Shown piece by piece: positions 1-64,000 of a stretch of DNA of 64,000 bases. The translations under genes and the position numbers were made by a program. This stretch comes from Planctomycetota bacterium (GTDB taxonomy: Bacteria > Planctomycetota > UBA8742 > UBA2392). The stretch covers positions 1-64,000 of the forward strand of contig JADLFN010000063.1 of the NCBI GenBank assembly GCA_020845475.1, given 5' to 3'. The notes below the pieces were generated by a model that saw nothing but the letters and a program-made list of their open reading frames with translations, ran no database searches and was not told where the DNA came from. Positions within the stretch are counted from its first letter, which is position 1. Each line of letters begins with the position of its first letter.

Positions 1-247
1 TTCCTCCGCGAAACTCCGCGTCTTCGCGTCTCGGCGTTTTGCTTTTTCCTGCCGTCGGATTGGTGAGCGTTTTCAAACAGACTCATTACCCAACCTTTGA
101 TTCAAGCGGATGTCCTTGAAATGCCTCAATCGCATCGCATTGCGCGACCCCTGAATTCATGCGGACGAGCCATCAAGGCTCGCCCGCTTTGTTTTGGTCT
201 CGCGTCGGCCCCTCGCTTACGCCTTGGCCCCTTGCTAAAAGGCTGCC

Positions 248-1477
248 ATGGCCGGAACCGACGTTGACCGCAAATCAATCGAAGCCACAGGGCAGGATGT
301 CCTGACGCGTACCATTTCCGTGAACTTTGGCCCGCAGCACCCGGCCACCCACGGCACGCTGCGCGTCAAGATGGAGCTGCTGGGCGAGAATATCGTCAAG
401 GTGGATCCCGAGATCGGCTTCCTCCATACCGGCTTCGAGAAACTGGGCGAGTACCACACGTTCAACCAGTGGGTCTGCACCACCGACCGCATGAACTACA
501 TGAGCCCGCTGTGCAACAACATCGGGTTCGTGACCGCCGTCGAAGAACTGCTCAAGATCGAGCTGCCTCCGCGCGGCCAGTACCTCCGCGTAATCCTCGC
601 TGAGCTTTCGCGCATCGCCGATCACGTTGTTTGCTGCGCCTTGCAGGCCATGGACCTGGGCGCATTCTCCGTAATGCTATGGGGTTTCATCGAGCGCGAA
701 AAACTCTACGACCTGTTCGAGATGGTCACGGGCGCGCGACTGACCACCAGTTACACGCGCGTGGGCGGCATGATGCGCGATGTGCCCGGCGAGTTCGTGC
801 CGCGCTGCCGCAAGTTCATCCGCGAGTTCCCCGAGGCGCTCAAGGAAATCGAGAAGATGCTCTCGCGCAACCGCATCTTCCTTGATCGCACGATTGGCGT
901 AGCCGCGATTGGCAAAGACGACGCCATCAGCTACGGCCTGACTGGCCCGCTCTTGCGCGCCACCGGCGTGGAGTACGACATCCGCCGCGCGCGGCCCTAT
1001 CTGGTTTACCCGGAACTCGATTTCAAGGTCATCACGCGCAGCGAGGGTGACGTGTTCGCGCGCTTCTGCGTGCGCATGGACGAAATGCGCGAGTCTTTGA
1101 AGATCATTTCCCAGGCGCTGGACAGACTGCCCGGCGGCGAAATCAACATTGACGACAAGAAAACCGTGCTGCCCGAGAAAGCCGCGGTTTACACCGAGAT
1201 GGAGGCGCTGATCGTGCACTTCAAGCAGGTGATGAAGGGCCACGGCCTCAAGACGCCCGTCGATGGAAAGATTTATTCCTGCACCGAAAGCCCCAATGGC
1301 GAACTGGGCTGGTACATCGAAACGGACGGCTCGGCCGTGGCTTACCGCCTGCGCTGCCGCCCGCCGAGCTACATCAATTACGGCGCGTTTCCCCAGATGG
1401 TCAAGGGCAACTACATCGCCGACTGCGTGGCCTGCCTCAGCTCGCTCAACATCATCGCGGGTGAGCTGGATCGTTAG
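248..1477 (+). CDS. nuoD: NADH-quinone oxidoreductase subunit D
   Basis: 409 aa; FGPQHPATHGTLR near N-terminus, GFLHTGFEK, C-terminal GELDR typical of NuoD/49-kDa subunit. Confidence 0.97.
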   Translation: MAGTDVDRKSIEATGQDVLTRTISVNFGPQHPATHGTLRVKMELLGENIVKVDPEIGFLHTGFEKLGEYHTFNQWVCTTDRMNYMSPLCNNIGFVTAVEELLKIELPPRGQYLRVILAELSRIADHVVCCALQAMDLGAFSVMLWGFIEREKLYDLFEMVTGARLTTSYTRVGGMMRDVPGEFVPRCRKFIREFPEALKEIEKMLSRNRIFLDRTIGVAAIGKDDAISYGLTGPLLRATGVEYDIRRARPYLVYPELDFKVITRSEGDVFARFCVRMDEMRESLKIISQALDRLPGGEINIDDKKTVLPEKAAVYTEMEALIVHFKQVMKGHGLKTPVDGKIYSCTESPNGELGWYIETDGSAVAYRLRCRPPSYINYGAFPQMVKGNYIADCVACLSSLNIIAGELDR

Positions 1478-1513
1478 TCGTTCTTCGTGATTCGTTCGCC
1501 GTTCATCGGGAAA
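1472..1513. repeat. Heptamer array H1: CGTTAGT CGTTCTT CGTGATT CGTTCGC CGTTCAT CGGGAAA
   Basis: Six consecutive 7-bp units in register read directly from sequence; begins in the last codon of nuoD. Confidence 0.8.
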
Positions 1514-1519
1514 TTGATC

Positions 1520-1890
1520 GTGTATGACTTGAACGATCTGGTTGCCTGGAAGGTTGCAATGGACTTGGCGAACGCCGTTTACGACGCAACGCAGTCTTGG
1601 CCATCAGAGGACGATTCGGGTTGACCTCACAAGTCAGGCGGGCGGCAGTCTCTGTTGCAAGCAACATCGCGGAAGGAAAGGGCCGCAATTCATCGGGAGA
1701 ATTCGTTCACTTCCTTGGAATGGCGTATGGCTCGTTGATGGAGGTGCACACCCAGATTATCCTCGCAGCGCGCAGGAAGTACCTCAGCGCGGACTCGGAA
1801 CGGGAGGTTTTGGAGCTAGTGGCGCGAACGGGCCAGTTGATAAATGCCTTGAAGAAGTCCCTGAAAAGCAAGGCCCAGCCCACACAGTGA
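1520..1890 (+). pseudogene. Four-helix-bundle protein (S23 / 23S rRNA-IVS / Avd-like family), apparently frameshifted
   Basis: GTG 1520 frame reads VYDLNDLVAWKVAMDLANAVYDATQSWPSEDDSG-stop; adjacent frame (ORF 1597..1890) continues GLTSQVRRAAVSVASNIAEGKGR, the family signature; one missing base near 1612-1615 would restore PSEDRFGLTSQ. Confidence 0.75.
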
Positions 1891-1910
1891 GAATTGGCGA
1901 ACACCCGGAG

Positions 1911-1945
1911 CGGTGAACGAACAACGACGAACGGTGAACGAAACC
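1911..1945. repeat. Heptamer array H2: CGGTGAA CGAACAA CGACGAA CGGTGAA CGAAACC
   Basis: Five 7-bp units in register, inverted relative to H1 (reverse complement gives CGTTCAC CGTTCGT CGTTGTT CGTTCAC); ends 1 bp before nuoE ATG. Confidence 0.8.
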
Positions 1946-1946
1946 C

Positions 1947-2453
1947 ATGCCCAAGCAACTCAAGCCTGAAACTGTTGAAGCCATCAAGACCATGGCCGCG
2001 CGCTATCCCAAGCCCGATGGCGCTCTGCTCAACGCGCTGCGCCTGGCCGAGCGCGAGTTTGGCTTCATTGACGCCGACGCCTGCGAGGCCGTGGCCAATG
2101 CGCTGGGCATGTCGCCGGCGCACGTCTGGGGCGTGTCGAGTTTTTACACCACGTTCCGCAAGGAAACCGACGGCAAGTATCTGCTTTACGTCTGCTCCAC
2201 CCTGCCCTGCGCCATGCGCGGCTCTGAAAAACTCTTCGATTACCTGAGCGCAAAACTGGGCGTCAAGAAGGATGAAACCACGCCCGACAAGCTCTTCACG
2301 CTCAAGAAAGTGGAATGCCTCGCCGCCTGCGGCACCGCACCCTGCATGCAGGTCAACGAGGACTACTACGAGAGCCTGACGCCCGAACTCGCCGACCAGA
2401 TCATCGAAGACCTGCGCGCCGGCATCAATCCCGCTCGTCACGTCACCAGGTAG
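1947..2453 (+). CDS. nuoE: NADH-quinone oxidoreductase subunit E (2Fe-2S thioredoxin-like)
   Basis: 168 aa; HVWGVSSFYTTF, VCSTLPCAMRG and VECLAACGTAPCMQVN cysteine pattern. Confidence 0.95.
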   Translation: MPKQLKPETVEAIKTMAARYPKPDGALLNALRLAEREFGFIDADACEAVANALGMSPAHVWGVSSFYTTFRKETDGKYLLYVCSTLPCAMRGSEKLFDYLSAKLGVKKDETTPDKLFTLKKVECLAACGTAPCMQVNEDYYESLTPELADQIIEDLRAGINPARHVTR

Positions 2454-2455
2454 GC

Positions 2456-5400
2456 TCAACCCTGCACGAGCGTGACTTCGCTGGCGGTCAATTTGCCGGC
2501 CTCAAACACCACCGGCACTGAAATCTCCGCGAAGCCCGAAAGCTTGATTTTCACCAGCGTCACCTCCGGCGCCAGGTATTGCGCGGCTACGGTAGCCTTC
2601 GCGTACACCGGCGGCGTGCCGAAGCTCTCGAAGAGGTTGCTCTCCACGGGCACCTGTTTTCCGTTCGCGTCCCAGTAAGTAATGGTGGCGCTGTTGCATT
2701 GATCCTGCGTGACGTCGGTGTTCGTGAATGTCACGCGCAGTTCCGGTGCCGCGGTCAGCTCAAGCTCGATTGTCGTGGTCTTGCCGACTTCGATCGTCAC
2801 GTTCGCCACCGACTTGGCCAGGTAGCCCATGGCGCGCACGGTGGCCGTGTAAGTGCCCGCGGCAATCGTGGGCAGCACCTTCTCCGAGCCTTCGCTGATA
2901 CCCATGAACGTTTCGTTAGGCTCGCCCAAGGGCACGTCGCGGCCCGCGCTATCGGTCAGCGCCGGCAGCGCAAAGCCAAATCCCTGACGGATCGCCTTGC
3001 CCAGCAGTTTCGTAATCTTGATCTTGAGCTGCCCGCTGGTCTTGCCAATACTCAGATCAACGCTCACATCACCCTCGGTGACAGTGATTTCCTTGCTGGT
3101 CGAACCCACGCCCGCCAGAGAAACCGTGAGCAGGTAAGTGCCCGTGGCGATATTTTCAAACGTGAATTGCCCGTCCGGGTCGCACTCGGCGTCGCCGCGC
3201 ATCCAGAATGAGTTTTCCGAGCTGGTGGCGGGCGAGATCACGGCCTTGACTTGCGCGCGCTCGGCGGGCGTGTTGGCCGGCGTCTGCACCACGCCGCTGA
3301 TGTTGTAGCCCCGGAAGTCCCGCGAGAACGGCGCATCGCCCTCCTGTGTGATCTCGACCTGCGCTGTGGCAGGCACCGATTCCTGGCTTTGGCGCGCGTG
3401 CAACTCGTATTTGCCCGGCACCAGCGCCCGGAACTCATATTCGCCGTTCTTTACCGGCGCCTGTTTGATCACATTCTTGAGCGGGCCCACGCCCACGATC
3501 ATCACCGTTGTGAATATCTCGTTTCGGCCATTCATCGATAGCCTGCCAAACAGCCGCGCGCCGCTTTGCGGCTTCATTTCCAGCGTGAAGCGCGTTGTCT
3601 CTCCGCCCTTCACCTGCACCGCGCGGCGTTTGACCACATCGGTATCCAGCTCGATTTCGTCGCGGCTGGTGCGCACCGTGTATCCGCCCTCCGCCACCTC
3701 CTTGAAAACCGCCACGCCGTTTTCACCGCTGGTGGCGTTCAGGCCGCTCACCGGCATGAAGCCGCGCCAGAGTGTGAGCGTGATGTTGGCCGCGGGCTTG
3801 CCGTCCTCGAGCACGGTGACCTCCAGCGAGCCCTTGGCGGCGATGGTGATTTCGACGTTATCCACGCGCGCGCCATCGCTTACCACGATGTCATCCTTGA
3901 TGCCCTGTCCGCCTTTGCCGTCGCGCGCCGAAACGAGATAGGTGCCGGGTGCGAGGTGCGCGAATTCAAACTGGCCGCGCTCGTTGCTCTTGGCCGTGAT
4001 CTCCCTGCCTGCCCAGCCGCCGAATCCATCAACCTGGCCGGTGAGCTTGTAGATCTGGTGGGCGGTCGTGCCGTGCATCATGAACAGGATGTCCGCGCCG
4101 GCGACCGCCTGGCCGCCTGACTCGGTCACCACACCGCTCAACGTGCCGCCGACCAGCAACACCAGTTCAACTTCGTGGGGCTCGGCCTTGATCTCGAACT
4201 TGTAGGTCAGCGGCGCAAACCCCTCAACTTCGACGCTGAGTTGCCAGCGGCCTTCGCTCAGCCCGGAATGCGTAAAGCGGCCTTCGCTGTCGGTGGTTGT
4301 GGCCCCTTTTTCGTTGGGAAATCCGCCTGAAAATGGCCCGGCTTCCTTGAGTTCGGCCAGCTTGACCTCCACGCCGGCCTTGGGTTTGCGGGTGTTGTCC
4401 ACGACCCGGCCCGTCACGGCCACGCCCGGGCCGAGCAGAATGTCGCCCACGTCGGCGTTCTGGCCGGCGGTCACGGTGACTTCGACCGTGGACTTCGCGT
4501 AGTCTTTTGCCTCCGCAAAAACGTGCCAGGTACCGGGCTCAACGCCTTCAACTACGAAAGTGCCGTCATCGTTGATCACGCCCGAGCGCTGCGGGCCGCC
4601 CACGCGATTGGCGACTTTGCGCTCGGCGGAAACGGCGGCCTTGACCGGCTTTTTCGTTTGCCCGTCGAGCACGCGGCCCTTGATGTTCACAGTCTGGTTG
4701 AGCGGGATTTCTCCCAGGTCCTTTTCGCCGCCGGCCGTGAGATCGGCGTAGCGGCGCGTGTTCCAGTAGTCCTGCAACGAATAGCCGACCGCGCCCACGG
4801 TCACGCCATAGCGCGCCTCGGGCAGGTCGTTCACGGCAAAATAACCCTGCGCGTCCGTCACGAGACGGCGCGGCTCAATGTAGCCGGTGCGATCCTGGCG
4901 TTCCGTGTAATGAAATTCGACCCAGGCGTTGGCGATGCCGTTGCGCGTGACGCCGTCAACCACGCGGCCGCGCACGGCGGCAGGGTGCGCCAGGATCAGC
5001 GCTACGCTTTCGGTGTCGCCCGCGGACATGCCAAGCTGTTGCGAATGGGCCGGCGCATATCCGGGTTCCGTGGCGACAATGAAAAAGGAAGCCAGATACC
5101 CAGGCTCAACCGGCTTGTCGCTTTCCCCGCGGTCGCCGTCGCGGCCGGATTTGTTGAGTTCCTGGCCATTGGAGCCAGTCACCGTCAGTTTGAGCGTGAA
5201 CTTGCCCTCGCCATCAGTGACCGTGCTGCCGCGCGGGTTGGCCCTGGGGCGCTCGCGCATGGATTTGGCCCACTCACTGTCTCCCCAGCGCGCATAGAGA
5301 TCCTCGTCGCTGCTGGCCGCGCTGATGTTTACGCCGACGGCCGGGCGGTTGTCGTATTTGTAGTGAACGGTACCGGTGACGGTGACCTCAATTTCTTTGG

Positions 5401-5713
5401 TCTTCCATGTCGCTTTGGGTGTGTCCGGCTTGGGCGTATCGGGCTTTGGCGTATCGGGCCTGGGCGTGTCGGGCTTGGGCGTGTCCGGCTTTGGCGTGTC
5501 GGGCTTTGGCGTATCGGGCTTTGGCGTATCGGGCTTGGGCGTGTTGCCCACGTTGACCTTGGGCGATTCCTCCGTGTTGTCGGGCGTGTCCGCAACCTGG
5601 TTGCCATGACGGCGCGGCTCTGGATCGGTGTTCAGCAACATGTATCCGCCGCCGACGAGGCCAAGCAGCAGGACAAGCACAAGCAACAGAATGACAAGCG
5701 TACCGTTTTTCAT
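2456..5713 (-). CDS. Membrane-anchored protein with repeated carboxypeptidase-regulatory-like (Ig/CNA-B-type) domains and a TPKPD linker
   Basis: 1085 aa; N-terminal hydrophobic helix, (TPKPD)n, multiple V.G.V....G.PV..A.V....G.F....L..G.Y repeats. Confidence 0.85.
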   Translation of the reverse strand: MKNGTLVILLLVLVLLLGLVGGGYMLLNTDPEPRRHGNQVADTPDNTEESPKVNVGNTPKPDTPKPDTPKPDTPKPDTPKPDTPRPDTPKPDTPKPDTPKATWKTKEIEVTVTGTVHYKYDNRPAVGVNISAASSDEDLYARWGDSEWAKSMRERPRANPRGSTVTDGEGKFTLKLTVTGSNGQELNKSGRDGDRGESDKPVEPGYLASFFIVATEPGYAPAHSQQLGMSAGDTESVALILAHPAAVRGRVVDGVTRNGIANAWVEFHYTERQDRTGYIEPRRLVTDAQGYFAVNDLPEARYGVTVGAVGYSLQDYWNTRRYADLTAGGEKDLGEIPLNQTVNIKGRVLDGQTKKPVKAAVSAERKVANRVGGPQRSGVINDDGTFVVEGVEPGTWHVFAEAKDYAKSTVEVTVTAGQNADVGDILLGPGVAVTGRVVDNTRKPKAGVEVKLAELKEAGPFSGGFPNEKGATTTDSEGRFTHSGLSEGRWQLSVEVEGFAPLTYKFEIKAEPHEVELVLLVGGTLSGVVTESGGQAVAGADILFMMHGTTAHQIYKLTGQVDGFGGWAGREITAKSNERGQFEFAHLAPGTYLVSARDGKGGQGIKDDIVVSDGARVDNVEITIAAKGSLEVTVLEDGKPAANITLTLWRGFMPVSGLNATSGENGVAVFKEVAEGGYTVRTSRDEIELDTDVVKRRAVQVKGGETTRFTLEMKPQSGARLFGRLSMNGRNEIFTTVMIVGVGPLKNVIKQAPVKNGEYEFRALVPGKYELHARQSQESVPATAQVEITQEGDAPFSRDFRGYNISGVVQTPANTPAERAQVKAVISPATSSENSFWMRGDAECDPDGQFTFENIATGTYLLTVSLAGVGSTSKEITVTEGDVSVDLSIGKTSGQLKIKITKLLGKAIRQGFGFALPALTDSAGRDVPLGEPNETFMGISEGSEKVLPTIAAGTYTATVRAMGYLAKSVANVTIEVGKTTTIELELTAAPELRVTFTNTDVTQDQCNSATITYWDANGKQVPVESNLFESFGTPPVYAKATVAAQYLAPEVTLVKIKLSGFAEISVPVVFEAGKLTASEVTLVQG
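5411..5545. repeat. 15-bp tandem repeat encoding (KPDTP)n
   Basis: Recurring ggctt(t/g)ggcgt(g/a)tc(g/c) units; protein TPKPDTPKPDTPKPD. Confidence 0.9.
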
Positions 5714-5830
5714 GGCGGCCTCGGGAGGATGGGCTACAGCTAACCTAAGTAATACGGAATCGGCAGCCTTTCGGTTGCATTATGGAAGAGATTTTGGAAT
5801 GGGCCACAGGCCGCCCGGGATGACCGCGCT

Positions 5831-8512
5831 CTATTCCGGGTAAAACCTGCGGCGCACGAACTTGTAGGCCTCCATCAGCCAGAACAGGCTTACGGCAATG
5901 GCCAGCAACGTCAGCCACTCCCGCACCGAAACCTGCTGGAGCCCGAGAACGGTATTCACGCCCGGCACAAACATGGCGCCAATGTGCACACACTGCGCCG
6001 TGATCGTGCCAATCAGCAGGAAACGGTTCTTGAACGGGTTGAGCCATAGCCCCGAGCGCGTTTCACTGCGTGAATTGCCCACCTGCACGTTCTGGAACAG
6101 CACCAGCATCAGCAAAGCCGCGTTGCGCGCCGATGCTTCACTCCAGCCGGCCTGCAACGCCCACCAGAAAACACCCACCGTCCACGCACCCATCCATAAC
6201 GCGCTGATGGCGCAGCCCTCGATCATCCAGCGGTTGAAAATCGGCTCCTTGGGCGGGCGCGGCTTGCGCTTGAGTTCGCCACCCTCAGCAGGCTCAAAGG
6301 CCAGCGCCACATCCTGAATGCCGTTGGTGACGAGATTCAGCCACAGCATCTGTACCGCCGTGAACAACATGGGCAAACCGAGCACCAGCGCGCTGATGAA
6401 CGCAAGGATCGTCGCCATGCCCGTGGAGAAGAGCATGAAAATCACCTTGCGCACGTTGGCGTAGGCCACGCGGCCTTCCTCAATGCCCGCCACGATCGAG
6501 GCGAAGTTGTCGTCCACCAGGATCATGTCGGCCGTCTCGCGCGCCACATCCGTGCCGGCCTTGCCCATGGCCACGCCGACTTGCGCGGCTTTGAGCGCCG
6601 GAGCGTCGTTGGCGCCATCGCCGGTCACGGCCACGAAGTGCCCCGCGCGCTGCAGTGCCTGCACGATTTCGAGTTTCTGCGCGGGCTCCACACGCGCGAA
6701 CACGCGCGCCTTTGCAATCAGCGCATCGCGTCTGGCGCTGTCGGCCTCGGCCCTCAGCGCCGGGCCGGTTATCACCTGATCCTCGCGCGAGGCCAGGCCC
6801 AATGCGCGCGCAATGGCAAAGGCCGTCAGCGGGTGATCGCCCGTGACCATGGCTACCTCAATGCCCGCGCTGTGGCAGGCTTCGATAGCCGCGCGCGCGT
6901 CGGGCCGTGCGGGATCAATGGTGCCTACAAGCCCGAGGAACGTCAGGCCCGTCAGGTGCGAGGGCCCAAAGCCCGCGTTGTCGCTGACGCTCACATCGCC
7001 GTCGCATACAGCCAGCACGCGATAGCCGGCGCGGGCCAGTTCATGGGCCGCTTGTTCGATGGCCGGCGCGTCGAGCGGCGCTTCGCCTTCCAGCGTGGCC
7101 ATGCGCGCGCACATGGGCAGGAGTTTCTCGAGCGCGCCTTTGACGCACGCGAGCCTTTTCTCGCCCGAGGCATGCAGCGTGGCCGCGTATTGCCGCTCGC
7201 TTTCAAACGGAATCTCTGCGAGCTGGGCAAAGGCCGTTTCCATGGCAGGCCGCGTGATGCCCAGCTTGTGGGCGAGCACGAGCAGGCTGACATCGACGGC
7301 ATCGCCGTGGTGCGTCCAGGCGCCGTCGCGCTTGCCCAGAAAACCCTCGTTGCACAGCGTGACTGCCCGCGACAACCGTTCGGCGGCAGCGTGGGCCTTG
7401 AGCGCGTCGAGGCCCGCCGGCGCAATCAGCTCGCCTTCGGGATTCATGCCCTCGCCCGAAATCTCCAGCACGGGTGCGCTTGGCAGCGCCAGCCGCTTGA
7501 CCGTGAGCTGGTTGAGCGTGAGCGTGCCCGTTTTGTCGCTGGCAATGAACGTGCACGAGCCCAGCGCCTCCACGGCCACGAGCTTGCGCACGATCACGTT
7601 GCGCTTGCCCATGCGCGAGGTCGCAATCGCCAGCGCGATCGTCAGCGCCACGGGCAGGCCCTCCGGGATCGCGGCTACGGCCAGGCCCACCGCGAGCAAG
7701 AATACCTCGCTCAGTTCGTGGCCCTTGGCCAGCGCCACGGCCGCGACCACGCCACAAGCCACGCCCACGATGATCGAAATCAGCTTGGTGAAGCGCTCCA
7801 TGCGCTGCAACAGCGGCGGCAGCACGCTTTCGCGCGCGTTGACCAGCTCCGCGATGGCGCCCAGCTCCGTGGCCAGCCCCGCGGTGACAACAACGCCCAA
7901 GCCGCGCCCGCGCGTGACCAGCGTGCCTGCAAAGGCCATGTTGACGCGATCGCCCAGCGCGGCTTGGGCTTCGACGACGGCGGCGGGATCCTTGGCGACG
8001 GCGAGCGACTCGCCGGTAAGCAGTGATTCGTCAATTTCAAGGTTATTGGAAGAAACCAGGCGAAGGTCGGCGGGCACCTTGGCGCCGGTTTCAAGCAGCA
8101 CGATGTCGCCGATCACTACTTCGGCGGCGTTGAGCTCTATGTCGTCGCCCTCGCGCTGCACCATCGCCTTGGCCACGCTCAGGCTTTTCAGGGCCTCGGC
8201 CTGCCGGCGCGCGTTGGCCTCCTGCGAAGTGCCAATGACCGCGTTGAGCACCAGCACACCGAAGATGAAACCGGCGTCAGTGAACTCGGCCAACACCAGC
8301 GAAACCACAGCCGCCGCGAGCAGCACATAAATCAGCGGGCTTAGAAACTGGCGCAAAAACATGCCCAACAGCGTCGGTGGCTTGGCACTGGGCAGCGTGT
8401 TGGGCCCGTACTTCTCAAGGCGCAGCTTCGCTTCGCCACGAGTCAGCCCTGCGGGCGAACTTTGCAGCCCGTCCAGCACGGTCTTCGCATCAAGGGCGTG
8501 GGAATTCTTCAC
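5831..8512 (-). CDS. Cation-translocating P-type ATPase (Ca2+-ATPase/PMR1-like)
   Basis: 893 aa; DKTGTLT, LTGES, TGDGANDAPALKAAQVGVAMG motifs. Confidence 0.95.
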   Translation of the reverse strand: MKNSHALDAKTVLDGLQSSPAGLTRGEAKLRLEKYGPNTLPSAKPPTLLGMFLRQFLSPLIYVLLAAAVVSLVLAEFTDAGFIFGVLVLNAVIGTSQEANARRQAEALKSLSVAKAMVQREGDDIELNAAEVVIGDIVLLETGAKVPADLRLVSSNNLEIDESLLTGESLAVAKDPAAVVEAQAALGDRVNMAFAGTLVTRGRGLGVVVTAGLATELGAIAELVNARESVLPPLLQRMERFTKLISIIVGVACGVVAAVALAKGHELSEVFLLAVGLAVAAIPEGLPVALTIALAIATSRMGKRNVIVRKLVAVEALGSCTFIASDKTGTLTLNQLTVKRLALPSAPVLEISGEGMNPEGELIAPAGLDALKAHAAAERLSRAVTLCNEGFLGKRDGAWTHHGDAVDVSLLVLAHKLGITRPAMETAFAQLAEIPFESERQYAATLHASGEKRLACVKGALEKLLPMCARMATLEGEAPLDAPAIEQAAHELARAGYRVLAVCDGDVSVSDNAGFGPSHLTGLTFLGLVGTIDPARPDARAAIEACHSAGIEVAMVTGDHPLTAFAIARALGLASREDQVITGPALRAEADSARRDALIAKARVFARVEPAQKLEIVQALQRAGHFVAVTGDGANDAPALKAAQVGVAMGKAGTDVARETADMILVDDNFASIVAGIEEGRVAYANVRKVIFMLFSTGMATILAFISALVLGLPMLFTAVQMLWLNLVTNGIQDVALAFEPAEGGELKRKPRPPKEPIFNRWMIEGCAISALWMGAWTVGVFWWALQAGWSEASARNAALLMLVLFQNVQVGNSRSETRSGLWLNPFKNRFLLIGTITAQCVHIGAMFVPGVNTVLGLQQVSVREWLTLLAIAVSLFWLMEAYKFVRRRFYPE

Positions 8513-8670
8513 GCCGACATTGAAGAAAACGCGCGTGTCAGCGCCAGCAGAACCGGACTACACCGCATCAAAGAGCTTACCGACCAGCGCCATTTGCCGT
8601 GATGCTCTCGCGGCCTTCCGGGCTCAGCTCGCCAACGAACAGTTCTTGACCCGCTGCGCGATCCGGTTTC

Positions 8671-9510
8671 CTATGAAACCGTCACGTCCGCTTTCTGCAT
8701 CGAGAACTTGCCGGCGTTGCTTTCGGACGCGCCGATTTTCTGCACGGCGTCCATGCCGGATTCCACCTGGCCGAACACGGTGTAGCTGTTGTCGAGGTTG
8801 GGCGTCACGGCGGTGCATACGAAAAACTGAGAACCCGCTGAATGCGGGTCGGGCTTGCGCGCCATGCTGAGAATGCCCGGCACGTGCTTGATTTCATTGA
8901 ACTCGGCGGGCAGCGCATAGCCCGGGCCGCCCGTGCCCGTACCGGTGGGATCACCGCCCTGGATCACGAAACTGGGCACCACGCGATGGAACTTGATGCC
9001 GTTGAAGTAGCCCTTTTTGGCGAGCTGCAAGAAGCTCAGCACATGGTTGTGCGCGCGCTCGGGAAAGAAAATCAGCGAGATCGGCCCGGCCTGCGTGGTG
9101 AGCTGCACGCGCATGCGCTGGCCCTTTTGCGCGGGCGCCACTTTGAAATTGATCAGGTTGCTTTTAGTCGCGCCGCTTTTCGCATAGCCGGGTGTCCACG
9201 CGCCTGTGTGGCCGTACATGGCAATCAGCGTGAAGCTGCCCGGCTCGCAGGCGAGCAGGTCGATTTTGCCCTCGATGCTCTCACCGGGTTTGAGTGTGAC
9301 TTGCTCGTTCTGCTGGCCAAAACGCACGAGGCAGGATTCGGGCGTCGGCGCTGATTTGTCGCGCTGGAGCAGAAAGCCGACGCTGGCAAGGTCGAACTTC
9401 GGCTTGGGCGCCTGCACGGGTGACTTGCCGTCGTTGGTGGCCTTGATCGTGGCGAGAATGGTTTCGCCCAGCGTGTAGCTGGGTTTGTCGAGGGTGAGCG
9501 ATACGTTCAC
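8671..9510 (-). CDS. Peptidyl-prolyl cis-trans isomerase (cyclophilin type) with extra N-terminal beta domain
   Basis: 279 aa; FHRVVPSFVIQGGDPTGTGTGGPGY, ...GSQFFVCT; N-terminal SLTLDKPSYTLGETI domain. Confidence 0.93.
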   Translation of the reverse strand: MNVSLTLDKPSYTLGETILATIKATNDGKSPVQAPKPKFDLASVGFLLQRDKSAPTPESCLVRFGQQNEQVTLKPGESIEGKIDLLACEPGSFTLIAMYGHTGAWTPGYAKSGATKSNLINFKVAPAQKGQRMRVQLTTQAGPISLIFFPERAHNHVLSFLQLAKKGYFNGIKFHRVVPSFVIQGGDPTGTGTGGPGYALPAEFNEIKHVPGILSMARKPDPHSAGSQFFVCTAVTPNLDNSYTVFGQVESGMDAVQKIGASESNAGKFSMQKADVTVS

Positions 9511-9524
9511 GGGTTGTCCTTGGT

Positions 9525-9586
9525 TAGAGCATTTTCGGAGTTCGTCCGCAGGCTCTCGCTCGCAGACTAACTCCGAAAAAGCTCTA
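9525..9586. repeat. 62-bp near-perfect palindrome (REP-like)
   Basis: TAGAGCATTTTCGGAGTTCGTCCGCAGGCTCTCGCTCGCAGACTAACTCCGAAAAAGCTCTA; full-length stem with 4 mismatches, 1 wobble and a TCTC loop. Confidence 0.85.
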
Positions 9587-9922
9587 GCTCTTGAAGCCGG
9601 CCAGCATCAGCGCCGAGATCAGCACCACCATGAGCAGGAAGATGCTGTAAGCCACCCACGTGCGCACGGAGATATCACCCACGCGCGCCGGCGGCGCCAC
9701 CAGATACCTGGGTGCCGGCGGCGCATGGTGGCCGTGCGCGGCATGGTCATCGTGGCCGCCATGGCCATGGTCGTCATGCCCGTGGCCATGATCATCGTGG
9801 GCCCCGTGAACGGGCTCGTGGCCCACCTTGTCGGTGTCGTGCCCGTGGGGCTTGTGCACGACTTCAGTATCCTGCGCTGGCGCCATGGCGGCGAATATAA
9901 GCAAGCACACAAACAGTTTCAA
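9584..9922 (-). CDS. Small histidine-rich exported/membrane protein
   Basis: 112 aa; signal peptide, HDDHGHGHDDHGHGGHDDHAAHGHH, C-terminal TM helix. Confidence 0.7.
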   Translation of the reverse strand: MKLFVCLLIFAAMAPAQDTEVVHKPHGHDTDKVGHEPVHGAHDDHGHGHDDHGHGGHDDHAAHGHHAPPAPRYLVAPPARVGDISVRTWVAYSIFLLMVVLISALMLAGFKS

Positions 9923-10393
9923 TCACGCGGCTATGGCAACCGCGGTTCTGCAAGGACATCTGCGGCGCCGTTTGCGTCTCCTCAACGAGCCATGGATTGC
10001 CCGAATGACCCTTGCTTTCTCTGGTTGAAGAAAGCCCTGTGCCCACACCCCTGCACCGAGTCGCCCGCTGAGATTTTGTCATACAGAGGTCGGCGGTTCG
10101 AATGCACACGGCCGGGGCTTCTTCTCTTGATACGATGGATCAAATGCGCAGCACTTTACATCCCATTTGCTACGGCATTCCTTTGCTGCGCTTTTGGCGT
10201 CCTCAACCACAATCGTGACAGAAACTGTTCCCGCTTCGCCACGAGTCAAAATCGGATTCTTTCAGAGAAGTTTACGCCCAGGCGTTGAGGTGGCCTTGGC
10301 CTCAGCCGCGCACATCCATGAACGTTCGGATTCACGGAATTTCTTGGTGCTCGGACTATTGCAAACCTTGGTGACCAGCTCGGCTTTCGTCAG

Positions 10394-10440
10394 CCTCAAA
10401 AAAGCGAAGCAGCCTTGGAAGTGGCTTCCAAGGCTGCTTT
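10394..10440 (-). terminator. Intrinsic terminator of the original tRNA-Ala locus
   Basis: GCAGCCTTGGAAG-TGG-CTTCCAAGGCTGC stem; T-run on minus strand shortly after. Confidence 0.7.
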
Positions 10441-10445
10441 CAAGA

Positions 10446-10491
10446 TGGTGGACCGGAAGGGATTCGAACCCATGACCCCCTGAATGCCATT
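10446..10491 (-). repeat. attL: displaced 3' half of tRNA-Ala (46-bp direct repeat)
   Basis: TGGTGGACCGGAAGGGATTCGAACCCATGACCCCCTGAATGCCATT identical to 19424-19469, diverging inside the anticodon loop. Confidence 0.93.
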
Positions 10492-10646
10492 TGGGTCTTT
10501 CGATAGTATGCGGCAGAACGCAGAATACCGCAACGCGCGGCGCTAAGGGGTTTTCAAGCCCGTTTGCGCCAAGCAAGATTCGGCAGAAAGTGGACAAGAA
10601 TGGATAGAACTTGTCCACCTGCTTGTCCACTTTTCGGGGGGCGGCG

Positions 10647-12047
10647 ATGCCACGACGCGAGAAGCCGCGCGGCTACAACAAGAGCGCGCACAGCGACCAT
10701 CCCGGAGTGACGATCTCCGAAGAATGGCGCGCTGACGGGACCAGGGACGGGCGCAAGGTGCTCATGCTGCGCTGGCGGGAGCCGCTAGCGCGCGGGAAAC
10801 TGGGCAAGCGGCGCGGCGAGGTAGTCAAGGACAAGACGGGCCGACTTGTGACCTCTCGGAGCGAGGCAAGGCCATACGCGGTGGCAAAATCTGAGGCGCT
10901 GATCATCCAGCGCATCGAACTTGCCAACGAAGATTCCAGCGGCCAGAACTACAGCCCCGAAGCGACGTGGGAGGAATTGGCCGCGGCCCACGCCAAGCAC
11001 CTGCGCCACAAAGGCCGGCGGGCGAAATCTCGCGAGGGCTACAAGCAATCCTGGCGCTTCCTGAAACGCTGGAAGGCCCGCCCCGCCAAGCCGCGCGAGC
11101 TCACAGAGCACGACCTGGAACGCTTCGCGGCTTTCGTCGGCAGCCGCCGCAACAAACGCACCGGCAAGCGGCTTTCGCCCGCCTCTGTCGCCTCGATTCT
11201 GGCACACGTCAAGGTGCGGTTGGGATTCGGGCGCAGGCGCATGAAGTGCGTTCGCGTTGAACCTGAGTCGATGCGCGAGGCGCTGGCCCCGCCAAAGCAG
11301 AGCCTTCAACCCAAGGCGCTCCATGCCGACAAGCTGAGGCAGATTCTTGAAGCCGCATCGGAGTACGACGACGCGCACCCGGCATCAACGACATTCCCGA
11401 TGCACCCAGCCGCCAACACGTTCCCGCTGCTGGCGTTCTTCATGGCGACAGGTTGCCGCCGTGGGGAAGCTGAGGCGGTGCGCTGGAAACTCTCTGAGCC
11501 CGGCGCGCCTGAATCGTGGGTTGATTTCGAAGGCGACCGCCTGCTGATCTACTCGCACAAGACTTCGCGCGACCGCGTGCTCCCCTTCGAAACGCGGCCG
11601 ATGCTGCGCAAACTGCTGCGATTCTTGCACGACCAGGCCGACACAATTGCCGAGCCCTTTGTGTTTGGCGGCGCGGCTCCGCTGGCAATCAACAACCGCA
11701 CAGAGCAGCACGAGCAGGGCGTCAAGGCGCGCAGTATGAAGCGAGCCCTCCGCGCGGTGCGCCAGAACTCGGGAGCGGATTGGGCGCTGAAAGACCTGCG
11801 CAGCACGACCGCGACGCACTTGTGCAACGCCGATCTTTATCGGGGCAACACCTACAACGTCGCCAGCGAAATGGGACATCGGCACGACGTGTTGCTCACG
11901 CGCTACGCGAAACCCTTTGCACTTCCGAAGGACCGCGCCAAGGCAGCATCGGTTGAAGGCGCACTCGGGATTGCCGACGCGATTGCCGCCTGGCTCAAAG
12001 CGAGGACCGGCAAGGAAGGCCGAGTTATCAAGATGGGGAGGGCGTAG
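10647..12047 (+). CDS. int: Tyrosine-type site-specific integrase
   Basis: TGCRRGEAEAVRW, HKTSRDRVLPF, LKDLRSTTATHL, MGHRHDVLLTRY catalytic-core pattern; adjacent to attL. Confidence 0.92.
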   Translation: MPRREKPRGYNKSAHSDHPGVTISEEWRADGTRDGRKVLMLRWREPLARGKLGKRRGEVVKDKTGRLVTSRSEARPYAVAKSEALIIQRIELANEDSSGQNYSPEATWEELAAAHAKHLRHKGRRAKSREGYKQSWRFLKRWKARPAKPRELTEHDLERFAAFVGSRRNKRTGKRLSPASVASILAHVKVRLGFGRRRMKCVRVEPESMREALAPPKQSLQPKALHADKLRQILEAASEYDDAHPASTTFPMHPAANTFPLLAFFMATGCRRGEAEAVRWKLSEPGAPESWVDFEGDRLLIYSHKTSRDRVLPFETRPMLRKLLRFLHDQADTIAEPFVFGGAAPLAINNRTEQHEQGVKARSMKRALRAVRQNSGADWALKDLRSTTATHLCNADLYRGNTYNVASEMGHRHDVLLTRYAKPFALPKDRAKAASVEGALGIADAIAAWLKARTGKEGRVIKMGRA

Positions 12048-12049
12048 GG

Positions 12050-12823
12050 ATGAAAATGCGCGACTACGAAAGGGGCAGCGCCACTCTTGCGGACTGCGAA
12101 GTAGCAGGCAGAGCAGTGGACACACTCAAGGAAATGCTTCAGGCCACGAACAAGCGCGAGCCGGCGCTCGTTCGTCGCTGGATCGGCATCATTCACGACG
12201 TGCACCAGAATCTGCTGGTAAAAGTGTGCGTGTGGACGTGGCCCGGGCAGTCCCTGGAACCGCAACAGCAGGTGCATGAATTTGATCTCAGAGCTGCGCG
12301 GACATTGGCCGTGCTTACCCGGATCTCAGCGCGACCACTCGACAACGGAGCGTATAGCGCGCAGCAGATACGCCGGATGCGCCAGCGCTTGCTTGTGAAC
12401 ATCGGATTGACGCACGCCCACATGGTTACTCAGATCCGGGAGCTACTGGCTGCGAACAAAGAGCTGAGGAAACGACGCAAAGACGCACTTGCCGCGGCAA
12501 AGGGGCGGGAACTATTGAGATGTCAAGGCGGCGCTGCGGTTGAGTGGGAGATAAACCGAAACGGCAAGCGAGCGCAGATAGTGCGTAGCGGCGGGGAGCC
12601 AAAGCCCCTAACGCCAACCGAGGCCGACATCCTGGCCGATCTCGGCAAGAATGGCCGCACCGAAAAACGCCATGCCCCAACACTCACAAAGTTGCGGAGG
12701 ATGTATGGTGAATTCGAAATTATCGCGGAAGTGGACCGCGTTGGTTGTCAGGGACAACAGGCCAATTTCGAGGCGGAACGCCTCAAAGGCCGAATCACTG
12801 ACACGCGAAACGACGCGAAATGA
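12050..12823 (+). CDS. Hypothetical protein (element-encoded)
   Basis: 257 aa ORF directly after integrase, no recognised family. Confidence 0.6.
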   Translation: MKMRDYERGSATLADCEVAGRAVDTLKEMLQATNKREPALVRRWIGIIHDVHQNLLVKVCVWTWPGQSLEPQQQVHEFDLRAARTLAVLTRISARPLDNGAYSAQQIRRMRQRLLVNIGLTHAHMVTQIRELLAANKELRKRRKDALAAAKGRELLRCQGGAAVEWEINRNGKRAQIVRSGGEPKPLTPTEADILADLGKNGRTEKRHAPTLTKLRRMYGEFEIIAEVDRVGCQGQQANFEAERLKGRITDTRNDAK

Positions 12824-12962
12824 ACTTGGTAAACCGACGCGAACCCGCCTCCCGCGCGGGTTCCGGGCCTACGCAAGATACGAACCTACGCGAAAATGAC
12901 ACGCCCGTATGACGGGCTATCTTCCCCTTGTTGCCGCACGAAGCGGCGAAAGCGAGGAAGAA

Positions 12963-13178
12963 ATGCAAGACACCGCGCAACCCAAAGAGTTCTACACGCT
13001 GGCAGAAGTCGCCGAACTGCTGGGCCTGTCTGGAGACACGGCGCGCAGGCTCGTGGCCGGCGAGAAACCCGCGCTCCCCGCATTCAGGGTGAGCACCGGC
13101 CGCAAGCGCGGCCACATCCGCGTGCGCGCCAGCGCGCTCAATGCGTTCATCGAAAAGCGCGAACTGGCGGGAGTCTAA
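12963..13178 (+). CDS. Excisionase / MerR-like helix-turn-helix protein
   Basis: FYTLAEVAELLGLSGDTARRLVAGEKPALPAFRVSTGRKRGHIRV; ATG with GAGGAAG RBS. Confidence 0.8.
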   Translation: MQDTAQPKEFYTLAEVAELLGLSGDTARRLVAGEKPALPAFRVSTGRKRGHIRVRASALNAFIEKRELAGV

Positions 13179-13180
13179 CT

Positions 13181-13927
13181 GTGAGCGGTTGGCTCAAGCT
13201 CTGGCGCAAATGGCTCAGCCATGAACTCGCACGAGACCCGAAAGCGTGGTTGGTAATGACGCATTTGCTTTGCCGAGCCGCCATCGAGCCCCGCGTCAAT
13301 CGACGCTTCGGTTACACGCTGCAGCCAGGCCAGTGTGACGACACCCAAGAGCAGCTTTCGGACGGCGCGGGTCTAACGCGTGACGAGGTGCGGGAGGCGC
13401 TTCGCAGGCTCATGCGGTATGGGACCATCGAAATACACCCAGCGCACACCGGCCACAACTCCCAACCAAACCCCCAACGGCGCAACGTCATAACCCTTGT
13501 CAATTGGGCTTCCTACAACGGCGACGGCACAAGCACACCCAAGGATGCCCCCAACGAATCCCCAACAGCGCCCCCAAAAAACCCCCAGTCCATAAGAAGT
13601 AAAGAAGTTAGAGAAGAGAAACCCAAGCGCGCTTCGCGCGCGGGCGTTGATCCTACGGCGGCAATCATTCCGGACAACCTCAAGGGCAGCGAGCAGGCGA
13701 TCCGCGCCTGGCTGAACTACAAGCGCGAGAAGGGCCAGGGTTATCAACCGGAAGGCCTGAGGGCGTTCTTCTCGAAGCTCTCGAAACTCCCCGACGTGCC
13801 GGCCGCGATCGAGCACAGCATGGCGAGCAATTACACGGGTGTTTACCCGCCCAGCGGGAACGGTCACTCCAAGATCCCAATGAAAGTGAGCCCGGCCTAC
13901 GTCGGCGAGGATGCGCGCTATGAATGA
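13181..13927 (+). CDS. Phage replisome-organizer-like replication protein
   Basis: GTG start; VSGWLKLWRKWLSHELARDPKAWLVMTHLLCRAAI... DEVREALRRLMRYGTIEI... NVITLVNWASYNG, followed by DnaC-like gene. Confidence 0.65.
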   Translation: MSGWLKLWRKWLSHELARDPKAWLVMTHLLCRAAIEPRVNRRFGYTLQPGQCDDTQEQLSDGAGLTRDEVREALRRLMRYGTIEIHPAHTGHNSQPNPQRRNVITLVNWASYNGDGTSTPKDAPNESPTAPPKNPQSIRSKEVREEKPKRASRAGVDPTAAIIPDNLKGSEQAIRAWLNYKREKGQGYQPEGLRAFFSKLSKLPDVPAAIEHSMASNYTGVYPPSGNGHSKIPMKVSPAYVGEDARYE

Positions 13928-14519
13928 CCTTTTCAACCCCGACACCTGGTGCAAGGACTTCCAGCGGCCGTACTGGCGAACCCTCGTTGAAATCAGCAAC
14001 GCACGCTGCCAGGGCGCTAACCCCGGTAGCCGCGGGGTGTTCTGGCACGGCGCGCCCGGCGTCGGCAAGACGTTCCTTGCCGAGCAGTTCTGCGAAATGG
14101 CCCGGCGCTCCAAATTGCGCATGCCCGAAGGCTACTGGCGCGAGGTGAAGCTGTTCGCCGGCAACGTGCTTGATCTCGTGGCCGAGCTGCAGGCCGCCAT
14201 CGGCAAAGACAAAAACGCGCGCACGCAATTCGAAATGCTGCGCGAGATCAAAGAGGCCGATGTCGTGTTCCTCGACGACCTGGGCCGAGAGCGCGAGAAC
14301 TTCGGCCAAAGCGCGATGTTCAACCTGCTCGACAGGGCGCTCGCCAGCAATGCCACGGTGATCGTTACCAGCAACCGCACGGCGAAGGAACTTGCCGACT
14401 ACTACGGCGCCGATGCCGGTTTGCGCTCTCGCCTGAGCGCACTCAAGGCCGGCGAGTGGGCGGCAGACCTGCCCAATCTGCGAAAGGCGGCCGTCGCGGA
14501 GGCGCTCGCCCGTGCCTGA
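13911..14519 (+). CDS. DnaC/IstB-like AAA+ ATPase (helicase loader)
   Basis: Walker A GAPGVGKT, Walker B VVFLDDLG, IVTSNRT sensor. Confidence 0.85.
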   Translation: MRAMNDLFNPDTWCKDFQRPYWRTLVEISNARCQGANPGSRGVFWHGAPGVGKTFLAEQFCEMARRSKLRMPEGYWREVKLFAGNVLDLVAELQAAIGKDKNARTQFEMLREIKEADVVFLDDLGRERENFGQSAMFNLLDRALASNATVIVTSNRTAKELADYYGADAGLRSRLSALKAGEWAADLPNLRKAAVAEALARA

Positions 14520-14772
14520 CGCGCATACTATTGACCTGTCAAGACTGACCGACGCCGAGATCGAGGCGCTGCTCCCAACGGGCGGGCTTGGCGAGATTCC
14601 AGGTCTTGAAACCGAGTACGCGCGCCGGGCCTGGCAGCGCGCTCACTTGAGTAGCAATCAGGGGGCCCCAAAGCGCAGATCCGCCAACGGCGGGTACTTT
14701 GACCGGATAGTGGACAACAAAGTGGATAACCCGCCCGCGACTCCAGCCACGAAGGGGCCGGCTAGCGCGTGA
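14512..14772 (+). CDS. Hypothetical protein (element-encoded)
   Basis: 86 aa ORF overlapping the DnaC-like gene end. Confidence 0.5.
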   Translation: MPDAHTIDLSRLTDAEIEALLPTGGLGEIPGLETEYARRAWQRAHLSSNQGAPKRRSANGGYFDRIVDNKVDNPPATPATKGPASA

Positions 14773-14841
14773 TCGAAGGGCAGTTGAAGTCTTGACCTAT
14801 CAACATCGGGCGCAAGCCCACAACCAACGGAGAAATGAATC

Positions 14842-15468
14842 ATGCCGCAACTGTTCGAAGAGATCGCTTACCTGCTTGCCGAGAGTGAGGGCCTGGAGCC
14901 CGCGCCCTTGGCGGGCACGACCGACCCCGCGCACCTGGCCCGCCTGCAAAGCGAGATCCGCCTAGGCGTGGATTCCAAAATCGGCGTTTCGGCGCTGATC
15001 GCGCTGGCCGATTCCGAAAAGAAGCTGAAGGGCGACCGCGCACGTCTGACGGACGTCGACGTGGCCCTGCTGGCTTACCGGACGAAGTCGCCGGAGGGAT
15101 TGATCGGCTTGCAGGCCGGCGTTGCGTTTCGCGGCCACAAGCGCGCCGCCGAAATCCGCGACCTGGAAAAAGTCGTGAAGCCCCTCGACTACGACTCGCT
15201 GCAATACATCGAACGCACGCGCGTCGATGAATTGGCGGCTGCGCCTGTCGATCTGCGAACTGGGGTGGTCAAGTACGACAACGAGAACTCTCACAACGCA
15301 CCCAATCCGCGTGGCGAGGTATGGGCCGCGCTCCTGCAGCGCGTCGGAGCGGCCAAGGCGGAAGCAATCCTGCAGGGCGTGACGGCGTACAACGTCGCGC
15401 AGCGGCGCATTGCCCGCTTGAAGGACGAGCAGTCCAGGGATGTTGTCGAGACGCCCGCAATGGTCTAG
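14842..15468 (+). CDS. Hypothetical protein (element-encoded)
   Basis: 208 aa ORF with GGAG-type RBS. Confidence 0.6.
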   Translation: MPQLFEEIAYLLAESEGLEPAPLAGTTDPAHLARLQSEIRLGVDSKIGVSALIALADSEKKLKGDRARLTDVDVALLAYRTKSPEGLIGLQAGVAFRGHKRAAEIRDLEKVVKPLDYDSLQYIERTRVDELAAAPVDLRTGVVKYDNENSHNAPNPRGEVWAALLQRVGAAKAEAILQGVTAYNVAQRRIARLKDEQSRDVVETPAMV

Positions 15469-15589
15469 CAGGCGCTTCGTGTCGCTGTGGCGGGCCGTGC
15501 CGCACCCGCGGGGGACGCGCCAGGGGTGACTTCACACGAGCTCTGGCGCCTGGCCCGCCACTCTCCCTTGACGTGTCAAGGATAAGGCA

Positions 15590-16000
15590 TTGAGGAAAGT
15601 GCGACGAAACACGACGAAATCCGACGGTCTGAGCCCGCCCCAGCTCAGGGCGATGGCCGCTTTGCTGGCTGGGAAAACCGCAAGCGAGGCAGCGCGCGCG
15701 GCGCGAGTGTGCCGACAAACTCTAAGCGGCTGGCTCAATCATGATCATGCTTTCGTGGCGCGGTACGAACGTGCGAAGCGGGAATACGTGACGGCCGTGC
15801 GCGTCCAAATCACCGCCGCTTGCATGGAGGCTACACAGCTTCTCCGGCGCGCAATGAAAAACCGCAAAGCGACTATGGGCGAGAAGGTCAACGCGGCTCG
15901 CATCCTGCTCGACAAATTGCCCGATCAGGATGCGCCCAATGGGGAACGCCCGCTACCGGGCAACATGTGCCGCAATGAAATCGGGGGCGAGCTCGCTTGA
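15590..16000 (+). CDS. HTH protein resembling phage small terminase / phBC6A51-type
   Basis: LAGKTASEAARAARVCRQTLSGWLNHDHAFVARYERAKREY. Confidence 0.6.
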   Translation: MRKVRRNTTKSDGLSPPQLRAMAALLAGKTASEAARAARVCRQTLSGWLNHDHAFVARYERAKREYVTAVRVQITAACMEATQLLRRAMKNRKATMGEKVNAARILLDKLPDQDAPNGERPLPGNMCRNEIGGELA

Positions 16001-16335
16001 GAACAACCATGAACAGAACGCAGAAGCAAACGCTCGTGCGCGAAATGCAGAACGGGATGCGCCTGGGCGAATGTTGCCGGCTGCTCGGGCTCACGCTCGA
16101 AGAAGTGCGCGCGGCGGAAAAAACAGACAAGGCGTTCGCGCGTGAAACCCGACGCGCGCCCATCGTGTTCAAGCGCTACCTCGTGCGCATCGTGGCCATG
16201 GGCGAAAGCAACTGGCAGTCGGCCGCTTTTATCCTTGAACGTCGCTGGCCGCGCCAATGGGGCAAGCGCAGGCCGAAAGAGATTCCCAAGCCGGAAATGG
16301 AATTCGAGGACACTGACCCGCCGGGCCTGGCATAG
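15997..16335 (+). CDS. HTH protein, small-terminase-like C-terminus
   Basis: MQNGMRLGECCRLLGLTLEEVRAAEKTDKAFARE... SAAFILERRWPRQWGKR. Confidence 0.55.
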   Translation: MRTTMNRTQKQTLVREMQNGMRLGECCRLLGLTLEEVRAAEKTDKAFARETRRAPIVFKRYLVRIVAMGESNWQSAAFILERRWPRQWGKRRPKEIPKPEMEFEDTDPPGLA

Positions 16336-16370
16336 ACTACACTTTACGCGTCAACAGCACCGGAGCAGCC

Positions 16371-16772
16371 ATGATTCAGAACTGGGTGGACCTTGAAGCC
16401 TTTCCCGTGGAACAGTTGATCGGCCCAAAGCCGGCGGGGCGCTTTGTCGCCCTGCTGAAAAAAGGCGACGTGTTCAAGGTGATGATAAGCGCCAACCTGT
16501 TCGATGCCCTGTTCCAATCATGGCGAGATAAGCCGAGTGAAAGCGGGATGCAGGCGCCGCTCGAAACGTTGTGGGAGCAGGCGGCGGACGCGCTGCGCAC
16601 ACAGATTGCGCCCAACGAATACCCGATGCAGCACGAGAGTTTAGGCGCGAATTTTGAAGCGACGTTGCACGAGGGCGCGCGTGGCATCATGGCGGCCGTC
16701 ACGCTGCGCAGGCGCGGGCCTGACGTGCAAATCGTGGTCATGCTGGCCGATGAATTGGCGAATCACAACTAA
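16371..16772 (+). CDS. Hypothetical protein (element-encoded)
   Basis: 133 aa ORF in operon context. Confidence 0.5.
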   Translation: MIQNWVDLEAFPVEQLIGPKPAGRFVALLKKGDVFKVMISANLFDALFQSWRDKPSESGMQAPLETLWEQAADALRTQIAPNEYPMQHESLGANFEATLHEGARGIMAAVTLRRRGPDVQIVVMLADELANHN

Positions 16773-16802
16773 CCGAGGTGACTGAGGAGCGTCAAAAGAC
16801 AG

Positions 16803-17663
16803 GTGATTCAGGTGACGGAAGAGGGCGTTCAACAGGTCATCAACGACCTGCAGCGCATCAACGCGGGCCTCGATCAAACCGACGCCAAGGCCAAGCGCAC
16901 GGCGGCCGATGTGGACGCCGCCCAGGGCAAGGGCAGTGCGCTCGGGGGATTCCTGGGCCGCGCTCGTGCCAGCGGTTTTCTGCGCGGCGGCGGGCTCAAC
17001 ATGGGCCCGGTGCGCGTTGGCTCTGGTGGCGTTGGGGTGAACATGGGCGCGCTGGGGCCGGCCGGTGCGGCTGTGATCGGCACGGCTCACGCGCTTGGCG
17101 GGATCTCCGAAGTCTCGCGAAGCCTTCGCGAATTCGTTGACAAGGGGCACAAGCTTTCAGCGGGCGAGGTCGTTGAAGCCCTGTACCTCGAAGCCCACTT
17201 CAGGGCGCCGGCCCGCATCGTCGATCAAACACTCGGTATCTCGCGCACCGGAACGAACTTTGGCATAGCCTTGGGGCTGGGCAAAGAGTCCGACTACGCG
17301 GGCGCACTCGAACGCCTGGACGATCTGTTCAAGTCCAGCGCGCAAAAGCGTATCGAAAACGAAGAGAAGCGGCAGGTGAAAGCGGCAGAGCGCGAAGCGA
17401 GAACGCAAGAGGAGAAACGCCAGAAGCAGGAGATAGCCGCCCGCATCCGGGCCGCGCAAGACGCTATCGACGCGGAAACCAACCGTGCGCTGTCGCGGTT
17501 GCACCGCGACAGTACCGCACGGCTGGGGATTCGCATGGCGCGAGGGGCTGACCAGGCCAAAGCGTGGCAGGAGGTGCGCGACTTGCGCATTGAGCAAAAG
17601 CGGCTGGCCGGTGAGAACGAGAAGCGCAACGCGGCCAAGAACATCAAGAACCAAGGCGCGTAG
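16803..17663 (+). CDS. Coiled-coil protein with tape-measure-like N-terminus
   Basis: VTEEGVQQVINDLQRINAGLDQTDAKAKRTAADVDAAQGK..., Gly/Ala-rich segment, then charged helical C-terminus. Confidence 0.5.
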   Translation: MIQVTEEGVQQVINDLQRINAGLDQTDAKAKRTAADVDAAQGKGSALGGFLGRARASGFLRGGGLNMGPVRVGSGGVGVNMGALGPAGAAVIGTAHALGGISEVSRSLREFVDKGHKLSAGEVVEALYLEAHFRAPARIVDQTLGISRTGTNFGIALGLGKESDYAGALERLDDLFKSSAQKRIENEEKRQVKAAEREARTQEEKRQKQEIAARIRAAQDAIDAETNRALSRLHRDSTARLGIRMARGADQAKAWQEVRDLRIEQKRLAGENEKRNAAKNIKNQGA

Positions 17664-17768
17664 TTTCGATCGCAAAAGCACATGCAGGCATGAGCAAGGC
17701 AGGGCCATTTGCGCGGGCATCAAACCCGTGCGGCCCTGCCCCGGCTCTTTCCCCGAGTCCAGGTTGCG

Positions 17769-18035
17769 CTATTGTTCGTCAACGCAAAGCGCAGGATCAG
17801 CATCGCGCACCGGCCACGACCCGCTGAACAACTCATCGCCCGTATCGGCGTTGCAGACGTGGCGAAAGTAGATTTTCAACCCGCGCTCGATCAACCGTGC
17901 CTCCGACAGCTCCGCACCTTTGGCCGCGCTGCGCACCCTTTCGGCTACCGCCGGCAACAGGCGCACAATGAACTTCTGACGCTTCGCCCTACCCAGCGCG
18001 GGCCGGCCGCGACCGGTTTTCTTTTTGGTTCCCAT
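17769..18035 (-). CDS. Small basic DNA-binding protein (ribbon-helix-helix-like regulator)
   Basis: MGTKKKTGRGRPALGRAKRQKFIVRLLPAVAERVRSAAKGAELSEARLIERGL; RBS GGGAGGTG; only minus-strand gene of the element. Confidence 0.55.
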   Translation of the reverse strand: MGTKKKTGRGRPALGRAKRQKFIVRLLPAVAERVRSAAKGAELSEARLIERGLKIYFRHVCNADTGDELFSGSWPVRDADPALCVDEQ

Positions 18036-18109
18036 GCACACCTCCCGTCTACAGCATACCGCAATAAACCGACTACGCACAATTCTTTCGCATTTGGGTT
18101 GCGCTTGGT

Positions 18110-18131
18110 AATAAAGAGGGTACACTTTATT
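18110..18131. promoter_or_regulatory. Putative operator (inverted repeat AATAAAG-8-CTTTATT) overlapping a possible TACACT -10
   Basis: Perfect 7-bp inverted repeat in the divergent intergenic region. Confidence 0.45.
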
Positions 18132-18223
18132 CGTGCGCCCCATGAAGCGGGCGACCAAACGGGCCGGACGCTGTTAGAGCAGCGCTCCCGGCCCTGGCCA
18201 AGCTGACCACAGGAGGGTCAATC

Positions 18224-18511
18224 ATGGTTCTGCTCAAAGGTAAATCCAAGTCCAACGGTGAACAGCCCCAACCCGCATACACGGGCAAGCTGCCCGGCAA
18301 GTCCATCACTGCGGAAGTCGAATCGTGCATTGAAGTCGTAGCCAACGACACCGGCGATGAAAGCCTGCTGGTGCGTTCGAAGCGCGAATTGCCCGGCGGC
18401 TTTGCCGAGCTGGTTCTGCGAATGCACGACTCGGACACCGCCACCTTCATTGTCCACGCTGACACCCTGATCGACGCCCTGAGCCGCGCCCGCGAACGGG
18501 ATGCGGGGTAA
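18224..18511 (+). CDS. Hypothetical protein (element-encoded)
   Basis: 95 aa ORF with AGGAGGG RBS. Confidence 0.6.
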   Translation: MVLLKGKSKSNGEQPQPAYTGKLPGKSITAEVESCIEVVANDTGDESLLVRSKRELPGGFAELVLRMHDSDTATFIVHADTLIDALSRARERDAG

Positions 18512-18528
18512 GAAAGAGTCGCTGAACT

Positions 18529-18552
18529 GGCCCGCGTCCGCGGGCCTTTTCC
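18529..18552 (+). terminator. Possible intrinsic terminator
   Basis: GGCCCGC-GTCC-GCGGGCC followed by TTTTCC. Confidence 0.5.
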
Positions 18553-18568
18553 TTCAATCGAGGATGCC

Positions 18569-18958
18569 ATGAACGCAACACCCCGCCCGTCACATCTGCG
18601 CAGGGCGCTTGACTGCATCGAGGAGTTACAACGCGAACTCAAGAGCCTTCGACGGCGTGTTGCCCGCCTCGAGGCCCAGGGCACGAGCTCCGGCGGAAAG
18701 GCTTTGACTCAAGCAAGCGGTCGCCAGAGCAAATTACTTTCGCTCTCCCAGGCGTCGGCACTCATCGGCTTTTCGACGCACGAGATCCGGCGCGCCTGCC
18801 TCGACGGCAAGCTCGAATACTTCCGCGCCGGCGACGCACCCACATCACCCATCAAAGTTGAGCAGGCCGCGCTCGACGCTTGGTTCGAGTCGCGCCGCAA
18901 CGTGCGCGTGCTCAGCCAGGCCGAGTCTTCCGAGTGCGACCGGATGGCGCGGGGCTGA
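18569..18958 (+). CDS. Coiled-coil plus MerR/excisionase-like HTH protein
   Basis: LRRRVARLEAQ then LLSLSQASALIGFSTHEIRRACLDGKLEYFRAG. Confidence 0.65.
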   Translation: MNATPRPSHLRRALDCIEELQRELKSLRRRVARLEAQGTSSGGKALTQASGRQSKLLSLSQASALIGFSTHEIRRACLDGKLEYFRAGDAPTSPIKVEQAALDAWFESRRNVRVLSQAESSECDRMARG

Positions 18959-18978
18959 ACGCGCGCTTTGGGTATAAA

Positions 18979-19004
18979 CCCCGCCCCAATCGGGCGGGTT
19001 TTTT
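18979..19004 (+). terminator. Intrinsic terminator
   Basis: CCCGCCC-CAATC-GGGCGGG followed by T7. Confidence 0.85.
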
Positions 19005-19423
19005 TCTCGTGCTGCCGGTCGTGCCTTGGAAGCCGCTTGTATGGCTGGTTTGTGGGCATCCTGTGTTCTCTGGCAAGGTGCCACGGGCCCGGACGCTTTG
19101 ACTTTTGCGAACCTGGGGCATCGTGGCGCTTCGATTTTCTTCGAGTGTTGACACGTCAATAGCGCCCTGCTCACGCGCCTTGGTTCTTGGTCTTCGACGC
19201 CCCGATGCGATTACACGGAGCGCGGTCGTTTTGTAATCGCCCGCGCGCCCTGGGCAGCGCTCGGGCGGTTTGCTTTTGGGCGTCCGATGTACCTTTGCCG
19301 CCCCGGAACCCCGCCCCTTGTCCACCACCTTGTCCACTTTCAGATTTTTTTGGCGCTGTTTTGGCCCGTTTCCGCAAATGCAAACCGCCTTGGAAGTGGC
19401 TTCCAAGGCGGGATGCAGGTGTT

Positions 19424-19499
19424 TGGTGGACCGGAAGGGATTCGAACCCATGACCCCCTGAATGCCATTCAGGTACTCTACCAACTGAGCTACCGGCCC
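19424..19499 (-). tRNA. tRNA-Ala(GGC), CCA encoded
   Basis: Reverse complement GGGCCGGTAGCTCAGTTGGTAGAGTACCTGAATGGCATTCAGGGGGTCATGGGTTCGAATCCCTTCCGGTCCACCA; cloverleaf with G3-U70 and anticodon GGC. Confidence 0.95.
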
Positions 19500-19607
19500 T
19501 TTGCCGCTTGCGCGGGCCGCGAATGATAGCGCCTTGGGCACGCTTGGCAAGCGCCCAGCAGCCTTCTATGGCGTTCACTTCCCCGGCGCGGCTTCTAAAG
19601 TGCGGCT

Positions 19608-21239
19608 ATGTTGAAGGTTCAACCCGTGGTTCTGATCATTCTTGACGGATGGGGCTTGGCGCCGCCCGGGCCGGGCAACGCCGTGCACCTTGCCAATCCT
19701 GCCTGCTTCAACTCTCTTTGGGAGAAGCACCCACACTCCACGCTTGTCGCCTCGAATGAAGATGTGGGCTTGCCCAACGGTCAGTTCGGCAACAGTGAAG
19801 TGGGCCACATGAACCTGGGCTCCGGCCGCGTCGTTTATCAGGACATCACGCGCATCGACAAAGACATCCGCGAGGGCCGTTTCTTTGAACTGCCCGCGCT
19901 CAAGCAGGCGCTCAGGGCCACGCAGCGCAAGGGCGAAAAAGGCGGGCGCATACACCTCATGGGGTTGGTGAGTGATGGCGGCGTGCACAGTGTGGATCGT
20001 CATTACTTTGCCCTGATAGACTGGCTCAAGCGCGAGGGTTTTCCGGGCGAGAGCGTGTTCTTTCATGTGATCACCGATGGCCGCGACACCTCGCCCACCA
20101 ACGGCGTGCGCTATGTTTCGGCGCTGCGCGACAAACTCGATGAATCGGGCATCGGACGCATCGCCACAATCTCGGGCCGCTACTACGCCATGGATCGCGA
20201 CAAGCGCTGGGAGCGCACCGAGAAATACTTCGATTGCCTCACGCTCGGCCAGGCCGAGATTGTCAGCGACGCCGTGGCCGCGCTGGAAGAAAGTTACAAG
20301 GCGGGCGTGACCGACGAATTCATCACGCCCAAGATTGTCGTTGAACACGGTGAACCGTTGGGCCGCATGCGCGACGGCGACGTTGTGCTCTGGTTCAACT
20401 TTCGTGCCGACCGCGCGCGCCAGATGTGCAAGGCGCTCACGTTTGCGGGGTTTGACGGCTTCAAGCGCAAGATGCCCGTCAACGTCACGCTCGTGACCAT
20501 GACGCGCTACGAGAGCACGATTCCCGCCACCGTGTGCTATGAACCGGGCACACTCACAAACGTGCTGGGCGAGTATCTTGCCTCCAAGGGCCTGGCGCAA
20601 TTCCGCTGCGCCGAGACCGAGAAATACGCCCACGTTACTTACTTCTTTAACGGCGGCCGCGAGCAGCCCTTTGAAGGCGAAGAGCGCAAGCTCGTGCCCT
20701 CGCCCAAAGTGGCCACCTACGACCTGCAGCCGGAAATGAGTGCCGCTGAAGTGAGCAAGCATGTCGTCAGCGCCATCGAGAGCGGCAAGTACGCCTTTGT
20801 GCTCGTGAACTTCGCCAACCCGGACATGACCGGCCACACCGGCATCATCGAAGCCGCGATCAAGGGCGTGCAGGCGACGGATGCGGCGCTTGCGAAAATC
20901 GTCAAGGCGGCCGAGGCCAGGGGCTGTGCCGTGTTGGTGACGGCCGATCATGGCAACTGCGAAGAGATGCTGATCTCGCCCGAGGCCGCCAACGACCCAA
21001 GTAACCAGGAGAAGGGCGCCAGCTACGCTGTGCCCAAAGCCGGAGCGCGCGCCGATGGGCTGGTGCCGAGCACGAACCACAGTCATAACGTGGTGCCGTT
21101 CATCCTGGCCGGCAAGCGCGGCTTGGCCAGACTGGCAAACGGCAGGTTGGCCGATGTGGCCCCGACCGTGCTGGCTTTGATGGGCTTGGAGCAACCGGCG
21201 GAGATGACCGGCGAGAATCTGATTTCATTGGGCGGGTAA
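19608..21239 (+). CDS. gpmI: 2,3-bisphosphoglycerate-independent phosphoglycerate mutase
   Basis: 543 aa; VVLIILDGWGLAPPGPGNAV, GNSEVGHMNLGSGRVVYQD, TADHGNCE. Confidence 0.97.
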   Translation: MLKVQPVVLIILDGWGLAPPGPGNAVHLANPACFNSLWEKHPHSTLVASNEDVGLPNGQFGNSEVGHMNLGSGRVVYQDITRIDKDIREGRFFELPALKQALRATQRKGEKGGRIHLMGLVSDGGVHSVDRHYFALIDWLKREGFPGESVFFHVITDGRDTSPTNGVRYVSALRDKLDESGIGRIATISGRYYAMDRDKRWERTEKYFDCLTLGQAEIVSDAVAALEESYKAGVTDEFITPKIVVEHGEPLGRMRDGDVVLWFNFRADRARQMCKALTFAGFDGFKRKMPVNVTLVTMTRYESTIPATVCYEPGTLTNVLGEYLASKGLAQFRCAETEKYAHVTYFFNGGREQPFEGEERKLVPSPKVATYDLQPEMSAAEVSKHVVSAIESGKYAFVLVNFANPDMTGHTGIIEAAIKGVQATDAALAKIVKAAEARGCAVLVTADHGNCEEMLISPEAANDPSNQEKGASYAVPKAGARADGLVPSTNHSHNVVPFILAGKRGLARLANGRLADVAPTVLALMGLEQPAEMTGENLISLGG

Positions 21240-21294
21240 TCCTGTCGCGTGAAGGGCAAAGCGCCGGCAAGCCGGCGCACTCCAAAGTGAGGGC

Positions 21295-22608
21295 GTGTTG
21301 GAAGCGCACAACATTTCACTCGATCTCTCCAACACCCACAGTTCGCGCGTGGGCGCCCATGGCTTTGATGACGCGCACTACGAGAACCTGATTCACCGCG
21401 CGCGCGGCTTCCGCTCCCGCCTCAACATGGAGCGGTCGGAGGGCCAGCATTCGTACCTGAATCTTCCACACGACATTGAAACGTTGGAATTGGCACTGCG
21501 CATGTCCGCGCCGCGCATGGGACACTTTGACGACCTGGTGGTGCTTGGCATTGGCGGCAGTTCGCTGGGGTTTCTGGCGCTGCACCGCGCGCTCGCGCCA
21601 CTGGGCGGCATTGGCGTGCCGGTTCATATCGTTGACAACACCGACCCCGTTCTTCTGGCGGATGTCGCCTCGCGCGTGGATCTCAAGCGCACGCAGTTCG
21701 TGGTCGTGAGCAAGAGCGGCGGTACGCTGGAAACGGTGGTCGGACTCGGCTGGTTCGCCCAGCGCCTGCGCGCCGCAGGCCTGAGACTCTCCGATCATAT
21801 GCTGGCCGTGACCGATCCCGAGCACGGCTATCTGCGCAAGTTTGCCGACGCAAACGAAATCGACAGCCTGCCCATTCCGCCCAAGGTCGGCGGCCGCTTT
21901 TCGGTGCTGAGCGCGGCTGCACTGTTGCCTGCGGCCCTGGCCGGAATTGACGTGGCCTCCCTGCTGGAGGGCGCCGAGCAGGCCGAGAAAGCCGCGCGCG
22001 ATGGCGACCTGTTGCGCGACTGGCCTGCACGACTGGGGCTGTTAGCCACGGACTTCTGCCGTGAGCGGCAGAAGCGCAACCTCGTGTTCATGCCCTATTG
22101 CTCGCGCCTGGCCTCAACGGCGGACTGGTTTGTTCAGCTCTGGGACGAGAGCCTGGGCAAGAGCAAACGCCTGGACGGCACAGCGATCGAGGCCGGGCAG
22201 GCGGCCATCAGGGCGGTGGGTGCCTGCGACCAGCACGCGCAATTGCAGTTGTTTCTGGAGGGCCCCAACGACAAGTTCACGCTGCTGTTGCGCGTTGAGA
22301 AGCCCGTGCCCGACTTGCACCTCTCGGACTTTGAATATGAGCACTTCGACGCCGGCTTCCTCAAGGGCAAGGCGCTCTCCGAGGTGATCAATTCACAGTT
22401 GGCCGGGACGGCCCAGGCGCTGGCTCAACGCTCGCGACCCAGCGCCACGCTTTCGCTGGGCTCTCTTGACGCGTCAACATTTGGCGCGCTGCTGATGGGC
22501 CTGGAACTCGCCACCACCTATGCCGGCTATGCGTGGGGCGTGAACCCTTACGACCAGCCCGCCGTCGAGCTGGGCAAGACGATCTCCCGCAAAATGCTGG
22601 GCGGATAA
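21295..22608 (+). CDS. pgi: Glucose-6-phosphate isomerase
   Basis: 437 aa; VVLGIGGSSLGFLAL, VVSKSGGTLET. Confidence 0.95.
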   Translation: MLEAHNISLDLSNTHSSRVGAHGFDDAHYENLIHRARGFRSRLNMERSEGQHSYLNLPHDIETLELALRMSAPRMGHFDDLVVLGIGGSSLGFLALHRALAPLGGIGVPVHIVDNTDPVLLADVASRVDLKRTQFVVVSKSGGTLETVVGLGWFAQRLRAAGLRLSDHMLAVTDPEHGYLRKFADANEIDSLPIPPKVGGRFSVLSAAALLPAALAGIDVASLLEGAEQAEKAARDGDLLRDWPARLGLLATDFCRERQKRNLVFMPYCSRLASTADWFVQLWDESLGKSKRLDGTAIEAGQAAIRAVGACDQHAQLQLFLEGPNDKFTLLLRVEKPVPDLHLSDFEYEHFDAGFLKGKALSEVINSQLAGTAQALAQRSRPSATLSLGSLDASTFGALLMGLELATTYAGYAWGVNPYDQPAVELGKTISRKMLGG

Positions 22609-22609
22609 C

Positions 22610-24454
22610 ATGTCGCTGCGCCGAACGATCCAGTTGACCGACCTGTTCGCCAACGAGCGCATCGATGCGTTCCGGGCCCGCTACCGTTTCGTCAACATCT
22701 TCGCTTCGGTGGCCGGATTTGCATTGTTCCTGATGTACCACGGCGAAGTTATCCCGTACGACTACAAGAACTTCGTATATGCGGCGCAGGCGGTTTGCCT
22801 GGCGCTGCTGCTTGGTGAACCCGCCGGCATTTACATTGCCAGCCGCAATCTTCGCCGCGGCCTGGCCGCAACCGCCGTGGACAGCATAGCCGCGGGGCTG
22901 GGGCTTGGATTGCTTCTGCTTCTGGCCGCGCTTTCGCCCTGGGTGCTGGACGTCATGAACGTGCAGCAAGCCGCGGACGCGCTGGTACTCGGCATCCAGG
23001 GCGGCGTCGTTTTCTTTTCGCTGCTCCGGTTTCTGCGCGGCTTCCACGTCATTTCACGGCTTGCCAGCAACCCGTTGCAGATTTTCATGGCCAGTTTTGT
23101 GGGCCTGATCTTGCTCGGCGCGGGGCTGCTCATGCTGCCGGGGGCCACGATCGCCGAGGGCAGCCCTGATTTTGTGGACGCCCTGTTCATGGCGACATCT
23201 GCTGCGTGCGTGACCGGGCTTACAACCATGGATCTCGGCTCACAGTTCAAACCCTTTGGCCAGCTCGTGATCCTGGCGCTGATTCAGTTTGGCGGGCTGG
23301 GCATCATGTCGTTTGCGGCGTTCTTCTCCGTCATGTTCGGCAGCGGCGGGGGTATCCGCGACAGTGCCGCGCTGGGCGAAATGATGAGCGTGAACCTTGC
23401 GGGGCGTGTAGGCCGCACCGGTGCCTGGATTCTGGGCTCCACGCTTGTCTTTGAAGCGCTCGGCGTCTTTCTGCTTTACGGCCACTGGAAAGGGCCCGAC
23501 GGCTTCCTGCCGGCCGACCAGCAATTGTATTACTCCGCCTTTCACTCGATCAGCGCGTTCTGCAACGCGGGCTTTGGCCTTCATCAGGACAGCCTTGTCA
23601 CTTATGCCGGTGATTGGCCGCTGGTGCTCAGCATTGGCTCGCTGGTTGTGCTTGGCGGCATCGGCTTTCCCGTCATGGTGGAAGTGTTTTCGTTCAAGTT
23701 CTGGGCGCTGCCTTCAATTCGCAGCCTGCCCCTTCTTCGAAAACGCATCAGCAAGCAGCCTGTTCCTCGGTTAAGCCTGCAAACCAAGATCGTGATCCTG
23801 ACGAGCACAGCACTGATCGCCATCGGCGCGGCGGGTTTCTGGGCCATGGAGTATGACCACTCGCTCAAGGGCATGAGCACAAGCACCCAGGCCGCGGCCT
23901 CGCTGTTTCATGCCATCACGCCGCGCACGGCCGGATTCAACACCGTTGACCTCGTGAATTGCCGACCGGCGACACACTTTTTCACGATCCTGCTCATGCT
24001 GATCGGCGGCAGTCCCGGCTCCACGGCGGGCGGCATCAAAACCACGACGTTTGTGGTGCTGTTGCTGGCCGTGGCCGCCATGCTGCGCGCGCGCAGCCCC
24101 GAAATTTTCAAGCGCCGCCTGACGGAAGAAGTCACGACCAAGAGCCTGGTCATGCTCGTGCTGGCCCTGGCCTTTGTCAGCGCGGCCACGTTTGCCCTGC
24201 TCATGACCGAGCAGAACAGTGTAATCGAGACCACCCAGCACGGCGCGCTTTCGCTGCTGTACGAGGCGGTCAGCGCATTTTGCACCGTGGGCCTGACTCT
24301 GGGTGTAACGTCGAAGTTGACGATGGCGGGCAAGCTCATCATTATCGCCTGCATGTTCGTGGGACGAATCGGCCCGCTGACGCTGGTGCTGGCCATTGGC
24401 CGCCGCAAGACGCAGCGCTTTGTGTATCCCAATGAAAGCGTGATGATCGGATAG
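22610..24454 (+). CDS. TrkH/KtrB-type potassium uptake permease
   Basis: 614 aa; ATSAACVTGLTTMDLGSQF, ISAFCNAGFGL, TPRTAGFNT, IGGSPGSTAGGIKTTTF. Confidence 0.95.
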   Translation: MSLRRTIQLTDLFANERIDAFRARYRFVNIFASVAGFALFLMYHGEVIPYDYKNFVYAAQAVCLALLLGEPAGIYIASRNLRRGLAATAVDSIAAGLGLGLLLLLAALSPWVLDVMNVQQAADALVLGIQGGVVFFSLLRFLRGFHVISRLASNPLQIFMASFVGLILLGAGLLMLPGATIAEGSPDFVDALFMATSAACVTGLTTMDLGSQFKPFGQLVILALIQFGGLGIMSFAAFFSVMFGSGGGIRDSAALGEMMSVNLAGRVGRTGAWILGSTLVFEALGVFLLYGHWKGPDGFLPADQQLYYSAFHSISAFCNAGFGLHQDSLVTYAGDWPLVLSIGSLVVLGGIGFPVMVEVFSFKFWALPSIRSLPLLRKRISKQPVPRLSLQTKIVILTSTALIAIGAAGFWAMEYDHSLKGMSTSTQAAASLFHAITPRTAGFNTVDLVNCRPATHFFTILLMLIGGSPGSTAGGIKTTTFVVLLLAVAAMLRARSPEIFKRRLTEEVTTKSLVMLVLALAFVSAATFALLMTEQNSVIETTQHGALSLLYEAVSAFCTVGLTLGVTSKLTMAGKLIIIACMFVGRIGPLTLVLAIGRRKTQRFVYPNESVMIG

Positions 24455-24456
24455 CC

Positions 24457-25125
24457 ATGCAGAAAGTCGGTGTCATCGGGTTGGGTCGTTTTGGCATGGC
24501 GCTGGCCGAGAACCTCGCGCAGGAGGGCATTGAGGTCATTGCGCTCGACTCGCGCCCCGAGGTCATTAACCAGATCAAAGACAAGGTCGCGCTGGCTGTC
24601 TCCGCCGACGCCACGGATGTCGAGACGCTGCGCTCACTGGGTCTGGGCCGCGTTGACACCATCATCGTCGCCATCGGCGACGATTTTGAAGCCTGCCAGC
24701 TGGCCATGCTGGCCGCGCGCGACCTGGAATATCCCAAAGTGATCGCACGCGCCAACGACCGAGTGAAAGAGAAAATCCTGCGCCGCCTCGGCGCCGACGA
24801 AGTGATCATGCCTGAGGAGCAGGCGGCACTGAAGCTGTCGCAGCGCATTGCGCGGCCTTCGCTGCTCGAGGCCGTCGAGATCGGCAAGGAGCACAGCTTC
24901 GTTCAGGTCAAGGCGCCGCCCGGCGCGCGCCAGAAAACCGTGCTCGAACTCAACATGCGCAAGAAGTTCAGTGTCAACCTCGTGGCCATCAAGCGCCCCG
25001 GCACCATGGCCGGTGAAGAAAGCGTCGTGATTCCCATGCCCGACACGATCATCCACGAAGGCGACGTGCTCATGCTCATGGGCCGCGACAAAGATATAGA
25101 CCGCTTCCTGCGTGAGCTGGAATAG
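24457..25125 (+). CDS. TrkA/KtrA RCK potassium-channel regulatory subunit
   Basis: 222 aa; VGVIGLGRFGMALAENLAQEGIEVIALD, TrkA-C domain. Confidence 0.95.
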   Translation: MQKVGVIGLGRFGMALAENLAQEGIEVIALDSRPEVINQIKDKVALAVSADATDVETLRSLGLGRVDTIIVAIGDDFEACQLAMLAARDLEYPKVIARANDRVKEKILRRLGADEVIMPEEQAALKLSQRIARPSLLEAVEIGKEHSFVQVKAPPGARQKTVLELNMRKKFSVNLVAIKRPGTMAGEESVVIPMPDTIIHEGDVLMLMGRDKDIDRFLRELE

Positions 25126-25233
25126 GGCCGCCATGGCGCCCCATCCTTGACGGCTGCATGGGCGTCTTCGCCCCTGTGGCTCAAGTCCGTCTCCTAAACA
25201 GTCGATAGCGATCTGGGGCAGAGCCCCGATCCT

Positions 25234-26154
25234 ATGACCGCCGAAGCCTGTGCACTTCGCCTGCAACTGCAGGCCTTCCTCGACTACCTCCGCCTTGAGT
25301 GCGGCCTGGCCGAAAATTCCATGGCCGCCTATCGCCGCGATCTCGAGCGCCTGCTCGATTTCCTGTTCGCGCGCGGCACCTTTGACTGGCGCGGCGTGCG
25401 CGCCGACGACCTGACGCTCTTCCTCGCCCAAGAGCGCGGCTCGCAATACGCCGACAAAACGCTGGCGCGCCGGGTCTCCGCGATTCGCATGTTCTCGCGC
25501 TTCTTGAGCATCGAGGTCATCAAGGGCGAGGATGCCGCGCAGTTTCTGGCGCCGCCCAAGCTGGAGATGGGCCTGCCGCAGATGCTTGCGGTTTCGGATG
25601 TGCAGAAGTTCCTGGATGCGCCGCAGGGCGAGGGCGCGCTGGTGATGCGCGACCGCGCCATGCTGCAAACGCTTTACGCCACGGGCGCGCGCGCAAGCGA
25701 GGTGTGCGACCTGACCCTGGGACGGCTTCATCTTGACGAAGGATTTGTGCAGGTGCGCGGCAAGGGCAGCAAAGAGCGCGTGGTGCCGATCTCGCGCCGC
25801 GCCGTCGAGCACTTCAAAGCCTATCTCCAGCTTGGCCGCCCGCAGCTTGTGAAGTTTCCCACGGACATCGCGTTTCTCTCCAAGACCGGGCGGCGCGTGA
25901 CGCGCAACCGTTTATGGGAAGTGGTCAAGCACTACGCGCTGGCCTCCGGGCTCAACCCCGCACTCCTGCACCCGCACACGTTGCGGCACTGCTTTGCCAC
26001 CCACCTGCTTGAAAACGGCGCCGATATCCGCAGCGTGCAGGAGATGCTGGGCCACGTCAGCATCGCAACCACGCAGATTTACACGCACGTCGATGCCAAC
26101 CGCCTGCGCAACGTGATGCTGCGCTTCCACCCGCGCGCCAGCGGTGCTGCTTAG
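25234..26154 (+). CDS. xerD: Tyrosine recombinase XerC/XerD
   Basis: 306 aa; ATGARASEVCDL, HPHTLRHCFATHLLENGADIRSVQEMLGHVSIATTQIYTHV. Confidence 0.93.
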   Translation: MTAEACALRLQLQAFLDYLRLECGLAENSMAAYRRDLERLLDFLFARGTFDWRGVRADDLTLFLAQERGSQYADKTLARRVSAIRMFSRFLSIEVIKGEDAAQFLAPPKLEMGLPQMLAVSDVQKFLDAPQGEGALVMRDRAMLQTLYATGARASEVCDLTLGRLHLDEGFVQVRGKGSKERVVPISRRAVEHFKAYLQLGRPQLVKFPTDIAFLSKTGRRVTRNRLWEVVKHYALASGLNPALLHPHTLRHCFATHLLENGADIRSVQEMLGHVSIATTQIYTHVDANRLRNVMLRFHPRASGAA

Positions 26155-26156
26155 CG

Positions 26157-27404
26157 TTACCCGCACTCGTTGGACTTTGCCGATGGCTCAAGCGCGGGCG
26201 CGCGCGTTTTGTGCAGCGCTGCAAGCCCGCCCTGGCTGGTTTCGCGATAGCGCGCCTGCATGTCAAAGCCGGTCTGGCGCATGGTTTCCACCACGGTATC
26301 GAACGGAATCTCGTGGCTGCCGTCGCTGAGCATGGCGTACTCGGCGCAATCCACGGCGCGCATGGCGGCGACTGCGTTTCTTTCGATGCAGGGAATCTGG
26401 ACAAGACCCGCCACAGGGTCGCATGTCAGGCCGAGGTGGTGTTCAAAGCCCATTTCGGCGGCGTACTCAACCTGCTGGTTGGTGCCGCCGAGTAACTGGC
26501 AGGCGGCGCCGGCGGCCATGCTGCACGCGGTTCCCACTTCGCCCTGACAACCCACCGCAGCGCCGGAGATGCTCGCGTTGGTCTTCACCAGGTTGCCCAC
26601 GATGCCGCCCGTCGCAAGCGCGCGCAAAATGGCCGCGTCGTCGCAGCCTGTGCTCTCCTGCATGTAGCGCAACGTCGCCGGCAGCACGCCGCAGGCTCCG
26701 CATGTGGGTGCGGTCACCACCTGCCCGCCGGAGGCATTTTCCTCACTGACGGCCAGCGCGTAAGCCGTCAGCAAACCCGTGCGCTGCAATTTGTCCGGCC
26801 GCGACTTGGCCTGGGCGAAATGGCTCTGGCTCTTGCGCTTGAGATTCAGCACTCCGGGCAAAACACCCTGCGCCTGGTTGCCGCGCGAAATGGCCTCCTG
26901 CATCACGCGCCAGCACTGTTCGAGGTAGCCCCAGATCGAGGGCCCTTCGCAATGTTCAACGTACTTCCAGAGTGGCGCCTGGTGCTGCGCGCACCAATCC
27001 AGAATGGCCGCCATGCTCTTAAGCGGATAGACGTCCGGCGGCGCGGCTTTGCCTTCTTCTCGCAGCGCGCCGCCGCCCACGGAATAGACGCGCCAGCGCT
27101 CGAGCAGCGCGCCCGCGGCATCGTAACCCTCAAAGTCCATGCCGTTGGAATGGAACGCGGGAACTTCGTCGGGCTTCCAGGAAAACTCGACGTAACGTGG
27201 GGCCAGCGCGCGCGTGATCGCCACGTCCGTCAAGTGGCCCCTGCCCGTGCTGGCGAGCGATCCATAGAGCGTGACCTTGAAGCGCGTGGCAGCACTGTGG
27301 CGCATTCCGAATTGCGCCGCCGCCTTGCCCGGCCCCATGGTGTGGGATGCCGATGGCCCGGTGCCGATGCGATAGAGTTCGTGCAGTGATTCCATAGGGT
27401 TCAA
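26157..27404 (-). CDS. sdaA: L-serine ammonia-lyase
   Basis: 415 aa; GPSASHTMGP, APTCGACGVLPA, GCQGEVGTACSMAAGA. Confidence 0.93.
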   Translation of the reverse strand: MNPMESLHELYRIGTGPSASHTMGPGKAAAQFGMRHSAATRFKVTLYGSLASTGRGHLTDVAITRALAPRYVEFSWKPDEVPAFHSNGMDFEGYDAAGALLERWRVYSVGGGALREEGKAAPPDVYPLKSMAAILDWCAQHQAPLWKYVEHCEGPSIWGYLEQCWRVMQEAISRGNQAQGVLPGVLNLKRKSQSHFAQAKSRPDKLQRTGLLTAYALAVSEENASGGQVVTAPTCGACGVLPATLRYMQESTGCDDAAILRALATGGIVGNLVKTNASISGAAVGCQGEVGTACSMAAGAACQLLGGTNQQVEYAAEMGFEHHLGLTCDPVAGLVQIPCIERNAVAAMRAVDCAEYAMLSDGSHEIPFDTVVETMRQTGFDMQARYRETSQGGLAALHKTRAPALEPSAKSNECG

Positions 27405-27441
27405 CGCGCCGCAGTCACGGCCCTTGAGGCCTGACGCGGCC

Positions 27442-30400
27442 TTACTTGCCTTCGATCAGTTTGAGATAGCGGGGTTCCTGGCGGATGTTGTCGAGGTCGT
27501 CGTCGGTCTTCATGGACTGCCAGTCCGCCCAACCTTCTTTCACGGCAAGCTCCAGCGTCTCAAGCGCCTTGTCAATTGCCCAGCGTTCTGTTCCCTTTTC
27601 CAGGCTCTTGGCCCACAGGCAATAGGCGCAGGCCATGTTGTAATAGGTGTCGCCCTTGGGACTGCCATAATCGAGCGCTTTGCGGAAGTCACTGACCGCG
27701 CTTGCGAACTCGCCCTGGCGCGTGCGTGAATCGCCGCGGGCGAAGTAATAGTAATAGTTGTCCGGAGCCAGCCGAATCGCGGCGTCGTAGTCTGCAATCG
27801 CCTCTTTCCAGCGTTTCATTACCCGGTACAGATCGCCGCGCTGGCCCCACGCAAGATGAGTTTCCGGTTCCAATTCGCAGTAGCGCGTGTCATCGGCCAG
27901 CGCCGCCTCGTACAAGCCAAGTTTCTGGCGCGCCCAGCCGCGCCAATAGTAGGCACGCCCATAATCACTCCATAGTTCAATCGCTTTGGTGAACTCTTTT
28001 TCGGCTCCCTTGAAATCAGAAAGCTCGCATCGGATCTCTCCGACGCGCTGCCAGCGGTAGGCGAGGCCGGGTTCAAGATCCCGCGCGGCTACAAAATCGG
28101 CAAGGGCCTTTTCGAGTTGCCGCAGCACAACATATGCATCGCCGCGTGCGTTGAGCGCACGCGTGCTCTTGGGCTCAATGCCCAGCGCGCTGGTGAAAGC
28201 CGCGATAGCAGCGTCGTGATTTTTCATTTCGGCAAGCGCGTTGCCGCGGCTGATGTGGGCGAGGGCCGTGGGTTCAATGGCCAGGGCGCGGTCAAACTCC
28301 GCCAGCGCCTGCTCGTACTGCTGCGCCCAGTACAGCGTTTCACCGTTCCGGAGGCAGGAATCAGCAAGGCCATGGCGCAGCGTGGAATAGGCGAAATCAC
28401 TGAGTTGGCCCGCCTGCCTGACTTGCTCGATACACGCCAGGGTGCGGGCGAAATCCTTGGCCTGCCAGCTCAACTCCAGCACGAATTCAAGAGAGAACTT
28501 GTAGTCCGCCTTTTCCGCCTTTTTTAGCAGTTCGTAGGCGCGGGTCATCTCGCCGCGGAAGGCATACCAGCGACAAAGGGCGGCATAGGTCTCGCCGGTC
28601 GCATTGCCCGCACGAATCTGCGCGCGGGCGTCTTGCGCCTGCTGCGGGAGGGTTTCGTGCAGCGCGGAGCGTGTAAAATCCCACATGTGCCAGGTGGTTT
28701 CGCCGCCGCAGAACAGCAGGTGCTTGCCATCAGGCGTGAAGCAGCTCATGCCATCCTTGAGGTTGCGGTGAGGAATGATGCGCAGTTCCTTGCCCGTGGC
28801 CATGTCCCAGAAACGGATCGTGCCGTCGTTGCCACAGGTCACGAAGTAGCGCGAATCAGGGGTAAATGACACGCCCGTAATCGTGTCTGCGTGGCCGCCC
28901 GCGACCAATGCCAGCCGTCCGTCTTCCGCCGAAAACACGTTGGCAACACGCCCATAGCCGGTGACGGCAAAATGACGACCGTCCGGAGCCAAGGTCATGG
29001 CCGTTACGCTCGTGGAGTAAAGGCCCTCTTCGTTGCCCGTTGCGCCATTGGAAAGACGAAAGAACTTCACACGCCGGTTGCTTTGGGAGACGTAGAGCAG
29101 GTCCTTCTGGGGCCAGTAAAGCGGGCAGATGGCCCGGTCGTCACACGGATACTCGGCCGTCTGCTTGAGCGTGGTCCAGTCCCAGAGCAGCACGCGCTTC
29201 TCCGGGCCCGTGGAAATGACCGTTTTGCCGTCGGGCATGAGATCCAGCGCCCACACAGATGCCGCATGACCGTTGAAAACGCCCAGGCACTTGCCCGTTG
29301 AAAGATCCCAGACCTTGCACAGCTTGTCATAGCCCGCCGTTACGCACACATCGGGCTTCACCAGTTTCAGTGCGGAAATTCCGGCATCCGAGGCGTGGGC
29401 CTCGATAACGCGCACGCAGGCGCCGGTAGTCAGGTCCCACAGGCGCAGCTCGCCATCCAACGCGCCCGTGACTGCAAACCGCCCGTCAGGCAGCGCCGCA
29501 ATGCTGGTAACCTTGCCCCAATGGCCTTTGAATGCGCGCCGCTCCAAAACGGGCTGGGTGCTCCAGAAGCGAAGCGAGGCATCCATATCTGCCAGGCCCA
29601 CGGTTGAGCCGTCAGCGGAAATGGCGCAGGCTTTGACACCCGAATCAGGGCCCGGGCAAACCTGCTGGCATACGCCCTCGTAGCTGTTCCAGATGCGCAT
29701 GGTCGTGTCCGCACTGTAAGTCACGAGCAGCGCGCCATCGTCGGAGCTTCGCATATCCAGGATCTGGCCCTCGTGGCCCAGCAGGTTGACCACAATCGTC
29801 TGTTTCTCCAGGCTCCAGATAGCCGCGTCGCGCGAGACGTCCGCGATTGCCAGGCGCGAGTCATCGCTGCCCAGAAAACTGAGTGCGTTGAACTGACCCC
29901 AGATCGTCACAAGCTGCTCGGGCTGATCTTTGGACAGGTCGTAAACAAAAGCGCCAAGGCCTGAGTAAACCACCGCCAACTTGCCGGCCGAGAGGTTGAA
30001 CTTGACGTGCTCAGGCCGATAGCCGTTTGTGGGGATCGTGGCCTTGAGCTTGAGCTCGTCCACGTGCCAGATTTCGACTTCGCCGTTGTCCAGTGCGAAT
30101 GCAGCCAGGCTGGTGTCGCTTGCGAGCGCGGCCCAGGCGATCGCACCTTTGCGCGCGGGGAAACTGCGCATCAGTGCGCCCGTCGTGACATCCCAGAGAG
30201 TAGCGCGGCTATCGAGCCCCCACACAAGCGCGTATTGGAAATCCGCCGAAACATCAAGGCGCGTCACGCTGTGTGTGATACCGCCAAAGCGGCGGATCTC
30301 GGCGCCGGTCAGGGTATCCCAGACAATCACGCACTCGCCGAAACTGGCGGCGATCGCCATGCTGCCGTCTTTAGAGAGCATCATGCCGTTGACCACGTTG

Positions 30401-33400
30401 TGGTGGCCGGGGACGGAATGCAGCAGCTTGCCCTCGAGGTCATAGACGCGCGGGCAATCATGCTTGCCCACGGTGACAACCTGGCTCTCATCCGCGCTGA
30501 ATGTGGTGTGAAGCGCGCTGCTGTGATGGATCTGGAAATCAGCCAGTTTCTTTGAGCTTTCGATCGAGAACAACCCGCACCAGCCTGCGAAATCCCCCAG
30601 CAGCAGGCGCTTGCCATCGGCGCTGAAAACCGTGCTCATGATGCTGGCGCCCCAGAAAAGGAAGGTGCGCACCGACTTGCCGCTGGCCAGGTTCCAGACC
30701 ACGGCCTTGCCCTCCGCTCCGCCGCTCGCGAGGTGGGTTCCGTCATTGGAAAATCCAATGTCGTAGATGTAGCGCTCATGGGCTGCCAGCGTCTGTACGA
30801 CTTTGCCTTCGGCGGCGTCGAACACCCACACCTTGCAGGCTTCACCGGCCGTGGCAATCCATTTGCCGTCGCGCGAGTAGCGCACCTTGTGCAGCTCGAG
30901 CTCGGTGCCGGTCAATTCGCGCCGCTGTTCGCCCTTGCGCCAGTCATACTCAAAAAGCCCGCCCACAACCATGCACGCCGCCAGCCTTGAGCCATCCGGA
31001 CTGAATGCGAGGCCATAGGGGCTGGCAGCCGCGGTGAAACGCGCGAGCTCCTTTCCGTCCGCCAGCGCATGGACCACAATTTCATCCCTGGAAGCCCAGG
31101 CAACGAAGCGGTTGTCCGGCGAAAGCTCCACGGGACCGCGCGCTTGTGTAGTCGCTATCTCCAGCACTGCCTTCCAGTTCTTGGTGTCCCAGACGGTCAT
31201 TCCGCTGGAAAAACGGACTGCGGCCAGAGTGCCGTCTTGCGAGACAGCGGCAAAATCCAGACTGCTGAACGGCTGCTTGGGAATCTGTGAGGCCGCTGAC
31301 GGCGACTGCTGGCGCAGGACCGCCAGCCCTGATTCCGCAGGAAACGTGTCAATGCCCAGTTGGCGCGCCTGTTCGAGAGCCTGCTCATAGATTGAGCGCG
31401 CGGTTTCGATGCGGTTGGCCTTCATCAAGGCGTCGCCCTGCAGCACAAGGCTGTCCGCGAAATTCACGCGCGCATCGCGTTCAGCGTTCCTGGCTCGCCC
31501 GGCCTCGGTGTCGGCGATCTTGGCCTGGCGCTTGGCCTCGGTCTCCTGCTTTCTGGCGTTCTCAGCTTCGCGCTCGGCGCGATCGGCTTCGCTGTTCGCC
31601 TTGCGCTCCATGTTCTGGGCGTGTTCCTTTTCACGTTCCGCGTTGTCACGCTCCTTCTTGGCGACATCCTCTGCGGCGCGCGCCTTCTTTTCCTCGGCTT
31701 GGGCCTTTTCCCGCTCGTCTTGGGCTACCCGCGCGGCATCTATGGCCAGCCCCTTTTGCTTGAGCGCCTCGGCACGGGCGATCTCGGCCTGGTCGCGCGC
31801 GTCTTCGGCTTCCGCGCGCCGCGCATTGAGGCTGACCATGAACCACGCCGTCAGGGCAATCAGCAGCACCACGGCCGCAGCCGCCATGTGCACCAGCGCC
31901 TTGTTGCGCTTGTAAAAAAGCTTCAGGTAGTGCAGCGCGCCGGGCGGGCGCACCGAAATCGGGTCGCCTCGCGCGAAGGCCTCGAGATCCTGTGCCAGAG
32001 CCTCGGCTGAGGGATAACGCTCATTGGGGTTCTTGGCCGTCGCCACCGTGATGATCGTGGCCAGATCCTCGGGTACGCTGGCGTTGGCCTTGCGCGGCGG
32101 CACAGGCTGCTCCTGCAGTACCTGCTGGATCAGCCGCGCCTCGGAGTCTCCGTCGTAAATCGGCGCCAGCGTGGCCAGCTCATAAAGGGTGGCACCCAGC
32201 GAGTAGATGTCGGCCTTGTTGGTGATGTCGAGCAAGTGGCGCTGCAATTGCTCAGGCGGCATGTAGCGCAGCGTACCCACAATGCGAGCCGCCGAATTCG
32301 CCACGCTCAGGCCCTTCTGCCCCGCCACGGCCGCCAGGCCCAGATCCATGATGATCGCGCGCTTGCCGTCGCCCGTGAGCATGATGTTGGCCGGCTTGAT
32401 GTCGCGGTGGATGATGCCGTGATCGTGCAGGTGGCCTACACCGCGCGTGGCATCGGCCATAATCTTGGCGATCAGCGAGTAATAGTACTGGCCGTCCTGG
32501 AACTGCGGCATGACCGGCGCGGCCTTGGGCGCATCGGGCAATGGCTCGAAGTCCGGGTCGAGCTCCTGCTGCGTCTGCGGTGTCGTGCGCGGCGTTTTGC
32601 GCAACTGCATGCTTGAAGATAACGCCGCCAGCAGGTGGCCCTCGCGGAACTTGCCGTGGCTTTGCGGCATCCACTGGCTCATGACGCCAAACACGCCGAA
32701 AAGGTCGCAGCCCTCGACGTACTCCATGGCGTAAAAGTAGCGCTCGCCGTCCTGCCCGGCGTGCAGCACCTTCACCACGTTGGCGTGATCGCAGCGGCCA
32801 AGCGCGGCAATCTCGCGCTTGAAGCGGGTTACCGCCACGGGATCGCCTGCCAGCGCCGGCGGCAGCACCTTCAAGGCAACGATGCGCCCGAGGCTCGCTT
32901 GCCGCGCCTTGTAAACAATACCCATGCCGCCACGGCCGAGCTCTTCAAGGATTTCAAAATCGCCGATGAACTCGCCCGTGCCGTCGCCCTTGGGCAGTGC
33001 AGGCCTGGCGGGCACACCTTCGCCGGGTTCCTCACTGGCTAAACGGTCCACGCTGTCGGCGGTTACGCGCGTGCCGCGCAGGCGCGTGAGCAGATCAGCC
33101 AGTTCCTCCGTGGCGTCCTGGCCTTCGATGCGTGCGCCGGAATCATAATCAAGATACTCAACTTTCTTGACCGTGATCTGGGTGGTGCTGCGCTTGACGG
33201 CGCCGTCTTTCTGGCGCTGCAACACTTGCGTGCCCGCAGCCACGCGCTTGGCGGAAACCAGGTTCACAAAGCCCACGCGGTCGCGCTCAAGCTCATCGAC
33301 TTCGTACACCACCAGCGGGTGCAGAATCACGCGCGTGATGCCGCCGGCCAGCACAACGCGCCCGGCGAGGATGGTCTTGTCATCGTCAATCGCCTGCACG

Positions 33401-34077
33401 CCCGTCACCGGCGCCTGGATGCCGTCACCCGCCAACCTCTGGTATAGCCGCGCGGCCCGGCTGGTCTTGTGATCGACTACGTCACGCGCCACGGCCAACT
33501 GCAAATCGCCCAGCGGCCGCAGCGCATTGACCGCTTCCACGGCGGCATCGACGATCAGCGGCGCGGCTTCGGCATAGAAATCGCGCGTGCGCTGCGCGCC
33601 GTGGCCGAGTTCCTGGTTGCGGTAATTGACGATCGCGTCAAAGAGGTCGAGGCAGTTCAGCGATTTGCGGCCGTCGGGCTTCTCCGTCATTTTGGCCACA
33701 AAATCGAGAAACGCGCGCGCCGCCGGGCGAGGCTCTTTTTTGGTCAGGCGTTCGTTGACATCGGAAAGCGGGATCAGTGATTTGTCCGACCGCTTGGAAA
33801 GATGGGAACTCACCTCACGCAGGATCGCGAGCCAATGGCCCGTGGAGGCGCGCGTGATGTTCTCGATCAGTTCGTTGAGCTGCGCTTCCTGGCAACCCAA
33901 GGCAACGTAAACGCCAATCTGCGCCGAGGCCGAGAGTTTGAGCGCACACTCGAAAAAGTAATACGCCGCGGTATGCGCTTCCTGGGGCGATTTGGCATTG
34001 AGCGCGCGGCGCAGCGTCTGCGCCAGCGGCAGGGGCAGGCGAGCAATGTCAGCACTGAGGCGGACGGTATCAAACAT
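27442..34077 (-). CDS. Giant serine/threonine kinase with N-terminal HEPN-like region, TM/coiled coil, WD40 and TPR repeats
   Basis: 2211 aa; RNQELGHG near aa 153-160, kinase GRGGMGIVYKARQ / HRDIKPANIM, WD40 LWD/IWD repeats, C-terminal TPRs. Confidence 0.92.
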   Translation of the reverse strand: MFDTVRLSADIARLPLPLAQTLRRALNAKSPQEAHTAAYYFFECALKLSASAQIGVYVALGCQEAQLNELIENITRASTGHWLAILREVSSHLSKRSDKSLIPLSDVNERLTKKEPRPAARAFLDFVAKMTEKPDGRKSLNCLDLFDAIVNYRNQELGHGAQRTRDFYAEAAPLIVDAAVEAVNALRPLGDLQLAVARDVVDHKTSRAARLYQRLAGDGIQAPVTGVQAIDDDKTILAGRVVLAGGITRVILHPLVVYEVDELERDRVGFVNLVSAKRVAAGTQVLQRQKDGAVKRSTTQITVKKVEYLDYDSGARIEGQDATEELADLLTRLRGTRVTADSVDRLASEEPGEGVPARPALPKGDGTGEFIGDFEILEELGRGGMGIVYKARQASLGRIVALKVLPPALAGDPVAVTRFKREIAALGRCDHANVVKVLHAGQDGERYFYAMEYVEGCDLFGVFGVMSQWMPQSHGKFREGHLLAALSSSMQLRKTPRTTPQTQQELDPDFEPLPDAPKAAPVMPQFQDGQYYYSLIAKIMADATRGVGHLHDHGIIHRDIKPANIMLTGDGKRAIIMDLGLAAVAGQKGLSVANSAARIVGTLRYMPPEQLQRHLLDITNKADIYSLGATLYELATLAPIYDGDSEARLIQQVLQEQPVPPRKANASVPEDLATIITVATAKNPNERYPSAEALAQDLEAFARGDPISVRPPGALHYLKLFYKRNKALVHMAAAAVVLLIALTAWFMVSLNARRAEAEDARDQAEIARAEALKQKGLAIDAARVAQDEREKAQAEEKKARAAEDVAKKERDNAEREKEHAQNMERKANSEADRAEREAENARKQETEAKRQAKIADTEAGRARNAERDARVNFADSLVLQGDALMKANRIETARSIYEQALEQARQLGIDTFPAESGLAVLRQQSPSAASQIPKQPFSSLDFAAVSQDGTLAAVRFSSGMTVWDTKNWKAVLEIATTQARGPVELSPDNRFVAWASRDEIVVHALADGKELARFTAAASPYGLAFSPDGSRLAACMVVGGLFEYDWRKGEQRRELTGTELELHKVRYSRDGKWIATAGEACKVWVFDAAEGKVVQTLAAHERYIYDIGFSNDGTHLASGGAEGKAVVWNLASGKSVRTFLFWGASIMSTVFSADGKRLLLGDFAGWCGLFSIESSKKLADFQIHHSSALHTTFSADESQVVTVGKHDCPRVYDLEGKLLHSVPGHHNVVNGMMLSKDGSMAIAASFGECVIVWDTLTGAEIRRFGGITHSVTRLDVSADFQYALVWGLDSRATLWDVTTGALMRSFPARKGAIAWAALASDTSLAAFALDNGEVEIWHVDELKLKATIPTNGYRPEHVKFNLSAGKLAVVYSGLGAFVYDLSKDQPEQLVTIWGQFNALSFLGSDDSRLAIADVSRDAAIWSLEKQTIVVNLLGHEGQILDMRSSDDGALLVTYSADTTMRIWNSYEGVCQQVCPGPDSGVKACAISADGSTVGLADMDASLRFWSTQPVLERRAFKGHWGKVTSIAALPDGRFAVTGALDGELRLWDLTTGACVRVIEAHASDAGISALKLVKPDVCVTAGYDKLCKVWDLSTGKCLGVFNGHAASVWALDLMPDGKTVISTGPEKRVLLWDWTTLKQTAEYPCDDRAICPLYWPQKDLLYVSQSNRRVKFFRLSNGATGNEEGLYSTSVTAMTLAPDGRHFAVTGYGRVANVFSAEDGRLALVAGGHADTITGVSFTPDSRYFVTCGNDGTIRFWDMATGKELRIIPHRNLKDGMSCFTPDGKHLLFCGGETTWHMWDFTRSALHETLPQQAQDARAQIRAGNATGETYAALCRWYAFRGEMTRAYELLKKAEKADYKFSLEFVLELSWQAKDFARTLACIEQVRQAGQLSDFAYSTLRHGLADSCLRNGETLYWAQQYEQALAEFDRALAIEPTALAHISRGNALAEMKNHDAAIAAFTSALGIEPKSTRALNARGDAYVVLRQLEKALADFVAARDLEPGLAYRWQRVGEIRCELSDFKGAEKEFTKAIELWSDYGRAYYWRGWARQKLGLYEAALADDTRYCELEPETHLAWGQRGDLYRVMKRWKEAIADYDAAIRLAPDNYYYYFARGDSRTRQGEFASAVSDFRKALDYGSPKGDTYYNMACAYCLWAKSLEKGTERWAIDKALETLELAVKEGWADWQSMKTDDDLDNIRQEPRYLKLIEGK

Positions 34078-34096
34078 GGGCGCGGTCAGTTTACGT

Positions 34097-34138
34097 CGGG
34101 AATCGGTCGTCGGTAGTCGGTCATCGGGATTCAGTCAC
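34097..34138. repeat. Heptamer array H3: CGGGAAT CGGTCGT CGGTAGT CGGTCAT CGGGATT CAGTCAC
   Basis: Six 7-bp units in register in the kinase/moaA intergenic region. Confidence 0.75.
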
Positions 34139-34203
34139 TGTGAGCCGGGCGCAGGCGGAAACGGGCTACCGACGCCCGACCCTCGCGCTACAATCGTTCC
34201 ACG

Positions 34204-35274
34204 ATGAAAGACCAGTTCGGACGCGAAGTTCACTCGATGCGCGTGTCGGTAACCGACCGCTGCAACATGCGCTGTTTTTACTGCCTGTCCGGTGACAAAC
34301 TCCAGCTCAAGCCCAAGGATGAAATCCTCTCGCTCGAGGAAATCGAAGAGGTCTGCCATGCCGGGGCCGCTTGCGGCATCAACTACATCCGCTTCACCGG
34401 CGGCGAGCCATTGGTGCGCATGGGCATCATTGGCCTGATTGAGACCGTCGGGCGCATCGAGGGCATTCGCAAAATCGGCCTCTCCACAAACGCCAGCCAC
34501 CTGGCCGAGTACCGCGATGCGCTTTACGCCGCAGGTGTGCGCAACCTGAACATCTCGCTCGATTCGCTGCGCACGGACCGCTTTGCCCAAATCACGCGCG
34601 GCGGCAAGCTCAAACAGACGTTCGAGGGCATCATGGCCGCCGTCGAGCACGGCGGCTTCACGATCAAGCTCAATTGCGTGATGATGCGCGGCTTCAACGA
34701 GGACGAGCTGCCCGAACTGGCGAACTTGACGCGTCAATACCCGATTTCCGTTCGCTTCATCGAATACATGCCCATGGGGCAGTGGCAGCGCGAGCTGGCA
34801 CTCAAGAACATGGGCGAAAACATCGCCGATGGCGCTGATGAAGAATTTGCCGCGTTTGGCGGCCACCATGCCGCGACCGAATTCCTGAAACGTACACCGC
34901 AAGAGCAACTCTACAGCATCGAGGAAATGAAGCGCGACCTCGGCAAAAAGTTCGAGCTTGAGGAAACGCAGGACAAGCCCGACGGTGCCGGCCCGGCGCG
35001 CTATTTCCGCATCAAAGACGCCAAAGGGTTCATTGGCGTGATCAGCCCGGTGTTCAATCCGTTTTGCGAGAACTGCAACCGCATCCGCCTCACCAGCGAC
35101 GGCCGCTTGAAATCCTGCCTGCTGCACGATGAAAAGTACTACGTGAAAAAGCTGCTGCGCGCGCCGGATTACTCTCGTGAAAAGCTGGCAGCTCTGCTCA
35201 AAGAGGCCATCTGGAACAAGCCCGAAAAGCACGAGTTCTCGCGCAATTTCGACATGAGCACTGTGGGCGGCTAG
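34204..35274 (+). CDS. moaA: GTP 3',8-cyclase
   Basis: 356 aa; CNMRCFYC radical SAM motif and CENCNRIRLTSDGRLKSCL. Confidence 0.95.
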   Translation: MKDQFGREVHSMRVSVTDRCNMRCFYCLSGDKLQLKPKDEILSLEEIEEVCHAGAACGINYIRFTGGEPLVRMGIIGLIETVGRIEGIRKIGLSTNASHLAEYRDALYAAGVRNLNISLDSLRTDRFAQITRGGKLKQTFEGIMAAVEHGGFTIKLNCVMMRGFNEDELPELANLTRQYPISVRFIEYMPMGQWQRELALKNMGENIADGADEEFAAFGGHHAATEFLKRTPQEQLYSIEEMKRDLGKKFELEETQDKPDGAGPARYFRIKDAKGFIGVISPVFNPFCENCNRIRLTSDGRLKSCLLHDEKYYVKKLLRAPDYSREKLAALLKEAIWNKPEKHEFSRNFDMSTVGG

Positions 35275-35329
35275 CGCGGCTACGCCAAGCATTGCATTTA
35301 CGCGTGCGCATACCACAATCCGCATTCCG

Positions 35330-35767
35330 ATGCGGCACATTGCCAAGAACCATTTTGAAGGCGCACACTTGGACGAGAATCTATCCGGCAACCAATTCGT
35401 GGTGGTTTACGTTGAAAACCCCGTGACCGAGGCCGATTTCTTTTCCCGCCTTTTTGACGCACCGGCACTCGTCCTTGACGAAAACTCGCGGCAGGTCAAT
35501 ACGGGCAAGTTCATGCTGCGGATCAACAAAGTCGGGCCGGAACACGCGCGCAGCCAGGGGTTGCACCTGGAAATCAATGTCGCCAACGTGAACCGCTTCG
35601 CCGAAGAGGTTTGGAACCGCGGCGTGAAATACGCTTCGCGCCCCCAGAACGTCGGCGACGGCACGCGCCGCGTGGGGTTTGTCAGCCCGCACGACATCAA
35701 GGTGTTCGGCGTGGGCCCGCCCAAGCTTGACTCCACCGGCGCATTCCCTGCCTTCCCGCGCAAGTGA
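35330..35767 (+). CDS. VOC/glyoxalase-fold protein
   Basis: 145 aa; glyoxalase-like pattern QFVVVYVENPVTEADFFSRLFDAPALV... RRVGFVSPHDIKVFGVG. Confidence 0.75.
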   Translation: MRHIAKNHFEGAHLDENLSGNQFVVVYVENPVTEADFFSRLFDAPALVLDENSRQVNTGKFMLRINKVGPEHARSQGLHLEINVANVNRFAEEVWNRGVKYASRPQNVGDGTRRVGFVSPHDIKVFGVGPPKLDSTGAFPAFPRK

Positions 35768-35822
35768 CGCTATCTTCGATTGCAGAGGCTGCCGCCCTGC
35801 AGTCCATCGACCATCGACAATC

Positions 35823-36194
35823 ATGGCCAAACAACCTGCTGCTACTGAACTTGAAACCTTCCCCAACCCCGCGCCCAATCGCGACTACGAGATCGTGATC
35901 GAAGCCCCCGAGTTCACCTGCGTTTGCCCCAAAACCGGCCACCCGGATTTCGCCACCCTCACGCTGACCTACACGCCCGACAAACTCTGTCTCGAACTTA
36001 AGGCCTGGAAGCTCTATATCCAGAGTTGGCGCAACGTCGGCATTTTCCACGAGGCCGTCACGAACACCATCGCTGATGACCTCATCACCGCGCTCAAGCC
36101 GCGCAAGCTTGCACTTACTGGCGCGTTCCATGCGCATGGCGGCATAACCACAAGCGTGACTGTTGAGTATCAGGGCAAAAAAGCCGCTCGTTAG
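35823..36194 (+). CDS. queF: NADPH-dependent 7-cyano-7-deazaguanine reductase
   Basis: PEFTCVCPKTGHPDFATL, ELKAWKLYIQSWRNVGIFHEAVTN. Confidence 0.93.
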   Translation: MAKQPAATELETFPNPAPNRDYEIVIEAPEFTCVCPKTGHPDFATLTLTYTPDKLCLELKAWKLYIQSWRNVGIFHEAVTNTIADDLITALKPRKLALTGAFHAHGGITTSVTVEYQGKKAAR

Positions 36195-36201
36195 CAGCGG
36201 T

Positions 36202-37080
36202 TCAGGCGTGGTGGCCTTCCAGCAGGCCGCTCTTGAGCAACTCCATCACGACAGGCTCGATCTGCACATCGCTTCGAACCTCGAGGTAGGCCGCGCCAGC
36301 CGAACGCACAGCGCTTTGCGCGGCGCGGCGATAATCCTCGAGTTCCTGCTTGTAGGCTGCAAGCACACCGGCATCGACACGCAGTTTCTGTTGATTTCCC
36401 AGCACGGGCTGAAGGCGCGTCAGCCCATCAAGCGTTGGCTCGTGTTCCTCCTTCGCGAACATTGAGATCACCGCGCTGCGCGCGCCGTGCTTGCGGCATT
36501 CATTCACCAGCGTCAGCACGCCCTCGCGTGACTGCATATCGGTGGCGATAAGCACCACCGTGTCGCGACCGCGCGTTGCCAGCGTGCTGCGCACGGCCGC
36601 ACTTGGCGGCACGGCATGGCCGATTGAAAGCGCACCCACCGCGTCAATGAAGCCTTGCTCATTAGCGCTGGCTTCAAAACTCTGCACTCGCTCATCTTCA
36701 AAGCGCGAAAGCAGCACGCGGTCAGCCGTTGCGAGCGCGACGAGCCCCAGCGCAGCCATGACGCGTTTGCTCGCGCGCCACTTGTTGGGCTCGCCGAATT
36801 CCATGGTGGGCGAGGAATCCAGCGCGAGCACCAACCGCATCTGTCCCGGTGCTTCGAAGAGCTTGAGAAAGAGCTGGTCGAGGCGGCCGTAAACGTTCCA
36901 GTCCACGCGGCGCAGGTCGTCGCCGTGCGAGTAAGGCCGATAGGCGCCAAACTCAAGTCCCGAGCCCATCTGGCGCGAGCGCCGCTCGCCGCGCAGCGTG
37001 GAAGAACGCACGCGCTCGCCGGCCAGGCGCAGTCGGCGCAGGCGGGCTAGTTCTTGTTCCGTGAACAGGGATTCGGCCAT
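36202..37080 (-). CDS. DUF58 domain protein
   Basis: 292 aa; GLEFGAYRPYSHGDDLRRVDWNVYGR, LVLALDSSPTMEFG. Confidence 0.88.
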   Translation of the reverse strand: MAESLFTEQELARLRRLRLAGERVRSSTLRGERRSRQMGSGLEFGAYRPYSHGDDLRRVDWNVYGRLDQLFLKLFEAPGQMRLVLALDSSPTMEFGEPNKWRASKRVMAALGLVALATADRVLLSRFEDERVQSFEASANEQGFIDAVGALSIGHAVPPSAAVRSTLATRGRDTVVLIATDMQSREGVLTLVNECRKHGARSAVISMFAKEEHEPTLDGLTRLQPVLGNQQKLRVDAGVLAAYKQELEDYRRAAQSAVRSAGAAYLEVRSDVQIEPVVMELLKSGLLEGHHA

Positions 37081-37087
37081 GTCTTCC

Positions 37088-37161
37088 GTAGGGACGCGCG
37101 GCAGCGCGTCCGGAAGGGCCAGGGCACGTCGTGTGATGGACGCGCTGCCGCGCGTCCCTAC
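37088..37161. repeat. BIME-like inverted pair of REP hairpins
   Basis: GTAGGGACGCGCGGCAGCGCGTCC (37088-37111) and exact reverse complement (37138-37161). Confidence 0.9.
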
Positions 37162-37529
37162 TTTCCTTCGCGCGAGGCTTTCAGCTTCGCGAGTTCGCTC
37201 GCCTGCTTCTTTGCGCCCAGGGCCTGCCAGATGATGAACAGCAAGAGCACGCCCCAGACTACCGCGTTGCTCATCCAGAGGTTATTGAGCGAGGCTTCGT
37301 ATTGCTTGCGTTCTTCGGCGAGGCGGGCTTCAAGTTTCGTGCGGTACTCCTTCTCAAGCTCAACGCGAAGTTCCGCGCGCTGTTTGGGCGCTTCCTCGGC
37401 TTTGAATTCCGTCAATAGCGCGGCGCGCTGCTCGGCCGTCACCGGCGGCGGGGGCAGGTTGTTCTTGTCGATTTCTGCCGCGAGCGGTGATGCAAGCGCC
37501 AGCAGAACCATGAGTGCCAACGTTTTCAT
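37158..37529 (-). CDS. Small exported membrane protein in ccm cluster (CcmD position)
   Basis: 123 aa; signal peptide, Glu/Lys-rich helix, C-terminal TM. Confidence 0.6.
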   Translation of the reverse strand: MKTLALMVLLALASPLAAEIDKNNLPPPPVTAEQRAALLTEFKAEEAPKQRAELRVELEKEYRTKLEARLAEERKQYEASLNNLWMSNAVVWGVLLLFIIWQALGAKKQASELAKLKASREGK

Positions 37530-38257
37530 GCCGCGCGCTCCGCTGCGAGTTGGGTTTGGGCCCGGTTCCAGGTGAAGCGCAAAGCAACGGCTGCCACGAA
37601 GACGAGCAAGATGCAGATGCTGGCCATGTGCTTGGTGGTGGCAATCTCCGGCGCGCTGAGCATGTCGGAGAAGCTGCGCGGGTGGCTGGTTTGGCCGATC
37701 TCGATCGCCTTTTGCACCAGCGGGTACAGCGGCGCAACAAGTATGCCGTACACCGCCGTCAGCTTTTGCCGCAGTGCCAGCGCGGGAATGCTGCTTCTCA
37801 TCGCCAGCATGGCCGCAAACGCGAGCCACAAAATCAGCATCGTGGTCAGGCGTGGCTCCCAGTTCCAGCCGCTGCCAACTTTGCCCGTGCCCCAGGCATA
37901 ATCGGCCCAGAAGCTGCCGGTCAATAGCGTGATCGCCCCGGCTACAAGCCCGATTTCGGCGGCGCTGACCGTCAACGCATCCCACTTATCTTGACGCGTC
38001 AATAGAAACATCACGCCGCCCACGAGGCCAAGGCCGCAGCAGAGCGCCGTGGAATAGGCCGCCGGCAGGTGGATGAAGAAGATGCGATAGCTCTCATAGA
38101 GGTTGTTCGTGGGCACGCCCATAGATGGCTGTGAGACAAACAGCGAGCCCGCTGTGATCTGCACCGGCGCGTAATGGTAGGCCAGCCAAAGGGTGACCTC
38201 CGCGCCAATCAGCGCGGCCACGGCAAGTGCCAGCGTAACCATGACGGACTTCGGCAT
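37526..38257 (-). CDS. ccmC: Cytochrome c biogenesis CcmC/CcsA-family protein
   Basis: Multi-TM protein with tryptophan-rich WGTGKVGSGWNWEPRLT. Confidence 0.85.
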   Translation of the reverse strand: MPKSVMVTLALAVAALIGAEVTLWLAYHYAPVQITAGSLFVSQPSMGVPTNNLYESYRIFFIHLPAAYSTALCCGLGLVGGVMFLLTRQDKWDALTVSAAEIGLVAGAITLLTGSFWADYAWGTGKVGSGWNWEPRLTTMLILWLAFAAMLAMRSSIPALALRQKLTAVYGILVAPLYPLVQKAIEIGQTSHPRSFSDMLSAPEIATTKHMASICILLVFVAAVALRFTWNRAQTQLAAERAA

Positions 38258-38943
38258 TAGCCCTCGTGCAGCTTTCCGTAGAGCAGAATTCCCAGCCCGG
38301 GAAACATAGCGCCGCACACGCATAGCAGCAACACATGGGCGCGCGCGGCCTCAAAGCCCAGGCCCGAAGCGAAAGCATCGGTCGCGCCGGTCGCGCCCAG
38401 AAATACAACCGTGACCACCGGCAGCAGTAGAATAACCAACAGCGCCTCGGAGGCCTTCGCTTGCGCGGTCGCCGAGGCCAGCAGCACGCCTGCACTCAGC
38501 ACGCTGAGGTTGGTCAACGCCAGCACAGCCAGCAGCCAGGGCTCGCGCGGAATCTCCAGGCGCAGCAAAGGCACGGCAGCGGCAATCATCACGGCTTCCA
38601 CGATGCAGAGAAAAAAGAACGACGCGCACAGGCGGGTCACGTAAACGATGGCCGGGTCGAAGGGCAGAATCAGGAACGCGGCATGCAGGTTCTTGTCGCG
38701 ATCAGAAAGGGCGCTGCGGTTGATGCCCACGACGGCAGCAAACAGGATGCACACCCAGAGCACAGCCGGCACGGCACGCGTCAACGTTTCATCGGCGGGC
38801 AAGGCCCGCAGGCCAAGCCCCACGACAACGACTTCAAGCAACGCAAACAGTCCCATCGAGGCCAGCAGCGAGCGCGTGCGTACTTCCACCAGCACCTCTC
38901 GGCGCAGCAGCGTGGCAAAAGCGCGCAGGGCGGAAGGCTTCAT
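38257..38943 (-). CDS. ccmB: Heme exporter protein CcmB
   Basis: RREVLVEVRTRSLL..., FAAVVGINRSALSDRDKNLHAAFLILPFDP, six TM helices. Confidence 0.85.
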   Translation of the reverse strand: MKPSALRAFATLLRREVLVEVRTRSLLASMGLFALLEVVVVGLGLRALPADETLTRAVPAVLWVCILFAAVVGINRSALSDRDKNLHAAFLILPFDPAIVYVTRLCASFFFLCIVEAVMIAAAVPLLRLEIPREPWLLAVLALTNLSVLSAGVLLASATAQAKASEALLVILLLPVVTVVFLGATGATDAFASGLGFEAARAHVLLLCVCGAMFPGLGILLYGKLHEG

Positions 38944-39458
38944 CGGGGCAGCCGCTTTCGGATCAACGCCATCTGGCCTCGATGATGAATCTCGTCCTCG
39001 GCGACGTGAAACCACATGAAGTGGAAATTGCCGGTGCTGCCCCAAAGCGGCACGCGCGTTTCGAGCCAGGCGTCATCGACCGTCTTGAACAAGTCGAGTG
39101 TCTTGCGCCGCGCGCCGTTGAGCAAATCGAGATAGAAACCGAGATCCTTGCCGCGAAACTCCAACTGGCCGAGTTCGCCCAGGTCGAGCGCCGGCTTAAA
39201 TTTGTAGGTCTCCTCTGGCGAGAGGTGGCGGCGCTCGAACGTCTCAATCTGCATGGCAATTTCGCAATAGGCGATATGGGCCAGCAGCATGCCGATGGTG
39301 TTGGCGCGCTCATCCAGCATGAAATCCAGCGCCGGCGTTTTCAAATCGGCCACGGTCATGACCGTGGTAAGCCGCGCGTAATTGATGATCGAAACAAGCC
39401 GCGCCACGGCGGGCGTGTAGCCGGGAAGGTCGCCAACGAGATAGGGTGTTTCGGGCAT
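38940..39458 (-). CDS. DinB-family protein
   Basis: 172 aa; C-terminal FHFMWFHVAEDEIHHRGQMALIRKRL. Confidence 0.85.
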   Translation of the reverse strand: MPETPYLVGDLPGYTPAVARLVSIINYARLTTVMTVADLKTPALDFMLDERANTIGMLLAHIAYCEIAMQIETFERRHLSPEETYKFKPALDLGELGQLEFRGKDLGFYLDLLNGARRKTLDLFKTVDDAWLETRVPLWGSTGNFHFMWFHVAEDEIHHRGQMALIRKRLPR

Positions 39459-39473
39459 GGCGTGCCTTTGCTG

Positions 39474-40847
39474 CTACTCAGCCGCGTCGCCTTCCAGCAG
39501 CCCGTACATCTTGCGCTTTTCCCACAGATTCTTGCGGGAGATGCCGAGCATCTGCGCGGCTTCCTCGATCTTGCCGTCGGTCATCTTGAGGACGTTTTGG
39601 ATGTGGGCCTTCTCGGCTGCGGCCACGACCTCGCGCAGCGTGCGGCGGTCGTCGCCCGGCGTTCTCGCTTCGCTGCCCTCTGGCAGGCTCTGCGAAAAGT
39701 CGCGCAGGAAGTGTTCTTTGCGCAGCATGCCTGTGCTGGCACCCAGAGCGATCGCGCGCTGCACGCTGTGTTCGAGCTCGCGCACATTGCCGGGCCAGCG
39801 GTAGGCCACGAGCGCTGCCATGGCCTCAGGCTCGACGGAGAGCTGGCGATTGCCGGCGTAGCGCTTGATGAAATGCTCAACGAGCGTCGCGATGTCGCCC
39901 TCGCGCTCGCGCAGCGGCGGTACTTGAAGGTCAATCACGTTGATGCGGTAGTAAAGGTCCTGACGGAACTTGCCCTCCTGCACCAGCTTGCGCAGATCAA
40001 CCTTTGTTGAGGCAATCACGCGGATGTTGACCTTGATGGGCTTGTCGCCGCCGAGGCGCTCGATCTCGCGCTCTTGCAGCACGCGCAGCAGTTTCGCCTG
40101 CGTGTCGGTCGGCATGTCGTCAATGTCGTCGAGATAAATGGTGCCGCCGTTGGCTTGCTCGAAGCGGCCAATGCGTCGCGCGGTGGCGCCGGTATAAGCG
40201 CCGGGCTCGTGGCCGAAGAGTTCGTCCTCGAGCAGGTTTACGTTTGCGATGTGGCAGCCGACCTTGATCAAGGGCCCGGCCTGGCGGGGGCTGAGCTGGT
40301 GAATCGTGGTCGCGATGACTTCTTTGCCCGTGCCGTTTTCGCCCTGTATCAGCACGCTGAAATCGCTTTCGGCTACCGTGCGGATGTCGTCGTAGAGCCG
40401 CTTCATCTGCGGGCTGGCGCCGACCATCTTGTCGAGCTTGAACTCGGTTTTGACTTCCTGCTGGAGCTGGACGAACTTGCGCTCAGTCGTCTGGCTTTGC
40501 GCGTAGCCGTTGCAGAGCAGCACGACTTTTTCGTTGTTGAAGGGTTTCTCGATGAAATCTTTGGCGCCAAGCTTCATGGCCTCGATGGCGCGTTCGGTGG
40601 TCGCGTTGCCGGTGATCATCATGACGATGATGTCCGGGTGTTTTTCGCGCGCAAAACGCAGCAGGCTCATGCCGTCGACTTTGGGCATGACGATATCGGT
40701 AATCAGGCAATCGAACTTCTCTTTGCCCAAAGCCTGCATGGCCTTTTCGCCATCCTCAACAGGCGTGACGGCGTGGCCCGCATCCTCCAGATCTTCAGAG
40801 AGGGTGAGGCGGATGCCGCGCTCGTCGTCTGCAAGAAGGATTTTCAT
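39474..40847 (-). CDS. Sigma-54-dependent response regulator (NtrC family)
   Basis: Receiver MKILLADDERG; GENGTGKE; ELFGHEPGAYTGA; C-terminal Fis-like HTH. Confidence 0.95.
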   Translation of the reverse strand: MKILLADDERGIRLTLSEDLEDAGHAVTPVEDGEKAMQALGKEKFDCLITDIVMPKVDGMSLLRFAREKHPDIIVMMITGNATTERAIEAMKLGAKDFIEKPFNNEKVVLLCNGYAQSQTTERKFVQLQQEVKTEFKLDKMVGASPQMKRLYDDIRTVAESDFSVLIQGENGTGKEVIATTIHQLSPRQAGPLIKVGCHIANVNLLEDELFGHEPGAYTGATARRIGRFEQANGGTIYLDDIDDMPTDTQAKLLRVLQEREIERLGGDKPIKVNIRVIASTKVDLRKLVQEGKFRQDLYYRINVIDLQVPPLREREGDIATLVEHFIKRYAGNRQLSVEPEAMAALVAYRWPGNVRELEHSVQRAIALGASTGMLRKEHFLRDFSQSLPEGSEARTPGDDRRTLREVVAAAEKAHIQNVLKMTDGKIEEAAQMLGISRKNLWEKRKMYGLLEGDAAE

Positions 40848-40885
40848 TCGAACCGGGCCCGCCGTGGCATGGAGAGAAGCAATGG

Positions 40886-40920
40886 CCAATAACCAATAAC
40901 CAATTTCCAATTACCAATGA
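40886..40920. repeat. Heptamer array H4: CCAATAA CCAATAA CCAATTT CCAATTA CCAATGA
   Basis: Five perfect 7-bp periods read directly. Confidence 0.9.
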
Positions 40921-40945
40921 ACTTTCGCAACAGGCGGCCTTTCAC

Positions 40946-40980
40946 TGGTCATTGAACATGGGTTATTGGGCATTTGGATT
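40946..40980. repeat. Heptamer array H5 (inverted): TGGTCAT TGAACAT GGGTTAT TGGGCAT TTGGATT
   Basis: Five 7-bp units; GGTTATTGG is the reverse complement of CCAATAACC in H4. Confidence 0.75.
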
Positions 40981-43504
40981 AGCGCCCACGCAGCTTGGGA
41001 TTGAAAGCTTCACGCAAGCCTTCACCCAGCAGGTTGAAGGCCAACACGGTAATCAGGATGGCCACACCGGGAATCCATGTGAGCCAGTTCGCATCGTTGA
41101 TGTACTGGCGTCCTTCAGAGAGGATGGAGCCCCACGTCGGCTGGTCTGGCGTCGCGCCGATGCCCAGGAACGAGAGCGTGCTTTCCAGCAGAATCGCGCT
41201 GGCCACGCCAAGGGTCGCGCTGACCAGCACGGGCGAAATCGCGTTTGGCACCAGGTGACGCCATACAATACGGAAGTCAGAGACGCCCAAGGCACGCGCG
41301 GCCTGAACGAAATCCTGCTCGCGCAACGAGAGAATCTCGGCGCGCACAAAGCGTGTTGTGCCCATCCAGCCGGTGAGGCCCAGTACCGCCATGACGATGT
41401 ACACGTCTTTGGCGAACATGGCCAAAATGGCGATGATCAAAACCAGCGTGGGGATGGTCAACATGACTTCGGTGAAACGCATAACGAGGTCATCGACGCT
41501 AAGTGTGGGCAGGAACAGTTTTCGCAACGGAGCAGGACAACTATCCGCGGAGCGCTGTGCTGCGACGGCCAGAAGCAGTGTCGTGATAATGCCAATGATC
41601 GAGAGCAGCACCGGCGTCATGAAGTGCCGCAATTTGGCGTAAAGCGGGTAGCGTTCCCAACCACTGAGCAGCTCGGCCTTGATCAGGGCATCACGGTTGT
41701 TTTTCGTGAGGGTTGCGTACTTCGTGTGGTACTCGCCACGCAACGCGGCGCGTCGCTCGAGCAACGCGTTGCTTCCCTGCAGCAGCGATGGCGCCGCCTT
41801 GACCGCCTTGTTCTGGGCGTCACGAAGATTGAACCAGGGAATGATACGCGGCTCATTGGTTTCAGAGTTCAATGGCAGCTTGTTGACGTCGTGCTCGACG
41901 ATGCCGGCGAGGATTCCCTGCGCCTCTTTAATGGCGCCGGTTCTGGGCCCGCCAATCTGCGCGTTCAGGCGCTTTGCCTGCGTTTCTGAGGCCTTGGCGC
42001 GCTCTGTGAGCTGCTTGGCCTCTTCAGCCTTTCCGCCATCCTGGAGCTGCTTGGCCTGCGTGTTCAAATCGGCGGCGAACTTTTCCTCAAATGCCTTTTG
42101 AAGCTCGGCATCAAGCTTGTCCAACTCGGCCAATGATACTCCCATGCCGGCAACCGCTTCGCGGGCGGGTTGCAGCACTTTGAGCAACTCGGCTTCGTTG
42201 ACTCCGCCCTTTTCGGCTGCCTGGGAAATCTTCTGTGCAGCTTCGTCCAGGCTCTTGTCAATGGAAGCGAGCTTCTCGTCCAGTCCCTTCTGGGTGTCCT
42301 TCAACATCGCATTGCGCTTCTCGGCGCCCTGGCGCAGCGCCAATGCCAGATCCTTGCGATCCTTGGACTCAAGCATCGTGGCGCGTTCCAACTCCTCGTC
42401 CCCGAGACGCTGTGCGGTTTCACGGTCGAGGCGGAACTTGAGCGCACGATACTTCAAGTGCTCCAGTTCCAGCTCCAGCATTGCGATTTCAAAGGCGTGC
42501 TGGGTGGTCAGACGTTGTTCCGCCGAAGGCGCGCCCGCTTCACCGTTTTCAATCAGCTTGACGTCGGCGCCGAAGTCCCTGGAGAGGATCAACGCATCGT
42601 AGGCCTTTGACTCGATCAGCGACGCCTGGTTCAAAAGCCGGCCTTCGGGTGTGGATGACGCAATATGCCCCGTGTAAAGAAACACGCCCAGCGTCACGAG
42701 TGCAAAGCCGCCAAACCAGGCGACTGCCGCAAAGCGCCGACCCATGAGCGCAACGGCAATCTGCAACGCGACCGCTATTGCGCACGCCACGACTGAGGGA
42801 AGAATCAGCGCGTAAAGGTCGATGGCCCAGGAAACTACACCCACTAATCCCGACATGAGCATGATCAGGAACGGCAATCCTACACGCGAGCGACCGAAGT
42901 ATCCCGCGATTCCACCCAGCGAAATACCAATCAGGACAGAGATTCCCACGACCAGCAAACCGACGGTAAGCGAAATAGAAGAACCAGCCCAAAGTCGGGC
43001 CAGCACGTCACGCCCGAGGTGATCCGTTCCCAGCCAATAGGTGCGCTTCGTGTCGGCGCCGATACCTTCGCGCCGCCGCTCGGCAATTTCCGCGTCCGTC
43101 AGCTTTCGCAACTTGTCCTTGGGAACTCCTTCAGCCCGCTGCGCTTCCAGATGAGCGGCCTGTATCGATTCCGCACTGTCCGCTTCGTAACCGCCAAAAG
43201 GCGCAGCCAGGAGCGACAACACGTATGGGCGTTCGAGCTTGTCCTTGAGTTCGGTCTGCAAGGGGTCAATTACCGACCACGCATTGCGATCCATCTTGAC
43301 CTTGTCGCCCAGATCCTCTGCTTCAGCGATGATCTTGGATTCCTCGGGCGTTGGAGGTTTGCCTGTCAGAAACTTTCCTGATAGCGCCGCGATCGAAAGC
43401 AGCAGGATCGCCACAAGCGCGGCTACGGCAGGCCGGTTGCGCAACAATATGCGCAGCGCATCACGAGTGGGAGACGTGCGTTGAGGCGTGGCCGGTTCGC
43501 TCAT
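40979..43504 (-). CDS. Peptide/oligopeptide ABC transporter permease (DppC/OppC-like) with large coiled-coil insertion
   Basis: 841 aa; YWLGTDHLGRDVLARLWAG, EAA-loop region AARALGVSDFRIVWRHLVPNAISPVLV; about 300 aa Lys/Glu/Ala-rich insertion. Confidence 0.92.
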   Translation of the reverse strand: MSEPATPQRTSPTRDALRILLRNRPAVAALVAILLLSIAALSGKFLTGKPPTPEESKIIAEAEDLGDKVKMDRNAWSVIDPLQTELKDKLERPYVLSLLAAPFGGYEADSAESIQAAHLEAQRAEGVPKDKLRKLTDAEIAERRREGIGADTKRTYWLGTDHLGRDVLARLWAGSSISLTVGLLVVGISVLIGISLGGIAGYFGRSRVGLPFLIMLMSGLVGVVSWAIDLYALILPSVVACAIAVALQIAVALMGRRFAAVAWFGGFALVTLGVFLYTGHIASSTPEGRLLNQASLIESKAYDALILSRDFGADVKLIENGEAGAPSAEQRLTTQHAFEIAMLELELEHLKYRALKFRLDRETAQRLGDEELERATMLESKDRKDLALALRQGAEKRNAMLKDTQKGLDEKLASIDKSLDEAAQKISQAAEKGGVNEAELLKVLQPAREAVAGMGVSLAELDKLDAELQKAFEEKFAADLNTQAKQLQDGGKAEEAKQLTERAKASETQAKRLNAQIGGPRTGAIKEAQGILAGIVEHDVNKLPLNSETNEPRIIPWFNLRDAQNKAVKAAPSLLQGSNALLERRAALRGEYHTKYATLTKNNRDALIKAELLSGWERYPLYAKLRHFMTPVLLSIIGIITTLLLAVAAQRSADSCPAPLRKLFLPTLSVDDLVMRFTEVMLTIPTLVLIIAILAMFAKDVYIVMAVLGLTGWMGTTRFVRAEILSLREQDFVQAARALGVSDFRIVWRHLVPNAISPVLVSATLGVASAILLESTLSFLGIGATPDQPTWGSILSEGRQYINDANWLTWIPGVAILITVLAFNLLGEGLREAFNPKLRGR

Positions 43505-43516
43505 GGTTGCGCCTCG

Positions 43517-44509
43517 TTAGGAGAGACGGACGCGAGGATCCGCGACCGTGTAAAGGATGTCTGAAATGAGGATGCCAAGCAGTGTCAAAGCGGAGCTGAC
43601 AAAGAGCGACGTCACGACGACGTAAAGGTCTTTTGTAAACGTAGCTTCGAAGATCCAGCGCCCCAGCCCCGGCCAGTTGTAGATGGCTTCAAACACAATC
43701 GAACCGCCGAAAATTCCGGGCAGTAATCCGGCAATCATCGTCACGAACGGCAGCGATGCATTGCGCAAGGCGTGCTTGTACGTGACAGCGTCAGCGGTCA
43801 AGCCCTTGGCCTTGGCAGTGCGTATGTAGTCCTGGCCCATTACCTCAAGCATGGAGCCTTTTACGTAGCGCGTAAGCACCGCAATGCCGCCCAGCCCGCC
43901 GATAATCCCGGGCACACCCATGTGCCAGGTAGCATCCATGAAGGCTCGCATTCCTGTTAGGTCAACGCCGAGTGTCTCGGGCGAGATGATGGGAATGCCG
44001 CGCGCGGTGAAGAACTTGATGACTTCAAGGCTGAGCCAGAAACCGGGCAACGCGATCAGGGCGTAGGAACCAATGGTGATCAAGCGATCCTGAAACGAAT
44101 TGCGCCGCAAAGCGCTGTAAATGCCTACGGGGAACGACATCGTCCAAACGATCAGGGTTGTGACAATGAACAGGGGCAGACTGACCAGCATTTTGCTCCA
44201 CATGGTGGGCAAAACCGGCGCGCGCGTTTTCAAGCTGGTGAGTTGCCAGACATGATCTTCATTGCCGCTGATCACTGCGCCCAGATCCGAGAAAAAGCGC
44301 TTGTAGAACAGCACATATTTCTTCGCGATCGGGTCGTCAAAACCTTCCTGGTCACGCTGGCGTTCGAGGTCGGTGGCGGTTTTCTTGGGGTCAAGCTGCG
44401 CGGCATAGGGATCGGTGGGGCTCAATGCGCTGATGACGAAGCTGATGATGCTGATGATGAACAGCGTCACCGCCATCTGAAGCAGTCGCCTGATGATATA
44501 TGACAGCAT
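43517..44509 (-). CDS. Peptide ABC transporter permease (DppB/OppB-like)
   Basis: 330 aa; YIRTAKAKGLTADAVTYKHALRNASLPFVT. Confidence 0.95.
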   Translation of the reverse strand: MLSYIIRRLLQMAVTLFIISIISFVISALSPTDPYAAQLDPKKTATDLERQRDQEGFDDPIAKKYVLFYKRFFSDLGAVISGNEDHVWQLTSLKTRAPVLPTMWSKMLVSLPLFIVTTLIVWTMSFPVGIYSALRRNSFQDRLITIGSYALIALPGFWLSLEVIKFFTARGIPIISPETLGVDLTGMRAFMDATWHMGVPGIIGGLGGIAVLTRYVKGSMLEVMGQDYIRTAKAKGLTADAVTYKHALRNASLPFVTMIAGLLPGIFGGSIVFEAIYNWPGLGRWIFEATFTKDLYVVVTSLFVSSALTLLGILISDILYTVADPRVRLS

Positions 44510-44539
44510 CGCGTCGTCCTTGGCGTAATGTGGGATCCA

Positions 44540-47026
44540 CTACTTCTTGAATTGTTCGCCCTTGAAGTCGGGAATGTTTTCTCGGCGCAGAAGCTCCGTC
44601 ATGAAGTAGCCGATGGGTGCCCGGGCCGTGCGCAGGAAATCGTGGCTAATGGGGCGGTCTTCGAGCGTTGGGTTGCCCTTGCCGTCAGTGCCCTCCATGC
44701 GCCAGACGATGTGCTTGTCAAGCACGGACGTCGAATAAGGCGAATACAGGAAAATGTACGGGTAGTCCTGCGCGATCGTCTTGAAGATTTCATGGCTGAT
44801 GCGCTTTTGTTCGTCCGGGTCGTACACCGTCAGGATCTTTTCCATCAGCTCATCCGCCTTGGGATTCTGGTACTTGGCGAAATTCAAGCCAGGCGGATTG
44901 ACTTGAGACGAATGCCAGAGTTGGCGGCTGTCAAAGTCCAGGCCGCCCGACCAGCCCAACACGCACACGTCGAAATTCCTTGCACGCACGTACTGCGACA
45001 AATACGTGTTCCACTCGTACTCCTGATAATCCACCTCGACGCCCAGTTTGGCCCATTGCTCTTTGGCCAGGATGGCCGTGTCGCGCCTTGGGCTAGTTCC
45101 ACTTGTTGAAACCAGCATGATTTTGAACGGATTTCCGTCCTTGACCAGGCGGCCGTTGTCATCCTTGCAGCCTGAACTGATCAGCAGCGCCTTGGCCTCT
45201 TGCAAGTCATAGGGAATCGCCGGCAGGTCTTCCTCCATGCGCTCACCCTCGGGGAACTGCTCGCCAGGCTTGGCGCGTTCACCCTTTTTGTTTTTGGTGA
45301 GCCACTCGTGCTTGAACTTGTAGTCGCGGTTGTACCACGGCAACACAGGGTAGGCCGGACCCGTGATGCGGCTACCCTGGCCATAGACAATCTTGTCGAT
45401 GATGGAGTCCACATCGATGGCCATCGACAGCGCCAGCCTTACGCGCTTGTCCTTGAGGTGTTCCTTGCCGCAATTGAACCCCATGTATTCGTATGACGTC
45501 GGCTGGCGCTTCAGTACATAGCACGACTCGTCCATCTGCTCGTAGCGCCGCACCTGGAAGGCCTTTGCCGCGTACACGTCAATACTGCCCGTATTGAATG
45601 CAAACTCTACGGTCTCGGCACCGAATGCAGGATCAAAGATGTAATAGTCAATGAACTGGAACTCCGGCTTCCTGCTCCAGTAGAACTCGTTCTTGCGCAG
45701 GCGGACCTGATAAGTCAGTTTCCACAGCGGCGTCGTTTCACCGTTCAGCGGCTCGAGCACCATCGGACCCATGCTGGAAGGCCGCATCCGGAAATCGCGC
45801 TCCTGCGCGGCCAGGAAGCGTTTGACGTTGTACTGTTCCTCTGAGACACCGACATCTTTGGGGCCACGCCCCTTCTCAAGCGCTTCTTTCTTCCATGCTT
45901 CGTCGTTCCAGATGTGGTAGGGCAAGACCGCGCCCGTCAAGTCGGAGAGAGCCGGCGAGTAAAGCTCTCCGTAAACCACCTGGAACCGGTAAGGATCGTC
46001 TGCGAAAGTGCGCGTTTCGACGATGCTCTCGTAGCTTGATGCACGCGGACTGGCGAAGTCGCGATCCTTGAGCAAATCAAAAGTCAGCTTGCAGTCGCGC
46101 GAAGTCAACTCCGGCCCGCGCACCCAGAACGGGCCGCTCTCTTCGCCAAACCAGTCTCCCTTGCCCGTGTTGGGATCAAACTTATTCAAGCCCTTGCGCT
46201 TGCCCGCATCGAAATACGGGCCGTCTGTCCAGCGGACCCCTTTGTGCAAATGAAAATCAACAATGGGAAAGTGCTCAACCGTCCTGATGCCGGCTGACCA
46301 CTTCTGAAACTCTTTGTTGAGCGCCGCTTCCTGTTCTTTTGTTCGTTCGCTTTCAGGCAACTTCTCGAGAGCCTGCTTGGCCAGCTTCGCGGCATCCAAC
46401 TCATCATAGAGACCGCGGCCAAGGCGCTTTGCCATCCGCACATCAAAGTCAGCCTGCACGGCGCTAGTGATCGAACCACGCTTCAGCTCCGGGGCAAACG
46501 TAATCCGCACGCGCTTCATGGCGCCCACGGAAACGGCCGGTTTGCCGTCGTTGGGTGTCTCTGCAAGCAACTTGCCCGTCTTGGCGTCAAATGCCGCGGT
46601 GGCCTCGCCCTTCTCCTCGGCCAGACTCTTGAACGTTTCTCCGTACTCGGCTTTCAGAGCGGCCTGCGCGGCTTCGAGCGTCATGTCGCTGGGAAGCAAC
46701 GTTACCAGTTCTTCCATGACAGCTGCGGTGTGCGCCAGTCGTGGCTCAATTTCATACATGTGGTTGTATCGAACCAGACCTTCAAACAAGTAATCGCTGA
46801 TCGTGGAGTCGGTGGTTGCCGTGGACTTCCACGGGTTCATGTCCTCGGGGTTGGCACCCATGTAGAACACAAGCCGGTCCTGCCTTGATTCGTTCTGCGA
46901 CGCGGCCTTGTTGCCGGGTACCCAGATCACCGATTGAACAAGGAACAAAAGCAGCGTGAGCGGCACTATGACCAACGAGCGTTTGATCCACATAACCGCT
47001 TCTCCTGCATCCCCTTGGACTGACAC
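44540..47026 (-). CDS. Peptide ABC transporter substrate-binding protein (SBP family 5)
   Basis: 828 aa; N-terminal TM/signal, RLALSMAIDVDSIIDKIVYGQGSRITGPAYP. Confidence 0.9.
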   Translation of the reverse strand: MSVQGDAGEAVMWIKRSLVIVPLTLLLFLVQSVIWVPGNKAASQNESRQDRLVFYMGANPEDMNPWKSTATTDSTISDYLFEGLVRYNHMYEIEPRLAHTAAVMEELVTLLPSDMTLEAAQAALKAEYGETFKSLAEEKGEATAAFDAKTGKLLAETPNDGKPAVSVGAMKRVRITFAPELKRGSITSAVQADFDVRMAKRLGRGLYDELDAAKLAKQALEKLPESERTKEQEAALNKEFQKWSAGIRTVEHFPIVDFHLHKGVRWTDGPYFDAGKRKGLNKFDPNTGKGDWFGEESGPFWVRGPELTSRDCKLTFDLLKDRDFASPRASSYESIVETRTFADDPYRFQVVYGELYSPALSDLTGAVLPYHIWNDEAWKKEALEKGRGPKDVGVSEEQYNVKRFLAAQERDFRMRPSSMGPMVLEPLNGETTPLWKLTYQVRLRKNEFYWSRKPEFQFIDYYIFDPAFGAETVEFAFNTGSIDVYAAKAFQVRRYEQMDESCYVLKRQPTSYEYMGFNCGKEHLKDKRVRLALSMAIDVDSIIDKIVYGQGSRITGPAYPVLPWYNRDYKFKHEWLTKNKKGERAKPGEQFPEGERMEEDLPAIPYDLQEAKALLISSGCKDDNGRLVKDGNPFKIMLVSTSGTSPRRDTAILAKEQWAKLGVEVDYQEYEWNTYLSQYVRARNFDVCVLGWSGGLDFDSRQLWHSSQVNPPGLNFAKYQNPKADELMEKILTVYDPDEQKRISHEIFKTIAQDYPYIFLYSPYSTSVLDKHIVWRMEGTDGKGNPTLEDRPISHDFLRTARAPIGYFMTELLRRENIPDFKGEQFKK

Positions 47027-47125
47027 TTGGGCCTTGGCGTAGCTACACTGCCGCGCCTGGGGCCTGGCTGCTTATGGGGATGTCTGTGACCTTAACGCCC
47101 GCCTCAACTCGCGCAAGCACCAAAA

Positions 47126-47515
47126 ATGGCCACTGAACGCCGAATTGCCCGTATCGAAAGCCGCATCCGCCAGATCGTCGCCGAGCTCTTTCTGCGCGAC
47201 CTGAAAGACCCGCGCATGAAGGGCCTCATCACCATCACCCGCGTCAAGGTCGCCCGCGACCTGGGCCATGCCCGCGTCTTCTATTCGTTCCTTGGAACGT
47301 CGCGCCAGAAGTCCACGGTGGACAAATTCATTGCTTCCGCGCAGCCCTTTGTGCAGCGCGCGGTCGCCGATGAAATTGACCTTCGCGTCGCGCCGATTGT
47401 TGAGTTCACCTACGACGATTCCATTGAAAAGCAGTCCGCTGTCTCTAAGCTCATTGACGAGGCAATGAAGGGTGTAAAACCAGCCCGCAAAAAGGCTTCC
47501 GACGAGGAAGAATAG
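47126..47515 (+). CDS. rbfA: Ribosome-binding factor A
   Basis: 129 aa; RIARIESRIRQIVAELFLRDLKDPRMKGLITITRVKVARDLGHARVFYS. Confidence 0.93.
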   Translation: MATERRIARIESRIRQIVAELFLRDLKDPRMKGLITITRVKVARDLGHARVFYSFLGTSRQKSTVDKFIASAQPFVQRAVADEIDLRVAPIVEFTYDDSIEKQSAVSKLIDEAMKGVKPARKKASDEEE

Positions 47516-47516
47516 C

Positions 47517-47978
47517 ATGGCCAAGGCTGACCCGGGCGTCGATGCCATCCTCGACCAGCTTGACGCCTTCCTACATACCAAGCAGCTCAAGCTGACCTCG
47601 CAGCGTCGCCAGATCGTGGACAAGATTCTGGCGATGCCGCGCCATTTTACGGCTGACGACCTCGTGGATTCATTCGTAGGCGAGAGGCCGCGCGTTTCCA
47701 AGGCAACCGTGTATCGCGCGCTTTCGCTCTTGGCCGAGGGCGGCATTCTCGAAACGCATGACTTCGGCGAGGGGCACCGTCTTTTCGAGCTTTCAATCGG
47801 TCGCTCACACCACGATCACCTGTGCTGCACCAAGTGCGGCAAGATCATTGAGTTCTTCAGCGAAGAGATGGAGGTGATGCAGGATCGCATCGCCGAAAAG
47901 CTTGGCTTCCATGCCACCTCGCACTCGCAAAAGATCTACGGCATGTGCCGCGACTGCTGGCGCGCGGCCAAGCGCTGA
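47517..47978 (+). CDS. Fur-family transcriptional regulator
   Basis: 153 aa; RPRVSKATVYRALSLLAEGGIL, HHDHLCCTKCGKIIEF, CxxC C-terminus. Confidence 0.95.
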   Translation: MAKADPGVDAILDQLDAFLHTKQLKLTSQRRQIVDKILAMPRHFTADDLVDSFVGERPRVSKATVYRALSLLAEGGILETHDFGEGHRLFELSIGRSHHDHLCCTKCGKIIEFFSEEMEVMQDRIAEKLGFHATSHSQKIYGMCRDCWRAAKR

Positions 47979-48055
47979 CGACGCTGCGAATCTCATTACA
48001 GGCGCACAAAGATGCGGAGAACGGCAACTGCTTGAGAGTAAACGGCAAAGGCTCT

Positions 48056-48118
48056 ATCCACAGATGGCGCAGTTTTACGCAGATAGTGGCTGGCAGTTAT
48101 CTGCATTCATCTGTGGAT
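48056..48118. repeat. Inverted repeat ATCCACAGATG...CATCTGTGGAT with nested GCAGATA/TATCTGC
   Basis: 11-bp perfect outer arms and 7-bp inner arms in fur/Rieske intergenic region. Confidence 0.85.
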
Positions 48119-48231
48119 CGGTGTTGTTGCAGTTCAAGGTCCAAGGCAGTTCTCTGTGACTCCGTGCCAATGTGGTGGATTTGCTTTTGCTGGCGCTTTT
48201 GCCACGACTAACCGACAATCGGGCGGGCATG

Positions 48232-48792
48232 GCTGACCGAGAAAACGTTCCTGATGCTTCACGCCGCGAGTTTGTGCGCGTTTCACTGCTCGTCGGCCTG
48301 GGCGCGGCTTGCGCCGGGGCGGGCGTGATACCGTTGCTATCGCAGCGCAGCGCTGCTGTCGGTGCGCCTGTGCCGCTGATTTCCCTTGAGACAATTGCAG
48401 CGGCCGCGGGCGACCTCGAAGCGTTGGCAACCCCGGGAAAGCAGGTGGCGCTGGAAGTAACGCTCACGCGCCGCGATGCGTGGCGCAACATCACTCGCGC
48501 GCAAACGGTTTATCTGTCGCGCGTCAAACCGGGCTCCACGGCGGACTGTTTTGCGGCACTGAGCCCCATCTGCCCGCACGCGGGTTGCGCAGTCGTATAT
48601 AAAGAGGGTGCGTTTGCGTGCCCGTGCCACGATGCCAAGTTTGACGCCAAGGGCGCGCGCAAGGCCGGCCCATCTCCGCGCGACCTTGACTCGCTCACCC
48701 TTTCAATTGCGCCGATTGACGGCAAACCCTGGCTGCACTTGACCTGGCAAGACTTCATCACTGGAATCGAGCAACGCATCGCGCGCACATGA
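48232..48792 (+). CDS. Rieske 2Fe-2S protein
   Basis: CPHAGCAVVYKEGAFACPCHDAKFD; N-terminal TM anchor. Confidence 0.93.
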   Translation, partial: ADRENVPDASRREFVRVSLLVGLGAACAGAGVIPLLSQRSAAVGAPVPLISLETIAAAAGDLEALATPGKQVALEVTLTRRDAWRNITRAQTVYLSRVKPGSTADCFAALSPICPHAGCAVVYKEGAFACPCHDAKFDAKGARKAGPSPRDLDSLTLSIAPIDGKPWLHLTWQDFITGIEQRIART

Positions 48793-50858
48793 ACGAAGAA
48801 TTGCCAGATCCATCCGCTTCCGATCCTGAACGCATCCGGCGCGAGCTGGAGGCGGAAACCGCGCGCGAACTTGCCAAGGCCGCGACGACCGAGCGCAAGC
48901 GCGGCGAGGAACGCAAGATCACCAAGCGCCCTATCGACAGCGACGCCGATACCGTGCTGCCCAGCCAGACCATTCCCATCGGCGGCACGAGCGTTTACCG
49001 CATGCTGCACCCGGCCTCTCCCATTTCGGCGGGCGTCGTCAGCGCAATCATGGGCGCGCTTTCGCTTGTCGCCGGCAGCGGCATTGGCATGGCCCTGGCC
49101 TACGTGCCCACCGCCGAGCGCGCACACGCCAGCGCCGGCGCTTTGCAAGACAACTGGCTTGGCGCCATGCTGCGCGGCATTCATTACCACGGCACCAACG
49201 TGCTCATCTACCTGTGCATGATGTACCTGGTGCACCTGCTGTGGTCGGGCTTCTTCCGCCGGCCGGGGCAGATGATCTGGTGGCGCGCGCTCACACTCAT
49301 GATCCTGGTGCTGGCGTTCGCTTTCACGGGCCAGCTCTTGCCCTTTGATCAACTGGCGCTGCACGGCACGAGCATCCGGCTCTCATATGTCGGTGACGTG
49401 CCTTTGATCGGCGAAGGCCTGCGTGGCTTCATGACCGGCGGCAGCGAAGTCGGTACGTCCACGGTGGCCCGCTTCTACGCGCTGCACGCGATCATACTGC
49501 CCGCGCTGGGTGCGATCTTGCTGCGGCGCTTCCGGCGTGATGGCCGCGCGGCGTTGAACTCCAAGACATCGCTTTCGCTGCACGCAATGCTGGTAGCTGC
49601 AGTCGGCGCGTTGGTGCTTTTCATGGCCTCGATTTCCAGCGCGCCGTTGGGGCTTTCCGGCAACCTGGGCGAGCCGTTCAAGGAAGCGCGCCCTGAGTGG
49701 TACGCGCTGCCGCTGTATCAACTGCTGAAGTGGGCGCACCCGGGCGCGCTGGGTGTTGTCGTGCTGGTGGGCATGCCGCTGGTGGCGGGTGCGGGCTTGT
49801 TTGTGCTTCCGTGGCTGGAGAGCGTTTCGGCAAGCCAGCAGCGATTCAAGTGGCCGGTGCGCGGCGTAGTGGTTGCTTCATTGACAATCGCCATTGTTCT
49901 GGGCGTTTGGCCGGTGTTTGAGGACATGAGTGCTGAGAATGGTCGCGGCGCGGGCTACTTCGCGCGCGATGACGCCAATGAACTGATGATGAAGCTCAAG
50001 CGCCGCAACGAGGCTCTTGGCCACAACAGATCCGACCTGCCCGAAGATACGCCGACTCAAGCACGCGATCTGATGCAACTTGCCGAGTTGCTGCGCAAGC
50101 CGCTACGCGTCACGGAAAAAGGCGAGCGCGAGAAATTCCCCAAGCGCGCAGCGCTCGTGGATTACCACATGGACACAGACGGCAAGGTTGACGAGATTCG
50201 TCGAAAAGAATGGAACAAATGGGTTGAGGAACTCGCCAAAGCCGCGCGCGAGCTTTACGAGGCTACCGACGCCACTCCGCTGCGCGCCGCACGCGAGAGG
50301 TTGCGCGCCGCCTGCCAGAACTGCCACGACGACTATGACGTCTTTGAGCCGCTCAACCCAAAGCCGCGCGGCTACATTGAAGCGCCGCCGCGAGTCGAGC
50401 CGCCAAAAGACCTGCCGAAAGATCCACCCAAGGATCCCCCCAGGGATGAGCCGTTTTTCCTGGAGTCCAAATTCTCGGGCCTGACGGCGGACATTGCGCC
50501 GGCGAAGCCGAAGGACCTGATGCGTCGTTCACGCTCGCGCATCGCCGAGCTCATGCAGATTGCGGGATTGTACAAAGGCGAAAAGCCGCCGATGCGCATG
50601 GGCGAACAGATCATTCTCGATTTGCAGAGCTACGCCAAAGCTACGCCCGCGATGTACGCGGAGTTCAAGGATTTCACCAGCGAAACCGAATGGAAGAAGG
50701 CCGCGCAAGCGGGCGAAGCCGCGCTGAAGGAACTGCTCAAGGCCAACAAGGGTGAAGACTTCAAGAAGAAGCTTGAGGCCTACGGTCAGACCTGCGATGA
50801 CTGCCATAAGCTCGTCGAAGAAGACTTCCGGTTTGCGGATATCGTAAAGCCCAAGTAG
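48789..50858 (+). CDS. Cytochrome b fused to C-terminal domain with two CxxCH heme motifs
   Basis: 689 aa; cytochrome b helices with HYHGTNVLIYLCMMYLVHLLW and FYALHAIILPALG; CQNCH and CDDCH after Pro-rich linker. Confidence 0.88.
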   Translation: MNEELPDPSASDPERIRRELEAETARELAKAATTERKRGEERKITKRPIDSDADTVLPSQTIPIGGTSVYRMLHPASPISAGVVSAIMGALSLVAGSGIGMALAYVPTAERAHASAGALQDNWLGAMLRGIHYHGTNVLIYLCMMYLVHLLWSGFFRRPGQMIWWRALTLMILVLAFAFTGQLLPFDQLALHGTSIRLSYVGDVPLIGEGLRGFMTGGSEVGTSTVARFYALHAIILPALGAILLRRFRRDGRAALNSKTSLSLHAMLVAAVGALVLFMASISSAPLGLSGNLGEPFKEARPEWYALPLYQLLKWAHPGALGVVVLVGMPLVAGAGLFVLPWLESVSASQQRFKWPVRGVVVASLTIAIVLGVWPVFEDMSAENGRGAGYFARDDANELMMKLKRRNEALGHNRSDLPEDTPTQARDLMQLAELLRKPLRVTEKGEREKFPKRAALVDYHMDTDGKVDEIRRKEWNKWVEELAKAARELYEATDATPLRAARERLRAACQNCHDDYDVFEPLNPKPRGYIEAPPRVEPPKDLPKDPPKDPPRDEPFFLESKFSGLTADIAPAKPKDLMRRSRSRIAELMQIAGLYKGEKPPMRMGEQIILDLQSYAKATPAMYAEFKDFTSETEWKKAAQAGEAALKELLKANKGEDFKKKLEAYGQTCDDCHKLVEEDFRFADIVKPK

Positions 50859-50920
50859 GCGTACCCATGCGCGGAAAACGGGTCTGGCACCGGAACAGCC
50901 CAAAACCTGACCCCTATTCC

Positions 50921-52159
50921 TCAGCGCACGTTTTCCAGATACGTTCCACGAGTGAAGAAGAAGAAATCGTGGAAGTAATGCGTCAAGAGCAGGCCAAAGC
51001 CGAGCAGGTAGTAGCTTTGCAGCACGGCGCCGGGGCGGTAATTCGCTTGTGTGCTCTCGCCCACGCCCTGGAAGTAGCCAATACCCTGCGAAACCACCAG
51101 CACGGTCGCGATCACCAGCATGATCGAGATGATCAGAAAGAACACGCCCAGGCCAAAGGCGTAGTACTTCGCGCCTTTCTGGCCCTCCCCGCCCAGCCAG
51201 CGCATGAAGCTGTTCGTGTGCTCGCCGCGCGAGGCCATGTTGCGCGTGATAAACCAGGTCAGCGCGATGTATTGAATCGAGTGCCAAAGGTTGAAGCCCT
51301 GGAAACTCGAATCAAGGTTGGGCCAGCACGGCGCAAACAGGCCCACGCCGATCGCGCAGCAGATCAGCATGAACTTGGGCATGTGCAGCCGTCCCGCCTG
51401 GTGCTCGCGCCACGACTTGACGGCCCAGATGGTCGTAAACACGACAAACCCGGCAAGATTGGCCATCCAGAACCAGTCATTGAGAATGAAATCGGGCAGC
51501 AGCGGCTGCACGCGCCCGATATGAAACTTGTATTCCTGCGCGCGCTCAGTGCCAACAAACGAGACGGCCCATTGCCACGCCAGCGTGGACTCGTTGCCCA
51601 TCACCATGCGAAACGTGCTGAGCGGATAAAGCGGGAAAATTACGGCCCCGAAATCCATGAGGCGCGAGGCCAGTGTTGGCTTGGCGCCGTCTCGGTCGTG
51701 GTAGAAGCGCACCACATAACTCAACTGATGAACAATGTGCAGGCTGGCCAGAAAGAAAAAGCCCGTCATCAGGAGCGTACGTGTGGTGTTGCTGTACATT
51801 CCCAGCGTGGCAACGGTGGGCACGACCAGAAAACCTGCCCAGTACCAGAACTTGTGCCGGGCCTTGAAATTGGCATTCAGATAGGTGCGCGTGAACGTCA
51901 CCCAGACATGCGGCCCGCCGGCGAGCGCCATGACGAACAGGCTGGTGAGGTCTTCGGAGATGCTCTTGGCGTCCGCGATACCAACGCCCATGTGCTGCGT
52001 CAGGACATGGATGCAGAAATAAAAGACGCAAACGGGCACAGGTGCGAGCAGCGCGGTGAAGATGATCCAGCGCTTGTCCCAGCTCTCGGTCCAGATCCAG
52101 CCCCGGTGTGAAGACCCGAGGGGCCGGGCAACGTCGAAGATGGCGGCTTGTCCGGACAT
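50921..52159 (-). CDS. Polytopic membrane protein of unknown function
   Basis: 413 aa from MSGQAAIFD; many TM helices, conserved-looking His/Trp residues. Confidence 0.75.
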   Translation of the reverse strand: MSGQAAIFDVARPLGSSHRGWIWTESWDKRWIIFTALLAPVPVCVFYFCIHVLTQHMGVGIADAKSISEDLTSLFVMALAGGPHVWVTFTRTYLNANFKARHKFWYWAGFLVVPTVATLGMYSNTTRTLLMTGFFFLASLHIVHQLSYVVRFYHDRDGAKPTLASRLMDFGAVIFPLYPLSTFRMVMGNESTLAWQWAVSFVGTERAQEYKFHIGRVQPLLPDFILNDWFWMANLAGFVVFTTIWAVKSWREHQAGRLHMPKFMLICCAIGVGLFAPCWPNLDSSFQGFNLWHSIQYIALTWFITRNMASRGEHTNSFMRWLGGEGQKGAKYYAFGLGVFFLIISIMLVIATVLVVSQGIGYFQGVGESTQANYRPGAVLQSYYLLGFGLLLTHYFHDFFFFTRGTYLENVR

Positions 52160-52334
52160 ACTCGACTCCTGCATCCCTTTATCAGGGCGCAAGTTTATAC
52201 AAATCATGGGCGCGCGTAGAAGAGTCAGCCCGCGGAAATGAATCAAGTTACTGACATCTTCATGCTTGCCCTGCGCAATTTAAAAGGCTAGGTTCGCGGC
52301 TGTTTACACGTCAAGACTTGTCGGGGGCGGGGCG

Positions 52335-52577
52335 ATGGCAGAACGCAAAGAAAAGCGCGCGAGTGATCCGGTGCGCGTGGCCCAGAACTTCATTTCCCGC
52401 GAAGGCAAGCCGAAGTTCCGCCGCTTCCTCAAGCTGCTGGCTGACAACGTGTCGGGCGAACAGATCGCGCGCGAATTTGGCGTCAGCCGCGAGCGGGTTC
52501 GCCAATGGAAGAACAGTTTTGGCAGCGTCGTCCAGACCTATGCCGTCTCGCCCCAAATCAAGCGCCTCGCGCGCTGA
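52335..52577 (+). CDS. Small HTH protein
   Basis: 80 aa; SGEQIAREFGVSRERVRQWKNSFG. Confidence 0.7.
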   Translation: MAERKEKRASDPVRVAQNFISREGKPKFRRFLKLLADNVSGEQIAREFGVSRERVRQWKNSFGSVVQTYAVSPQIKRLAR

Positions 52578-53439
52578 TTTTCCGATCGCCGTTTTTGGCG
52601 CGGGTCGTTTTGGCCGCGCTTTGTGCGGCGCATTGAGACACGCGCACGACCGCGTCGTGGCATTGGGCATTCGCGAGGGCGCCAAACCCACCAAAGAGCA
52701 AAAGAACGTGCGCGCTCCCGTTCACGCGGGTGCTCCGGAATTCCTCGCCGCCCTCAAGGAACCCACGCTTGTGTTCGTGTGCGTGCAGGATCGCAACGTC
52801 TACAGTGCTGCGACCGAGCTCGCCCAGTGCCCGGGCGCAAAGCGGCACCGCTATGTGCATTCTTGCGCCACCAAAGGCCCGCTCGCGCTTGAGGCGCTTT
52901 CTGAAATCGGCGCGCAGATTGGCGCCTTCCACCTGTTGCAGAGTTTTGGCCCCTCGCCCTTTGCATGGCAGCGCATTGCAGGCTGCCATGCCGCCATCGA
53001 GGCCGTGGGCAAACTCAAGCGCGAGCTGTGGCAGGTCGCCCGTGCGATTGGCGCAACTCCCTTCGAGATACGCGGCTCCCAGCGCGCGGCTTACCACGCC
53101 GCGGCTGTGCTGGCTTCCAACGCGATAACGACGTTGCTTGATACCGGCGAGCGCATCTTGAAAAACGCCGGGTTCGAGAAAGCCCTCGCCGGCAAAATGC
53201 TCCTGCCCCTGACACGGGGCGCGATCGAGAACGTTGCGCTGCTTGGCGCCGAGCAGGCCCTGACCGGCCCCGTAGTGCGCGGCGACGCCGAAACCGTTAG
53301 GGCCCACATGATCGCCTTGACACGTCAAGACCGCAGGCTGTATCGCGCGCTCATGTCAGCCGCGCTGGAACTTGCAATAAGAAGCAAGCGTCTCACGGAA
53401 TCCGACGCCAAGGCGCTCAAAGAAGTGCTGGAGTCTTAG
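52540..53439 (+). CDS. Rossmann-fold DUF2520-type protein
   Basis: FPIAVFGAGRFGRALCGALRHA... HLLQSFGP... AAYHAAAVLASNAITTLLDTGERIL. Confidence 0.8.
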   Translation: MPSRPKSSASRADFPIAVFGAGRFGRALCGALRHAHDRVVALGIREGAKPTKEQKNVRAPVHAGAPEFLAALKEPTLVFVCVQDRNVYSAATELAQCPGAKRHRYVHSCATKGPLALEALSEIGAQIGAFHLLQSFGPSPFAWQRIAGCHAAIEAVGKLKRELWQVARAIGATPFEIRGSQRAAYHAAAVLASNAITTLLDTGERILKNAGFEKALAGKMLLPLTRGAIENVALLGAEQALTGPVVRGDAETVRAHMIALTRQDRRLYRALMSAALELAIRSKRLTESDAKALKEVLES

Positions 53440-54047
53440 GGCGCACTGGAAATACGCGCTCCCAACTGTCTGTCATGCACCTGCCCCAGCACTAGCTGCG
53501 CGCTGATCGCGCCGACGGTGGCCAGGAACATGTCCCATTGCGTGTCCCACACGTCGCCTTGCGTGCCGAGAAAGGCGTCGGCGGCGCTGCCCTGCGCCAC
53601 ACTGGTCCACCACTCGAAGAATTCATAGCAGGCCGAAAACGCGAGGCAGATCGAAGTCACGCAGAGGAAGAGCCAGCCGCGCCCGTTGATGGCGCGATTG
53701 CGGATCAAAATTTCGCGCGCGAGGATGGCCGGCTCAAAGCCCTGCATGAAATGACCGATACGGTCATAGTGGTTGCGCGAAAAGCCAAAGGCATCCTGCA
53801 TCCAATAACCCAGAGGCACCTCGGCGTAGGTGTAATGCGCACCCAGCAATAGCACCAGCGCGTGGATGAAGATCAGCACATAGAGCAACGGCGTCAACGG
53901 AAAGCGCTTGTGCGTCGCAATCAAAACGGGCACGCCCAGCAACACGGGAAACGCTTCAAGGAACCAAGTAAGCCTGTCGGCCGCCCCTATATAGGAAGCA
54001 ACGGTGGCCAGCACGCAACTTGCCAACATGGCCAGCTTCAAGCGCAT
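53436..54047 (-). CDS. DUF2238/YjdF-like membrane protein
   Basis: 203 aa; RNHYDRIGHFMQGFEPAILAREIL... GTQGDVWDTQWDMFLATVGA. Confidence 0.9.
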   Translation of the reverse strand: MRLKLAMLASCVLATVASYIGAADRLTWFLEAFPVLLGVPVLIATHKRFPLTPLLYVLIFIHALVLLLGAHYTYAEVPLGYWMQDAFGFSRNHYDRIGHFMQGFEPAILAREILIRNRAINGRGWLFLCVTSICLAFSACYEFFEWWTSVAQGSAADAFLGTQGDVWDTQWDMFLATVGAISAQLVLGQVHDRQLGARISSAP

Positions 54048-54227
54048 GGCGCGAGCATAACAGGGTCAGCCCGCAACAGCGGGATCCGTTTTCCGGGCTA
54101 GGGCCATTTGGGCAAGAGCGCGCAAGTAGTTGCGGTCATTGAGCTTGAGCACATCAGTCTTTTCCTGACCCCAAATCAGCCGCGTGCGCATTTACGGCAC
54201 GCACAGTACTCATTTCTCGGAGTCCTT

Positions 54228-56015
54228 ATGGTTCGCTCTTGGCGCGCTGCTTTGCTTTCGGTTGTGACGGTCCTTGCTTTGGGCTATCTCCTAGCCGGCT
54301 GCGGCGGCAGCGGCGGTTCCTCGGGCGCGGGGGGCGGCACCGTGGGTGGCGGGTTTGGCCCCGCCACGCAGCTTACAGTCACAACGCAGCCTGCCGGCGC
54401 CGTCGAGCTTGTCCCCTTCGGCACCCAACCCGTCGTACAAATCCGCGATGCCGCCGGCGTGCTCGTTTCCAACGACAGCACAACGCAGGTCACGGCCGCG
54501 CTTTCGGGCGGAACGGGCGGCGCAACGCTGGGAGGCACGTTCACAGTCACCGTGGTCAATGGTGTTGCGACGTTCTCCAATCTATCGGTCAGCCTTCCCG
54601 GTACGGGCTACGCGCTGACGTTTACGTCCAACCCTGCACTCACGCAGGCCGTCAGCGCCAATTTCAATGTCTCCGCCGCCAGTGCGGGCAGCGGCGTTGC
54701 GCCCTTTGTTCCGGCCAAGCCGGTGGGCGCGGCTACTTACTATGTAGATGACAGCCCCAGCGCCAGCGACACCAACAACGGTACTTCTCTGGCAACGGCC
54801 TGGCGCACGCTGCAGCATGCGGCGAACCAGGCGGTTCCCGGCAACATTATCGAAGTCGCCGATGGCAGCTATGCGCGCTTCACGATCCAGAACAAGGGCA
54901 ATGTGCCGGCGATTCCGCCCGCCACGCAGGGCACGCCCATTATTTTCCGCGCCACAGGCAATGCCGCGATCATCAACAGCGGCACCAGCAGCAGCACAGC
55001 GCCAGACAACCGCGACGCCATCAAGATTACGCACTGCAACAGCATCATCATCCACGGCCTGCGCACGCAAAATGCCTACCGCGCCGGGTGCCGCATCGAT
55101 GACTGCTATTACGTGACCATCCAGGGCTGCGTGTTCTCCAACGGCGGCACCTGGGGCATCTTCACCGATTACAGCGATTATGTCGTGCTCGAAGGCAACG
55201 AGTGCCACAACTCGGGAGCCGAGCACGGCATCTACCACAGCAACGGCGGCGATTACGGCATCATCCGCGGCAACTATTGCCACGACAACAACGCCAGCGG
55301 CATTCAGATCAACGCGGACCCGCGCGCTATTGACCCGGGCTTCGGCTCGCGCGGCGACGGCATCTGCACCAACAATGTTGTGGAAAATAACTGGTGCCTG
55401 AACAACGGTGCCGCCGGCGGCGCCGGCCTGAACTTCGCCAGCATCCGTAATTCCGACATCCGCAACAACCTTGTGATCTGCAACAAGAACCAGAGCGGCA
55501 TGGCCTTCTGGGACGACGACGTGCTCAACGATTCGCCCTCGCAGCCGGGCTATGGCTCGATGAACAACCGCATCTACCACAACACGGTTGTCATGCAGCC
55601 CGGCACGGGCCGCTTCTGCGTGACCATGATGAACGCCAGCACGGGCAACAACTTCCGCGATAACATCTTCAGGGCCGGCGCGCGCGGCGTCATGACCTGG
55701 ACGGCCGATTGCCTCACAGGCCTCGTAGAGCAATACAACCTCGTCAGTGCATCGGGCTCATGGCCGCTTTACCAGGACGACTCCGGCTCGCCCAGCTACG
55801 CCACCCTCGCGCTCTGGCAAGGCAGCGCCGCCGGACGCGGTACCGGCAGCGTGCAAGCCGCGCCTATTTTCACGAACTCCGGCGCCAACGACTGGACGCT
55901 GACGGCAGCCTCGCCCGGCGTCGACGTCGGAACAAACGTAGGCGTCGCGACCACGCACAACGGCGGGACTAGGCCTCTGGGCGCCACTTACGATATGGGC
56001 TGCTACGAGAGGTAG
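54228..56015 (+). CDS. Secreted lipoprotein with right-handed parallel beta-helix domain
   Basis: Lipobox LLAGC; repeated NN.. ...I.G... NxCxxN pattern. Confidence 0.85.
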   Translation: MVRSWRAALLSVVTVLALGYLLAGCGGSGGSSGAGGGTVGGGFGPATQLTVTTQPAGAVELVPFGTQPVVQIRDAAGVLVSNDSTTQVTAALSGGTGGATLGGTFTVTVVNGVATFSNLSVSLPGTGYALTFTSNPALTQAVSANFNVSAASAGSGVAPFVPAKPVGAATYYVDDSPSASDTNNGTSLATAWRTLQHAANQAVPGNIIEVADGSYARFTIQNKGNVPAIPPATQGTPIIFRATGNAAIINSGTSSSTAPDNRDAIKITHCNSIIIHGLRTQNAYRAGCRIDDCYYVTIQGCVFSNGGTWGIFTDYSDYVVLEGNECHNSGAEHGIYHSNGGDYGIIRGNYCHDNNASGIQINADPRAIDPGFGSRGDGICTNNVVENNWCLNNGAAGGAGLNFASIRNSDIRNNLVICNKNQSGMAFWDDDVLNDSPSQPGYGSMNNRIYHNTVVMQPGTGRFCVTMMNASTGNNFRDNIFRAGARGVMTWTADCLTGLVEQYNLVSASGSWPLYQDDSGSPSYATLALWQGSAAGRGTGSVQAAPIFTNSGANDWTLTAASPGVDVGTNVGVATTHNGGTRPLGATYDMGCYER

Positions 56016-56096
56016 CCGCGCGTTGATTTTGTTTGCGCGCGCGCTAACGTTGCTCAACTTCGCAGCGGGTGCGAGGTGAACGGCAAGCTCGCGCAC

Positions 56097-56543
56097 ATGG
56101 CCATACTCGGCATCGGCACAGACATTGTTGAAGTCAAGCGCATCGAAAAACTCCTCGCGGGTAAGCGCGAGGAGTTTTTGTCTCGCGTGTTTTCAAGACG
56201 CGAAGCCAGCTATTGCGAGGCAAAAGCCAGGCCGGCAATCCACTTCGCCGCGCGTTTTGCCGCCAAAGAAGCTTTCATGAAGGCGCTGGGCACGGGCTGG
56301 GCCAAGGGCGTTGGTTTCCAGGATATCACGGTCAGCAACAACGAAGACGGCAAGCCGTCCCTGGAGATTGCGGGCAAGGCGCGCTTATTGCTCGATGAAA
56401 AAGGCCCGACCTGGCTGTGGCTCTCGCTCTCGCACACGCGCGAGTTTGCCATGGCCGTGGCCGTGATCGAGTCAGGTGCACAGGGCAGAGTGCGGCAAAC
56501 CATGCGCAAAGCGCGCAACACGCGCATTTCCTCGGAGCGTTGA
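56097..56543 (+). CDS. acpS: Holo-[acyl-carrier-protein] synthase
   Basis: MAILGIGTDIVEVKRIEKLL, FAARFAAKEAFMKALGTG, SLSHTREFAMAVAV. Confidence 0.95.
   Translation: MAILGIGTDIVEVKRIEKLLAGKREEFLSRVFSRREASYCEAKARPAIHFAARFAAKEAFMKALGTGWAKGVGFQDITVSNNEDGKPSLEIAGKARLLLDEKGPTWLWLSLSHTREFAMAVAVIESGAQGRVRQTMRKARNTRISSER
56146..56179. terminator. Terminator-like perfect hairpin inside acpS
   Basis: AAAAACTCCTCGCG-GGTAAG-CGCGAGGAGTTTTT, 14-bp perfect stem, T5 tail on both strands. Confidence 0.5.
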
Positions 56544-57148
56544 TGGGAACTCGCCGATACGAACCCGATGTCGCCGAGTTCAGCGAACTCCAGCGCGCCT
56601 ATTTATGGCGCGCGCTTTTGTACGGTTCGCCCGCGCTGATCACGATCTTGTTCACGTTCATCATCCTGATGGTGGGCTTGCTCACTCCGGCTGCGTGGTG
56701 GGTGCTGTTCCTGCTGGCGCTGCCCGCGTTTTTTGGCGCGTGCTTTCAACTGGCGCTGATCGTCATCGAACGACCCGCGCTATCTGTTGATGCTGTGGCG
56801 GTCGAAGTAGGCGATGGCGTGCTTCGCTTTGTCAACGACGACGCCGGCACGGTTGAGGAAGTGCGCTGGAAGGACAACGCCGCACTCTCCATTGCGCGCA
56901 AGAACGATTGCGTCGAAATCACGTTTCCCAGCGGCCGGCGCTCACGCGTGCACTGGTTTGCCTACAGCGAACGCGAGCAACTGCTCAAAGACCTGATGGC
57001 GCTGAAGGAACCAAAGGCCGAGAATGCCGCAGTGGAAAGCAAGCACTCGGACGCGGCTTCAATCGGGCCGGAAGACGCAACCAGCAAGAATGCCAAAGCC
57101 ACCAGGACATCCGCCAAGACGAAGAAGAAGCCCGACGAAGAAGAATGA
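56543..57148 (+). CDS. Small membrane protein with two TM helices and basic tail
   Basis: MGTRRYEPDVAEFSELQRAYLW..., two TM segments, KKKPDEEE tail. Confidence 0.7.
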   Translation: MGTRRYEPDVAEFSELQRAYLWRALLYGSPALITILFTFIILMVGLLTPAAWWVLFLLALPAFFGACFQLALIVIERPALSVDAVAVEVGDGVLRFVNDDAGTVEEVRWKDNAALSIARKNDCVEITFPSGRRSRVHWFAYSEREQLLKDLMALKEPKAENAAVESKHSDAASIGPEDATSKNAKATRTSAKTKKKPDEEE

Positions 57149-57157
57149 GCAAGCGAC

Positions 57158-57199
57158 AAAGTGAACTGACAACTGATCCCCGCCAACCGATAACCGAAC
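57158..57199. repeat. Heptamer array H7: AAAGTGA ACTGACA ACTGATC CCCGCCA ACCGATA ACCGAAC
   Basis: Six 7-bp units in register filling the gap before carB ATG. Confidence 0.65.
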
Positions 57200-57202
57200 T
57201 CC

Positions 57203-60430
<3,228 letters not shown>

Positions 60431-60559
60431 GTAGATCCAACCAGTCAGCGAGGTGTGAGAATTCTCGCTTTCGATTGCCTTTGCTAATGAACAAACTATG
60501 GTGAACTTGGATGTCTTGTTTTGCGAGCTGCGCGACCCACTTCAGCAAGCAGGTGCATT

Positions 60560-61018
60560 GTGGCCAACAACGGCAAGAATAATCCGCTCAAACCCATTCT
60601 GCTCGTTGAGGACAACGACGACGATGTGGATCTGATCCTGCACGCGTTCAAGAAGACCAACCTGGCCAACGAAGTGGTTGTGGCTCGTGACGGGCAGCAG
60701 GCCCTGGATTTTCTTCGCCGGGCGGGCGCCTATTCAAACCGGGCCGAGATCAATCCGGGCCTGGTCTTGCTGGATCTGAAACTGCCGAAAGTTGACGGCC
60801 TGGAAGTATTGAAGCAGATCAAGGCGGACAAACACTTCCGCACGGTGCCCGTGGTGGTCTTCACGTCCTCGCGCGAAGAACAGGACCAGATTGAGAGTTA
60901 CAACCTTGGTGTGAATGCCTTTGTGGTAAAGCCGATGGATTTCAAAGATTTCATTGTTGCCATCGGCGAACTGGGGCTGTTCTGGGCTGTTTTCAACGAA
61001 GCGCCGCCCGCGAAGTAG
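60560..61018 (+). CDS. Single-domain response regulator (Rcp1/CheY-like)
   Basis: PILLVEDNDDDVDLILHAF, LVLLDLKLPKVDGLEVL, PVVVFTSS, VVKPMDF. Confidence 0.93.
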   Translation: MANNGKNNPLKPILLVEDNDDDVDLILHAFKKTNLANEVVVARDGQQALDFLRRAGAYSNRAEINPGLVLLDLKLPKVDGLEVLKQIKADKHFRTVPVVVFTSSREEQDQIESYNLGVNAFVVKPMDFKDFIVAIGELGLFWAVFNEAPPAK

Positions 61019-61027
61019 CTCCGGCGT

Positions 61028-64000
61028 TTACCCTTTTGGGGGCGCGGGCACCACGCCAATGCCGATACCGGTGATCGAACCCGGCGCCATGAATCCCAGT
61101 GATTTCACGGTGCCTCGCTTCAACGTCAGCTGCCGCTCGTCGAACTCCCACTGGGCATAACCCGTTGCATCGCGCAGCGGCTTGCCGTCGGCGCCGAGTT
61201 TGAGCGCGAAATTGCCCTCGGCATCAAACTTGTAGCGCCGTAACACCAGTGTCAGGCTCTCGCCGGGCTTGCCGAGCAGCAGCGCATTCTTGATTGAAAC
61301 CAGATCAATGACCCGGTTGCCGTTCACCGACCAGATTACATCGTGTTCTTTGATACCGGCCTTGTCAGCGAGACTGCCCGAGAGCACCGCGTTTGCAACC
61401 ACTACACCTTCCGACCTCGCTGCAACGGCGCCATTCGAGTTCTTGACGATCTCATTGAGTTGGGCGACGAGGTCGGGCCAGCGCGCATCGGCGCGCACAC
61501 CGGCCAGATCAGGATCCCGCAGAGCCTGGCCGACGTCGCCAAAGCCGGCCTCGTACGCGCGTTTCAGCAAAGCTGCGCTGACGTTGAGCCGCGCGTCGCG
61601 CTCCGTGTTCCTCGCCGCCGCCGGCTGTGCGTTTATCGCGTACTCCAGCTCGTTGCGATGCGCTTCGCTGTCTCCCAGGCGCTGAACCAAAGCGGCCTCG
61701 TACTGCCCGGCCAGGCGCGCACTGGCGCAAGCGGCGTCATACAGGCCCGCGGCCGCGATCTGCGGGTTGTCCAACTCGGCAAAGAGCGCCAGCGCGTCGA
61801 GGCAGAAACCGCCGGCCGCCAGCGCACGCAACACTTGCCATTTGAGTTCCGCCAGTTCCTCCTTCAACTTGCTGGCCTCGGCGGCGCCAAGCATCGAGCG
61901 CACTTTCTCAAGGTCAGCCATTGACTGGCGTAACAGCGCAACCCGTTGTTCCGGTGCGGCATCTGTGGACAGCGCGGCCCTGGCGCCAGCCCGGCCGATC
62001 AAGTCAAGCGCCGTTACGGCGTCTTGTCCCGCGTTCAGGCGCGCCCGCGCCGAGACAATGCCTTGCTCCGCTTTGGCAAGGCTCAGCGGGTTATTGTAAT
62101 AGTGAGCGCCGTAGGGATTGCGGCGCTTGAGATTGCTGAGAACGTCGATGCTCTTCTGCCAGGCAACGCGCGCGGCTTGGGTGTTGCCGATTTCAAAGTA
62201 CCGGTCACCCAGTTGGGCAAGTGAGTCACCCAGAATCAGCGGCACGAGGAAATCAACGGGATTGCACTCATGGGCGCGGGAGATATCGGCCACGGCGGCG
62301 CGCAAGGCCGCAGTCTTGGCCTGCTCATCCAAGGCGGGCTGTGGGCCGGTGGTTTGCGTAATGGACGCTGACTTGCGGCGCTGATCCAGTTGCAGGTGCG
62401 TGATGCCGCGGTAGTACCACGCCTGCCATGCATTGGAATCGAGCTCAATGGCGCGGGTGCATGAGTTGATGGCGCCCACCAGGTCGTCGTTGCCGAACTC
62501 CGACTGCGCGCGCCAGGCATAGTTGCGCGGATCTCCGGGGTTCAGGCGCGATGCATGCGTCAGGTCGTGAATCGACTCCGAGAAACGGCCCCGGTTGCGC
62601 TCCAGCATCCCGCGCAACGTGAATGCTTCAGCGAATTCAGGATTGCAACTGATGGCGCGCGTGAAGTCATCAATGGCACCGCTCAAATCGCCCAGATACG
62701 ACTTGGCCTCGCCCCGATAGGTCCAGGTCTGGGCGCGGCGCGAGTCAAAATCGAGCGCAACGGAGAAGTCCGCCAACGCTCCATTCAGATCGCCGCCATC
62801 GCGGCGGCATAAGCCGCGCGCGATGTAGGGCGTGGGATTGCGCGGATCGAGGTCAACGCTGCGCGTGAAATCGGCCATGGCGCGGTCAATGTCACCCATT
62901 TGCCGCAGGCAATTGCCGCGAGCGACGAGCGCCCGGGCCAGTTGCGAACTGTTCATGTCTATGGCGGCGCTGAGATCCTGGAGCGCCCCTTCGAAATCGC
63001 CCTTGGCGCGTCTGGCAAACGAGCGGGCAATCAGCAACAGATCCTGTTTGGGATCGAGCGCCAGTCCGCTGGTGCAATCTGCAATTGCGCCCTCGAAGTC
63101 GCCGCGGGCGCGCCGGGCCAGTGAGCGCTTGTGGAACTCCGTGGCCGTGGCCGGCTTGAGGGCGGACAATGGCAGGGGTACGAGCGCAAACTTCTTCTCG
63201 ACGTTCTCCCAGATGTAATTGAACCGGTAACGCCCGATTTCGGCCAGCGGCTCAAAGGCCTCGGGGCTGCGCGTTTCGCACAGGGCCAGGCCGCACTCTA
63301 CCAGCAGCTCCGGCTCCTTAATGACCGGCAAGAACCTGGCCAGCACCGGTACGGATTCTGAGGGCAGGTCAATGCGCCCCAGCACTCTCAGCACCAGGCG
63401 CACCGTATCGTGCTCCGCCGCCGTCCACTCATTGTTGCCCGCCTCGGCGCGCGCCTGCATGGGTGCTAGCGCCTGGGACAGCAATGTCACCGTCTGGGAG
63501 TCACGAAGCGCCGCCAGCTGATTGACGTAGTCCGCCAGCGCCGGCGCGTCCTTGGGGCGCTCAGGCCGCTGCAACCCCGCTGCAACATCCGCCAACGCCG
63601 CCTCAACGGCGGCGCGGTGCACGCCCAGTTGGCGCTTGCCCGCGTCAAGCACGGCCTGCTTCTCGCGCTGGTTTTCGCCGCTGCTGACGCCGCCCAGGAT
63701 GTACACGCTGAGGGCAAAATCACCACTGTAAACGGCCAACTTTGCCGTGAGGATGCGTATGCGTTCAAGTTCGCGCGCATCGGCCAATACGTCGATTCCC
63801 GCTGCCTCGGGAAGCGCAGCTGTGTCCGCGCCGGAAAGGAGGGCAAGCAGGTTCTCTTTGGCGGAAATGTAACCCACCAGTGAGGCCAGCAGTACCTGGT
63901 TCTCACGCAGTTCGGCCGCGCCCAGGGATCGGCCCTCGGCGCTGCTTTCGTAGCGCGCAACGCGCTCGCGGGCGTCGTCAGAGAGCGGGCCGAGGCGAAT
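61028..64000 (-). CDS. TPR-repeat plus C-terminal PDZ protein (5' end beyond window)
   Basis: Listed ORF 61028..63877 starts at an internal GTG; frame stays open to window edge (IRLGPLSDDARERVARYESSAEGRSLGAAELRENQVLLASLVGYIS); TPR repeats then VVVANAVLSGSLADKAGIKEHDVIWSVNGNRV. Confidence 0.85.
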   Translation of the reverse strand: MRLGPLSDDARERVARYESSAEGRSLGAAELRENQVLLASLVGYISAKENLLALLSGADTAALPEAAGIDVLADARELERIRILTAKLAVYSGDFALSVYILGGVSSGENQREKQAVLDAGKRQLGVHRAAVEAALADVAAGLQRPERPKDAPALADYVNQLAALRDSQTVTLLSQALAPMQARAEAGNNEWTAAEHDTVRLVLRVLGRIDLPSESVPVLARFLPVIKEPELLVECGLALCETRSPEAFEPLAEIGRYRFNYIWENVEKKFALVPLPLSALKPATATEFHKRSLARRARGDFEGAIADCTSGLALDPKQDLLLIARSFARRAKGDFEGALQDLSAAIDMNSSQLARALVARGNCLRQMGDIDRAMADFTRSVDLDPRNPTPYIARGLCRRDGGDLNGALADFSVALDFDSRRAQTWTYRGEAKSYLGDLSGAIDDFTRAISCNPEFAEAFTLRGMLERNRGRFSESIHDLTHASRLNPGDPRNYAWRAQSEFGNDDLVGAINSCTRAIELDSNAWQAWYYRGITHLQLDQRRKSASITQTTGPQPALDEQAKTAALRAAVADISRAHECNPVDFLVPLILGDSLAQLGDRYFEIGNTQAARVAWQKSIDVLSNLKRRNPYGAHYYNNPLSLAKAEQGIVSARARLNAGQDAVTALDLIGRAGARAALSTDAAPEQRVALLRQSMADLEKVRSMLGAAEASKLKEELAELKWQVLRALAAGGFCLDALALFAELDNPQIAAAGLYDAACASARLAGQYEAALVQRLGDSEAHRNELEYAINAQPAAARNTERDARLNVSAALLKRAYEAGFGDVGQALRDPDLAGVRADARWPDLVAQLNEIVKNSNGAVAARSEGVVVANAVLSGSLADKAGIKEHDVIWSVNGNRVIDLVSIKNALLLGKPGESLTLVLRRYKFDAEGNFALKLGADGKPLRDATGYAQWEFDERQLTLKRGTVKSLGFMAPGSITGIGIGVVPAPPKG

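What the first reader, a model, noticed from the sequence alone, without database searches (positions are those of the whole stretch)
1472..1945. Four-helix-bundle gene framed by two inverted arrays of variable heptamers, inserted between nuoD and nuoE
Seen directly: six 7-bp units (CGTTAGT CGTTCTT CGTGATT CGTTCGC CGTTCAT CGGGAAA) start in the last nuoD codon. A small S23/bIVP/Avd-type four-helix-bundle gene follows. Five 7-bp units in the opposite orientation (CGGTGAA CGAACAA CGACGAA CGGTGAA CGAAACC) then end 1 bp before nuoE ATG. The units are not identical; a C/G core is kept while other positions vary. Established: this protein family occurs as 23S rRNA intervening-sequence ORFs, and DGR accessory protein Avd has the same fold; no firm biochemical function is generally assigned. 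Inference: gene plus inverted heptamer arrays form one genetic unit (a small mobile or repeat-generating element) that inserted at the nuoD stop/nuoE start without disrupting either gene.
Basis: partly seen in the sequence, partly recalled or inferred. Interest (0 to 1): 0.87.

Follow-up and report, generated by a model that had tools for sequence, protein, structure and literature searches.

The report
Heptamer-armed S23/IVP mobile operon insert
A 475-bp insert between two respiration genes is one copy of a pan-bacterial class of small elements: a four-helix-bundle gene between two inverted ~31-bp arms of 7-bp repeats whose sequence differs from copy to copy but always matches between the two arms, which may explain several "mystery" bacterial repeats reported separately.

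Summary
Window 1472-1945 holds a PF05635 (S23 / 23S rRNA-IVP) gene between two inverted heptamer arrays. This copy of the gene is frameshifted. It sits at the nuoD stop / nuoE start junction, which is empty in six relatives.

It is not unique to this locus. All nine PF05635 genes of this genome, and 69 of 80 in its family, have inverted heptamer arms. Each element has its own heptamer, shared by its two arms (mean 6.36/7 matches; 3.74 when shuffled). Arms are about 31 bp, elements about 480 bp, and 54 of 66 begin within 15 nt of an upstream co-directional stop codon. About three quarters of loci from other bacteria show the same; about a tenth use octamers.

Mobility is supported by empty sites, different elements at the same junction, and two 88%-identical copies with unrelated flanks. 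Heptamer sequence tracks protein phylogeny (Mantel P<=0.0002), and orthologous copies show dN/dS mostly 0.02-0.14.

Best reading: the mRNA-operon form of the 23S rRNA intervening sequence, whose homopentameric protein recognises its own ~five-core arms. Binding and the moving enzyme are inferred. A test for RNA-pairing selection was negative. Orphan heptamers in Xanthomonas, Nostoc, Geobacter and Coxiella look like the same thing.

The parts
248..1477 (+). nuoD (host gene upstream of the insert); its last codon and stop lie inside the first heptamer
   Evidence: ORF of 409 aa; neighbouring nuoE homologues in 15 relatives and junction comparison
1472..1513 (+). left arm: CGTTAGT CGTTCTT CGTGATT CGTTCGC CGTTCAT CGGGAAA
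   Evidence: sequence; lag-7 score 11 at 1471-1504; same unit as the right arm 6/7
1520..1890 (+). S23/IVP four-helix-bundle gene (PF05635/TIGR02436), frameshifted: frame 1 stops at 1622-1624, the rest is read in the 1597-1890 frame
1911..1945 (-). right arm, inverted: CGGTGAA CGAACAA CGACGAA CGGTGAA CGAAACC
   Evidence: sequence; lag-7 score 10; pairs with the left arm in the RNA fold
1947..2453 (+). nuoE (host gene downstream of the insert)
   Evidence: ORF of 168 aa; homologues in 15 relatives
40880..40983 (.). gene-less inverted heptamer pair of another unit (CCAATAA): left arm 40880-40918, right arm about 40942-40983, short spacer
   Evidence: lag-7 score 22, partner 21/28; same unit class as gene-bearing CAATGAC/AATTACC elements of relatives
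34096..34190 (.). gene-less array TCGGTCR (34096-34127) with a weak inverted partner at about 34160-34190
   Evidence: lag-7 score 13, partner 19/28

Best explanation
This is a (here decayed) copy of a small mobile element of about 480 bp: arm - S23/IVP gene - inverted arm. Each arm is about 31 bp, that is about five copies of a short core at 7-bp spacing. Shown: the unit architecture, the element-specific heptamer shared by both arms, precise presence/absence at stop/start junctions inside operons, dispersed copies bounded by the arms, heptamer sequence tracking protein relatedness, and strong purifying selection on the protein after insertion. Inferred: the S23 protein, a homopentamer in its solved relative, recognises the repeated unit of its own arms (perhaps one protomer per core), so protein and heptamer change together, and gene-less arm pairs are ends recognised in trans. 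The element spreads by using its arms as ends; the enzyme for cutting and joining is not in the element and must come from the host or another element. The 23S rRNA intervening sequences (for example Coxiella, 428-444 nt, S23 ORF, tandem heptamers, 28-bp terminal stem) are the same kind of element landed in rRNA instead of mRNA.
For: All 9 loci of the own genome have inverted arms with 9 different units. 80 family loci: lag-7 enrichment; same-element unit match 6.36 against 3.74 sd 0.11 shuffled; arms also match in unit order (0.827 against 0.792, P=3e-8). Arm length peaks at 30-33 bp, element median 480 bp; 54/66 begin within 15 nt of a co-directional stop codon against 9% of random positions. 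Mobility: empty nuoD-nuoE junctions, and a different element at that junction in G002; other empty sites; 98%-identical empty site with a GTAAT repeat on both sides in cyanobacterial plasmids; two copies in one genome, 88% identical over 444 bp with unrelated flanks, each right after a TGA. Specificity: Mantel r=0.36, P<=0.0002; gene-less pairs in 400 kb of G008 carry units of gene-bearing elements of the same genome (7 of 10 exact; 0-5 of 10 for other genomes), and none occur in 200 kb of a PF05635-free relative. Function kept: dN/dS 0.02-0.14 in 9 of 10 computable orthologous pairs, 0.31 in the tenth. Breadth. Coxiella IVS heptamers, stem and RNase III excision, and the homopentamer: PMC4990558.
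Against: No binding or movement was observed. A target-site duplication was seen cleanly at one site only (GTAAT); another clean site has none and a third lost target bases. No recent dispersal inside the window's own family (best non-orthologous protein identity 0.83). Very low dN/dS at fixed sites is more than a purely selfish element needs, so a host role is likely. Octamer arms are scattered over the protein tree (7 changes against 7.7 shuffled), which does not support unit length being fixed by protein clade. Gene-less pairs share arms but not interiors, so they may be in-place remnants rather than moved copies; several are. No 23S rRNA IVS sequence was examined here; that link rests on one paper.
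Confidence: 0.6

Rival explanations
1. RNA-level element: the arms matter because they fold into a ~30-bp hairpin in the operon transcript, which RNase III cuts out, as for 23S rRNA IVSs; the S23 protein binds or protects that RNA.
For: Coxiella IVS has a 28-bp stem and is excised by RNase III (PMC4990558). The MFE and centroid folds of the window element pair the two arms. Elements are mostly in the sense direction inside operons (56/72 with both neighbours co-directional by a crude caller).
Against: If pairing in the sense RNA were selected, differences between arms should favour G:U-compatible changes; they do not (64:54 and 75:77). The whole-element fold is not more stable than shuffles (z -1.1).
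Confidence: 0.2
2. Host regulatory module: S23 is a conserved DNA- or RNA-binding regulator; the arrays beside its gene and the gene-less arrays elsewhere are its operators.
For: dN/dS mostly 0.02-0.14 and arms kept between species. Gene-less arrays with the resident unit. Similar arrays in Geobacter were annotated as predicted global regulator binding sites (PMC2700814).
Against: Arrays sit at stop codons within operons, not in promoters; presence and unit differ between close relatives at the same junction; up to 25 different copies per genome.
Confidence: 0.12
3. Ordinary microsatellites: polymerase slippage makes heptamer runs in short intergenic gaps; the gene association is incidental.
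For: Some arrays are clearly expanded by slippage (for example L187, L143, L332); array number varies in Coxiella (PMC4990558).
Against: Arm length is fixed near 31 bp on both sides, arms are inverted and matched, empty sites lack both arms and gene, and 200 kb of a PF05635-free relative has no lag-7 array at all.
Confidence: 0.03
4. Retroelement moved by a reverse transcriptase in trans, as expected from the Avd relationship.
For: The protein is homologous to the DGR accessory protein Avd (PMC10053308).
Against: Nearly every genome of the family has one RT whether it has 1 or 15 elements; no RT gene lies in the ~480-bp elements. The one PF05635 gene found next to a group II intron-type RT (L066) has no heptamer arms.
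Confidence: 0.08

Closest known systems
23S rRNA intervening sequences (IVS) with S23p ORF (Coxiella, Leptospira)
   Same: S23 ORF in sense orientation, complementary termini, similar size (428-444 nt against ~480 bp), and in Coxiella tandem heptamers (GACAGAT) upstream of the ORF (PMC4990558)
   Different: Here the elements sit between protein genes in operons, in many copies per genome, each with its own heptamer in both arms; this was not described for IVSs
GGGAATC / GGGGATT heptamer repeats of Xanthomonas and Nostoc (PMC4692102)
   Same: about four units preferred, convergent inverted pairs (70-75 per Xanthomonas genome), overlap with stop codons, G-rich strand polarity
   Different: described as G-quadruplex SSRs without a linked protein; the link to the PF05635 protein XCC0516 is predicted here and could not be tested (no X. 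campestris genome reachable)
Geobacter metallireducens 'global regulator binding sites' with five tandem heptanucleotides (PMC2700814)
   Same: five heptamers, mostly in inverted pairs, multicopy
   Different: interpreted as operators; no gene link made; not tested here
DGR accessory protein Avd (NF033474, bAvd)
   Same: same fold and superfamily (weak profile matches)
   Different: no RT, template or variable repeat in the element; scores are below the Avd cut-offs
MITEs and REP/BIME elements
   Same: short inverted-repeat elements dispersed in intergenic gaps
   Different: arms are 7-bp-periodic and differ in sequence from copy to copy; the associated protein is not a transposase or TnpA-REP

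Membership tests
PF05635 / TIGR02436 (S23 / IVP four-helix-bundle protein) | profile match over the curated cut-off | tested here: met
   115 bits against cut-off 33.8 with the frames joined by X; 88.6 for the downstream frame alone; TIGR02436 113.6 against 24
23S rRNA IVS element | contains an S23 ORF in sense orientation | tested here: met
23S rRNA IVS element | termini complementary, able to form a stem | tested here: met
   inverted arms, unit match 6/7; arms paired in MFE and centroid folds
23S rRNA IVS element | inserted in a 23S rRNA gene | tested here: not met
   inserted between nuoD and nuoE; no rRNA motif near any PF05635 locus fetched
23S rRNA IVS element | excised from the transcript by RNase III | not testable with these tools
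   needs RNA work; the sequence test for RNA-pairing selection was negative
classical DNA transposon (IS/MITE) | terminal inverted repeats bounding the dispersed unit | tested here: met
   two copies homologous over 444 bp, ending in the arms, flanks unrelated
classical DNA transposon (IS/MITE) | target-site duplication of fixed length | tested here: inconclusive
   GTAAT at one clean site; none at another; target bases lost at a third
classical DNA transposon (IS/MITE) | transposase or conserved element-wide TIR | tested here: not met
   only ORF is S23/IVP; arms differ between elements (cross-element unit match 3.7/7)
DGR (Avd) | Avd gene beside an RT and template/variable repeats | tested here: not met
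   neighbours are nuoD and nuoE; Avd model scores under cut-off (15.9 against 80)
simple sequence repeat / microsatellite | tandem run with free, slippage-driven length | tested here: not met
   arm length peaks at 30-33 bp, although some arrays are expanded

The most novel reading that the evidence does not exclude
A general class of bacterial mobile elements in which a homopentameric S23 protein reads a five-fold heptamer code in inverted arms, with protein and code evolving together into many mutually distinct specificities. The class would underlie rRNA intervening sequences, the orphan heptamer repeats of Xanthomonas, Nostoc and Geobacter and perhaps the TAACTGA repeats of Beggiatoaceae, and would be kept by the host because operon genes come to depend on the protein-arm pair.
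Probability: 0.35. Interest if true: 0.93.

Novelty: new variant of a known kind. Interest (0 to 1): 0.86.

Why it matters
PF05635 is a widespread bacterial protein family without a known function. The pattern gives it a concrete, testable partner: its own heptamer. It offers one explanation for repeats reported separately and left unexplained (Coxiella IVS heptamers, Xanthomonas/Nostoc GGGAATC repeats, Geobacter five-heptamer sites). It also warns that gene-neighbourhood methods will wrongly tie this protein to whatever operon it landed in: it is listed as CRISPR-linked (PMC10910872) and DGR-linked (PMC10053308), and here it sits between cmr2 and cmr3 of a type III-B locus next to a relative with the empty site. 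If the protein reads its heptamer, the natural set of protein-heptamer pairs is a ready-made specificity code.

Tried and rejected
RNA pairing as the selected feature: G:U-compatible against A:C-type differences between arms, no excess. Target-derived heptamers (unit copied from the insertion site at each insertion): rejected because units track protein relatedness and are inherited by orthologous copies. RT-driven movement: no link. Unit length as a clade property of the protein: not supported. By-eye heptamer remnants at the nuoD-nuoE junction of the two congeners G014/G015: no lag-7 signal when scored, withdrawn. Arms much more conserved than the rest of the element: the first ungapped comparison suggested it, the full alignment gave 0.85 against 0.81 for spacers, so only a weak claim is kept. 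Xanthomonas test: two genome searches found no close XCC0516 relative. Search for element loci inside rRNA genes: none in hand. Phage genomes: no match for one IVP query. Rfam: only a tRNA in the window.

Full report
WHAT IS THERE. The window's first genes are nuoD (248-1477) and nuoE (1947-2453). Between them lie a left array of 7-bp units that starts in the last nuoD codon (1472-1513), a PF05635/TIGR02436 four-helix-bundle gene, and a right array of the same unit inverted (1911-1945), ending 1 bp before the nuoE ATG. The gene is frameshifted in this copy: the reading from GTG 1520 stops at 1622-1624, while the remaining two thirds are open in another frame (1597-1890).

IT IS GENERAL IN THIS GENOME AND FAMILY. 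The genome has nine PF05635 genes. All nine are framed by inverted heptamer arrays, each with its own unit: for example GGGTCTT, AAATTCA, GGTCAGA, TTCGTGC, CGTTCNN. In 16 genomes of the family I collected 80 loci. In 350-bp flanks the lag-7 self-match score has a median of 13 (upstream) and 15.5 (downstream) against 4 in 615 control segments; lags 4, 5, 8, 10, 11 and 13 stay at 4-5. In 69 loci both flanks carry an array, and the unit consensus of the two arms agrees in 6.36 of 7 positions within an element, against 3.74 (sd 0.11) when partners are shuffled. Arms also agree in the order of their variant units (0.827 against 0.792 with unit order shuffled, P=3e-8).

FIXED ANATOMY. Arm length peaks sharply at 30-33 bp (median 31, n=120), which is about five copies of a short core at 7-bp spacing; element length has a median of 480 bp (5-95%: 442-558). 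In 54 of 66 elements the left arm begins within 15 nt of the stop codon of a co-directional open frame, against 9% of random positions. Read from outside to inside, each arm is G-rich and C-poor (GC skew 0.41 in the family, 0.47 elsewhere; 87-89% of arms positive).

IT INSERTS. In six relatives the nuoD-nuoE junction has 7-9 bp between stop and start and no periodicity; in G002 the same junction carries a different element with the unit TCGGGAA. Elements of G008 have empty orthologous sites in G003-G007, including gcvPA|gcvPB, and in-place gene-less derivatives with both arms kept (L322 in G007, L331 in G006). On cyanobacterial plasmids (named organisms) the same architecture occurs. Trichormus variabilis plasmid C is 98% identical to pCC7120beta except for the element, with GTAAT on both sides and once in the empty site. 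Picosynechococcus PCC 7003 has an element between cmr2 and cmr3 that PCC 7002 lacks. Two copies in genome G026 are 88% identical over 444 bp, have unrelated flanks, and each starts right behind a TGA. Target duplication is not consistent: clean at one site, absent at another, with target bases lost at a third.

PAN-BACTERIAL. Of 80 loci taken from all bacteria with one conserved peptide pattern, 71% have lag-7 arrays (score 12 or more) against 0-1% for lags 5, 10, 11 and 13. They include Gamma-, Beta- and Deltaproteobacteria, Firmicutes, Bacteroidota, Acidobacteriota, Spirochaetota, Verrucomicrobiota, Hydrogenedentota and Planctomycetota. A combined set of 131 loci gives 76%. About one in ten uses an 8-bp unit instead (Prevotellaceae, Aquimarina, Kapaibacterium and others), scattered over the protein tree rather than in one clade. 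In the phylum of the window, 82 of 151 genomes have the gene.

GENE-LESS ARM PAIRS. In 400 kb of G008 there are 34 lag-7 arrays and 11 inverted pairs, ten of them without a gene (spacer 15-53 bp); 200 kb of a PF05635-free relative (G017) has none. Seven of the ten gene-less units are identical to the unit of a gene-bearing element of G008, against 0-5 for other genomes. Their interiors are not alike, so they may be remnants as well as moved copies. The window has two such places, 40880-40983 and 34096-34190.

SPECIFICITY AND SELECTION. After collapsing orthologous sites to 34 elements, protein identity and unit similarity are correlated (Mantel r=0.36, P<=0.0002; unit match 3.4 below 25% identity, 5.4 above 65%). 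Units are therefore inherited with the protein and not made anew from each target. Orthologous copies at fixed sites have dN/dS of 0.02-0.14 in nine of ten computable pairs and 0.31 in the tenth. The protein is needed after insertion, and a host role or dependence is likely. Arms are kept at least as well as spacers (0.85 against 0.81).

MECHANISM. The only solved close relative, XCC0516 (2GSC), is a homopentamer of four-helix bundles (PMC4990558, citing Lin et al. 2006). A five-fold protein beside a roughly five-fold array of a unit that evolves with the protein suggests direct recognition; this is inference. Whether DNA or RNA is read is open. The fold of the transcript pairs the arms and the Coxiella precedent is excision by RNase III, but differences between arms show no excess of G:U-compatible changes (64:54 and 75:77), so pairing in RNA does not look like the selected property. 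No reverse transcriptase link was found. The source of cutting and joining is unknown.

RELATION TO WHAT IS KNOWN. The Coxiella 23S IVS is 428-444 nt, carries S23p, has three or four tandem heptamers (GACAGAT) upstream of the ORF, a 28-bp terminal stem, and is cut by RNase III (PMC4990558). Xanthomonas has about 70 convergent GGGAATC pairs per genome, with four units preferred and repeats overlapping stop codons, and no function was assigned (PMC4692102). Geobacter metallireducens has 'regulator binding sites' of five tandem heptamers mostly in inverted pairs (PMC2700814). Beggiatoaceae have TAACTGA repeats (PMC4679880). None of the papers found joins these to one another or to PF05635; the library searched holds open-licence papers only and no preprints. 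The Xanthomonas and Geobacter links are predictions, not tests.

LIMITS. Counts in the family include orthologous copies except where collapsed. The gene-orientation count (56/72 with both neighbours co-directional) uses a crude ORF caller that misassigned the window itself. Array detection thresholds are mine. Pan-bacterial loci come from one conserved peptide pattern and a best-hit cut.

Noticed in passing
window 40880-40983 and 34096-34190: Two gene-less heptamer array sites with other units (CCAATAA, TCGGTCR), apparently arms without a gene.
   Followed up: partly
L145, L156, L165, L169, L185, L190, L192, L206: PF05635 genes whose flanking arms have an 8-bp instead of a 7-bp unit; scattered over the protein tree.
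   Followed up: partly
L393 1380-1900 against L395: An element sits between cmr2 and cmr3 of a type III-B CRISPR operon in Picosynechococcus PCC 7003 and is absent in PCC 7002; it replaced the end of cas10. A source of false guilt-by-association.
   Followed up: partly
L290-L292: Elements directly behind ISL3-family transposase genes on Nostoc plasmids, possibly hitch-hiking on the IS.
   Followed up: no
L066: A group II intron-type RT beside a PF05635-like gene without heptamer arms; its 3' part encodes a short repeated peptide (TSTSTST) from what looks like a ~6-bp repeat.
   Followed up: no
L382 1762-3861 (-): A PF05635 domain fused in frame to the C-terminus of a 699-aa protein with an unrelated N-terminal part.
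   Followed up: no
L332, L187, L143, L388: Strongly expanded heptamer arrays at some sites, so slippage does act on the arms.
   Followed up: no
G000:C15:42022-42741: One reverse transcriptase per genome in most of the 16 genomes of the family (15 of 16 have at least one), about 490 aa; role unknown.
   Followed up: no
window 2456-5713 (-): 1085-aa protein with a P-K-P-D-T repeat region (15-bp tandem repeat at 5415-5542).
   Followed up: no
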